This document shows positions 1 through 34,030 of a stretch of DNA of 34,030 nucleotides, piece by piece (within the stretch, counting starts at the first letter, position 1; the number at the start of each line of letters is the position of its first letter). The notes beneath the pieces were generated by a model. It was not told the origin of the DNA, ran no database searches, and saw only the letters and a program-made list of their open reading frames with translations. Source of the DNA: a virus; the IMG/VR virus record IMGVR_UViG_3300009008_000141, positions 1 to 34,030 of that record. One strand, written 5' to 3'. The translations under genes were made by a program, and so were the position numbers.

Positions 1-1730
1 GCGCCGGTCCTTGCGCCACGGATGCCTTGAATTGCAGGACCAATCATCCCCAGAGCACTAAAGACTGCCGAAAAAGCTTTAACTGCCCAAACGTTCTCAG
101 CCATGGTGGTCTGGAGACTTGCAACCATTTCCACTGCTTGTGTTTGGCTCTCCTGCAGTCCTTTGTTAGCCTTTTCGTCCGCAGTCATTGCTCTAGCGTT
201 CTGCTTGTCAATCTCCTTAGTTGACGTTGCCCCCTTTTCCTGCTTGGCAACAAGACCACTAATATATTTTTCTAAGTCTTGCGTGCCCTTTTTACCTAAT
301 TTTTGAATTTTAAGTATTTCAGACTCTTTGAGACCTGTTGCTGTTGCCGCCTCCCTCAGTCTGCCCCTCTGATGTGAGTCTGACAGATCATGCTTGCTTT
401 TCACTATAGCGTCGGAAATTATCCTAAATTTCTCTGCTCCACGAGCCTGATTTAGCATTACCTGAGATATTCTATCTTGAGGATTCAAGTCTAATACAGC
501 ATTTAGCGCAGCTGATGCCTTTGCTGCTCCTGTAAGCGTATCCATACTATCCATACTCTTCATTATCGCATCTACTGAGATTCCCAGCTTACCGGAAATG
601 GCAGCCATTTTAGTAAACTGCTTCTTGCCATCCCTGCCGTAAGTCGCTATAAAGTTTTTTGCCTTAGAAAAGTCTTGAGCAACCTTTTGTGGCGATTGAC
701 CCAGTTCTCTGGATAGGTCCAACAAACTGCGACTTGCCTCTTCTGCCTGCTCTCCAGAAAGACCAAAAGACTTCCTGAAAAGCTCATAATTTTCCGCTGT
801 TGTTGCTGCAGAAACTCCCGCCTTTTCCATCAAGGCTGTTGTCTTTACTATTTGGTCTTGAGTTTTTCTATTCTCCTGTCCAAAAAATGCGTAAGCGTTT
901 CTTAATTCAACTTGCGCGGAAACGAGAGCCTTATCTTCCATCAAGAGAGACTTTGTCGAATCCCCGATCTTTCCCAACCTCATTGAAAGCTCTATGTTAT
1001 TTTTTGTTATTTGACCTGTTTGCTTATATATCTGCTGATTAGTAATCTGCATGGTCTTGGAAATATCCGACCATCGCTGGGCTTGCATGGTGACTTGATT
1101 AAGGATGTCACCCTGCTTCCTTATTGACTGTGCTGCCCTACTGTTAAAAGCTGCTTGCATCGCGCCCTTGGCGACATCCATGGAAGCTGTAAACTTATCA
1201 TTAGCCTTTGATATATCTTGAAAGGACTTAGATACTGCCTTGTATGAGCCCTTTAGTTTGCCAAAAACACCCGTGACTGTTACACCGGCGTCTGCCATGT
1301 TATAGTAACTTAGTGCAACATTTTGAGCCAAAGATCCTAGAGACCTGTCTTGTTCTGCCGATTCCTGCTTTCTTCTATTATATCCATCAATCTCTGCCCC
1401 GACATCCTTCAGGGCTTGTTCTCTCTCCTTTAACCTCTCGACCTCTTCTTTATTTAATTGTCCGTTTTCGTCCAATTGGGATGCGATATCTTGCTGCTGA
1501 TTTACTTCTCTGGCTCTTAGTCTTTCTAACGCTTCTAGAGCTTCTTTCGTCCTACCCAGCTCTTCATTTAACTTTATTTGTGCTTGTAAAAATTCTTCGG
1601 TGATTTCGGCATCGGGGGCAGAAGAGCCACCACTACTAAGAGCGTCGGCAAGAGATTTCAGCTCTGCCTCGCTCATTGTAGAGCCTAACGCTTTTCTTAA
1701 TAATTCTTTAATTTCCCTCTTGCTAGCCAC
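1..1730 (-). CDS. Tail tape measure protein, N-terminal part (truncated by window edge)
   Basis: A reading frame of about 576 codons stays open to the left edge, so the C-terminal part is missing. It starts at a GTG (1728-1730) preceded by GGAGG nine bases upstream; the codon just before it is an in-frame stop, so no longer start exists. The protein is rich in Ala, Lys, Gln and Glu with long predicted coiled coil (about residues 30-110 and onward). The visible part ends in a Gly/Ala-rich, more hydrophobic stretch (MIGPAIQGIRGARTG). This composition, together with its position after sheath, tube and the gp26-type gene, fits a tail-length tape measure protein that fills the tube. T4 gp29 is the functional counterpart, but I see no clear motif linking the two, so the call rests on composition and context. 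A baseplate hub protein is the main alternative. Confidence 0.75.
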   Translation of the reverse strand, partial: MASKREIKELLRKALGSTMSEAELKSLADALSSGGSSAPDAEITEEFLQAQIKLNEELGRTKEALEALERLRAREVNQQQDIASQLDENGQLNKEEVERLKEREQALKDVGAEIDGYNRRKQESAEQDRSLGSLAQNVALSYYNMADAGVTVTGVFGKLKGSYKAVSKSFQDISKANDKFTASMDVAKGAMQAAFNSRAAQSIRKQGDILNQVTMQAQRWSDISKTMQITNQQIYKQTGQITKNNIELSMRLGKIGDSTKSLLMEDKALVSAQVELRNAYAFFGQENRKTQDQIVKTTALMEKAGVSAATTAENYELFRKSFGLSGEQAEEASRSLLDLSRELGQSPQKVAQDFSKAKNFIATYGRDGKKQFTKMAAISGKLGISVDAIMKSMDSMDTLTGAAKASAALNAVLDLNPQDRISQVMLNQARGAEKFRIISDAIVKSKHDLSDSHQRGRLREAATATGLKESEILKIQKLGKKGTQDLEKYISGLVAKQEKGATSTKEIDKQNARAMTADEKANKGLQESQTQAVEMVASLQTTMAENVWAVKAFSAVFSALGMIGPAIQGIRGARTG

Positions 1731-1750
1731 TCAATCGGTCCTCCCCAGGT

Positions 1751-2068
1751 CTATTTGAAAGGCCAAACTATACCTGTGTCCTTTTCAAACTTTCGGACTG
1801 CCGAATCGAGCTTGTATCGGTTTCTGTAGGTTCTAGGATTGTTTAGCCCATACTTGTTGTAGGCTACCACGTAATCTCTTTCTGCAGCCATTGCGCGACT
1901 AAACCTATCTATTTGCATAGGGTTACCCTTTATCGTTGCGGGATAATAAGTACCTGTCATCACTATATTCATTAGTCTTTGTATTTGTGCCGCGAGCTGA
2001 TTCATACCCAACTCTTCGTTCAAATTAGTAAAATCTACCACGATTTCTTCTGTATTGTTTTCAGACAC
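1751..2068 (-). CDS. Small conserved-looking protein upstream of tape measure, function unknown
   Basis: This 105-residue protein starts with an acidic segment (MSENNTEEIVVDF) followed by a probable helix (LAAQIQRLMNIVMTGTYY) and an Arg/Tyr-rich C-terminal half ending in WPFK. I recognise no domain. It has its own 5' gap with a strong hairpin and an ACTAATTA motif 37 bases before the start codon, so it may be transcribed as the first gene of the tape-measure unit. It ends 20 bases before the GTG of the tape measure gene. Placement between the gp26-type gene and the tape measure suggests a tail or baseplate assembly role; this is inference only. Confidence 0.7.
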   Translation of the reverse strand: MSENNTEEIVVDFTNLNEELGMNQLAAQIQRLMNIVMTGTYYPATIKGNPMQIDRFSRAMAAERDYVVAYNKYGLNNPRTYRNRYKLDSAVRKFEKDTGIVWPFK

Positions 2069-2105
2069 AATTACTCTCCTGTAAAAAAATATAGACTCAT
2101 CATAT

Positions 2106-2113
2106 TAATTAGT
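2106..2113 (-). promoter_or_regulatory. ACTAATTA motif, candidate late promoter
   Basis: The sense strand reads ACTAATTA, ending 37 bases before the ATG at 2068 and following the hairpin at 2120-2157. It is one of nine similar intergenic sites (consensus ACTAWTTA). Promoter function is inferred from recurrence and position. Confidence 0.45.
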
Positions 2114-2119
2114 CTTTAA

Positions 2120-2157
2120 ATAGCAAATGGGGTCCACAAAGACCCCAAAATTGCTAT
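2120..2157 (-). terminator. Strong stem-loop at end of tail-assembly ORF
   Basis: The inner stem GGGGTC/GACCCC has a six-base loop and is extended by an outer ATAGCAA/TTGCTAT pairing across a small internal loop. The outer arm overlaps the stop codon of the ORF ending at 2154. No clear T-tract follows on the minus strand, so it may be a weak terminator or an RNA-processing or stability hairpin. Confidence 0.5.
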
Positions 2158-2351
2158 CTTTTCTTAGATGCTTTTTCCAACTCATCTGCCTCCTCCTCAA
2201 ATTGTTGCTGGATTCTTCTCAGAAACCATCTCCTAATTTGAATTGGCAGGTTATACGCTTCTATGAAGCTCCAACCTCCGTGATGTTTCATGGCAAATAT
2301 TTCTTCATAAACACCTTGTATATATTCGTTACCCAGGCCAAAAGAAGTCAC
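2154..2351 (-). CDS. Tail-assembly ORF overlapping the gp26-type gene in the +1 frame
   Basis: The frame encodes a compact helical protein with the recognisable stretch VYEEIFAMKHHGGWSFIEAY followed by NLPIQIRRWFL and an acidic tail. Similar short proteins follow the gp26-type gene in other T4-like phages, to my recollection, as baseplate hub or tail assembly factors. How it is started is unclear. The frame could begin at a TTG at 2420 with no visible Shine-Dalgarno, or at the GTG at 2351 with GGAGG 12 bases upstream, which is the boundary used here. Alternatively it may have no start of its own: the preceding gene stops at 2329-2331 inside this ORF, and a +1 shift there would append 58 residues to that protein. 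The coding reality is well supported by the protein's character; the 5' boundary is not. Confidence 0.6.
   Translation of the reverse strand: MTSFGLGNEYIQGVYEEIFAMKHHGGWSFIEAYNLPIQIRRWFLRRIQQQFEEEADELEKASKKR
2329..2337 (-). other. Candidate +1 ribosomal frameshift site (CCT GGG TAA C)
   Basis: The gp26-type gene ends in the codons TGG CCT GGG TAA. Moving one base forward at GGG puts the ribosome on GGT AAC GAA, in the frame of the overlapping conserved ORF. A stop codon waiting in the A site after a codon whose tRNA can re-pair one base forward (GGG to GGT) resembles known stop-associated +1 shifts such as the prfB CUU UGA C site. No experimental support is available here. Confidence 0.35.
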
Positions 2352-3186
2352 CCGTAATGGGCACCTCCATTTCCACCGTATAGCCACAGTGAGTGCATTC
2401 TGTTTGTTGCTTGAAAGCAACGTTTGGCATGACCTTTCTATAGGTCTCCCTTATTAGCCTGGAATCCAATGCAGGCATTACGTCTGCAAAATTATTAAGC
2501 TGCTCGCGGTCTGTTACTCCGTTTGCAGAGTGGAGCATCATCTTAATCATATCTGTCAAAGATGACTCCTGAAGGTTGTTTGTCTCCTTCATCTCTCTTG
2601 CCTTTTCTAGCTTGGTTTCATCCTCGCCAGTCAGGGCTCGAATCTCTACCAAAAATTTTGACTTCGGAAGTTCTAATTCCACCGTTCCATTCTCTGTAAA
2701 ACGATGGGCATCTCCCTTCTTTGTCTCCATAGTTGTGTAGGAGTCCGAATAAGTTGACAGATCGAACGTGAAATCATAATCTCTATCACAATTATCACAC
2801 TCTATCTCAACCTCATAATCAGAGCCATATCCAGTGACTCTTGCAGCATAAAGTAGGGCGTTCCTGTCTCCGATTGTTAATTCTTCGACGTTCACGTCAT
2901 CTATCAAGATGCTCTGTAACATTCTGTCTATCGCTACTCCCTTTCTAAGCAAAGATTGAGAAGACAGGATATCTTCTTCCTTTGCAGTCATGTGTCTTAT
3001 TTCCACAGTGTCTTTTCCATATAGGGGGTGATCAGATGGATAAAGTAAACCCTTGGATGGTAGATCTACTATTTCTGTCGGGGTGGAAAAGTTAAGAACA
3101 GAGCCTCCGCTGGAGTTACCAGCCAGCAGAGGCTCGGGAATCGCTGATGTGTTTTTTCTTCTTGATTCATTTCTACGATTTGACAA
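2329..3186 (-). CDS. 26: gp26-type T4 baseplate / tail assembly protein with split zinc ribbon
   Basis: This 285-residue protein carries the pattern typical of the T4_baseplate family: TEIVDLPSKGLLYP at residues 37-50, then HMTAKEEDILSS, a helical core, and a closing zinc ribbon. The two metal-binding knuckles are separated: CDNC at 130-133 and CTHC at 264-267. In T4, gp26 acts in baseplate hub assembly. The start is a TTG at 3186 with GAGAGG five bases upstream; no upstream ATG is available and the next Met is well inside the conserved region, so the TTG start looks real. An extended -10 element (TGATATAAT) lies at 3209-3217. The gene ends in FFWPG inside the next ORF, and the two may be joined by a +1 frameshift to give 343 residues. 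Confidence 0.8.
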   Translation of the reverse strand: MSNRRNESRRKNTSAIPEPLLAGNSSGGSVLNFSTPTEIVDLPSKGLLYPSDHPLYGKDTVEIRHMTAKEEDILSSQSLLRKGVAIDRMLQSILIDDVNVEELTIGDRNALLYAARVTGYGSDYEVEIECDNCDRDYDFTFDLSTYSDSYTTMETKKGDAHRFTENGTVELELPKSKFLVEIRALTGEDETKLEKAREMKETNNLQESSLTDMIKMMLHSANGVTDREQLNNFADVMPALDSRLIRETYRKVMPNVAFKQQTECTHCGYTVEMEVPITGDFFWPG

Positions 3187-3208
3187 TTTTACCTCTCTTT
3201 CTCATCGT

Positions 3209-3217
3209 ATTATATCA
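3209..3217 (-). promoter_or_regulatory. Extended -10 promoter-like element
   Basis: The sense strand reads TGATATAAT, a perfect TGnTATAAT extended -10, in the gap between the tube gene and the gp26-type gene. The matching -35 region is poor (TTAAAC at about 17 bases). Transcription would start about 16 bases before the TTG start codon. Confidence 0.35.
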
Positions 3218-3239
3218 TGAAACTTGTTCACGTTTAAAA

Positions 3240-3848
3240 TTATTTCTTTTTTGGTCTGCCGTCGACACCCATAGCACCGACGTTCCGAGATGCCAATCCA
3301 GTGGCGCGTTTTATCTGCCCAGTGTCATGATGTGACATTGGCGCAAGGCTTGCCCAATCATACCGGAAAGTACACTCTAGATTGATAAGATCATCAGACT
3401 CGTAATCGCCTTCGTCAAAGTTTATTGACTTGATCCAAGGATTCCAGAAGTGCCACTCTTCAATGACCTTTCCCGTGGAATCGACCATCGACATAAACAT
3501 CTTTCCGCCCACTGCTTCTACTGCAGCCCTCTTTGTTAGAGTCTTGGGCATGTTTACATTTATCTTGTCTGGTGTTTCATAGCCTGATAATTCTAAGAGT
3601 TTCATCATAACAGCAGACGAATCCGGATGGAGTGGATCTGCAATTGTAACGCTCATTTCATCGTAATCTACTCTGCCTGGAAAATAAAACTTATAATTCA
3701 TAAAAGTATGTTCTGCTTCTGACAAGTTTATTGTTGGTCTACTTGCCTTCTTTAGAAGCCAATAAGGTATTCCATTAAAACCCATCATCCATCTAAACTT
3801 TCTCTTTGGCTCGATGGCATGATCGCTCCAAAATTTTCTTGATCCCAT
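3240..3848 (-). CDS. 19: Tail tube protein (gp19-like)
   Basis: This protein forms the inner tail tube through which DNA passes. At 202 residues it is somewhat longer than T4 gp19 (163). Family features include an N-terminal segment with FNGIPYWLLKKASRP, the VDYDEMSVTIADPL strand-loop-strand region, and the C-terminal SDDLINLECTFRYDW strand. The last 25 residues form a basic tail (GVDGRPKKK) that is not part of the core fold. The ATG has AGGAGG eight bases upstream and an ACTAATTA motif 34 bases upstream. It directly follows the sheath gene, the same sheath-then-tube order as in T4. Confidence 0.9.
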   Translation of the reverse strand: MGSRKFWSDHAIEPKRKFRWMMGFNGIPYWLLKKASRPTINLSEAEHTFMNYKFYFPGRVDYDEMSVTIADPLHPDSSAVMMKLLELSGYETPDKINVNMPKTLTKRAAVEAVGGKMFMSMVDSTGKVIEEWHFWNPWIKSINFDEGDYESDDLINLECTFRYDWASLAPMSHHDTGQIKRATGLASRNVGAMGVDGRPKKK

Positions 3849-3882
3849 TAGTTAAATCCTCCTAAAATTATGTCCACAACTT

Positions 3883-3890
3883 TAATTAGT
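3883..3890 (-). promoter_or_regulatory. ACTAATTA motif, candidate late promoter for tail tube gene
   Basis: The sense strand reads ACTAATTA, ending 34 bases before the gp19 ATG, in the short gap after the sheath gene. It is one of nine copies of the intergenic motif. Confidence 0.45.
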
Positions 3891-3914
3891 GGTTGGTTGC
3901 TATTTCTCTCCGAA

Positions 3915-6900
3915 TTAATCATCGAATGCTGCACCATTATTTGTTATGATAAAGTCAATTGCGATGAACTCCAAAGCCTTAGCTGGCTTTATGAATATCT
4001 TTGCATACATGATGTTTCTGTCTACCAAATCAGGAGTAGTAGTAGTTTCGTCCAATACGACCCTGTACTGCTCAAGACCAAAGTTGGCTTTCACAGAACT
4101 CAAGAATGGCTCTACTTGACCTCTGAATCTGTTCCAGGTGGCGTTCACATTAGGCTCAAACAAGAGCCCTGAAGCCATCCTAGAAATTTCCTTCTTCAAG
4201 AACACCACAAGTCTTCTAACATTGATTCTGTCAAGTGCAGAAGGCGTTACCTGTAGCGTCTTTTGTCCAAAGATTACAATTCCCTCTGCTGGGAAAGTAG
4301 CTATCGGATTAATGTTTGCCTCATATAGGTCGTCTCTGTCACGAGAAGAGAGTCTTTGTGATGTTGACAAGACAGGTACACCTGCCAAGCCGTCACTCAA
4401 GCCACCTCTGGTGAATCCTGCTGGTGCAAACCATAGATCAGAATTTCTCTCAGTGGACGCGAACGTTCCAAGTGCCACTACTGATGGCGGTACCCAAAGA
4501 TCCTTGTTGGAAATGTCATCCCTGATCTTGACCCATGGAAAGTACGTGCAAGCATAGCTTGAATTTATATTTCTCTTTTCAAGATTCTCAACACAAGTCT
4601 TAACACTGTTGTTGGTGATTCTTGTCTTAAAGTTGCTAGTAGTCTCACTAGATGGTTGATAGCCGTTGTTTTCGACGTCTATAATAGCCAAGCAGTCTCC
4701 TCTGTCTTCAGCGACTCTGATTATGTGGTCGGTGACTAAAGGAGCACGGACGCCTGGGACGCAAATCATGTTAATGTCTGCAACCTCTGGGTCTCCGACT
4801 GAGTCGATTGCCCTCTTGATCGAGTTAGCTGCTGCGTTACTCTGGAAAGTCTGGTTGTCAGCACCTACTATATGGTTACCCAATGGTGCCCTCTCCTTTA
4901 CAGTAAGTCCGTCAAATCCGCCATACATAGGCGAGGTGAAGTTGGTAAACCCAGACTTAACAAGCTCCTTAACGCTCTGCTTTACCGTGTAGCTGTTGCC
5001 CATCTTTCGGGAACCAGACATATAGAACATGTCAGTTAGGCTTGTGCCTACCGCATTTGTTCCAACGAGGTCATCCAGAGAGAATATGAACGATGTTTCT
5101 AGAGTAGATCCATCTCCGCTGGTGGCAGAGTCCCACGCGTCGGCAGGGACGCCCTGTCCACCCCTGGTGATGTCCCAGTAAGATTCGTCGAATGTTGGGT
5201 CTCCAGGAGCACGTCCAGTGAAGACACCAAAGTGAGCTTGCTTATTATTTCTTAGACCCTCTGCAGAAGCAGACATTCTCAAAGGCAGACTTGGGAAAAG
5301 AACCCTTGCTGCTGGATTGTGATTCCCAACTAGCTCGCCCGTGATGCCTGTAATGCCTGGGACCGAGGCGGTGAGTGCTGCAGCGAAGACAGCCGAACTC
5401 TTAAAAGGAGACGTTGATACTGCGCTTGCGAGCATCAAACTACCACTACCAAATACCGCTGTGTGAGCGAGGGTCGACGCGGCGAGAGTGCCCTCAACAT
5501 CACTAGAAGCCGAGTGTACCGTTAATATCGAGTACTGACCATCGCCAATGCCATTGTGAGCAAGGCTAACTGCCTTGTATCTTGGCGGACCAAAAAAGCC
5601 AAATGGCAACATTGCTGCGTCGGTCATACCCTCATGTACGTCCGAGTCCATTTCCACTCTCACAAATGCTGAACGATTTGGGTAAGAGTTGTATGATCTA
5701 TATCTCTGTTCGTAACTATCCCATTCTTGGTATTGGTTACCAATCTTTGCTGCAATGTAATTCGGAGATTGTGGATCTAGGGTACACTGAGAAAATCTCT
5801 CTAGTACTCTTGGGCTGCCATCGGTGTCCTTTGCGTGACGTAGAGTGACGGTAAAGGTTCCGTAAGGACTGACTTCTGTGCCTAGTTTGTGGTCAGAGAT
5901 AGAAACCTTTATATTTCTTCCTGCCCAAGCTCCGTCATCTAGAGCTACAAGCCTAAATAGCTTTTGTTGCTTGCCAGCGTCGAATTGAGTACTGTTGCTG
6001 GTCACGTCCTGGGAGATAAACCAGCCGGTCTTTGCAGGTTGTGTGCTCTTCTGATTGGATCCCCAATCTGCTGTTCCGGAAGTACCCTTGAGTCCTACGA
6101 TGACGCCATAGAGGGAAGAGTCGGCAGTCAGTGCACCTTCGTGGAGCGTCGAGCCATGCATATCCCTAGCGTGTCGATCAAAGGATTCTCCTAGCCAGTA
6201 CTTCTTTCCAGAGCTGACTTGAGCACCAGCCAAAGCTGGATTTGTGTTAAATACTTTTCTAATATAGTTGTCACTGTTTCTATCGAAATTAAATGTGACC
6301 TTCTTACCAACATTAGCATTGTCAAAAAGAACCGCCGTGAACTCCATATTGGCAGTATTGCTACTTCTTAATGCCAAGGAATTTCCTGCTGCTTGTCCAA
6401 AAGTCCTGGTGTGTCCTCCTCCCGACGGTGATCCGGGTGGGAGATGGGTTGAGGACGTTGCAAAACCAATGTTGAAGCCTGGAAGAAGCGTACCCGAAAG
6501 TTCGATGGCTCCAGCGTCGAAATACCATACTGCCGCAAGTGATCCAGTTGTTGCACTGGAAGCACGATTACCACTGTTCACGTTCAACCATGCGTCGACA
6601 GAATTAGCGCCGGCGGAAGCCGTAGCAGAAGGTGCTCCTAAGAAAGCCCCAACATGATCTCTCTGACCAGAACCACTGGAAAATAAGAATAGACCGTATG
6701 CGCCGCCTCCGGAGGCTGGGGTCGTACTGGTTGCCGCTACGTGGGCGTTATCTAGAGCCCAGCCGGCAGGACCGTTTGATGTTGATGTTGCATCATCGTG
6801 AGCCTCTCCCAAAACTCTTACTATAGTAGCTGGAGCGGCGTTTCTAAGGTAAGCCAACGCAGCGTAACCAGCGTATGTGGGACCCATCTTGTTACCCTCT

Positions 6901-7118
6901 CTCCAGGCATCACCACCTCTACCTCCTGGGATAGGGTTGCCAAAAATTCGTATAAAATCTGATACAGATTCTACACGGATGGGGCGGTTACTTGGACCCC
7001 TCTCAAATCTACCTATTATTGCCGGGCCAGGTCTGTTTGGCTCCGGTCCAAATTGGCTATTATCAATTTCGTTTATTTGTACTCCGGGTGAGACGAACTT
7101 AAATCTATCAACGGACAT
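3915..7118 (-). CDS. 18: Contractile tail sheath protein (gp18-like), oversized
   Basis: The N-terminus has the sheath signature (SPGVQINEIDNS, then GPAIIGRFERGP and a VSDFIRIFG element). The C-terminal roughly 350 residues contain the conserved contractile core: ADINMICVPGV, a WFAPAGFTRGG element, the LDRINVRRLVVFLKKEI helix, NRFRGQVEPFL and the closing YAKIFIKPAKALEFIAIDF strands. Sheath subunits form helical rings around the tube and contract to drive it into the cell. At 1067 residues it is far longer than T4 gp18 (659). The extra mass is a Gly/Ser/Thr/Ala-rich central region, about residues 110-620, probably surface domains. Upstream are an AAGGAG-type Shine-Dalgarno, a T4-type late promoter octamer, an ACTATTTA motif and a strong terminator that isolates it from the fibre gene. 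Confidence 0.93.
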   Translation of the reverse strand: MSVDRFKFVSPGVQINEIDNSQFGPEPNRPGPAIIGRFERGPSNRPIRVESVSDFIRIFGNPIPGGRGGDAWREGNKMGPTYAGYAALAYLRNAAPATIVRVLGEAHDDATSTSNGPAGWALDNAHVAATSTTPASGGGAYGLFLFSSGSGQRDHVGAFLGAPSATASAGANSVDAWLNVNSGNRASSATTGSLAAVWYFDAGAIELSGTLLPGFNIGFATSSTHLPPGSPSGGGHTRTFGQAAGNSLALRSSNTANMEFTAVLFDNANVGKKVTFNFDRNSDNYIRKVFNTNPALAGAQVSSGKKYWLGESFDRHARDMHGSTLHEGALTADSSLYGVIVGLKGTSGTADWGSNQKSTQPAKTGWFISQDVTSNSTQFDAGKQQKLFRLVALDDGAWAGRNIKVSISDHKLGTEVSPYGTFTVTLRHAKDTDGSPRVLERFSQCTLDPQSPNYIAAKIGNQYQEWDSYEQRYRSYNSYPNRSAFVRVEMDSDVHEGMTDAAMLPFGFFGPPRYKAVSLAHNGIGDGQYSILTVHSASSDVEGTLAASTLAHTAVFGSGSLMLASAVSTSPFKSSAVFAAALTASVPGITGITGELVGNHNPAARVLFPSLPLRMSASAEGLRNNKQAHFGVFTGRAPGDPTFDESYWDITRGGQGVPADAWDSATSGDGSTLETSFIFSLDDLVGTNAVGTSLTDMFYMSGSRKMGNSYTVKQSVKELVKSGFTNFTSPMYGGFDGLTVKERAPLGNHIVGADNQTFQSNAAANSIKRAIDSVGDPEVADINMICVPGVRAPLVTDHIIRVAEDRGDCLAIIDVENNGYQPSSETTSNFKTRITNNSVKTCVENLEKRNINSSYACTYFPWVKIRDDISNKDLWVPPSVVALGTFASTERNSDLWFAPAGFTRGGLSDGLAGVPVLSTSQRLSSRDRDDLYEANINPIATFPAEGIVIFGQKTLQVTPSALDRINVRRLVVFLKKEISRMASGLLFEPNVNATWNRFRGQVEPFLSSVKANFGLEQYRVVLDETTTTPDLVDRNIMYAKIFIKPAKALEFIAIDFIITNNGAAFDD

Positions 7119-7165
7119 GCTTATTTCTCCTTAAAAATGACGATTTTGCGATAAGAATCGGCTAT

Positions 7166-7173
7166 TATTTATA
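7166..7173 (-). promoter_or_regulatory. T4-type late promoter octamer TATAAATA
   Basis: The sense strand reads TATAAATA exactly, 47 bases before the sheath ATG. This is the T4 gp55 late -10 octamer. It is the only sense-oriented intergenic copy I found, and the same octamer also occurs by chance inside the terminase and primase genes, so support is modest. Confidence 0.35.
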
Positions 7174-7186
7174 ATTCTTTCTTAAA

Positions 7187-7194
7187 TAAATAGT
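7187..7194 (-). promoter_or_regulatory. ACTATTTA motif, candidate late promoter for sheath gene
   Basis: The sense strand reads ACTATTTA in the gap between the terminator after the fibre gene and the sheath start. At 68 bases from the ATG it is the most distant of the nine copies. Confidence 0.35.
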
Positions 7195-7235
7195 CTTTAA
7201 TAAACCAAAAGGTATCGTAAATAAGAAGTGATATT

Positions 7236-7259
7236 AAAAAGGGGGGGCATAGCCCCCCC
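7236..7259 (-). terminator. Intrinsic terminator after tail fibre gene
   Basis: Seven G:C pairs plus an inner C:G pair close a three-base loop, and the minus strand then reads TTTTT. It lies about 30 bases past the stop codon of the fibre gene. Classic Rho-independent structure. Confidence 0.85.
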
Positions 7260-7290
7260 AGTCCTGATTTTGAAACCAGAGACTAACGGC

Positions 7291-10200
7291 TTAGGCGACT
7301 CCTGAGCCAGATAGGAATGTAACAGTAAGGATATCATCTGAATCCAAAGCAAGTCCTTCATTCATGAAGATCTTCCATTGTGATCCAGTACCACTGCCAC
7401 TGTTGACACGATAGTCAGCATGTGGCGCACTACTGCCAGTCTTATTGGAATCTCCCAAGTCATGCTCGCCGTGTAATAGGATACCATTTAGGTAGACCAT
7501 CAGCGTACCTGACTGTGGGATCGCCGCCAAGGACGCAGTCGTATATGGTGTTCCCATCGCATGGGTTGCAAACATGCCCTTAGTTGGTACAGAGCCAGAA
7601 ATATTAGAGCCGTCTGCGCGGACAAAAATATTCTTTCTCCAGCCAACACTAAGTCGACCAGAAGTGTATACCAAGCCACCATGTGCATCAGCGTTATTCT
7701 GAATAACGTCCTTGTTTATCTTAGCCTTGGTAACAGCTAATGCGCCAATCTTTCCAGCCGTAACTGCTCCATCGTTGATCTTTGCAGTTATTACTGCCGA
7801 ATCAAGAATGGCTGCGGATAGGACTGAGCCAGTCTGCAAATTATCCTGTGTCACTATGCCAAGACCGTGCAACTTGTTTACGGTCACTTCGTGTGCAGTG
7901 ACTGCAGAGCCAGAAATGGTTCCGCCTACTGTTATCGCAGATGCAGTCAACTGACCCGTGGTGCCATAAATTGCTGCAACACTGCCAACGACAGTATTTG
8001 CGGCGGAACCGTCAAGTAAGTTAATTTCTGCAGCAGTTGAAGTAACCGCCGTACCTGCTAGTGACAAAGCACCAGAGATCGCGACCGTGCCTGCAAATCC
8101 TGCATAACCTGCGACTTCCAACGAGTCGTTAATATCAGCGTGGACCATTGTTGCTTTCGTACCAACGTTAAGGGTTGCTGCACTTACAATAGAGCCAGAA
8201 ATGGTTCCACCGGAAGTAACACCGCCCGCAGTTACAGTACCAACAACGCCAACTGCACCAGCAATAGATGCAGACATTGCACTCAGAAGGGTGTATCTCT
8301 TTGTTGCAGAACCAAGAGCAACCTTGTTATCGTTCTGCGGGATTAAATCAGTAATTTGACCACCATAGAAAGATAGGTCATCAGCATTAGATGAACCAAG
8401 GATAACGCCGTTGGACGCTGTCAAGCTACTGAGTTGCAAACCACCGATCGTCGCATCGTCTGCGGTAAAATCGTGGGCGTTCACTGTAGTACCTGAAACG
8501 TTTGTTGCCGTGAATGCACCTCTTAGTGCAAGGTGACCTGCTTCGATTCTCTTAGCCTGGACCAAAGAACCAGAAATAGATCCGGTAACACCAAAACGCA
8601 TACCTGGAGTTCCTAAGACTGCCATGGTATCAGATCCTGATGCAAAACTCGCTCCTGCTTGTCCATCAACATTGACAATCAGAGCATCTCCGGTGACAAC
8701 TCTGGACCCCAATGTCAAAGACATCAAAGGAGACGAACCAGTTCCTTGAACGCCGACCTTGCCACCAAGCTGAAAACCAGCGCCTACAAAATCACCGGCA
8801 ACCGAACCAGAAACACCTGCAATAATCAAGTTATCCTTGATTTCCAGGGAGTCCTTGGTAACCGTTCTGGATACGATAGTGTCGACATCCAAAGATGTGA
8901 TCCTCGCATAAGAAGCGGTGATTACATCTATATATCCAGTGTCAATGTGTGCTTCCGCAAATTGCTTTGAAGAAGAACCCAGATCAACCTTACTATCATT
9001 CTGCGGAACAAGGTCAGTAATTAGACCTGCAATAATTGACAAATCGTCATTATTGTTATCACCAATTGTCATGCCGCCAGAAGCGGTTAATGAAGTGGTG
9101 GTGATTTGCTTTGCCACAACCTTATCGGCAGTTGTGGTATGCGCTGTCGTTGCAGAACCAGAAATGGTTCCACCAACCGTTAACGCCGATGCAGTCAACT
9201 GACCTGTAGTACCATAAATTGCTGCAACGCTACCAACGACGGTGTTTGCGGCAGAGCCGTCAAGCAAGTTAATCTCTGCAGCCGTCGAAGTAACGGCTGT
9301 GCCCGCTAGTGACAAAGCACCAGAGATCGCGACCGTACCTGCGAAACCTGCATAGCCTGCAACTTCTAGTGAGTCATTGACGTCAACATGTACCATTGTC
9401 GCCTTTGTACCAACATTGAGGGTTGCAGCACTCACAGTCGAGCCTGAAATAGTGTCGGAAACTGTTAGATTGTTTCCAATACCAACATTGTCACTGAAAG
9501 AACCTGACTCTGCAAACACGGTATTCCATGCTAGTGCATTTGTACCCAAGTCATTTAGACCGTCTGTCTTTGGAACCAAACTTGAAATAAACCGACCTGT
9601 GACGTTAACAGTGTCTCCTGTTGCGTCACCAATCAAAACATCACCTGAAGCGGTGAGATTTGTAATAACTGATGCTGACATATAAGCCTTGAGATCTGCC
9701 AATTCGACACCACGTACTTCATCTGCACTGGTATCGTGAACTGGTACAAGGTCTCCGTCTGCAAGGGCTCCGCCCCAGCTGGCAGCACCTTCTGCAGCCA
9801 CAAAATTTAAGTGACCAATTTCTATAGAACCGGAAGCAACGTTGTCTCTGGTGACGCCACCAACTGCAAGTAGCTTGTTCCCTATTCTTGTCCTTGCCAT
9901 GATTGAAAATCCTCCTCCGAGGGCCGCGCCCCCTGTCATTCCTGATAGTGTTAAATCATCTGCCCTGTCGATGTCGACAGAGTGCTGAAAACTGGACGAA
10001 ATTGCAACGTTGCCGTCTGTACCGTCGACGGCGTTCTCTAACGCGATTGAACCTGTGCCATTACTAGTAGAAAACGAAGCTGAAATCTGAATTGGCAGAT
10101 TGTTAATCAATCTTGCCCAATGTTGAGCAAATTCAGATGGATTCAGAGCCCTGGTGCTGCCACCATCGCCATGAAACTGAGTATATGTAACTGAGCCTGA

Positions 10201-11061
10201 TTTGATCGGCGCAGTAGTTGTATAATACTTCATCTGAGAAGCGTTCGTATTATTAGTAGTAGCGAAAATAAACGGTGGTTTGTTCAAGAGCTTTCCGGAG
10301 CTTGGAGTGTTGGCTCCTGCTGCAGTCTGCCACGTTGTGTCGGCTCCTGACGCACCACTAGGAAACAATCTAAAACTTATTGGTGTACCGGCAGAAGAGG
10401 TATCAGGTCGACACTGAACCTTCACGTATGCATTGCTGTTGGCTAGAGTTGGCGGGTCGATTTCAAGCTCACCTCTACGACGCGCCTCATCCAGAACAAA
10501 ATATAGAGGATGTGCAATATAATCCTGAACTATGCTTGCGTTCGAATGCGCCTTTGATACATTAATATGATAACCATAACCATCACGATACATTTTGTTC
10601 GTCGTTCCACCTTGCACCAAGGTATAGTTGGAAGTAATGTTGTAATTGAAATCAATTTCAATCGAACCAGAACGACCATCACGAATCTCAAGCTTTATCG
10701 GCTGAGAACCCGTGGTACACCATAGACTTTCCCAGTCTCCCTTAGTGTTGTCCTTGGTATAATCCCCATACATCGAAGTAAAGTAGATGTAACCTGACTT
10801 AGTCCTACCCTCTCTGTAGAGAGTCACGTACTTATTCGCACCACCTTCTCCGGCGATGTCAGCAGTGCTGTAAAAGGTACTTGAACCTGTTCCTTCTGCT
10901 GCTGTACCAGATATTGCGGTGTGAGTAACCGTGTTTGCGGATGCCTGAACAATAAATGTAACCTGGCTATAGTCACTGCCTTGACCGTCATCCAGTTTCA
11001 CCAAAGCAAACTTTGGTGGCACCTCATTCTTGACGGCTATAGTTCCTGTAGCTTTTGCCAT
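7291..11061 (-). CDS. Long repeat-containing tail fibre / adsorption structural protein
   Basis: This 1256-residue protein has three zones. Residues 1 to about 400 are a beta-rich, Gly/Ser/Thr-rich region with no domain I can name. The middle has fibre repeats, including three copies of a P-x-x-D-x-x-x-x-LG element (LVPKTDGLNDLG, LVPQNDSKVDLG, LIPQNDNKVALG) and a segment of nearly 100 residues present twice with few changes. The C-terminal about 110 residues look like a separate globular tip (TLMVYLNGILLHGEHD, then DDILTVTFLSGSG). This organisation is typical of tail-fibre or other appendage proteins of environmental phages. Its place just before the sheath gene suits a tail-associated fibre; a head fibre is possible. 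An AAGGAG Shine-Dalgarno precedes the ATG, with an AT-rich hairpin two bases further upstream. A strong terminator follows. Confidence 0.75.
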   Translation of the reverse strand: MAKATGTIAVKNEVPPKFALVKLDDGQGSDYSQVTFIVQASANTVTHTAISGTAAEGTGSSTFYSTADIAGEGGANKYVTLYREGRTKSGYIYFTSMYGDYTKDNTKGDWESLWCTTGSQPIKLEIRDGRSGSIEIDFNYNITSNYTLVQGGTTNKMYRDGYGYHINVSKAHSNASIVQDYIAHPLYFVLDEARRRGELEIDPPTLANSNAYVKVQCRPDTSSAGTPISFRLFPSGASGADTTWQTAAGANTPSSGKLLNKPPFIFATTNNTNASQMKYYTTTAPIKSGSVTYTQFHGDGGSTRALNPSEFAQHWARLINNLPIQISASFSTSNGTGSIALENAVDGTDGNVAISSSFQHSVDIDRADDLTLSGMTGGAALGGGFSIMARTRIGNKLLAVGGVTRDNVASGSIEIGHLNFVAAEGAASWGGALADGDLVPVHDTSADEVRGVELADLKAYMSASVITNLTASGDVLIGDATGDTVNVTGRFISSLVPKTDGLNDLGTNALAWNTVFAESGSFSDNVGIGNNLTVSDTISGSTVSAATLNVGTKATMVHVDVNDSLEVAGYAGFAGTVAISGALSLAGTAVTSTAAEINLLDGSAANTVVGSVAAIYGTTGQLTASALTVGGTISGSATTAHTTTADKVVAKQITTTSLTASGGMTIGDNNNDDLSIIAGLITDLVPQNDSKVDLGSSSKQFAEAHIDTGYIDVITASYARITSLDVDTIVSRTVTKDSLEIKDNLIIAGVSGSVAGDFVGAGFQLGGKVGVQGTGSSPLMSLTLGSRVVTGDALIVNVDGQAGASFASGSDTMAVLGTPGMRFGVTGSISGSLVQAKRIEAGHLALRGAFTATNVSGTTVNAHDFTADDATIGGLQLSSLTASNGVILGSSNADDLSFYGGQITDLIPQNDNKVALGSATKRYTLLSAMSASIAGAVGVVGTVTAGGVTSGGTISGSIVSAATLNVGTKATMVHADINDSLEVAGYAGFAGTVAISGALSLAGTAVTSTAAEINLLDGSAANTVVGSVAAIYGTTGQLTASAITVGGTISGSAVTAHEVTVNKLHGLGIVTQDNLQTGSVLSAAILDSAVITAKINDGAVTAGKIGALAVTKAKINKDVIQNNADAHGGLVYTSGRLSVGWRKNIFVRADGSNISGSVPTKGMFATHAMGTPYTTASLAAIPQSGTLMVYLNGILLHGEHDLGDSNKTGSSAPHADYRVNSGSGTGSQWKIFMNEGLALDSDDILTVTFLSGSGVA
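7907..8199 (-). repeat. Intragenic duplication in fibre gene, C-terminal copy
   Basis: This segment matches 9155-9447 at a constant offset of 1248 bases (416 codons). By hand I count about 42 differences in 260 aligned bases but only about five amino-acid changes, so most differences are synonymous. Confidence 0.85.
9155..9447 (-). repeat. Intragenic duplication in fibre gene, N-terminal copy
   Basis: This is the partner of 7907-8199. Both encode the run LEVAGYAGFAGTVAISGALS and the following TSTAAEINLLDGSAANTVVG unchanged. Confidence 0.85.
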
Positions 11062-11079
11062 GTTCTTTTTTCTCCTTAT

Positions 11080-11099
11080 GTTTTATTGTTGAATAAAAC
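11080..11099 (-). promoter_or_regulatory. AT-rich hairpin just upstream of fibre gene Shine-Dalgarno
   Basis: A perfect 8-bp inverted repeat (GTTTTATT and AATAAAAC) with a four-base loop ends two bases before the AAGGAG ribosome site at 11072-11077. It could stabilise the mRNA 5' end or hold the ribosome site open. The rest of the gap up to 11220 shows no gene; it holds one ACTAATTA copy in the opposite orientation (11200-11207). Confidence 0.4.
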
Positions 11100-11220
11100 A
11101 AACTTTTCCGTTAAACATAAAGGGTGAATAAATTGTAAATTATAGTTAGAAAACCGTAAGGAAAGGGATTAGGCAGGAAACTGTAGAAAACCAGAAGAAA
11201 CTAATTAAAAAAACGCAAAT

Positions 11221-11454
11221 TTAAGAAAACAATATCTTTTTCAAATTTCTTATATTATTATCAAATCTACAAAAATCTGAACTTAGAAACTCTATTGCTC
11301 TTTTCTTGCACTCGGCGGGTTCCTCAAATTCAAAAAAGAATTTGCCTCCCTCAAGGCGATGACATTGAAGCAATTTTATGTTAAAAATTTGCAAATATGC
11401 TGCAATACCTATGTCTGACGTTGTATACGTCGTTTTCATGTCCAGGTTCTCCAT
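11221..11454 (-). CDS. DUF5659-like small protein
   Basis: The 77-residue product has the layout I associate with DUF5659: a TYTTSDIGIAAYL opening helix, a KLLQCHRLEGGKFFFEFEE strand pair, a Cys-containing helix (CKKRAIEFL) and a closing NNIRNLKKILF helix. The family has no established function that I know of. The first ATG (11454) lacks a convincing Shine-Dalgarno. The second Met (ATG at 11439) has GGAG nine bases upstream and would remove five residues (MENLD); I kept the longer form as the safer boundary. It sits between the Pro/Glu-repeat gene and the fibre gene. Confidence 0.7.
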   Translation of the reverse strand: MENLDMKTTYTTSDIGIAAYLQIFNIKLLQCHRLEGGKFFFEFEEPAECKKRAIEFLSSDFCRFDNNIRNLKKILFS

Positions 11455-11484
11455 TTAAATATTTTGTCTCAAAAGTAACTATGC

Positions 11485-12066
11485 CTAATTCTTAATAAAA
11501 GTAGCCTTTTCTTCAGGTTTCTCTGGAAACTTAAGTTGATACTCTGAATTAGGATCAAGATTATAGTGTTCGTGCAAACTTGCCACATACTTTTTCAATC
11601 CCAGGTGAATTTGCTCAATATCTTCCATAATGCCTTCTTTTTCTGCCTCATAGTTCTGCTGTAGGAGCCCCAACCGAGACACTAAGCGTGGCAGGGCTTC
11701 CCTCATTGATTGAACGTCTTGCCAGTGATGATCGGAGATCTCTGCTCGATCATTGAATTGAGGCTTTGGTGGAGGTGGGGGTGGCTCAGGCTCTTGAACC
11801 TGGTTCTTGGCTATCTGACCAGCCTTACTCAGAATAGAAACTCTCTCTTCTTCTGGGGGCTCAGGGGCTGGCTCAGGGGCTGGTTCAGGGGCTGGTTCAG
11901 GGGTTGGTTCAGGGGTTGGTTCAGGTTCGGTCTGGGCGTCTTCTTTCGGAATTTCTTCATCTTCTGACAAGATAGTTTCCAGTGCCTTTTCAGCCCTATC
12001 TTTAAAGTCTGGGTCGTTTTGCTTTATTTGTTCTAGCAGGTTTATTAGTTTATCTAGCGCGGACAT
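11485..12066 (-). CDS. Pro/Glu-repeat protein of unknown function
   Basis: This 193-residue protein has three parts: an N-terminal helix with acidic residues (about 1-45), a rigid PEPTPEPTPEPAPEP-type linker (about 46-72) with a second Pro run (EPEPPPPPPKP, about 91-101), and a C-terminal helical or coiled-coil domain (about 110-193). Proline-Glu repeats of this kind form extended spacers, as in TonB. There is no signal peptide or membrane segment, so a TonB role is unlikely. It lies between gp15 and the DUF5659-like gene and is probably a virion or assembly factor; the function is unknown. An ACTATTTA motif lies 30 bases before the start and AAGGAG is present. Confidence 0.7.
   Translation of the reverse strand: MSALDKLINLLEQIKQNDPDFKDRAEKALETILSEDEEIPKEDAQTEPEPTPEPTPEPAPEPAPEPAPEPPEEERVSILSKAGQIAKNQVQEPEPPPPPPKPQFNDRAEISDHHWQDVQSMREALPRLVSRLGLLQQNYEAEKEGIMEDIEQIHLGLKKYVASLHEHYNLDPNSEYQLKFPEKPEEKATFIKN
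11861..11920 (-). repeat. 12-bp tandem repeat encoding PEPA/PEPT units
   Basis: Five consecutive 12-base units (plus strand TCAGGGGYTGGY) with one or two base variants, followed by a degenerate sixth. Each unit encodes four residues, so changes in copy number would stay in frame. Confidence 0.85.
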
Positions 12067-12096
12067 TGATTCGGGCTCCTTCTTCTTTTACTAGTA

Positions 12097-12104
12097 TAAA
12101 TAGT
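12097..12104 (-). promoter_or_regulatory. ACTATTTA motif, candidate late promoter
   Basis: The sense strand reads AACTATTTATA, ending 30 bases before the ATG at 12066. The plus strand here also spells TATAAATA, but that points away from any gene. Confidence 0.45.
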
Positions 12105-12139
12105 TTTTTTGATGGATTATTACTACAAATTTCTTTTTT

Positions 12140-13042
12140 TCACTCTTCAGTGTCGGTTAAATCCGTTATACTAATTGGCAAGTCGGGCAAGGTAAGTGAG
12201 CCCCTGTATTCGCCTATTTCCCTTTCTACTTGGTCACCTGTCAAAATTCTCTCTCTTGGCATCTTTAAGTCTACTGCATTTTCCCTTATCGAGACATTCG
12301 GTGTGTCTCCAGAGCCACCGTAAAGGTGCCCCAGGACTTCAATGCTTATTTTCGTTTCATATTTCTTTTCATCAGTAGAAAGAGAGCTTAGGTTATTTCT
12401 GTGATTAAAGTCTTGTTGTATAAACCCTTCATACCTGTGATACTCATCGTCATTTATTAAAATATAGTGGACGCCACCGGGACTGGTCATAAAGAAGTCC
12501 ATTAAATTATTCATTTGTTGTTGGTATTCCGTTCTTAAAGTTACTTCATAACTTACCGTTACATAAACTGGCATTGGAATATACAATGTCTCATAAACTA
12601 CCTTGCCATTTTTCCTAGGAAAGTTAGGCTGACCCCGTTTTTTCTGAGCTTCTGCGTTTGCAAAATTGGCACTCTTGTCTTGTTTTATTCTTCTAGCAAC
12701 GGGCAAGACTCCGCCCTTGCCGTCGGGGAAAATTGTATGATGGGGAGCCTGAATTGCACCTTTTTTGCCCAGGTCCTTTTTTACGGAAGTCCTCTCTGCG
12801 GTTATAATGGGGAGAATCAAAGAACCCTCTTTGTCTCTTATCCTTGAATCCGCCTTGGACTGAAATGAGCGTTCGGATGTTGTCCACACTATTGGCACAG
12901 GACTAGAACCTTTCGCTGTATCAACATGAAACTTCTGTTCTTGTAGGTACATCAACATTGCCTTATCTATGTTTTCCAACCTAGAAGGAGCGAATGGGAA
13001 TCCTAAAAATTGTTCATATATATCTTTATCACTTGGCATCAA
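12140..13042 (-). CDS. 15: Tail completion / sheath stabiliser (gp15-like)
   Basis: At 300 residues this is near the length of T4 gp15 (272). The centre contains YIPMPVYVTVSYEVTLRTEY followed by QQQMNNLMDFFMT, matching the T4 pattern in which a strand-rich segment leads into a helix that packs against the tail end. A later KYETKISIEVLGHLYG strand and an acidic C-terminus are also family-like. gp15 caps the tail tube and sheath at the neck and joins them to the head connector. It follows gp13 and gp14 with short overlaps, the same 13-14-15 order as T4. Residues 60-140 contain a Lys/Arg-rich insert not obvious in T4. Start at ATG 13042, overlapping the end of the preceding gene. Confidence 0.82.
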   Translation of the reverse strand: MMPSDKDIYEQFLGFPFAPSRLENIDKAMLMYLQEQKFHVDTAKGSSPVPIVWTTSERSFQSKADSRIRDKEGSLILPIITAERTSVKKDLGKKGAIQAPHHTIFPDGKGGVLPVARRIKQDKSANFANAEAQKKRGQPNFPRKNGKVVYETLYIPMPVYVTVSYEVTLRTEYQQQMNNLMDFFMTSPGGVHYILINDDEYHRYEGFIQQDFNHRNNLSSLSTDEKKYETKISIEVLGHLYGGSGDTPNVSIRENAVDLKMPRERILTGDQVEREIGEYRGSLTLPDLPISITDLTDTEE

Positions 13043-13517
13043 ACAATCCCTCTCTAGCCTTTATGCATTCTGCGGTTATTTCCATTTTATGCTGGACCTG
13101 TCCGAATATTTGTTTCGGTTCGTTTAAAGACACTATCTCGTAATATTCATCCCCGTATGAAACAAAATCCCCCTCTCTAACAAATAAGTTCTGATCTTCC
13201 ACAAGTCTCCTCTTGTGAAAATGAACCGTAATTTTTGACTTTCTATCAATTCCTAGATTGGTTGACTCGGTTTCATACCCCTTCCACTCGACCAGGGCAT
13301 GAATTCTTATCGGATTTAAGAAGTTTTTCTGTATAGCTTCTCCATAAACTGGGTGGAAATCCGTATTTTCAATGCTAATGGGGTAGTACAAGATTTGTTG
13401 CCCTATTACCCTTTCCACCAACTCATCGTTTACTTGCTTTACAAGGTCCCGCTCCTTCTTGCCAAGAAAAAGCGGAGGTGGGGGCTGTTGTGGTTGTTTC
13501 CATTTATTATCAGACAT
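13029..13517 (-). CDS. 14: Neck protein (gp14-like)
   Basis: The 162-residue protein begins with a Pro/Gln-rich segment, then a helix (KKERDLVKQVNDELVERVIG), then a beta-rich core (QILYYPISIEN, HPVYGEA, IRIHALVEWKGY) ending in YYEIVSLNEPKQIFGQVQH. The last element resembles neck/adaptor proteins that sit between head and tail. T4 gp14 is longer (256), so this would be a compact version. The assignment relies on the gp13-gp14-gp15 context as much as on sequence. It overlaps gp15 by 14 bases and starts just after gp13 ends, which implies one translationally coupled unit. Confidence 0.72.
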   Translation of the reverse strand: MSDNKWKQPQQPPPPLFLGKKERDLVKQVNDELVERVIGQQILYYPISIENTDFHPVYGEAIQKNFLNPIRIHALVEWKGYETESTNLGIDRKSKITVHFHKRRLVEDQNLFVREGDFVSYGDEYYEIVSLNEPKQIFGQVQHKMEITAECIKAREGLFDAK

Positions 13518-13523
13518 AGGTCA

Positions 13524-14822
13524 TCACCCCACAAACACCGGGTTGGGGACTTTCTTTTGCAGGTTTGATGCTGCTTCTAAAGTTTCTGCATCGACCACAG
13601 CCAACTTTGAATAAGTCATTTCTGATAACGTGGCCTTTAACTCCTCCCTTAGTTTTTCTTGCTCTTCTCTCGCCTGAGAAATCAAGTCTGTTCCGTTCAG
13701 CGTTACTGACTCGCCTGGAATTGGTATTGTTTGAAATTTACTTCTTATTTGCCCCAGCATCTCCTTGCACAGAGAGAGGGAGAACCTTCTTATCCACTGC
13801 TTTCCAATACTATTAATACTCTTGTATGGCAAATTGGCGAAAGGCAAAGTATTCATGTTATTGATGCCATCCACACCAGTGTCAATGGCGGAATCTTCTT
13901 CCATAAAAGGATCCGAGGGGATAGAAAACTGAATCCACATTGCCGATGGACCGCCGGTATATGGAATCGGGTGTATTCTCAGGCGATTATCCTTCAACTC
14001 ATATGAAAAGTGAGACATTCTAGTATACATTGCGTCCTCAAACGCTCTCGCCTGGAGCTTGTTTTGCCAAGCTGGAATTAATTCAAAGGTTGACGAGTCG
14101 GAGAACTGTCCATAATTGTGTAGATTTCCCACAACGTTCAGTCCGCCGTAGTATCCATAGAATCTCCACATTGCATGAGGAGTCTTATAGAAGACCTTCT
14201 TTATAAGTACCTTCTTGTTTCCAATCTTACGAAAATAGTCAACGTTTGACGATCCCGCAGCGGAGGCGGATACTATTGTCTGGAGGTCGTAATCTTGCTG
14301 ACCTTTTGTGATATCAAATGATGCAGAGTATTCTCTCTGTCCTCTGCCCATTCCTATCTCTGCTGCCACTGCCTCAGTTGCCCTTCTTGCGTACCCAAAA
14401 TCAAAACGAGGAAACTTCAAAGAAGCTTGAGTTCCAGCCAGCGAAGACGACAGGGTGGTATCCCCAGATGACTTCATGTTTCCCAAGTGGTCGAACGATG
14501 CAGTCGTGTGCCCCAAGAACGAGGACAGGGAATTATTTGCTTGATGAATGTTTACAATATATGAATATTCCAAGACTGCCTCTTCATAAGCAGTATAAAC
14601 GTTTGCTGTTGTCAATTCTACATCAAGAACATCGCCGCCTAATTTTCTATAAACATAAGTAACCTGATCTGCCGCTCCAGACAAAAAATTAAAATCATAA
14701 AAATCGGATGAAGTGCTCGAATATACTTTATAAGGCACAGACCCGTTAACATCGTTGACTGCTCCAGTAACTGGCAGAACTGATTTACTCATTGTACTAG
14801 CTGGTGTTAGATTTGTTGGCAT
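13524..14822 (-). CDS. 13: Neck protein (gp13-like)
   Basis: At 432 residues it exceeds T4 gp13 (309). Family-like elements are the helix ANVYTAYEEAVLEYSYIVN (about 73-91), the repeated aromatic MWRFYGYYGG region, and the C-terminal IPIPGESVTLNGTDLISQA stretch followed by a charged helix (REEQEKLREELKATL). The extra length comes from the Ser/Gly-rich N-terminal 70 residues and the central loops. gp13 together with gp14 closes the filled head and makes the joining site for tails. The ATG has GGAGG nine bases upstream and an ACTAATTA motif 28 bases upstream, so it probably begins the neck-gene transcript. Confidence 0.85.
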   Translation of the reverse strand: MPTNLTPASTMSKSVLPVTGAVNDVNGSVPYKVYSSTSSDFYDFNFLSGAADQVTYVYRKLGGDVLDVELTTANVYTAYEEAVLEYSYIVNIHQANNSLSSFLGHTTASFDHLGNMKSSGDTTLSSSLAGTQASLKFPRFDFGYARRATEAVAAEIGMGRGQREYSASFDITKGQQDYDLQTIVSASAAGSSNVDYFRKIGNKKVLIKKVFYKTPHAMWRFYGYYGGLNVVGNLHNYGQFSDSSTFELIPAWQNKLQARAFEDAMYTRMSHFSYELKDNRLRIHPIPYTGGPSAMWIQFSIPSDPFMEEDSAIDTGVDGINNMNTLPFANLPYKSINSIGKQWIRRFSLSLCKEMLGQIRSKFQTIPIPGESVTLNGTDLISQAREEQEKLREELKATLSEMTYSKLAVVDAETLEAASNLQKKVPNPVFVG

Positions 14823-14850
14823 TCAAGGGATCCTCCAGTGCATTCTCTTT

Positions 14851-14858
14851 TAATTAGT
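14851..14858 (-). promoter_or_regulatory. ACTAATTA motif, candidate late promoter for neck genes
   Basis: The sense strand reads GTAACTAATTAAA, ending 28 bases before the gp13 ATG. Confidence 0.45.
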
Positions 14859-14884
14859 TACACAAACAAAGAAAATCCGGTCTG

Positions 14885-15280
14885 TTACACAGAAGACTTG
14901 GTTCTTCTCTTTCTTGTCGATCTAGTTTTGGTAGTTTTGGTAGTTGTAGTAGGATTAGTAGTGCTTGCTTTTGTATTTGCAGGACTCTGTCTTTTACTTT
15001 TGCGACTTCTCTTTGTTGTGCTAGTTTTCGCCTGCTTTGGGGCAATGACCGGGTTCGCCGGTGCGGGCGTGGCTGGGATCTCGCACTGTTCAACAGTTGG
15101 CTGTTCTGGCTCCATTTGTTTTAAAGCGTTAACTGGTCTCTCTTCTTCAACCAGGGGCGTAGGCTGTGCTTCTTTGTTTGCAGGTTCCGCTTGAGCCCTA
15201 GCAAGCCTTATCGCCTCTCTTTTTCTTGCATACTTTTTAGCATACTTCACCATTGTTAATCTTTTTCTTGTTTTGCCCAT
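14885..15280 (-). CDS. Histone H1-like basic protein, candidate internal head protein
   Basis: This 131-residue protein has a basic N-terminus (MGKTRKRLTMVKYAKKYARK), a Pro/Glu middle (about 31-85) and a Lys/Arg/Thr/Ser tail (about 86-131) with clusters such as TTKRSRKSKRQS and STRKRRTKSSV. The composition resembles H1-like nucleoid proteins, which bind DNA through disordered basic tails. Its position after the capsid gene cluster suggests a DNA-binding protein packaged in the head. It contains L43-V-E45, which fits the (L/I)-x-E site cut by T4 gp21; cleavage there would free the basic tail, as happens with T4 internal proteins. That link is inference. An ACTAATTA motif lies 30 bases upstream. 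Confidence 0.7.
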   Translation of the reverse strand: MGKTRKRLTMVKYAKKYARKREAIRLARAQAEPANKEAQPTPLVEEERPVNALKQMEPEQPTVEQCEIPATPAPANPVIAPKQAKTSTTKRSRKSKRQSPANTKASTTNPTTTTKTTKTRSTRKRRTKSSV

Positions 15281-15310
15281 TGTAAACTCCTTCTTATTAG
15301 GCTTGTATAG

Positions 15311-15318
15311 TAATTAGT
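15311..15318 (-). promoter_or_regulatory. ACTAATTA motif, candidate late promoter
   Basis: The sense strand reads GGACTAATTACT, ending 30 bases before the ATG of the H1-like gene and directly after a terminator hairpin. Confidence 0.45.
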
Positions 15319-15319
15319 C

Positions 15320-15355
15320 CAAAAAATAGAAAACCCCAAGCCATAAGACTTGGGG
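15320..15355 (-). terminator. Intrinsic terminator after decoration/fibre-like gene
   Basis: A seven-pair stem (CCCCAAG/CTTGGGG) with an eight-base loop is followed on the minus strand by TTTTCTATTTTTT. Flanking AATAGAA/TTCTATT bases can extend pairing. It lies about 40 bases past the stop codon at 15394. Confidence 0.8.
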
Positions 15356-15393
15356 CTGATTCTATTTCGATGATAAGTCGAGTTGATTATTTA

Positions 15394-15834
15394 TTAAGCG
15401 AACGCTGGCGTAGTCGCTGCAGAGATAAATCCCTGAACGAGCCACCTAGTATTGTCCTTATCGTAAACTACATCTACCCAGGAGCCCTGTTCTGTGTCCG
15501 CTGCGAGAGTCAATACGTCATCGTCAGTGGTGACGCCATCAGCTTTTATCTGATCTGTGTCCCCTGCTGCGTCGTCGTCGTCCCATGTGACCGCACCCTG
15601 AAAGGCATCAGCCGCTGCTGCGGTTATAGTAATAGCGCCTGCGGCATCGTCAATAATCCAAAACGAATATCTAGTCCCGTTCTCCGGATCAGTTGGCAGG
15701 GTGATGGCCACTGCGCCGCCTGCGTCGACTGCGTAAAGCTCCCCACTCTCATTCTTTGAAATTGTCTTGTCAGCAGTTACCACCTCTAATCTCGCTCTGC
15801 TTGCTGAGTATGCTGCTCTTCCTACTTTTGCCAT
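15394..15834 (-). CDS. Probable head decoration or fibre-type structural protein
   Basis: The 146-residue product is Ala/Asp/Thr-rich and looks all-beta: ELYAVDAGGAVAITLPTDP, YSFWIIDDAAGAITITAAAA, then WVDVVYDKDNTRWLVQGFIS. The repeated alternating hydrophobic strands and the ending WLVQG resemble small head-fibre or decoration proteins of environmental phages, by my recollection. I cannot name a family. It is transcribed separately: a terminator after gp23 and an ACTATTTA motif precede it, and another terminator follows it. Such isolation suggests a protein made in high amount, consistent with a virion component. There is no signal peptide and no Cys. Confidence 0.65.
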   Translation of the reverse strand: MAKVGRAAYSASRARLEVVTADKTISKNESGELYAVDAGGAVAITLPTDPENGTRYSFWIIDDAAGAITITAAAADAFQGAVTWDDDDAAGDTDQIKADGVTTDDDVLTLAADTEQGSWVDVVYDKDNTRWLVQGFISAATTPAFA

Positions 15835-15885
15835 TTTATAAATCTCCTTTTAATATATAAAAGCATTTCGCCTTATCACTTGTAG

Positions 15886-15893
15886 TAAATAGT
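15886..15893 (-). promoter_or_regulatory. ACTATTTA motif, candidate late promoter
   Basis: The sense strand reads AAACTATTTAC, ending 51 bases before the ATG at 15834 and about 12 bases after the T-tract of the preceding terminator. Confidence 0.4.
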
Positions 15894-15905
15894 TTATCAG
15901 TTTAG

Positions 15906-15932
15906 AAAAAGCCCCCCAAATCAATGGGGGGC
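15906..15932 (-). terminator. Intrinsic terminator after major capsid gene
   Basis: A seven-pair stem GCCCCCC/GGGGGGC with an eight-base loop is followed on the minus strand by TTTTT. It starts 28 bases past the gp23 stop codon. Confidence 0.88.
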
Positions 15933-15959
15933 AAATTCTTTTAGCTATCGGATGCTTAC

Positions 15960-17699
15960 TTAAGCACCTGCCTCACCTAGGAGACCACGAACAATAACTA
16001 GACCGTACATATCAGGACGTACCATCTTCTTCGCATAGCGCGTCATGACGCCCTTACGAGGTACGAAGTCTTCCGTACCGAAGATAGTAGGTGTGACCTG
16101 CAATGGTACATAAGGAGCGTAGACATAGCCACTCTCAAGGAATGAACTACCCTTACGTCCTACGAGAACCACGTTTCTTGGGAAGTAAGGATCAACATAG
16201 ACCTCAAACTTCTTAGAAAGCGAGCCAGTCTTCACAGCACCGATGTCACCTCTATCAGCATCAGCAGTTACGCTTGCGCGGAAACCACTAGTGAATTCAA
16301 GAATATTGGCAACTTCTGGAGAGCAAACAACAAAGTTTGCGCCGCCGCGAAGCGTCTTTCTGTGGATCTGAGCACTAACGTCATTGATAGTCTCAATGAG
16401 GGTCTCATACCACTCACTGACTGTACCAGTAAAGTCAGGCGATGCTGAAGTAGCACCTAACTCGTTACCACTGCTGTCGACAAACAATCCAGGAGCACGG
16501 CTCCAGTATCGAGTTCCAGCCTTAGCGCCATTAACAAGGTCACCAAGAATTTCCTGATCAATTTCGAGAGCAATCTGCTCCGAAAGGATCCCGGTCAATT
16601 CGACCTCTGCGTCAAGGTTGTGGTATGCATTGAGATCTTGTCCCAATTCAGGTGTCCACTTAGCCTTGAGCTTCTTAGTGACTGCGGTAACAGCAATGCT
16701 GTCAACCTTAATATCAATTTCTGGTATGCGTTGCTTACCAGTGGAAGAACCAACCTCGCCGGTAGCGGGTGATGGCTCTTCAAGACCCCAGGTGTCAGCA
16801 CCAACAACAGATCCGAGGGCATCAGCCTGACCTGCGCCTGCGCCGCCAGCCTGGAACTTATCGTTGAGTGGGTAAGACAACAGAATGCCGTCGGCGGCGT
16901 CACCAGAGTTAGGAACACCATTGCCCAAGAAAACAATTCTTAGCTTACCAGCACTGGTAATCTGAGTGAGTCTTCTGACAAGTCGGTTGTTTGCCGATGC
17001 ACCTGTAACTTCGCAGATTGCAGACAGGGCATTCCTGTTTAGATCCGCTGGGATACCTGCGCCGGAAAGCTCCAAGACAGTTACGTCATTTGATCCAGCC
17101 AGAACATCTGGGTCCCACTTGATCAGGTGCTTTTGAGCCTCAGTCATTGCGCTAGGCGCGACTTCGTCACAAGCAGTTGAAGCTGCAGCGAAGTGACGTG
17201 AAGCACTTGCTGTTGGAGAACTGTAACCAGTTCCCAAGTTGTAAAAACCGCCAGGGCCACCACTGCTCATGTCACCATCAAGGTCAACACCACCAGTGAT
17301 CTGACGACCAACTACGTTACCGCCATATACGGAATCGCTTTTGTTCATACCGGATCTGGTGTGAGTGTGTGTAAAGTCCAGGAAGAAAATGAGACCACTT
17401 GGTAGACTCATTGGCTGTACCGAGACCAAATCGTTAGCAATCAATCCGCCGAATACACGACGAACAATTGGGAAAGCAACAGATGCGAAACCTTCGACAT
17501 CGCCTGCTGCCATTGAGGAAGCCTCACGGAGAAGCTCCTTAGCCTGATTCTCAAGGAGAACGGCCATGTTATTCTTAGCATTATCGTTGCCTAGACCCTC
17601 TAGAAGACCAGTCTTTTCCCACTTGTTGAGAAGTGCTGCTCCTTCTTTCGAGACGTCACGGCGCTGAATGCCTTCAGTTAGTTTTTGTAAAACAGACAT
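15960..17699 (-). CDS. 23: Major capsid protein (gp23-like)
   Basis: At 579 residues it is slightly longer than T4 gp23 (521). It aligns by eye with T4 over key blocks: QPMSLPSGLIFFL (T4 QPMNSPTGQVFAL), WTPELGQDLNAYHNLDAEVE, LTGILSEQIALEIDQEI, ANFVVCSPEVANIL, YVYAPYVPL and the C-terminal MTRYAKKM. This is the HK97-fold shell protein. The N-terminus LLENQAKELLREA contains L57-R-E59 followed by A60, which falls where T4 gp21 cuts gp23 (after FLTE, residue 65), so the first 59 residues are probably removed during head maturation. It directly follows the gp22 scaffold gene. The ATG has a perfect AGGAGG nine bases upstream, fitting very high expression. Confidence 0.97.
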   Translation of the reverse strand: MSVLQKLTEGIQRRDVSKEGAALLNKWEKTGLLEGLGNDNAKNNMAVLLENQAKELLREASSMAAGDVEGFASVAFPIVRRVFGGLIANDLVSVQPMSLPSGLIFFLDFTHTHTRSGMNKSDSVYGGNVVGRQITGGVDLDGDMSSGGPGGFYNLGTGYSSPTASASRHFAAASTACDEVAPSAMTEAQKHLIKWDPDVLAGSNDVTVLELSGAGIPADLNRNALSAICEVTGASANNRLVRRLTQITSAGKLRIVFLGNGVPNSGDAADGILLSYPLNDKFQAGGAGAGQADALGSVVGADTWGLEEPSPATGEVGSSTGKQRIPEIDIKVDSIAVTAVTKKLKAKWTPELGQDLNAYHNLDAEVELTGILSEQIALEIDQEILGDLVNGAKAGTRYWSRAPGLFVDSSGNELGATSASPDFTGTVSEWYETLIETINDVSAQIHRKTLRGGANFVVCSPEVANILEFTSGFRASVTADADRGDIGAVKTGSLSKKFEVYVDPYFPRNVVLVGRKGSSFLESGYVYAPYVPLQVTPTIFGTEDFVPRKGVMTRYAKKMVRPDMYGLVIVRGLLGEAGA

Positions 17700-17717
17700 A
17701 TTTAGTAACCTCCTATG

Positions 17718-18797
17718 TTATTTTTTAATTCCAGCCAAACGCTGAAGCCGCTCAGAAAGGGGGTCTGCTTGTTTTTGTTCCCTATTTCTTTGCGAGTTTA
17801 TTAGTAGAGAAGGTCGGCTTACTGCTTCGCTAAGTGATTTTGGCATAGATCGTTTTTCTGTGCTGCCCACTGTGCTCTGAAGTGTTTCATATATAACCTT
17901 CGCTTCCTTGGTTGTACTGGCCTTAGAAATTGCTTCGACAATTTTTCTCTTTTGTCGCTCATTCAGGGAGGAATTTTCAAGTGCCTTATTGATGTATAAA
18001 AGCTTCGCATTGGAAACATTTACACTTTCAATCTTTTCTTTCAGTTCTATTAGGACTTCTTTTAGCTGGTCATTTTCTTCGACAAGCTTCAAAGCCTCTT
18101 CTTTTGAATTTTTAATATTTTTAAGTGACTCGCTGAGTTCTTCCACTCTTGCACGTAGAGACTCATTCTCTTCACGAACCTCGTCGTCGTTCTCGCGGGC
18201 GAGTGCTTGATCCTCTAAATCTTCCATCTGGGACTCGGGAGTACCTGCCCACCCACTAGATTGGGGATCAATGTCAACTTTTAATCTTTCCAATATTTCC
18301 TCGACAAGAGCATCATCTATGCCCAGGTCGACGTCTTCCGCTAGGGTGCTGCCTGCTTCTGGTGCTGCATCTACTGCTTGCTCTATTTCTGGGGATGTTG
18401 CCAACTCTTCATGAGTCTCAGAAGCCTCGGGCTCTACTCCCTCTTCTTCTTCATACTTCTCCATTTGCTGAAGAAGCCCCTCCAGGTCTATTGTGACGGT
18501 ACCGCTATCATCTGCCGGTGCATCTGCGCCAGGGATATCTTCCTCCAGTGCAGTTGGTACTTGATTTAGTGCCGGATCGGATGTTGGATCTGCAGTTGCT
18601 TCGTCGGAAGAAGGAGTCGCAAATGGATCCTCCTCGGATTCGAGCCCAAACTCGTCCTCCTGTTCCAGAAGAGTGTCTACTGCTTCTTTTATTTGATCTG
18701 AATACTTTTCAATAATCATCGCTTCAGCGTTCTTTATTGCCGACTCTTTTAGAGCCTTTGCGTCGATTATAGCTTGTTCTAACATAGATGTTGACAT
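17718..18797 (-). CDS. 22: Prohead core scaffold protein (gp22-like)
   Basis: The 359-residue protein is strongly acidic in its first 200 residues, with DEFGLESEEDPF and further Asp/Glu blocks. It then has a long coiled coil (about 200-275: REENESLRARVEELSESLKN and the following Lys/Glu heptads) and a basic C-terminus ending PLSERLQRLAGIKK. This acidic, helical, coiled-coil layout directly before gp23 is that of the T4 gp22 scaffold, which forms the prohead core and is degraded by gp21. T4 gp22 is 269 residues, so this one has a longer acidic region. Several (L/I)-x-E triplets are available as protease sites. An ACTAATTA motif is 34 bases upstream. Confidence 0.87.
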   Translation of the reverse strand: MSTSMLEQAIIDAKALKESAIKNAEAMIIEKYSDQIKEAVDTLLEQEDEFGLESEEDPFATPSSDEATADPTSDPALNQVPTALEEDIPGADAPADDSGTVTIDLEGLLQQMEKYEEEEGVEPEASETHEELATSPEIEQAVDAAPEAGSTLAEDVDLGIDDALVEEILERLKVDIDPQSSGWAGTPESQMEDLEDQALARENDDEVREENESLRARVEELSESLKNIKNSKEEALKLVEENDQLKEVLIELKEKIESVNVSNAKLLYINKALENSSLNERQKRKIVEAISKASTTKEAKVIYETLQSTVGSTEKRSMPKSLSEAVSRPSLLINSQRNREQKQADPLSERLQRLAGIKK

Positions 18798-18831
18798 ATA
18801 CTAACCCCTTAAATGGAAATTTATCTCAAAG

Positions 18832-18839
18832 TAATTAGT
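18832..18839 (-). promoter_or_regulatory. ACTAATTA motif, candidate late promoter for gp22-gp23
   Basis: The sense strand reads GTAACTAATTACTT, ending 34 bases before the gp22 ATG; it would serve scaffold and major capsid together. Confidence 0.45.
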
Positions 18840-18869
18840 TACAGATTTTTCTAAATGACAGGAAATTAT

Positions 18870-19052
18870 TTACTCCGCTTTCGTGCGTATTCTTATGGTA
18901 GGTACGCCCCTGAAGCCTAGAATAAACGGGGGCGGTTGCAAGACTTCTTTTGTGTCTTCTCCTTGCTTTGTAGCAATCGGAGTATATTGGCGCTTGACAT
19001 CATTTGTTTTTATTATGTAGTCCGCCGATTTCTTTATATTTGACCTAGCCAT
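18870..19052 (-). CDS. Small basic protein of unknown function in head cluster
   Basis: A 60-residue protein starting MARSNIKKSADYI and ending in the motif PPPFILGFRGVPTIRIRTKAE. The frame is open further upstream to 19118, but the ATG at 19052 has AAGGAG seven bases before it, while the longer form would start inside the previous gene with a Cys-rich unconserved-looking extension, so I chose the shorter start. It is basic, has no membrane segment and no domain I recognise. It lies between a 147-residue unknown and the gp22 scaffold, so a head-assembly or virion role is likely but unproven. Confidence 0.65.
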   Translation of the reverse strand: MARSNIKKSADYIIKTNDVKRQYTPIATKQGEDTKEVLQPPPFILGFRGVPTIRIRTKAE

Positions 19053-19063
19053 GACAACACTCC

Positions 19064-19507
19064 TTAAAAAGTCGAACAAGCAGCAACAACTGTTGGAGCG
19101 CGGTTTTCGGCACCCCAAGCGCCGGCGTCTCTCACAAAAGCAACTCTATCAACGCCATTAATATCAACCTGAAAAGTCTTTGACGTACTTGCTGTCAAGC
19201 TGTCGCAGTCCAGAGTCTCTTTGTAAGCCCAAACGCCTGCGGCGTGCATGTACCACCAAACTTCCACATCTCGACCAGGTGTTCCATTGGCGGTGGCAGA
19301 AACCGTTACAAATAAGTATCTTTGATTTTGTGTTGCGTACCCGGTAGTGCCATCTCTAGCTCCGGCACCCGTTGAAATATTCGTAGTAACGGGGAGTGCA
19401 TCGTGAGCTAAAACCGTCACTGCAGTTCCATTAGCGCCCGCTAAATTCTTGGGACCTCTTGTTCTGCCCCAACTTGTATGCTTGTAAACTGTGCTGTCAT
19501 GTGCCAT
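19064..19507 (-). CDS. Probable beta-rich virion protein, unknown
   Basis: The 147-residue product is Ala/Thr/Val/Gly-rich with alternating strands (NGTAVTVLAHDALPVTTNIS, RYLFVTVSATANGTPGRDVE, VWWYMHAAGVWAYKETL) and ends in a Cys-containing strand. There is no signal peptide, no long helix and no motif I can name. Its composition resembles the decoration-type protein encoded at 15394-15834, though I see no real alignment between the two. An AAGGAG site precedes the ATG. Gene context (bS21 on one side, scaffold on the other) places it in the late head block; a capsid decoration or vertex protein is the best guess. Confidence 0.6.
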   Translation of the reverse strand: MAHDSTVYKHTSWGRTRGPKNLAGANGTAVTVLAHDALPVTTNISTGAGARDGTTGYATQNQRYLFVTVSATANGTPGRDVEVWWYMHAAGVWAYKETLDCDSLTASTSKTFQVDINGVDRVAFVRDAGAWGAENRAPTVVAACSTF

Positions 19508-19518
19508 CTTGGGTCTCC

Positions 19519-19752
19519 TTAATCTTTAAATTTGGCATTGTGCTTCTCTGTTATTTCACGGGTTATTTTTAATTTCCTTTCCCGCTTTCTTTTTCTCTTA
19601 ACCGAAGGCTTTTCAAAAAACCTCCTTTTCTTAATTACGTCCAGTACTCCGTTTTTCTTGACTTTTCTACAGAACTTCTTAATTAGCCTTTCGTTCTCTT
19701 CTTTTCCCCTAGTTTGTGACCAGACTTCTACATTTACTGACTTTTTAGACAT
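19519..19752 (-). CDS. rpsU: Ribosomal protein bS21, phage-encoded
   Basis: The 77-residue protein has the bS21 pattern along its whole length: a VNVEVWSQTR strand, then a helix with the RLIKKFCRKVKKNGVLDVI core (the bacterial counterpart is the ALRRFKRSCEKAG-type helix), KRRFFEKPSVKRKRKRERK, and a basic C-terminal helix. The F-E-K-P sequence followed by a Lys/Arg run is diagnostic. bS21 binds the small subunit near the mRNA 5' end and influences initiation. Phage bS21 genes are known in several large and environmental phages, where they are thought to replace the host protein and favour phage mRNAs. Unusually, it lies between prohead protease and scaffold genes. Start at ATG with AGAGAG eight bases upstream. 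Confidence 0.9.
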   Translation of the reverse strand: MSKKSVNVEVWSQTRGKEENERLIKKFCRKVKKNGVLDVIKKRRFFEKPSVKRKRKRERKLKITREITEKHNAKFKD

Positions 19753-19766
19753 TTATAAACTCTCTT

Positions 19767-20177
19767 TCATATTAGTTTAGACCAGTTGGTACCGGCTATA
19801 TCCATAATTCCGTCTATGTTCACTCCAGCATCGTCTGGGGCATACGATGCTAGCGGATTTGACGGAGTTGAATCTTGACCGGGCGTACCACCCCTAGTTA
19901 AGGGTTCTGTGTTTTCGAAAAGATTAACTCCGTTATAAGCGTCCTTCGAAATAGCTTCAAACAATTTCTTCTTCGTTTCTTCTGTTCTGGTTTTTGATCG
20001 ACGAGGGGCTTTCGTCGAGGGTGCTGACTTCTTTTCCACCAGTGGTTCCGCTGTTGCGGTAAGCCCGGTAGCCACCTCTGCAATTATGCCAGAAAGAACG
20101 CCCTCTTCAAAGATCACTTCTTTTATACATTGTTTGATCAGCGGTTTTAGTACCTTTTTTAAATCTTCGTTTTTCAT
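19767..20177 (-). CDS. Small protein next to gp21, candidate prohead core component
   Basis: The 136-residue product starts with an amphipathic helix (LKKVLKPLIKQCIKEVIFEE) followed by GVLSGIIAEVATGL, then a Lys/Arg/Thr-rich disordered stretch (about 50-72) and a Gly/Pro/Asp-rich C-terminus. I have seen the N-terminal pattern in hypothetical proteins next to head genes of T4-like environmental phages, but no function is established. T4 has small core proteins (gp67, gp68) just before gp21; here the gene lies just after it. It may be a core or gp21-processed internal protein. It begins four bases past the gp21 stop codon, with AAAGAG upstream, so it is co-translated. Confidence 0.6.
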   Translation of the reverse strand: MKNEDLKKVLKPLIKQCIKEVIFEEGVLSGIIAEVATGLTATAEPLVEKKSAPSTKAPRRSKTRTEETKKKLFEAISKDAYNGVNLFENTEPLTRGGTPGQDSTPSNPLASYAPDDAGVNIDGIMDIAGTNWSKLI

Positions 20178-20180
20178 AAT

Positions 20181-20777
20181 TTACTCTTTAATGATGTCGT
20201 TTAAAATTCTGTTAAGTTTATCTGCTTTCGTGAAAATATTTGACCGCTGCTTTGCCTCGGTCATCATAAAAGCGCCTGGAGTGGATGGATCGGAAACCAT
20301 ATCGAAACAAATCAATTGAAAATCGTCTTCCACTATCGTGCGTCCGTTTTCTTCCCTTATTGACCCCATTCCTCTGGAGGATATCCCCAGCTTGACTCCT
20401 GCGTTAACGAGTTCCTTCAAGACTTTTCCTGATGGAGTGTTGAGAACTTCAATTTTTCCCATAACCTTATCGCCGTCGGCCCAGACTTCCGTCACTAGGT
20501 GCGAGGCATTTGCCAAATTAATTACTGAAGTGTCAGGGTGATCTAGCTCTCCTAGAGCCCTTCTCTCTTCCACCAATTTCTTGTAGTTCTTTACTTCTCT
20601 CATAAGAACATTGCTGGGGTACACCCTGCCATTACCGTTCTGGACGTTTGCGCACTGCATAACCCCCGTAAGATAAATGGCTCCCTCTTCCCTGATTCGA
20701 CGCTTTTCGTCTTCAGTTAGGAGGTCTTGGCATATACCACCTTCACATAATTCATAATATTCTCTTAAAAGCTTCAT
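20181..20777 (-). CDS. 21: Prohead core protease (gp21-like)
   Basis: This serine protease (peptidase family S77) cleaves scaffold and capsid proteins inside the prohead. At 198 residues it matches T4 gp21 (212). The catalytic His lies in ALGELDHP (H80), and the nucleophile is a Ser of LGISSRG (S133 or S134). The surrounding NGNGRVYPSNVL motif near residue 47 and the C-terminal FDMVSDPSTPGAFM block are also typical. Its substrates in this window would be gp22 and gp23, which contain (L/I)-x-E sites. The ATG overlaps the stop codon of a 33-codon ORF (ATGA), and a GC-rich hairpin lies two bases before its AGGAGA ribosome site. Confidence 0.93.
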   Translation of the reverse strand: MKLLREYYELCEGGICQDLLTEDEKRRIREEGAIYLTGVMQCANVQNGNGRVYPSNVLMREVKNYKKLVEERRALGELDHPDTSVINLANASHLVTEVWADGDKVMGKIEVLNTPSGKVLKELVNAGVKLGISSRGMGSIREENGRTIVEDDFQLICFDMVSDPSTPGAFMMTEAKQRSNIFTKADKLNRILNDIIKE

Positions 20778-20875
20778 AATTCTCCTAGTGCGGGGACCAC
20801 CCGCATCATACTTGATCCTTTACAACAGTTAGCCACTGGGCGTATATACCATCTAATGGTAGCAAAAGGTGTCAT
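20774..20875 (-). CDS. 33-residue small ORF coupled to gp21
   Basis: This short ORF fills the gap between the DUF1360-like gene and gp21. Its ATG (20873-20875) has AGGAG about six bases upstream, overlapping the end of the preceding gene. Its TGA overlaps the gp21 start codon as ATGA. The product begins MTPFATIRWYIRPVANCC and has no recognisable domain. Either it makes a small protein, or it is a leader whose translation opens the hairpin in front of gp21. Length alone would exclude it from most gene calls. Confidence 0.5.
   Translation of the reverse strand: MTPFATIRWYIRPVANCCKGSSMMRVVPALGEL
20789..20805 (-). promoter_or_regulatory. GC hairpin immediately upstream of gp21 ribosome site
   Basis: A perfect 6-bp stem (TGCGGG/CCCGCA) with a five-base loop ends two bases before the gp21 Shine-Dalgarno. 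It lies within the 33-residue ORF, so ribosomes translating that ORF would unfold it. Confidence 0.4.
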
Positions 20876-20877
20876 GT

Positions 20878-21228
20878 TTATCTCCTAACTCTCACAACAT
20901 TACTTCTGTTGCGAGTCATTGAAACTGCTAAACCCTTGTGAGACACCCTGATGCCGTCATCTCCGAAAAGCATGTTCAAGACATAGCTAGTACCAGAGCT
21001 GACGCATCCCAAGAGCACCCCTGTCACAAGAGAATAGTCAAAACTAAATAGTGTTGTCTCTCCGTTTAGAACCCATAAAAGAATACCCACCCAAAAGCCT
21101 GTGCACATTGGACAAGATAAGAGTTCTCCGATCCAACCTGTGGAGGGGCGGATTTTCTCAAATATTTTTCCGTATACTAAAATTTGTGTCAGACCGTAGG
21201 CAGATAAAGCAAAATACAATAAGCTCAC
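20878..21228 (-). CDS. DUF1360-like small membrane protein
   Basis: The 116-residue protein has an N-terminal hydrophobic helix (LLYFALSAYGLTQILVYG), the family-like core ELLSCPMCTGFWVGILLWVL (about 35-54) and a third hydrophobic segment (YSLVTGVLLGCVSSGTSYVL). The C-P-x-C-x-G-F-W motif is the hallmark I associate with DUF1360 membrane proteins, whose function is not established; the two Cys may bind metal or form a disulfide. The C-terminus is basic (MTRNRSNVVRVRR) and likely cytoplasmic. It starts at GTG 21228, overlapping the preceding stop as GTGA, so translation is coupled. A membrane protein between portal and protease genes could relate to prohead assembly at the inner membrane, as in T4, but this is inference. 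Confidence 0.75.
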   Translation of the reverse strand: MSLLYFALSAYGLTQILVYGKIFEKIRPSTGWIGELLSCPMCTGFWVGILLWVLNGETTLFSFDYSLVTGVLLGCVSSGTSYVLNMLFGDDGIRVSHKGLAVSMTRNRSNVVRVRR

Positions 21229-21833
21229 TTTTCCTCGCTTTCTCTTAGGACCGAGTACATGTATTGGTACCCATACGGTCTGGTTCTGTGATCCATCGAA
21301 CCCTTTCTGTCAGAGTGTGGAACCTCGCCTAACTCTGTACTATCTTCTTCGTCTGGATCAAGCATGTGGGTCATCAGATCGTGATCCAAGTGTTTTCTAG
21401 CCATTATATCTGGCTTCTCTTCTTCTAAAAAAAGACTCGTCACGAAAATTGCACTCTGAACAGAGTCCACACCTTCGAGTACGGAATCATATATCTTTGC
21501 TTCCATGGATGAAAAAACATTGCCCCCCTGGATGGTTGACGGGTCAATTACTCCCTTTTTTCTCATGAATTTATAGAATCGATCTTGAGCTGGGTATATT
21601 TCTCTTTCCATTAGCTTTTTTGGAAAGGTCGTTACCTTCTTCCTAGAGGGTGATATAACTATATCGACAAGGTCGTGGTCCATTATCATTATATCACCGT
21701 TGAGGGCTCGACGAGCTACTAGTTCAACTGTGACCGGGTCGGGCTCTTCAGCTATAATCTTTATTTTTATATTCCCAGACGGAAGCGTCTCCGATACACC
21801 TTCTGAGGGTGTTATGTTTATCTTAACTGTCAT
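21225..21833 (-). CDS. Unknown protein between portal and protease genes
   Basis: The 202-residue protein starts with a beta-rich domain (VKINITPSEG, NIKIKIIAEEP, GDIMIMDHDLVDIVISPSR) and continues with a helical acidic C-terminal half (FYKFMRKKGVID, SVQSAIFVTSLFLEEEKPD). The last 40 residues contain His/Asp-rich LDHDLMTHMLDPDEED and end RPYGYQYMYSVLRESEEK. I recognise no domain. It overlaps the preceding gene by 11 bases and is overlapped by the next, so it belongs to one polycistronic unit from portal to protease. A head-assembly role is inferred from position only. Confidence 0.7.
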   Translation of the reverse strand: MTVKINITPSEGVSETLPSGNIKIKIIAEEPDPVTVELVARRALNGDIMIMDHDLVDIVISPSRKKVTTFPKKLMEREIYPAQDRFYKFMRKKGVIDPSTIQGGNVFSSMEAKIYDSVLEGVDSVQSAIFVTSLFLEEEKPDIMARKHLDHDLMTHMLDPDEEDSTELGEVPHSDRKGSMDHRTRPYGYQYMYSVLRESEEK

Positions 21834-22650
21834 TTTCTTCCAACTCTTCGACTAGGCTTTGGATTTTCAAAACCTCCTCTATCATCCCAAGGTCGATTTC
21901 CTTGTTCTTATAACTCTCTAGAAGCTCAAGGACCTTTTCTGTCTTCTTTTTCATGCTATTGTCCTTAGATATTAGAGGGTGAGCAGTAGCTGTGGATATC
22001 TTTTCTTTTAGTGCTCCGATTTCTTCATTCATTGCGACCTTGAGTTCTAATCCTCCGTCCACAAAAGAAGTTACATACCTGGTTAAAAGATTCTTTTGGC
22101 TTTCATTTAATTGATTTTTATACTTTTCGTTGAATCTCTTCACAAATGACTTGTATATTAAATTATCGATAGGACTCTTATCTTCTGGCTTCTTCTCTTC
22201 TCTTGATAATGACTCTACCAGCTTCTGCTCCAACAGCACTCTCTGCTTCACATCGGCAGAATCGCTAAAGATGGAGTATATACTTGCAAGATTTTTGTAA
22301 TTCGGGACAAAATTCGTATACACAGAGGTGCCAAGAGATCTATTGATGACTTTGATGAGATTACTCTGTTCTCTAAATATGTTTTTCTTATCCAATCTAG
22401 AGTATGCGATCTTTGCCTCCATCATAACCCTCTCAGCTAGATCCCTATCCAATCCGGACGTTTCATATAGAGACTTGTAAATTCCCAACTCTTCCTTGAG
22501 AACAGAATCTTTTGAAAAATGATCTTTGATTATTACTTTAATCTTATTCATTTTATTTTTGTCATTCTTGACGGCACTCTTCGTTAACTCTCTAACAAGT
22601 GCCTCGTAAACAAACGCTGTATTTCTCTTTTTATTATGTTTTAGTCTCAT
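21823..22650 (-). CDS. Unknown helical protein following the portal gene
   Basis: A mostly alpha-helical, highly charged protein of 275 residues starting MRLKHNKKRNTAFVYEALVR. The frame extends upstream to a TTG at 22677, but the ATG at 22650 has AGAGGA six bases before it and fits the strongly basic N-terminus, so I prefer it. The middle has FRE-x-SNLIKVINRSLGTSVY and many Lys/Glu helices, ending in two acidic helices (EKVLELLESYKNKEIDLGMI). It overlaps the portal gene by 17 bases. Helical charged proteins at this position may serve as prohead core components, but no motif proves it. Confidence 0.7.
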   Translation of the reverse strand: MRLKHNKKRNTAFVYEALVRELTKSAVKNDKNKMNKIKVIIKDHFSKDSVLKEELGIYKSLYETSGLDRDLAERVMMEAKIAYSRLDKKNIFREQSNLIKVINRSLGTSVYTNFVPNYKNLASIYSIFSDSADVKQRVLLEQKLVESLSREEKKPEDKSPIDNLIYKSFVKRFNEKYKNQLNESQKNLLTRYVTSFVDGGLELKVAMNEEIGALKEKISTATAHPLISKDNSMKKKTEKVLELLESYKNKEIDLGMIEEVLKIQSLVEELEENDS

Positions 22651-24607
22651 TATTTTTCCTCTTCTCAAGATTTTCAATCAATCTCTTTATGTCAGAATTT
22701 ATCTCTGTAATCAACTGTTCTTCCTTATCATAATTAGAGCCCTCGTTCTCATAAATGCCCTTTGATATCGATTGCATACCTGCAAGATCGTCAAAACCAT
22801 AGCCTTTAAAGATATTTCTACTTGTGGATGAAGCTGTTTCCCTGGAATATTTGGAGTTTAAGGATCTCTTTCTCGCTCCGCTTTGCCTCTTGTCTCTCTT
22901 GACTGGGGTATATTCCTTCTTTCTATCTGCCCTGGTGCGTCCCCTAGATCCTACAACATCATCATCTCTTTTGCCTGGTGCAGCTAATAGAACGTCGTCT
23001 TCGCCCGTGTCTGCTTCGCCGGTATCGCCGCCGAGGTCTTCTTCATCCCCTCCGATGTCTGGCGTGCCTAGATCTCCCTCTCCTCCAAGCTCCTCTTCCC
23101 CAAAGCCTCCTGCGTCGGCGGGCATCAATTCTGCCTGCTCTGCTTCTCCGGCGACCTCAAGGGCTGCGTCAAGCTTCCTATCATAGAACATTTCTCTCTG
23201 GTTTCTCAAGAACTCCTGCTCGGACATATTAAACAACCTTGTCGCTATCCAACGCTTACTGAAGAATCCCTCAGTTGCTGCTGATGCTGTGTCGAACTTC
23301 ACCTTCCAGTGCTCCAGTTCTTGCAATTCAGCTATCTTTGAAGGATTTGATAATTTTAATTTAAACGAGGTAAGATCCTCTCCGCGAAAACCCAAGACAT
23401 AAAGGTGAACAACACCAATTTTCTCCAGCTCTGTAATTACGGACCTCTGAAGTCTTTGTATTGTCCTGGCAAATCTGATATCTTTTTGTGCCAGCGTCGT
23501 CTTGTCTTCCTCTGCGCCCTCAATCTGAGAAAGATACGAAGGCGGGATCTTCAACGCTGAAAATAATTTGTCTCTAAGATACTTTACGTCATCAATGTCG
23601 CCAGTGTAAGTACCCCCTGGCAGATTCTCCACCTTGGAAGATACCTCTCCTCGGACTGGGATGAAATAATCTTCGTCTATTGACATCGGATTATATCGAA
23701 GGTCGACGCGGCCGGTTGAAGGATCAACCACCTGGTTTCTCTTCATTTGTGTCATGACCTTTTGCATGTACTGTTCAACATCCTGTGGAGGAATTGCGCC
23801 GACGTCAATATAAAACACTCTGCGCTCTGGCGAACGAACAATCCTGTATGCCATCATAGCATCTTCCAAAAGGGTTAACTGTCTCCAGATTCTTCTTGCC
23901 GGTTCTAAGGCGGACGTACCGTAGGGCGCATATTTGTCATTGCCTAGAATCCTAAAGTGAGCCATTTGCCAATTTTCAAAGGTCATTCCTGCAGAGTTCC
24001 ACTGAAATTGGACGTAGTCTGGATTTGTTTTGTCTTCACCTTCCAGTCTTTCCACTTCCTGGGTGGGTAAGCCTATAACACTTTTCACTCCGATGATCTC
24101 GTCTAAGTCCATGTAAAGGAAAAAGTCGCCGTACTTACACATTGTTCGACACCAGCCGAACAGATTGAATTCTAAATTCAATACTTTATAGTAAAGCGAA
24201 TCCAAAATATTCTTTATCTCGTCGTTTTGACAATCTATTGTCAGTAGTGGTTGTAAGTTGCTGGATGTTGTCATCTCATCTGCATAGATGTCCAAGGCTG
24301 AAGCTATTTCCGGCGTGTATTCCATCTGGTCGAAGTCCACATACCTTTCGAGCCTATTCTGGTTCTGCATCGCAGAAGCCATAAGGTTATCAAATGGATT
24401 GTATTCAATCTTTTTAAATTGCTGACCACTGGCAGATCTAAATCTTCGCGCATACTTGTCCAGTTGTCTTCTTCTTAGCCTTCTGGCTGTCTGGGTTCTA
24501 TGCGTAACAATCGGTCCTGAAAGGAGCTTTGTTAACTTTTTGAAAAGCGTGTGCTCTTGATTTACCGGGTTCTTATTGTTTTTATTTCTATTTCTATTTC
24601 TTGCCAT
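22634..24607 (-). CDS. 20: Portal protein (gp20-like)
   Basis: Portal subunits form the dodecameric ring at the unique head vertex, through which DNA is packaged. Family elements visible are YTPEIASALDIYADEMTTSS (about 97-116), KYGDFFLYMDLDE, the RRIWRQLTLLEDAMMAYRIV helix with SPERRVFYIDVG, and DDVKYLRDKLFSALKIPPSYL with the SQIEGAEEDKTTLAQ stem and hinge region. At 657 residues it is longer than T4 gp20 (524). The excess is a C-terminal Gly/Asp/Glu-rich disordered stretch (about 495-550), followed by a basic region (REATASSTSR-type, with RKRSLNSKYSRE). It is preceded at once by gp17 (five bases apart). Confidence 0.95.
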   Translation of the reverse strand: MARNRNRNKNNKNPVNQEHTLFKKLTKLLSGPIVTHRTQTARRLRRRQLDKYARRFRSASGQQFKKIEYNPFDNLMASAMQNQNRLERYVDFDQMEYTPEIASALDIYADEMTTSSNLQPLLTIDCQNDEIKNILDSLYYKVLNLEFNLFGWCRTMCKYGDFFLYMDLDEIIGVKSVIGLPTQEVERLEGEDKTNPDYVQFQWNSAGMTFENWQMAHFRILGNDKYAPYGTSALEPARRIWRQLTLLEDAMMAYRIVRSPERRVFYIDVGAIPPQDVEQYMQKVMTQMKRNQVVDPSTGRVDLRYNPMSIDEDYFIPVRGEVSSKVENLPGGTYTGDIDDVKYLRDKLFSALKIPPSYLSQIEGAEEDKTTLAQKDIRFARTIQRLQRSVITELEKIGVVHLYVLGFRGEDLTSFKLKLSNPSKIAELQELEHWKVKFDTASAATEGFFSKRWIATRLFNMSEQEFLRNQREMFYDRKLDAALEVAGEAEQAELMPADAGGFGEEELGGEGDLGTPDIGGDEEDLGGDTGEADTGEDDVLLAAPGKRDDDVVGSRGRTRADRKKEYTPVKRDKRQSGARKRSLNSKYSRETASSTSRNIFKGYGFDDLAGMQSISKGIYENEGSNYDKEEQLITEINSDIKRLIENLEKRKNNETKT

Positions 24608-24612
24608 GTGTT

Positions 24613-26199
24613 TTATCCCTTAAACAGCCACGGGAACTGCTCATGTTGACTCTTCGTCTTCTGTATTTTATCAAAAATACTCTTGTTTTTATAGGTATTT
24701 TGACCAGGTATGGTGGTATCCAGTCTATTATTCGTGACAATCATAGAATCCAAACACGCCCTCTTATATTCTGTATTTCTCTGGTTTTCTACCAATGCTG
24801 TGTCCCTTATCCAGCAGCCTATCGCGCAAGCCATAACGAGGTCATCGTTATAACTCCTCATTGCTTCTGGTTTTCCGTTATTCCACACAAAAGTCTTCAT
24901 CTCGTTCAAGAGTCGTGTGGAATATACTTTAATTAGTTTATTTCTTATGAATTCCTCCATCTTAGCGATAACTAATGGTCTAGTTTTGGAAGAAGTTGTA
25001 AATCCGGCAATCGCATTTGATAAATTTTCTGCTCTAATCTGGTCGATGTACTCATGAGTTGATTTTATTGAGTGATAAACGTTTGGATATCCTTTTTCTC
25101 GGAGCTTTTCAAGAACAGCATACCCGACAGAATTATTTTCAACAACTACCATACAGTTTCCGTACTCTCTCCCTGAATTATATAGTATGTCGGAAAATAC
25201 ATCTGGCGTTACTTTTCCTTGATATTCCGCTATGACCTCCATTGTCGATAGTTTTATCGTATGAAAGACTGAATAGTCTCTACCGTCGCCTCTCGCAACA
25301 TCAGCAGATATTAGGTAATCCTCGCCGGGGGCGAACTCTTCCCATATCCAATAATTTCTGTCAAAACCTGTTCTGTATTTTGGCTCTCTAATTAAATTTT
25401 CTATCCAAGCGATATCATCTCCGTGGAAAACAGTCTCGCCCGACATATTAAAATTGCACTCAAGTTCTTGTGCGATTTCTCTCCTGGACATATTTTTTGT
25501 TTCTTTTTCGAACCAATCCTTGTCTCTGTCGGGGTGACGGTCCCAGGGTAGAACAGTTGCATAAAAATCATTTAGCCTTTGGTCTGCTTCGATGTACGTC
25601 TTGTGAAACCAATTACCCACACCGTTTGGAGTGGATAGGGCGATACAGCGTCCACCAGTTGACAAAGTAGGGTACAAGCCCATCCACAAGTCGTCTAGTC
25701 CGTCGACGTGGGCTGCCTCATCAATAACAAGAAGAGAAAGAGCTTCTGAACGGCCGGCGTCCCCACTGGTGGATGACGCTTTTATCTGAGACCCGTTCGT
25801 AAGTTCGAACGAAGTCCTATTGTCAACACTGACCGTTGCTATTGTTAAGAAATCTGGCACGTTCTTCAGTATGTTCTTAACTTTTTTTACTAGGTTTGAC
25901 GCTGTTCCAAACTTCGTCGCGATTACCAGGACATTCTTTTCTCTGTGGAACAACATCAACCACACAACATAGGCTGCAGTGATAGTGGAGATGCCCAACT
26001 GTCTAGCTTTTAAAATAACGTTAAATCGGTGATCCAGATAGTCTTTGACTAAGTCTTCCTGAAAGTCGTAAAGCTTAAAGGGGATTAGTCCCTTTTGTGG
26101 GTGAGTTATTTTTGCATAATTATTTATAAAGTAGTTCGGATCCTTGCCGCAACGGACAATTTCTTTCATTACTTCCTTCTTGGTTAATTTGAAGGTCAT
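24613..26199 (-). CDS. 17: Terminase large subunit (gp17-like)
   Basis: The packaging motor has an N-terminal ATPase and a C-terminal RNase H-type nuclease. The sequence shows Walker A ARQLGIST (65-72), Walker B LLVIDEA (156-162), and the coupling motif LSTPNG (188-193). The nuclease acidic residues are D300 in ISADVARGDGRDYS, E354 in VVVENNSVG and D452/D453 in SYNDDLVMACAIG. At 528 residues it is shorter than T4 gp17 (610). The ATG overlaps no gene and has only a weak ribosome site, so translation may be coupled to the preceding gene, which ends four bases before it. No small terminase is obvious nearby. Confidence 0.96.
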   Translation of the reverse strand: MTFKLTKKEVMKEIVRCGKDPNYFINNYAKITHPQKGLIPFKLYDFQEDLVKDYLDHRFNVILKARQLGISTITAAYVVWLMLFHREKNVLVIATKFGTASNLVKKVKNILKNVPDFLTIATVSVDNRTSFELTNGSQIKASSTSGDAGRSEALSLLVIDEAAHVDGLDDLWMGLYPTLSTGGRCIALSTPNGVGNWFHKTYIEADQRLNDFYATVLPWDRHPDRDKDWFEKETKNMSRREIAQELECNFNMSGETVFHGDDIAWIENLIREPKYRTGFDRNYWIWEEFAPGEDYLISADVARGDGRDYSVFHTIKLSTMEVIAEYQGKVTPDVFSDILYNSGREYGNCMVVVENNSVGYAVLEKLREKGYPNVYHSIKSTHEYIDQIRAENLSNAIAGFTTSSKTRPLVIAKMEEFIRNKLIKVYSTRLLNEMKTFVWNNGKPEAMRSYNDDLVMACAIGCWIRDTALVENQRNTEYKRACLDSMIVTNNRLDTTIPGQNTYKNKSIFDKIQKTKSQHEQFPWLFKG

Positions 26200-26203
26200 A
26201 GAC

Positions 26204-26779
26204 TTACTTTAGATTCGAGTTTCTTTGTCCAGCTTCCAGATTAAATGGATCAAAATGCTTATAATTATCTGACTTTGATTTGTTACTACCAGCCTTACCT
26301 AGATCTAAAAACTTCTTAAAGGTGTCGTCTAACCTGTCCTTGCTCTCTTCCGCGTTAGTATCGGAGTCGCCGGACAACTTATAAACTTTGTTGGCAGTAA
26401 CCGTAGTTCTTATTCTGGATATGTTTTGCGCTAAGACCTCAATCTCTCCTTCTTCTGACAAAGAAAGAGTATTTCCTGTTAGTTTTTTAAACTCCTTTTT
26501 AAGAAATTTGACAACATCATTGACCATCGACTCGATATCAGATTCAAAGTCTTTGTTGTGAATGTCTTTGAGCTTGCAATCACACTGGTAAGATACTATC
26601 AACCTATCTCCGTTAAAACGGACGGAAAAACCATCCATTACCCTAGAGTCCACCAATGGGTTTCCTTCTTCCCTCTTCAGTCCTGTCTTTACTGGTTCAC
26701 CTTCAGAATCCAATGCTCCGTCGTGAGAGTTAGCCAGCACTTGTGAAATGCCATTAATTATTTCAAGTGTAGTCGCCAT
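26204..26779 (-). CDS. Unknown protein directly upstream of terminase
   Basis: The 191-residue product has an N-terminal helix (TLEIINGISQVLANSHDG), a beta-rich middle with a CDC pair (SVRFNGDRLIVSYQCDCKLK), an amphipathic helix (VNDVVKFLKKEFKKLTG) and a disordered polar C-terminus (NKSKSDNYKHFDPFN). T4 places the small terminase gp16 here, but no helix-turn-helix or the usual long coiled coil is visible, so I do not call it a small terminase. An ACTATTTA motif lies 21 bases upstream, making this gene the likely start of the terminase-portal transcript. Confidence 0.7.
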   Translation of the reverse strand: MATTLEIINGISQVLANSHDGALDSEGEPVKTGLKREEGNPLVDSRVMDGFSVRFNGDRLIVSYQCDCKLKDIHNKDFESDIESMVNDVVKFLKKEFKKLTGNTLSLSEEGEIEVLAQNISRIRTTVTANKVYKLSGDSDTNAEESKDRLDDTFKKFLDLGKAGSNKSKSDNYKHFDPFNLEAGQRNSNLK

Positions 26780-26800
26780 TTAAAAAACCTCGCTTTATAT

Positions 26801-26808
26801 TAAATAGT
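26801..26808 (-). promoter_or_regulatory. ACTATTTA motif, candidate late promoter for packaging genes
   Basis: The sense strand reads CTACTATTTAATA, ending 21 bases before the ATG at 26779, the shortest spacing of the nine copies. Confidence 0.4.
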
Positions 26809-26812
26809 AGTT

Positions 26813-27217
26813 TCATTTTATAATTGCCATAGTATTCTCATCAGGACGCCACCCAGACTTCCACCGTTCTTCTCTGCCCTCTACATACTGGATGTAACAA
26901 CCAAAGCAACACTGAAACTTGTTCATGTAGAGGTCGTCTTTCCTATCAAAGGAATATACGTCACATACTGGACAGTCACGGTCAACTTTTCTTTCTAAGA
27001 ATTTCTTAGAAACGAACATGTCTCCTATCATTTCCTTTTCGTCGTTCCTGTTTTCGTTTTCTCTCTTGTAGAAGTCTTTCAAGTCCTGTAGATATTTCTG
27101 TTCTTTTTCTTTTGTCCACAAGCTCTTTGGATTCTTTATTGCCTCGGCACCATACTTTTCGGCTATAGCTTTCTCCAGTTTTGCAATATAATTGTAGTCC
27201 TTGTTGTCTTTACTCAC
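26813..27217 (-). CDS. Small zinc-binding protein, unknown
   Basis: The protein (134 residues from the GTG) is Lys/Glu-rich and helical for its first 85 residues, then carries a probable zinc site: CPVC (about 89-92) and CCFGC about 20 residues later, followed by an aromatic IQYVEGREERW segment and an ending with PDENTMAII. The frame also allows a TTG one codon upstream (27220); GTG at 27217 has better spacing (seven bases) from the GGGGAG ribosome site. The paired Cys knuckles suggest a treble-clef or zinc-ribbon fold. It lies between the lysis-like cassette and the packaging genes and has no recognised function. Confidence 0.7.
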   Translation of the reverse strand: MSKDNKDYNYIAKLEKAIAEKYGAEAIKNPKSLWTKEKEQKYLQDLKDFYKRENENRNDEKEMIGDMFVSKKFLERKVDRDCPVCDVYSFDRKDDLYMNKFQCCFGCYIQYVEGREERWKSGWRPDENTMAIIK

Positions 27218-27230
27218 CAAATTACTCCCC

Positions 27231-27749
27231 TCACTTTACCAAAGTCACAATCAACAACGTGGTGGCGACTCCAGTTATGACCCCTCCAGTTGCCCACCAG
27301 ACGCTGTAGTCGTTGGGTCGGTCAAGAGCTGCCTGGGTTAGCTTCTCTATTTCCCTGTCCTTTATGGTGTTTATTTCGTTGTGCTGAGTTATCAATGTAT
27401 CCACCCTTAGCTTCAGTTTGTCGATCTCAAACTTGTGCTTGACCTTCAGCTTCTCGATCTCATACATCAATTTGAGTTCGCACTTAGCCCTCTCTCTAGC
27501 TGGCGCAGTAATAAGGACGGCGTTTGCACCGTCGTCATAACACCAGGCGGCGAGAGCACCCCCAAGTCCAATCTGTTCTAGTAAAACATTATCATCAATA
27601 CGAGAAAATGATACAGGAGGGAGTTGTATGTCGTTTATGATAGGGTCCGCAGCGGCGGGTAGGGGCAAACTGAGAGTTGCACACAATATGAGAAGCCTAG
27701 TCCACAAATTTGAATCCAAATTCCTTCTCAATTCTTTTCCTAATTTCAT
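27231..27749 (-). CDS. Exported coiled-coil protein with C-terminal membrane anchor, spanin-like
   Basis: The 172-residue protein has a basic start (KLGKELRR), a hydrophobic signal segment (LLILCATLSLPLPAAA, cleavage plausible after AAA), a region with two Cys, a charged coiled coil (about 80-142, KLKVKHKFEIDKLKLRVDTL) and a C-terminal membrane helix (WWATGGVITGVATTLLIVTLV). An N-terminal export signal combined with a C-terminal inner-membrane helix and a periplasmic coiled coil resembles unimolecular spanins, but the sequence before C23 (LLILC) is not a proper lipobox because the -1 residue is Leu. The ATG has AAGGA seven bases upstream. The gene overlaps the preceding coiled-coil gene by 53 bases, recalling overlapping spanin pairs. 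Confidence 0.7.
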   Translation of the reverse strand: MKLGKELRRNLDSNLWTRLLILCATLSLPLPAAADPIINDIQLPPVSFSRIDDNVLLEQIGLGGALAAWCYDDGANAVLITAPARERAKCELKLMYEIEKLKVKHKFEIDKLKLRVDTLITQHNEINTIKDREIEKLTQAALDRPNDYSVWWATGGVITGVATTLLIVTLVK

Positions 27750-28089
27750 CAGGGTTTCCTTTCGACTTTATAATTAATTCTTTTATTTCATTTTTTTGAA
27801 TTTCAGAAAGCTCTTTTTCCTTTTCCTTGAAATCCTTCTCTACTCTTTGCAGAGATTTTTCATATTCCTCGATTAAGTCATCTCTCTTTAGTATCTCATC
27901 GTTGTGAGTTTCTTTTAACACCTGTATTTGCTTTTCATAAGATTCTCTCTTTGCCGCAATAACTTCACTCATTGCGTCCGTATTCCTTCTGGACAATATC
28001 CAAATGAGTATTGACCACACTACCAAAAAAGGTATCTGCCAATGATTCTTCAACCAAACCCACGCCTTCTTTAACGTGACGACCCACAT
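27697..28089 (-). CDS. Membrane-anchored coiled-coil protein, i-spanin-like
   Basis: The protein has one N-terminal membrane helix (HWQIPFLVVWSILIWIL) followed by about 85 residues of Glu/Lys-rich coiled coil (YEKQIQVLKETHNDEIL and onward) and a short C-terminus (EFGFKFVD). This type II topology with a periplasmic coiled coil is that of inner-membrane spanins (Rz). An upstream ATG at 28116 exists, but the ATG at 28089 overlaps the previous stop codon as TGATG and has GGGGAG 11 bases upstream, so I take it as the start (130 residues). It is sandwiched between a holin-like gene and an exported coiled-coil gene. No sequence family can be named, so the lysis role rests on topology and context. 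Confidence 0.65.
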   Translation of the reverse strand: MWVVTLKKAWVWLKNHWQIPFLVVWSILIWILSRRNTDAMSEVIAAKRESYEKQIQVLKETHNDEILKRDDLIEEYEKSLQRVEKDFKEKEKELSEIQKNEIKELIIKSKGNPDEIRKRIEKEFGFKFVD

Positions 28090-28295
28090 CAAGAGCTTTT
28101 CTCCCCGTGCTTCCATTGCACAGCCATATCCACAAGAGCTTGTGTGCCGATATATGCCAAAGTGATAGCTGTCCAGTTATCGCTTGTGACCATCCCGAAC
28201 CAACACAAAGCCGTGGCGGTTACCCACGCTAAAAACTTTCTTGATATAAACCTTTCTACATATTTGTCTGCAAATGCCTTGAATCTCGCCACCAT
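28089..28295 (-). CDS. Holin-like small membrane protein
   Basis: A 68-residue protein with two hydrophobic segments (KFLAWVTATALCWFGMV and AITLAYIGTQALVDMAV) separated by a short polar turn (TSDNW), a basic N-terminus and a charged C-terminus (QWKHGEKSS). Size and hairpin topology fit class II/III-type holins. It starts eight to ten bases past the end of the Mre11-Rad50 gene with a G-rich ribosome site, and its stop codon overlaps the start of the coiled-coil membrane gene. No endolysin gene is present in the window, so the holin call is provisional. Small membrane proteins of unrelated function also look like this. Confidence 0.55.
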   Translation of the reverse strand: MVARFKAFADKYVERFISRKFLAWVTATALCWFGMVTSDNWTAITLAYIGTQALVDMAVQWKHGEKSS

Positions 28296-28304
28296 GAAAC
28301 CCCC

Positions 28305-31300
28305 CTATATATTAACGTGTGCAAAGCCAGACTTCCTCTCAATGCTGATCTGCATATCCACGCAATCCTTTAAAGTATCTAGATGTGAAATAAGAATTAC
28401 CGTCTTAAAATATCCCTTAACCATGTCCAGGATTCTAACAAATCCTTCCATATTTTCCTCATCCAAGGCAGTTCCGGGCTCATCCAAAATGAACAAGTCC
28501 GACTTCGGCAGGCTTGATACTGTCAAAAAGGCCAATCGAAGAGCCATCGAGGCTATCGTCTTCTCTGCTCCAGATCCCATCTCCAGGGGTCTAGGGTCGT
28601 GCTTTGGATGCTTAATAAAGATATCCAATTTTTTATCACTGTTCTGAATAAAGATTTCAAAGTCCACTATGTTGGTAAGGATCTTCGCAATCTCCTGGTT
28701 AATTATTGGCAATCTCTCCTTTATGATATTATAGGAAATGCCGTTAGGGTGAGCACAAGACATCAATAAGTCATATGCTGCGAAGTCCGTTGCTAAAGTC
28801 TTGTATTCCCCCTGCTGCTCCTTCAGGGACTTAAGCTTTTCTTCCATGGATCCGTATGACTTGTGAAAAGACAACATGTCTTCGTGACACTGATCATACT
28901 CCTTTTGTTTTATTTGGTGGATCTTTTCACACTCTCTCCTGTGACCCAACAGAGACTCTAGGTTTTCAATCGCCTCTCTGTTGCTCTCGTACTCTTGTTC
29001 TTTTGCCGACAAATCCTTCAGTACGTGCTTAGATCTAAGAATCTCCGTCTTGTTCTTCTCTAGAGATATCTGCATCTCTGCCATGGAATTGGCTACTGTG
29101 TTCTTCTTGTCCAGAAGTCTATTATATTTTTCAATGTATTCATCAATTTTCTGCTGCTCTTCAGATTTGAGACCGCTTCCTACATTGTTTATCTCTGTGC
29201 TGATGGCAGACATGTTCGCTTCTTTTTCTTTGATTACGGAGCCCAAAATCTCGGAACAACCACTGCACATCATATCTCCTTTTCTGACTAATTTTGTCTT
29301 CTCTTCGGAGATCCATTTCATCTGAGATAAGAGAAACTCTAACCGATCCTTGTTTTCTATGATCTTTTCTCTCTTTTCTTGATAAGAGCCAATGTCAAAT
29401 TCTCCCAAAAAATCCTCTATTTTGGAATAGAGCGCCTGGCTCTCTCGCAATTCATTTTGCGTAGAATCATTTTTATCCGAGAGGTGCTCGACTTTATTTT
29501 CCTCTCTGGAAATCTTTTTTCTTAGCGATTTTATGTCAATGATTTCTGTCGGAACAGAGTCTATCTTTTCTTGCACCTCGCTCATCTCCAGGGAGATTTC
29601 TTGAATATCCTCTTTTAGAGTTTCGCAAATGGCTTTGTTCCTCACAATAGCTATTTCACTTTCTGTGATCTTCTTCTTCGCTTCCTCTATCATGGAATCG
29701 TAGTCCACATCTTCAAGCTTCTTTAATGCGCCCTTAGTTAGAGAACTATCCTCTTTTGCCATCTTGAACTTTTTGTCAAAAATCTCTAGATCTAGAAACT
29801 TTGCCAATATTTCTTTTCTCTTTGTAGATCCCTCATTTACGAAAGACAGAGAATCAAGCTGACTTGCCATAGAAGTTGATAGAAAATCATCTAGTGTGCC
29901 AAAGTACTTTCTGATGTTTCTGTCAGTGTCTTGTCTTGAGGTTCCGTTTAGACTTGTCCTGTTCCCAAGCAAATCTACAGTTTCAAAATCTAGGTCTGTT
30001 TTTGCCTCAAGTGTCTCTTCTCCCTTTAGCTTCTTTACATACTTTTCAGCACGTCTATCAATCAAATATGTCTTATCATCAACGCCAACAATCGCCCTTA
30101 CCGAACACTTATCCTCGTTTTGGTTGATGACGTTCAAGTTCCTTCTTACGGATTTTGACGTAGAGTTATACAAAGAAAATAACAAAGAGTCCACGACAGA
30201 GGACTTGCCGGAGAAATTCTTTCCGAAAATACCTACGATGCCTTCTAGTTTGGCAAAATCAATTCTATTTCCCTCTCCGTAATTGAACATATTGTCCCAC
30301 TCTAGAGATTTGAGGCTCCAACTTATATTCCTATATGTGTCCTCTTTTTGCTCAATAGCCTTATTGTACCTTGAGTTCAGGTCCAATACGCGCTTCATTA
30401 CATCGTCAGATACTTGAAAATCCTTTAAATAGCCTTTTATTAAATCCTCTTGTGTCTTTAGGTCTCTTAGATCTTTTTGTTCGAACCCATCCCCAGAATC
30501 TAAGGTTATCTTTTTTGTAGCTGCGCGATTCAAATAGGTAACAGACTCTGGATCGTGCCTGTACTTGATTATCTCTACTGCATGGCGCATCTTATCTAGA
30601 GAAATACTACTATCAGATACAAGCCTCAACCTCGCACCCTTCGGAACACTTATATCGTCTGGTAGGTCTCCCTTGTTGGTGAGGGGGATTGTGATAAATG
30701 GTTTTGGATTATCGAAAGTGATTAACTTATTGGTAAACTCATCTTTGCTCTCAATATCCCACAGTAAATAACCCTTATCTAGTGATTCTCCGAAGTTCTG
30801 CTGAACAGTTGAGCCCGCATACCAGATACGGCCGTCCTTGTCGAGAGGTTGAGTCTTATGTATATCTCCCAAAAAGGCAAAATCAAACTCACTGAAGATC
30901 TCAATGTCGTGGTCGCCGCCGAGGGTCCAGTTTAAGTCGGTCTTAGATTTATCGATGGCTCCATGATAGAGGGCTATATTTATCTTGTCTGGATCTGTTG
31001 GGTCGACCCAGTTCTCTTCGTCAAACACAGATAACACATTAAGGCAAAACTTGTCGTCAAGATGCACCTCTCCTGCGTTCTTAATTAAATGTAAGTTAGG
31101 GGAACCAATTGCTTTAACAATTGGACTCAGGGCGTCTTGGCGGTTGTGGTTACGCAAATTGCCATCATGATTTCCTAAAATTATATATGTTGGGGCAATA
31201 TTGCTAAGATTTTCGAAAAAATCTCGTGCCATGTCTACAAACTCTGGTGAAATTTGTGTCTTAGTGTGTGCGATGTCCCCGCAGTGAATAATATAATCCA

Positions 31301-31406
31301 CGTTACTATCAATCAGTGATCGATAGAGCTGATCAAAAACCTCTCTATATTCAAAATGATATTTAAGATTTCTAATGTGGGTGTCCGCAATATGCGCGAA
31401 TCTCAT
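28305..31406 (-). CDS. Fused Mre11-Rad50 (SbcD-SbcC; gp47-gp46) recombination nuclease
   Basis: One 1033-residue chain contains both halves of the complex that T4 makes as gp47 and gp46. Residues 1 to about 330 form a metallophosphoesterase with all Mre11 motifs: D8-T-H10, CGD44, GNH80D, H148 and GDIH183. After a short linker comes the Rad50 ATPase: Walker A GKNFSGKS (395-402), a coiled coil of about 330 residues broken by the zinc hook C714-S-G-C717, the signature MGSGAEK (943-949), Walker B LFILDEP (971-977) and a closing H-loop ISHLD. The complex resects DNA ends and feeds recombination-dependent replication. Every catalytic motif is intact, so both activities should be present. It has its own sigma70-type promoter and GGAGG ribosome site. 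The fusion is the main oddity. Confidence 0.95.
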   Translation of the reverse strand: MRFAHIADTHIRNLKYHFEYREVFDQLYRSLIDSNVDYIIHCGDIAHTKTQISPEFVDMARDFFENLSNIAPTYIILGNHDGNLRNHNRQDALSPIVKAIGSPNLHLIKNAGEVHLDDKFCLNVLSVFDEENWVDPTDPDKINIALYHGAIDKSKTDLNWTLGGDHDIEIFSEFDFAFLGDIHKTQPLDKDGRIWYAGSTVQQNFGESLDKGYLLWDIESKDEFTNKLITFDNPKPFITIPLTNKGDLPDDISVPKGARLRLVSDSSISLDKMRHAVEIIKYRHDPESVTYLNRAATKKITLDSGDGFEQKDLRDLKTQEDLIKGYLKDFQVSDDVMKRVLDLNSRYNKAIEQKEDTYRNISWSLKSLEWDNMFNYGEGNRIDFAKLEGIVGIFGKNFSGKSSVVDSLLFSLYNSTSKSVRRNLNVINQNEDKCSVRAIVGVDDKTYLIDRRAEKYVKKLKGEETLEAKTDLDFETVDLLGNRTSLNGTSRQDTDRNIRKYFGTLDDFLSTSMASQLDSLSFVNEGSTKRKEILAKFLDLEIFDKKFKMAKEDSSLTKGALKKLEDVDYDSMIEEAKKKITESEIAIVRNKAICETLKEDIQEISLEMSEVQEKIDSVPTEIIDIKSLRKKISREENKVEHLSDKNDSTQNELRESQALYSKIEDFLGEFDIGSYQEKREKIIENKDRLEFLLSQMKWISEEKTKLVRKGDMMCSGCSEILGSVIKEKEANMSAISTEINNVGSGLKSEEQQKIDEYIEKYNRLLDKKNTVANSMAEMQISLEKNKTEILRSKHVLKDLSAKEQEYESNREAIENLESLLGHRRECEKIHQIKQKEYDQCHEDMLSFHKSYGSMEEKLKSLKEQQGEYKTLATDFAAYDLLMSCAHPNGISYNIIKERLPIINQEIAKILTNIVDFEIFIQNSDKKLDIFIKHPKHDPRPLEMGSGAEKTIASMALRLAFLTVSSLPKSDLFILDEPGTALDEENMEGFVRILDMVKGYFKTVILISHLDTLKDCVDMQISIERKSGFAHVNI

Positions 31407-31438
31407 GTATCCTCCATTTATCTAGATTATATTATAGT

Positions 31439-31467
31439 ATTATATTACAATCTGATAAAGGAGTCAA
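31439..31467 (-). promoter_or_regulatory. Sigma70-type promoter for the Mre11-Rad50 gene
   Basis: The sense strand has TTGACT (31462-31467), exactly 17 bases, then TATAAT (31439-31444): five of six and six of six consensus bases. The -35 overlaps the stop codon of the preceding gene, and transcripts would start about 25 bases before the ATG. It would be read by host RNA polymerase without phage factors. Confidence 0.75.
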
Positions 31468-31655
31468 GTACTTTCTTCGTTTAAGAACTTTACGAATTTT
31501 GTCAAAAAAGCTTGTCTGTCGTTTATGGACAAGTCCTTGAACTCTAGGATTAGTTTTTCTGCTATGTCGTTACCCAAAGTAGAAGAATCTGCTACAGTCA
31601 TTCTCTCTACTTCTTCGCGAATAATTTGCTTTATCTTCTTTCTAGTGATTTCCAT
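31464..31655 (-). CDS. Small unknown protein
   Basis: The 63-residue protein starts MEITRKKIKQIIREEVERM, a basic amphipathic helix I have seen at the N-termini of many environmental phage proteins, then a second helix (GNDIAEKLILEFKDLSINDR) and a third (QAFLTKFVKFLNEE). It is probably a small all-helical protein. There is no Cys or membrane segment. It lies between primase and the recombination nuclease and has a GGGAGA ribosome site. Its stop codon overlaps the -35 element of the next promoter. Function unknown; a replication accessory role is only suggested by context. Confidence 0.65.
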   Translation of the reverse strand: MEITRKKIKQIIREEVERMTVADSSTLGNDIAEKLILEFKDLSINDRQAFLTKFVKFLNEEST

Positions 31656-31668
31656 GTGGATGATCTCC

Positions 31669-32595
31669 CTAAAACCTCAAACACTGATATAAGTAGTCTG
31701 TCGAATCAATAATGGTCGCTTCTTTCTTTCTTGTCTCAAATTCAGACCTGGACATACTGCCCACATCCTCATACGGTGAGACGTCTACCTTATATACAGT
31801 TATATCATATTCTAGAAGCAAATTTATTATTCTTTTCTCTTTTTCGAATGCGTCTGGGTCCAAAGCCATGTATATGGTTGCTTTTTCTTTAATAATTTTT
31901 TGAAATAATTCAGAACCCTCTCTAAGGAAAGACCCCAAAATAGGAACCGCGTTGCCTGCGACGATGGCGTCGAACACGCCCTCGACCAAAACTACGGGCT
32001 TGTCCCAGTCAGTATATAAATCATTAAATACTATGTCCCTACTTGATGGAGGATTCTTATATTTTGGAAATTGATTACCATACGATCTTGCTATGAAATA
32101 GTTTAAGTCTCCATGATTATCAAAAGAAGGTACACATATTCTTCCAGCATATTCACCTTCGTCGCAAAACCCTATCTTCCATCTCAGGATATCTTCCTTC
32201 GTTACGCCCCTCTTCCTCAAGTACGACCTAGCATGGCGAGCACTTAGGGGTCCTGAATTTCCCGTCAAAGTCTTGAAAGACTCTGGCAAGTTAACAACTT
32301 CTGGAACCTTTGGTTCCTTTGTCTTGAAAAGGTCGTCGAAAGTAGTTATATCTACTGTTCCATCTAGGTCAGACCATCTCTTGTGTTCAGAATATGGAGC
32401 ATATCTCTTTAAGAGTTTTACAATCTTTAATCCGGAATATCCGCAAACCCAACATTTGAACACTCCTTTTTCGATATTTATAGATAGTTTTCTTTTGTCG
32501 TGGTCGCATTTGGGGCACTTAAATAGATATTCTTCTCCCGACTGGTAAGATCTGCCGAGGACCCCTTCTAGGATTTCAAGTTTTTCTCCTGCCAT
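31669..32595 (-). CDS. 61: DNA primase, DnaG/gp61 type
   Basis: The 308-residue protein has an N-terminal zinc ribbon (C27-x2-C30 and C48-x2-C51), a central RNA-polymerase-like region (about 105-200) and a TOPRIM fold with E205 in VLVEGVFDA and D246-x-D248 in YMALDPDAF. This is the domain order of DnaG-family primases, which make RNA primers for lagging-strand synthesis; T4 gp61 (342 residues) is the counterpart. It lacks the C-terminal helicase-binding domain of bacterial DnaG. The partner helicase (gp41) is not in the window. The gene overlaps the resolvase gene by 28 bases. Its ribosome site is weak, so translation is probably coupled. Confidence 0.9.
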   Translation of the reverse strand: MAGEKLEILEGVLGRSYQSGEEYLFKCPKCDHDKRKLSINIEKGVFKCWVCGYSGLKIVKLLKRYAPYSEHKRWSDLDGTVDITTFDDLFKTKEPKVPEVVNLPESFKTLTGNSGPLSARHARSYLRKRGVTKEDILRWKIGFCDEGEYAGRICVPSFDNHGDLNYFIARSYGNQFPKYKNPPSSRDIVFNDLYTDWDKPVVLVEGVFDAIVAGNAVPILGSFLREGSELFQKIIKEKATIYMALDPDAFEKEKRIINLLLEYDITVYKVDVSPYEDVGSMSRSEFETRKKEATIIDSTDYLYQCLRF

Positions 32596-33107
32596 TTAAT
32601 CAACCCTGCCTTTGCTATAACCCAGCTATCCGCACGATCTGTTACACCGGGTTTAGGATTGCCAAACTTTGTATATTCTACCTCGAAAGACGGGTTCTTG
32701 TCAAGAACAAAATCCAAAACAACTTCCTTTGCCTTTGTTCCTCGTGGAACAGTGATGCCGCAGGTCTTTCTCGCTTCGGATGCGGATATATAATTCGGCT
32801 TCTTTCCAAGCATTCTGAACGCTGTCCACGAAACCATGCCATTAAAGCTTTGTAATATTGACATCGTCTTCGCAGATGATCCTCCGGAATTAAAAAATTT
32901 AAATGGCTCTTCTATGTAGATCTCTTGTATCTTGTGTTTTAGGGCTATCCCCAAAAGCCAAAGTCGGACGCCTTCGGCCTTGTCAAATAAGTCTTTGAAA
33001 TGCTTTTTGTTCCTCATGTCCCACGATTCACACGCGACAATATTACCATCCATGTCGAGAATGGTCGCTCCTGTAATACTTGTTGAAATGTCTAGTCCTA
33101 AAATCAT
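32568..33107 (-). CDS. RuvC-like Holliday junction resolvase
   Basis: The 179-residue protein has an RNase H fold with the four acidic residues of RuvC in the right places: D6 in ILGLDIS, E66 in IYIEEPF, and D157 plus D160 in VTDRADSW. E. coli RuvC (173 residues) uses D7, E66, D138 and D141. RuvC resolvases cut four-way junctions. In T4 this job is done by the unrelated endonuclease VII (gp49), so this phage seems to use a different enzyme to debranch DNA before packaging. Its ATG overlaps the previous stop codon (ATGA), and it overlaps the primase, so the three form a coupled unit. Confidence 0.85.
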   Translation of the reverse strand: MILGLDISTSITGATILDMDGNIVACESWDMRNKKHFKDLFDKAEGVRLWLLGIALKHKIQEIYIEEPFKFFNSGGSSAKTMSILQSFNGMVSWTAFRMLGKKPNYISASEARKTCGITVPRGTKAKEVVLDFVLDKNPSFEVEYTKFGNPKPGVTDRADSWVIAKAGLIKWQEKNLKS

Positions 33108-33781
33108 TTAAAAGTCTGGTAAACGTATTGCATATATCTTATCAAAATTGCCTCTTTTCGTTCCTCATTTTCTGTGTGATACCACTGCCAGGCGGTAGTA
33201 TCTTTTACCATTTTAATCGCTTGTTTGAGATTTTTTATATTTTTTTTTAATATTTGTATGTGTTCTTTTTCTGGGTCCGGTGGGCTGATGTTCAAGTCTT
33301 CTGCTATTTCCAACAAATCTGACAAGTCTGCATTCTCTGAAGCCTGTTGTGCTCTCCTGAACAACTCCTCCTTCTTTTGTGCCTCTTCACTAGATACCCC
33401 TATAAGCGCATCTGGGTGGGACTCTCTTGCTATAGCCCTGTATAGCTTCTTAACACTCTTAGAGTCGGGATTCTTCTTCTTTATCTTCTTTGTGGGTAGC
33501 TCTTCTTCCTTTTCTTTTTTATTTTTTTGTTTTGCTCTTTTGCCGGCTTTACTCAGGTTTGATTTCTTTTTTGGCTCGTCCTCTTTTTTAGTCTTATTCA
33601 TGGCTCCCTGGAGAACTTCTTGTTCATCAATTGGACAAGTCTCGCAAACTTTGTTGTAGGCTTCAGCAAAATCTAGCTGCGCGTCTTCGAAGATCTCTTC
33701 ATCCATAATGAGTTCCGCTTTAAGGAATTTCGCCTCCAAGACAAGCATGTTGTAAAGCTTTTTATCTCTACTGACTAACAT
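33104..33781 (-). CDS. J-domain-like (DnaJ-type) protein
   Basis: This 225-residue protein has an N-terminal helical domain with CETC (46-49), a long Lys/Glu-rich linker (about 62-108), and a helix-turn-helix hairpin KKLYRAIARESHPDALIG in which HPD (122-124) follows a basic helix II, as in DnaJ. The next helix (AQKKEELFRRAQQASENA) fits helix III of a J-domain with its FRRAQQA pattern. A J-domain would recruit the host DnaK ATPase. The C-terminus is another charged helix bundle ending WQWYHTENEER-like. The canonical J-domain helix I is short or diverged, so a J-like fold is more secure than true cochaperone activity. Position next to resolvase and primase suggests replication. Confidence 0.7.
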   Translation of the reverse strand: MLVSRDKKLYNMLVLEAKFLKAELIMDEEIFEDAQLDFAEAYNKVCETCPIDEQEVLQGAMNKTKKEDEPKKKSNLSKAGKRAKQKNKKEKEEELPTKKIKKKNPDSKSVKKLYRAIARESHPDALIGVSSEEAQKKEELFRRAQQASENADLSDLLEIAEDLNISPPDPEKEHIQILKKNIKNLKQAIKMVKDTTAWQWYHTENEERKEAILIRYMQYVYQTFK

Positions 33782-33784
33782 GAT

Positions 33785-34030
33785 CTAGAAATCCAACTTT
33801 ATCTTGAATGTATAGTCCCTGTCCTCTGTTTTCCTTACCGGATTTGCGAGTTTCGCGATTGCTATAAGATTTCTATTTTTATCATATATGCCTATTTTCG
33901 ATATGTATGTTTGCTTACTAAAGGATCCCGTAGGATCAGAATATGGAGTATATTGCAGATTCTTTACCTTCAAACCTTTATGCTCTTTGAACGTAAAACT
34001 CGAAGTGTGAGGCAAAGATAATTGCCCTTT
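33785..34030 (-). CDS. C-terminal end of an unknown gene (5' truncated by window edge)
   Basis: The frame is open to the right edge of the window, so the true start is outside; the TTG at 34015 is not needed. The visible 81 residues are beta-rich and contain YTPYSDPTGSFSKQTYISK followed by IGIYDKNRNLIAIAKLANPV and KTEDRDYTFKIKLDF. The last part resembles a closing beta-sandwich of a virion or DNA-replication associated protein seen in other environmental phages, but I cannot name it. It ends four bases before the J-domain-like gene. Confidence 0.6.
   Translation of the reverse strand, partial: KGQLSLPHTSSFTFKEHKGLKVKNLQYTPYSDPTGSFSKQTYISKIGIYDKNRNLIAIAKLANPVRKTEDRDYTFKIKLDF

Follow-up and report, generated by a model that had tools for sequence, protein, structure and literature searches.

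The locus described here raises the question of how a second open reading frame (ORF), which runs through the stop codon of a gp26-type gene in a different frame, comes to be translated. The window, by which we mean the whole stretch of DNA analyzed, is IMG/VR record IMGVR_UViG_3300009008_000141 (34,030 nt, positions 1 to 34,030); it is a structural module of a T4-type myovirus, with PHROG matches to portal, head protease, major head protein, terminase, sheath, and tube. The gp26-type gene ends in GAC TTC TTT TGG CCT GGG TAA on the minus strand, and the second ORF, +1 relative to it, is open from stop to stop (2450-2154) on the same strand. The initial annotation had described a 285-residue protein within 2154-3186, with a +1-frame ORF passing through its end, and had proposed that a programmed +1 frameshift at GGG-T, onto the stop codon, joins the two into a 343-residue fusion. 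The coordinates, frame, and length were all borne out by our analysis, and translation with a +1 shift does give 343 residues. The genes and products concerned are listed here.

3240 to 3848, minus strand: tail tube gene, upstream of the gp26-type gene (phrog_4542, E = 8e-18).
2329 to 3186, minus strand: TAC-N, gp26-family (T4_baseplate) protein of 285 aa with a TTG start, the product of ordinary translation (PF12322, phrog_150).
2154 to 2339, minus strand: TAC-C, a 61-codon +1-frame extension (GLGNEYIQGVYEEIF...WSFIEAYNLPIQIRRWFLRRI...KKR) and stop, with a gp51 C-terminal domain (profile-profile match, pN/pS).
2154 to 3186, minus strand: TAC-NC, the predicted 343-aa frameshift product (translation with one base skipped).
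3 to 1730, minus strand: presumed tape measure gene, downstream, assigned by position and length only; it extends past the window edge.

The overlap, the frame, selection on both frames, conservation of the slip motif, the absence of start codons, and the homology of both halves were all computed here. Membership of TAC-N in the gp26 family follows from its match to PF12322 (residues 57-283, E = 1.4e-15, 58 bits against a curated cut-off of 24.5), and phrog_150 was matched as well (E = 1.2e-18). An AlphaFold2 model of this 0-frame protein reached a pLDDT of 88 and had 58 matches at E ≤ 0.001 in a viral structure library, several of them named gp26 or baseplate hub. A search of the PDB by sequence returned no match, and Foldseek matches of the model to the PDB were all poor; the one of highest probability was the HK97 tail assembly chaperone 2OB9 (probability 0.38, E = 1.4, not significant), a likeness that is only a weak hint. 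The pair occupies the slot between the tail tube and the presumed tape measure (the latter by position), as had been noted initially. No family match to the presumed tape measure was found in profile searches, nor did BLASTP align it with the tape measures of immuto and Mel-JY01; the annotations of Flavobacterium phage immuto, SP-15, and LIS04 do place a tape measure in this slot. Elsewhere in the window, the tail sheath protein (3915-7118, minus strand) is long for its family at 1067 aa, with profile matches mainly in its C-terminal part and a long N-terminal region that has no family match, and a single 1033-aa polypeptide (28305-31406, minus strand) combines an SbcD-like half (residues 1-356) with an SbcC-like half (326-1030), corresponding to T4 gp47 and gp46 in fused form.

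The overlap between the gp26-type gene and the +1 ORF is real. The chance of finding 61 open codons in random sequence of this composition is about 0.04, so the open frame alone is unremarkable; what raises the overlap above chance is that the +1 frame is kept in relatives and is under selection. Relatives were gathered by IMG/VR scans with the window protein, the Mel-JY01 protein, and the immuto protein, together with a scan with the protein of uncultured phage LR756508, and the 155 loci considered below are the non-redundant uncultured relatives that carry the domain after near-identical loci were dropped. The downstream domain is in the +1 frame at every one of these 155 loci, and the canonical -1 arrangement X_XXY_YYZ occurs at none. 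The +1 arrangement is also present in Microcystis phage Mel-JY01, Flavobacterium phage immuto, Bacillus SP-15, Listeria LIS04, Streptococcus GXN1, Rhodothermus RM378, and the uncultured megaphage LR756508 (seven records, six host genera), and the one relative found in a genome collection, on a Flavobacteriales MAG contig, has the same TTT TTT TGG CCT end. In the +1 frame, pN/pS was 0.146 for set 1 (50 loci) and 0.147 for the more distant set 2, whereas the same DNA gave about 1.5 in the other two frames, a contrast which argues that the +1 domain is translated as protein.

Profile comparison points to the identity of this domain. TAC-C aligned over its whole length with the gp51 C termini of cyanophages, KVP40, phiM12, HTVC008M, and T4 (hhalign probability 95.5%, pairwise E = 1.6e-8), and the gp51 profile phrog_634 crosses the junction in the fusion (residues 235-310, E = 0.0037; E = 0.16 for the separate ORF). 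When the fusion family was compared with the lone T4 gp51 sequence, hhalign gave a probability of 6% and aligned the zinc-ribbon stretch only, a comparison that is too weak, and tblastn with a guessed T4 peptide had no match, a result that counts for nothing either way. Together, the gp26 (PF12322) and gp51 C-terminal homologies favor the tail assembly chaperone role that the initial annotation had suggested. In public records the +1 domain of immuto (L082, 3220-3443), SP-15 (L086, 3277-3476), and LIS04 (L084, 3202-3433) is annotated as a 36 or 39 aa fragment or left empty, and these annotations look as though they miss the frameshift extensions.

The constant element of the junction among relatives, which also anchors its register, is YUU_UGG_CCU (YTT_TGG_CCT in the DNA). 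Its parts, and one further element upstream, are the following.

2338 to 2343, minus strand: slip codon TTT (2343-2341) and 0-frame A-site codon TGG (2340-2338), T2340 being the skipped base (codon conservation).
2335 to 2337, minus strand: conserved CCT codon, which with TGG forms the near-invariant TTTTGGCCT and is read as CT+N (Leu) in the +1 frame (codon conservation).
2363 to 2369, minus strand: Shine-Dalgarno-like TGGAGGT, whose end is 19 nt upstream of the slip codon, with GAG at its codon in 44 of 50 loci; a possible lineage-specific stimulator.

TTTTGGCCT occurs once in the window. The second of the two Phe codons is TTT at all 50 set 1 loci and never TTC, against a gene-wide usage of 73% TTT and 27% TTC, while CCT occupies its position at 47 of 50 against 26% of Pro codons. 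CCT is the largest synonymous outlier in the gene (z = 6.7), and among positions with ample data it is followed by GAG in TGGAGGT (z = 3.9) and by the TTT codon (z = 3.65). Across the 155 loci, the second codon is TTT in 130, CTT in 23, and CTA in 2, so that YTT followed by T, the RF2-type slip codon YUU_U, is found in 153, and each of the 155 has TTT_Y at the first or the second codon; a trade-off between the two was suggestive only (Fisher test, p = 0.076). At the two non-redundant loci with CUA_U, the slip would have to take place one codon upstream at UUU_C, a site of the influenza PA-X type (PMC3498833), since CUA_U cannot slip. The motif appears to decay where the domain is missing, because two loci that lack it read TTC TTG TAT CCT (L180) and TTC CTT TGG CCA (L186). 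Both of these loci have another ATG-started ORF in the -1 frame after gp26. The CCT codon is read doubly, as WP in the 0 frame and as Leu (FGL) in the +1 frame, and its conservation may reflect this double coding or an aid to the shift. UGGCCU is more constant than a plain UUU_U slip requires. In LIS04 (L084), SP-15 (L086), and GXN1 (L087), NCC CGA TTY stands in place of TGG CCT after the Phe codons, and a different +1 site, NCC_C, is possible in these phages.

Before a frameshift is accepted, a downstream ORF with its own start has to be weighed, whether through coupled reinitiation, through the GTG at 2351, or through an ATG in the Y-M lineages. The TTG at 2420 and the GTG at 2351 named in the initial annotation are both present, the latter with GGAGG (2368-2364) 12 nt upstream as part of a GGAGGT; a loose scan found some start with an SD-like tetramer at 15 of 50 set 1 loci, and KVP40-type relatives are annotated with a separate gp51. 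The GTG is not kept among the near relatives of the window, however, and is absent from the 65% identical locus L002, which retains the overlap, so that it fails as an alternative start. At 41 of the 155 loci, the +1 frame has no ATG, GTG, or TTG from its upstream stop to ten codons beyond the slip codon, before the conserved core, and some would need ATA or ATT. The +1 frame opens just 5 nt ahead of the slip codon at 15 loci or more, and its entire upstream part in L105 is AFFGLSPKYRPIL. These missing starts and late openings confine the shift to a few codons, and they support a downstream ORF that has no independent start. An own start would also leave the invariant TTT and CCT in gp26 unexplained, and we consider it highly improbable. 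With the +1 frame kept in 155 of 155 loci, purifying selection on it, and starts absent in 41, the programmed +1 frameshift proposed initially is, in our view, very likely.

Where the ribosome slips is a separate matter. The GGG_U site of the initial annotation, prompted by a UAA stop in the A site, has in its favor that stop-adjacent +1 sites exist (RF2; CCC_UGA of Listeria PSA, PMC5009743) and that GGG TAA is present in the window, but this end is kept only in the nearest relatives, L001-L007. The overlap is kept everywhere, whereas the codon after CCT varies (AAG, CAG, GAC, GGA, CGA, and others), in sets 1 and 2 the stop is found 4, 5, or 7 codons beyond the slip TTT, with its position wandering over 1-4 codons past CCT, and nearly every clade has a different codon ahead of it. 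With stop position and preceding codon this free to vary, the stop does not belong to the signal and GGG_U cannot be the common site; a slip there would set the virus of the window apart from its own clade and is very unlikely. A slip elsewhere in the conserved block, which we judge unlikely, could take several forms. CCU_N would account for CCT being the strongest synonymous outlier, but the domain is intact where CCT is replaced by CCA (L012, L020; Leu lost, Pro kept) or TCT (L067; Pro lost, Leu kept), and the following base and codon are variable. The CTA loci do require the earlier Phe codon (UUU_U or UUU_C), yet 16 loci have TTC or CTT at that codon, which is under no extra synonymous constraint (z = 0.28). 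A -2 shift leads to the same frame as +1, but it would have no pairing on TTC TTT TGG, the four-T form found at 13 of the 113 sites of sets 1 and 2 (the window and 12 others). The same 13 sites speak against transcriptional slippage that drops one U from some mRNAs, for which the run of seven Ts at 97 of the 113 sites might be cited; to our knowledge, a four-T run is too short for any known RNA polymerase slippage, and this explanation is scarcely credible. Among the positions within the motif, YUU_U is thus the likely slip site.

Taken as a whole, the reading in which two chaperones are made from one gene by a P-site +1 slip at UUU_U (2343-2340) is very likely. Ordinary translation would yield the gp26-like TAC-N. 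On a minority of ribosomes, the P-site tRNA-Phe would move +1 at UUU_U, re-pairing from UUU to the overlapping UUU with the Trp codon UGG waiting in the A site; GGC would be read next, and translation would run on for 61 codons to give the 343-residue TAC-NC. In relatives, the slip codons would be UUU_U or CUU_U, with UUU_C in a few. TAC-N would then coat the tape measure, and the gp51-type C-terminal domain of TAC-NC would recruit tail tube subunits. We infer the in vivo shift, its efficiency, the tRNA step, and the role in assembly, the last of these for the window locus by analogy with lambda G/GT.

The stimulators known from other systems were sought around the slip site. The A-site codon is TGG (or TAC), and an RF2-type stop codon was not found there, nor was an RF2-like Shine-Dalgarno spacing of about 3 nt upstream. 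TGGAGGT was rejected as a general stimulator, being kept at synonymous positions in the clade of the window only and not in set 2, and its 19-nt distance is unusual. Nor was RNA structure on either side of the site convincing as a stimulator: downstream the mean z was about -0.9, and other parts of the gene ranged from -0.9 to +0.1. We see about an even chance that the junction combines a UUU_U or CUU_U +1 slip before a sense A-site codon, operating without RF2-type stimulators, with a direction that flipped within one family and with UGGCCU as an undescribed +1 stimulator.

Frameshifted tail chaperones, the gp26/gp51 kind among them, are already known, as is one likely +1 precedent in HSTV-2; what would be new is a +1 shift at YUU_UGG_CCU in T4-type phages. 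Our literature search found no report of this signal, and Vladimirov et al. 2022, known to us through the papers that cite it, may already list part of it. The +1 version is widespread among uncultured phages, with more than 150 distinct relatives, and also occurs in named isolates; the current annotations of Mel-JY01, immuto, SP-15, and LIS04 either omit the second half or give it as a separate hypothetical gene. The nine-base signal can be used for scanning, the natural slip-codon variants TTT, CTT, and CTA make up a test set for +1 slippage at a sense codon, and a single family allows -1, +1, and no frameshift to be compared at one position. If the reading is true, a programmed frameshift would have reversed its direction at a single site as one protein family evolved.

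Frameshifted tail chaperones have been described as general in long-tailed phages, T4 excepted, and the archaeal myovirus HSTV-2 is listed as a very likely case of a +1 shift (PMC5009743). In lambda G/GT (Xu, Hendrix and Duda 2004; PMC5009743), a short and a long chaperone are likewise made from one start by overlapping frames before the tape measure, but lambda differs in the direction of the shift (-1 rather than +1) and in its site, and sequence similarity was not detected. The slip itself resembles that of RF2 (prfB), in which CUU_U or UUU_U slips in the P site and re-pairs to UUU. In RF2 the shift site is CUU_U, a minority of species having UUU_U instead (PMC5009743), and the replacement of TTT by CTT at 23 of our 155 loci matches it. 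RF2, however, places UGA_C in the A site, and its Shine-Dalgarno sequence lies 3 nt upstream, whereas the window has UGG and neither of these features. Influenza PA-X, whose +1 site is UUU_CGU (PMC3498833), shares UUU plus a pyrimidine, a sense codon, and no obvious stimulator, but it is an unrelated gene of a eukaryotic virus, and most sites here are UUU_U.

The closest comparison is with the T4-like phages. According to Vladimirov, Gautam and Davidson 2022, as cited in PMC10885494 and PMC12846349, gp26 and gp51 are the tail assembly chaperones of T4-type phages, and the citing papers attribute the making of these chaperones to -1 shifts or to other routes; poly-T signals for a -1 shift have already been recognized in T4-like TAC-N genes (PMC12846349). 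The families are the same as here, with gp26 as the short form and the gp51 C terminus as the extra domain, and so is their place before the tape measure. T4 itself encodes gp26 and a full-length gp51 separately, on opposite strands and with no such overlap. In P-SSM2, S-PM2, HTVC008M, KVP40, and phiM12, by contrast, the gp51 domain follows T_TTT_TTY (T_TTT_TTC or T_TTT_TTT) in the -1 frame, and these -1 heptamers sit at the same two Phe codons as the +1 slip site of the window. A GGAGGG lies about 10 nt upstream of the heptamer in P-SSM2 and S-PM2. The records of P-SSM2 (L210, 2315), S-PM2 (L200), phiM12 (L211, 1822), KVP40 (L212), and HTVC008M (L213) annotate gp51 as a separate short gene. 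In LR756511, the domain is in another frame and begins at an overlapping TAATG start. The arrangements of these five phages, the window, LR756511, and T4 thus represent -1, +1, coupled-start, and split-gene solutions at one junction of one family.

What the first reader, a model, noticed from the sequence alone, without database searches (positions are those of the whole stretch)
28305..31406. Mre11 nuclease and Rad50 ATPase fused into one polypeptide
T4 and bacteria make gp47/SbcD and gp46/SbcC as separate proteins. Here a single uninterrupted frame carries every Mre11 motif (D8, H10, D44, N79-H80, H148, H183) and then every Rad50 motif (Walker A 395-402, zinc hook C714/C717, signature 943-949, Walker B 971-977). 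A fixed 1:1 chain, with the nuclease joined to the N-lobe of the ATPase, constrains how the complex assembles and opens. I do not know this fusion as a described family; a few phage examples may exist.
Basis: partly seen in the sequence, partly recalled or inferred. Interest (0 to 1): 0.85.

Follow-up and report, generated by a model that had tools for sequence, protein, structure and literature searches.

The report
Fused Mre11–Rad50 DNA-repair enzyme in phage
A virus of bacteria, probably marine, makes a DNA-end-cutting enzyme and its ATP-driven partner as one joined protein; the join is real and shared by dozens of related viruses, but fusions of this kind were already described in 2011.

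Summary
Window 28305-31406 (-) is one 1033-codon frame with a complete Mre11-type nuclease (to about 354, Rad50-binding helix pair included) and a complete Rad50-type ATPase (about 361-1033). It is not an assembly artefact: 77 of 80 IMG/VR relatives have the same single frame; two others start inside the gene at a contig end, one has an in-frame stop. The junction has constant length (80 of 80 aligned proteins) and is under purifying selection. All 15 long contigs tested have one Mre11-type and one Rad50-type match in this gene. No internal start is conserved.

The novelty claim does not hold: such fusions were described in 2011 (Mimivirus R555 and twelve others, PMC3175470), with the suggestion that aquatic relatives belong to phages. 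This protein has both active-site substitutions reported for R555.

Most likely it is a T4-type phage's own Mre11/Rad50 in one chain, dimerising into the usual complex and resecting DNA ends for recombination-dependent replication (function inferred). Added here: fixation in a Far-T4-like clade, a constant junction motif, Asp at a metal-ligand position in all fused proteins compared, and a CX6C hook in 58 of 80. Verdict: real, well conserved, a new member of a known kind.

The parts
28305..31406 (-). Mre11-Rad50 fusion gene, 1033 aa, single frame
30345..31406 (-). Mre11-type half, residues 1-354: nuclease and capping region (to about 295), then Rad50-binding helix pair (316-330 and 334-354)
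   Evidence: Metallophos; predicted structure; VIA-align to SbcD/Mre11 chains over 1 to about 292-303, Z about 19-22, and to E. coli SbcD 6s6v_A over 1-352 (296-360 otherwise barely tested)
30321..30344 (-). junction connector, residues 355-362, between the last helix of the Rad50-binding pair and the first Rad50 strand; carries R359 and N360, with W363 next
   Evidence: helix 334-354 and strand 363-371; R359, N360, W363 invariant in 52 of 52 and 14 of 14
28308..30326 (-). Rad50-type half, residues 361-1033: Walker A 395-402, hook 714-717, signature 943-949, Walker B 971-977
   Evidence: PHROG_77; VIA-align Z 23.1 to Rad50 chain 3av0_B
31411..31415 (-). GGAGG, likely ribosome-binding site just upstream of the start codon
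   Evidence: sequence printed; 66 of 75 relatives with enough upstream sequence have a 4-base or longer Shine-Dalgarno match at the start inferred by alignment
31439..31467 (-). promoter-like site TTGACT-17-TATAAT, 11 of 12 matches (consensus match only)
   Evidence: best of 10 found in the region, against 7.7 expected in shuffles, so the count itself is not above chance
31669..32595 (-). DNA primase, conserved upstream neighbour
   Evidence: PHROG_47; homologue upstream in 61 of 80 loci and in Mel-JY01 and LR756508
32568..33107 (-). RuvC-like Holliday junction resolvase
   Evidence: PHROG_159; upstream in 51 of 80 loci
24613..26199 (-). T4-type terminase large subunit (marks the phage lineage)
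22634..24607 (-). T4-type portal gp20 (marks the phage lineage)
   Evidence: Portal_T4 5.1e-78; nearest named records

Best explanation
It is the Mre11/Rad50 (T4 gp47/gp46) recombination nuclease of a Far-T4-like, probably marine phage, made as one chain: a member of the already described Mre11/Rad50 fusion proteins of the Mimivirus R555 kind. Shown by sequence: complete nuclease and ATPase motifs, a helix pair in the place of the Rad50-binding domain directly before the first Rad50 strand, a junction of constant length under purifying selection, and no second copy of either half in the long contigs tested. Inferred: two chains pair through their Mre11 and Rad50 parts to give the usual M2R2 complex; the helix pair binds the root of its own coiled coil; the hook links complexes; ATP-gated access of DNA ends to the nuclease produces the 3' ends that the phage's RecA-type recombinase uses for recombination-dependent replication, and perhaps degrades host DNA, as gp46/gp47 do in T4.
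For: Both domains by Pfam, PHROGs and PDB sequences, and by fold: Mre11/SbcD chains Z about 19-22, Rad50 Z 23.1. Single frame in 77 of 80 loci. 55-residue junction block without length change in 80 of 80. pN/pS at residues 311-372 was 0.12 for the window's protein against L003 and 0.04-0.09 in six pairs drawn at random from 74, against 0.19-0.33 in the coils. One Mre11-type and one Rad50-type match in the same gene in 15 of 15 long contigs (one contig also has a weak PHROG_77 hit, E 4e-4, in a 2850-aa frame). A RecA-family gene in 11 of 15. Primase and resolvase neighbours. Both substitutions reported for R555 are present. Scaffolds with published R555 relatives also held phage primase genes.
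Against: No biochemistry was found for this protein. R555 itself was not aligned (its sequence was not at hand). One of the two R555 substitutions, GDxxH, also occurs in three separate Herelleviridae proteins, and the other, Asp, in separate Vibrio VP06, so neither is unique to fusions. The predicted model has pTM 0.48, so domain placement, and thus cis binding, is not shown. Asp at a metal-ligand position could alter or weaken nuclease activity. Two portal relatives with complete genomes (Flavobacterium phage immuto, Rhodothermus phage RM378) give no match to either PHROG; but PHROG_100 also missed the known Mre11 halves of LR756508 and of LR756501's fused gene, so such misses are weak.
Confidence: 0.82

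Rival explanations
1. The gene also, or only, yields separate products: an internal start near the junction makes a free Rad50 subunit, or the chain is cleaved there, so that the working complex is a conventional two-protein one.
For: 28 of 77 genes have some start codon with a 4-base or longer Shine-Dalgarno match within -45 to +15 codons of the junction motif (no shuffled control was run).
Against: Those sites are scattered: at most 6 genes share one position and codon. Among columns 300-394 the most frequent Met column has 38 of 80. The connector is 8 residues in the model, and the junction block is constant in length and under purifying selection, unlike a loose cleavable linker.
Confidence: 0.08
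2. Assembly or sequencing artefact joining two genes.
For: The window is a 34-kb fragment, and one relative (L029) carries an in-frame stop in the Mre11 half.
Against: 77 of 80 loci, 58 clusters at 90% identity, have the same uninterrupted frame, as do the named phage record Mel-JY01 and four contigs of genome assemblies (L089, L090, L092, L094).
Confidence: 0.01
3. The protein has lost nuclease function and works as a structural or tethering SMC-like protein, or in counter-defence rather than in replication.
For: Asp181 replaces a His that takes part in nuclease activity in P. furiosus Mre11 (the same change is reported for R555 in PMC3175470; its role as a metal ligand is recalled).
Against: The other catalytic residues examined are 80 of 80, and the Asp itself is 80 of 80, which points to a retained site rather than decay. 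The gene sits with primase and resolvase, and 11 of 15 long contigs also have a RecA-family gene.
Confidence: 0.07

Closest known systems
Mimivirus R555 and aquatic metagenome relatives (Mre11/Rad50 fusion proteins, PMC3175470)
   Same: N-terminal Mre11, C-terminal Rad50 in one chain; capping and HLH region kept; GDxxH, and Asp for P. furiosus His206; relatives enriched in aquatic viral fractions, some scaffolds with phage primase genes
   Different: R555 is 1351 aa with a cell-like long coil, from a giant virus of Acanthamoeba; this is 1033 aa from a T4-type phage. R555's sequence was not aligned here.
Microcystis phage Mel-JY01 WWT39521.1 (annotated 'AAA domain containing protein')
   Same: full-length fusion, 29.5% identity, RNxxW junction, GDIH, primase upstream; also the top-ranked record for the portal
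   Different: distant; recorded host is a cyanobacterium; not annotated as a fusion
Rhizobium phage RHph_Y65 QIG72798.1 (959 aa)
   Same: single chain matching PHROG_100 then PHROG_77; GDIH
   Different: very divergent, no RNxxW junction, place in the trees unsure; possibly a separate fusion event
T4 gp47/gp46 and cyanophage, Stenotrophomonas and Methylophilales phage homologues
   Same: same two domains and gene order (47 before 46)
   Different: two genes, overlapping by 1-4 bases in some and with small genes between in T4 and S-CAM9; shorter Rad50 part (560-574 aa against about 673); GHxH instead of GDIH in these four
E. coli SbcD/SbcC; archaeal and eukaryotic Mre11/Rad50
   Same: both folds (6s6v, 3qg5, 3av0)
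   Different: separate chains; E. coli SbcC is far longer (1048 aa)

Membership tests
Mre11/Rad50 fusion proteins (R555 kind, PMC3175470) | Mre11 then Rad50 in one open frame | tested here: met
Mre11/Rad50 fusion proteins (R555 kind, PMC3175470) | capping and HLH region kept, with a short connector to Rad50 | tested here: met
   helices 316-330 and 334-354, connector of 8 residues in the predicted model; 6s6v_A aligned over 1-352. The paper estimated 9-12 linker residues.
Mre11/Rad50 fusion proteins (R555 kind, PMC3175470) | R555's reported substitutions: GDxxH, and Asp for P. furiosus His206 | tested here: met
   H47 in 52 of 52; D181 in 80 of 80; GDIH in 13 of 13 fused against 1 of 12 separate proteins. 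GDxxH is less telling: LR756501's fusion lacks it and three separate Herelleviridae proteins have it.
Mre11/Rad50 fusion proteins (R555 kind, PMC3175470) | same clade as R555 | not tested
T4 gp46/gp47 family | homology of both halves to the PHROGs that hold T4 gp47 and gp46 | tested here: met
   T4 itself matches the same two PHROGs
T4 gp46/gp47 family | role in end resection, recombination-dependent replication and host DNA degradation | not testable with these tools
   inferred from homology and neighbours
Rad50/SbcC | Walker A, signature, Walker B, two-Cys hook at the coil tip | tested here: met
   hook spacing is CX6C in 58 of 80, CX2C in the window
Metal site of the cellular type (E. coli SbcD, P. 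furiosus Mre11) | GHxH at the His206/His208 positions | tested here: not met
   GDIH instead; the other catalytic residues are present and the fold matches Mre11/SbcD. The protein is therefore not filed as carrying the canonical site.

The most novel reading that the evidence does not exclude
The fused enzymes form a mechanistically distinct class of Mre11-Rad50: an Asp-for-His change at the second metal site goes with fusion (13 of 13 fused, eight of these from the window's own clade, against 1 of 12 separate proteins), the nuclease is anchored to its own ATPase lobe by a connector of constant length, and most IMG/VR members use a CX6C rather than CX2C hook, so the cycle of ATP-driven opening and the metal chemistry would differ from those of two-protein complexes.
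Probability: 0.15. Interest if true: 0.5.

Novelty: new member of a known kind. Interest (0 to 1): 0.28.

Why it matters
A compact natural single-chain Mre11-Rad50 with fixed stoichiometry would be a convenient object for biochemistry and cryo-EM of a complex usually studied as two proteins. The clade shows that the fusion is a stable arrangement in many phage contigs, as suggested in 2011, not a rare accident. It answers no long-standing question by itself.

Tried and rejected
Artefact: rejected by the relatives. Internal start: no conserved site. Second copies of either half: none in 15 of 15 long contigs apart from one weak hit in G014. Among other records the 735-kb LR756501 carries the fusion and also a separate gp46-like gene, and PHROG_77 gave weak extra hits in Mel-JY01 and Stenotrophomonas IME-SM1 that I did not follow up.

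One origin of all fusions: not settled. In the Mre11 tree the 13 fused rows are one side of a branch, support 84/91, not starred. In the Rad50 tree 12 of 14 group (89/69), LR756501 and Rhizobium RHph_Y65 fall outside on long branches, only 8% of 200 bootstrap trees have all fused rows together, and one clade is not rejected (AU p 0.128). Long branches weaken both trees. LR756508's interrupted Mre11 half was left out of the Mre11 tree; the cut in RHph_Y65 was set by hand.

Annotated phages: 566 records matched, only 4 with 80% of the query covered: LR756508, Mel-JY01, and Lactobacillus phage 3-521 twice, which is two separate genes. Plasmids: 114 records matched, all under 60% identity, none covering 80% of the query and none from Clostridium, so the published C. 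kluyveri fusion was not recovered; the 15 rows shown match residues 389-1032 only. Genome assemblies: 15 loci. L089, L090, L092 and L094 hold the whole fusion; L091, L093, L095 and L096 hold parts with both halves; the rest match in the Mre11 half only. Rfam search of the LR756508 insert found nothing.

Literature: listings only were seen for (20 of 246 papers; 6 of 6; 19 of 19; 2 of 2; none; 6 of 6; 9 of 9; 7 of 7; 15 of 35). Among these only PMC3175470 is about such fusions by title and abstract; PMC6466248 names R555 once and was not opened. Term searches inside PMC4360716 found no gp46, gp47, Rad50 or fusion, and inside PMC7198788 no Rad50, Mre11, SbcC or fused. The library holds open-licence papers only. 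In one search Ks is saturated in most pairs, so only pN/pS is quoted. SMC, condensin and cohesin chains also match the ATPase half (Z about 19-20), so fold alone does not single out Rad50; sequence models do.

Full report
What is there. Window 28305-31406 on the minus strand is one open frame of 1033 aa starting with ATG, preceded by GGAGG and a TTGACT-17-TATAAT promoter-like site (consensus only). Its first third matches Metallophos and the SbcD PHROG, the rest matches SMC_N/AAA_23 and the SbcC PHROG. PDB sequence matches include Mre11/SbcD for the N-terminus and Rad50, SbcC and SMC for the C-terminus.

Structure. An AlphaFold2 model from 52 family members has mean pLDDT 79.5 but pTM 0.48, so folds are usable and domain placement is not; residues 296-308 are poorly predicted. 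Foldseek and VIA-align, a second look at Foldseek's own PDB matches, pair residues 1 to about 292-303 with SbcD/Mre11 chains (Z about 19-22), 1-352 with E. coli SbcD 6s6v_A (Z 21.3, 335 residues, rmsd 6.7), and 361-1033 with Rad50 (3av0_B, Z 23.1, 346 residues, rmsd 4.5). The stretch 296-360 is otherwise barely tested. In the model two helices (316-330, 334-354), in the place of the Rad50-binding domain, run into the first Rad50 strand (363) through eight residues. The 2011 paper measured about 28 A between the Mre11 C-terminus and Rad50 N-terminus in the T. maritima complex and estimated 9-12 linker residues, so eight residues are just about enough for cis binding. That is inference.

It is not an artefact. 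A scan of IMG/VR gave 344 relatives, of which the best 80 were kept. In 77 of the 80 the gene is a single frame from residue 6 or earlier to 1025 or later; the exceptions are L032 and L040, whose contigs begin inside the gene, and L029, which has an in-frame stop in the Mre11 half. The 77 fall into 58 clusters at 90% identity; two loci are identical to the window. Catalytic residues are invariant or nearly so in the 80-row alignment. The 55-residue block across the junction has no length change in 80 of 80. R359, N360 and W363 are invariant in 52 of 52 and 14 of 14. pN/pS there is 0.12 (window's protein against L003) and 0.04-0.09 in six pairs drawn at random from 74, lower than in the coils.

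It stands in for both genes. In 15 of 15 long contigs tested (91-203 kb, chosen from the 80; completeness unknown) the Mre11-type and the Rad50-type match are both in this gene; one contig has an additional weak hit in a 2850-aa frame. A RecA-family gene is found in 11 of the same 15. The primase lies upstream in 61 of 80 loci, a RuvC-like resolvase in 51, the terminase downstream in 59 and the portal in 52; many loci are cut short by contig ends. For the portal the top-ranked named records are Mel-JY01 (42.5% over 62%) and Flavobacterium phage immuto (45.2% over 58%), with Rhodothermus phage RM378 lower in the list. RM378 is the sole isolate placed in the Far-T4 group by PMC7198788 (passages). 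I therefore call the lineage Far-T4-like, by inference; 'marine' rests on recalled habits of the source collections and organisms, not on a call. Neither immuto nor RM378 matches PHROG_100 or PHROG_77, but one search also missed Mre11 halves known to be there in LR756508 and in LR756501's fused gene, so these misses are weak.

Unusual letters. Where T4, cyanophage, Stenotrophomonas, Methylophilales, Herelleviridae, Erwinia and Dickeya phage and E. coli proteins read GHxH, the fused proteins read GDIH (13 of 13, eight of them from the window's clade), as does one separate protein, Vibrio phage VP06 (1 of 12); LR756508's interrupted copy also reads GDIH. PMC3175470 reports Asp for His206, and His for the last Asp of GDxxD, in R555. 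GDxxH is less telling: it is also in three separate Herelleviridae proteins and absent from LR756501's fusion. The hook is CX6C in 58 of 80 and CX2C in 21 of 80, the window being CX2C.

Origin. Some separate homologues abut: Stenotrophomonas IME-SM1 gp47/gp46 overlap by 4 bases, Methylophilales phage Melnitz by 1, Vibrio VP06 by 1, E. coli sbcD/sbcC by 4, so a small change could fuse them; T4, S-CAM9 and Twort have one or two small genes between. The trees group most fusions but do not decide between one origin and several. The RNxxW junction shared by the window's clade, Mel-JY01, two assembly contigs and LR756501 favours one origin for those; Rhizobium phage RHph_Y65 lacks it and may be separate.

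Known or new. Yoshida et al. 2011 (PMC3175470; parts 1-3 of 5 read) described thirteen such fusions, including a Bacillus phage one that lacks parts, argued for compatibility with the ordinary complex, and proposed that aquatic relatives might be phage genes. In the listings of my searches (two of them only partly shown) no later paper on the phage clade appeared. This is a good, intact phage member of that kind. What is added is its fixation as the only copy found in the long contigs of a Far-T4-like clade, the constant junction, the spread of the Asp signature and the CX6C hook.

Mechanism. As in the best explanation: sequence and conservation are shown; dimerisation, cis binding, ATP-gated cutting and the role in recombination-dependent replication are inferred from T4 gp46/gp47 and Mre11-Rad50.

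Noticed in passing
L082 (LR756508) about 6665-7582: The fused gene of this 484-kb phage is interrupted shortly after the GDIHK active-site motif by a 305-aa frame with Cys pairs that by eye looks like a zinc-finger or homing-endonuclease protein; possibly an intron, but no Rfam family matched. Its portal match is also in three pieces.
   Followed up: partly
LR756501 (735 kb; L083 and record positions 670999-672753): This huge phage carries both the fused gene (1202 aa) and a separate gp46-like gene, plus a small Mre11-like match at 451881-452144.
   Followed up: partly
L105 3501-6380: Rhizobium phage RHph_Y65 has a 959-aa fusion, annotated only as 'recombination endonuclease protein', that may be an independent fusion event.
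   Followed up: partly
L091: A 2.8-Mb 'WOR-3 bacterium' chromosome record holds a 698-aa frame matching residues 2-623 of the fusion (56% identity in the best segment); phage DNA or a mis-assembly is a guess.
   Followed up: no
L029 6595-6597: An otherwise close relative has an in-frame stop in the Mre11 half; not checked whether it is real or a sequencing error.
   Followed up: no
window 31464-31655 (-): A 63-aa frame lies between primase and the fused gene; Mel-JY01 has a small annotated gene at the same place.
   Followed up: no
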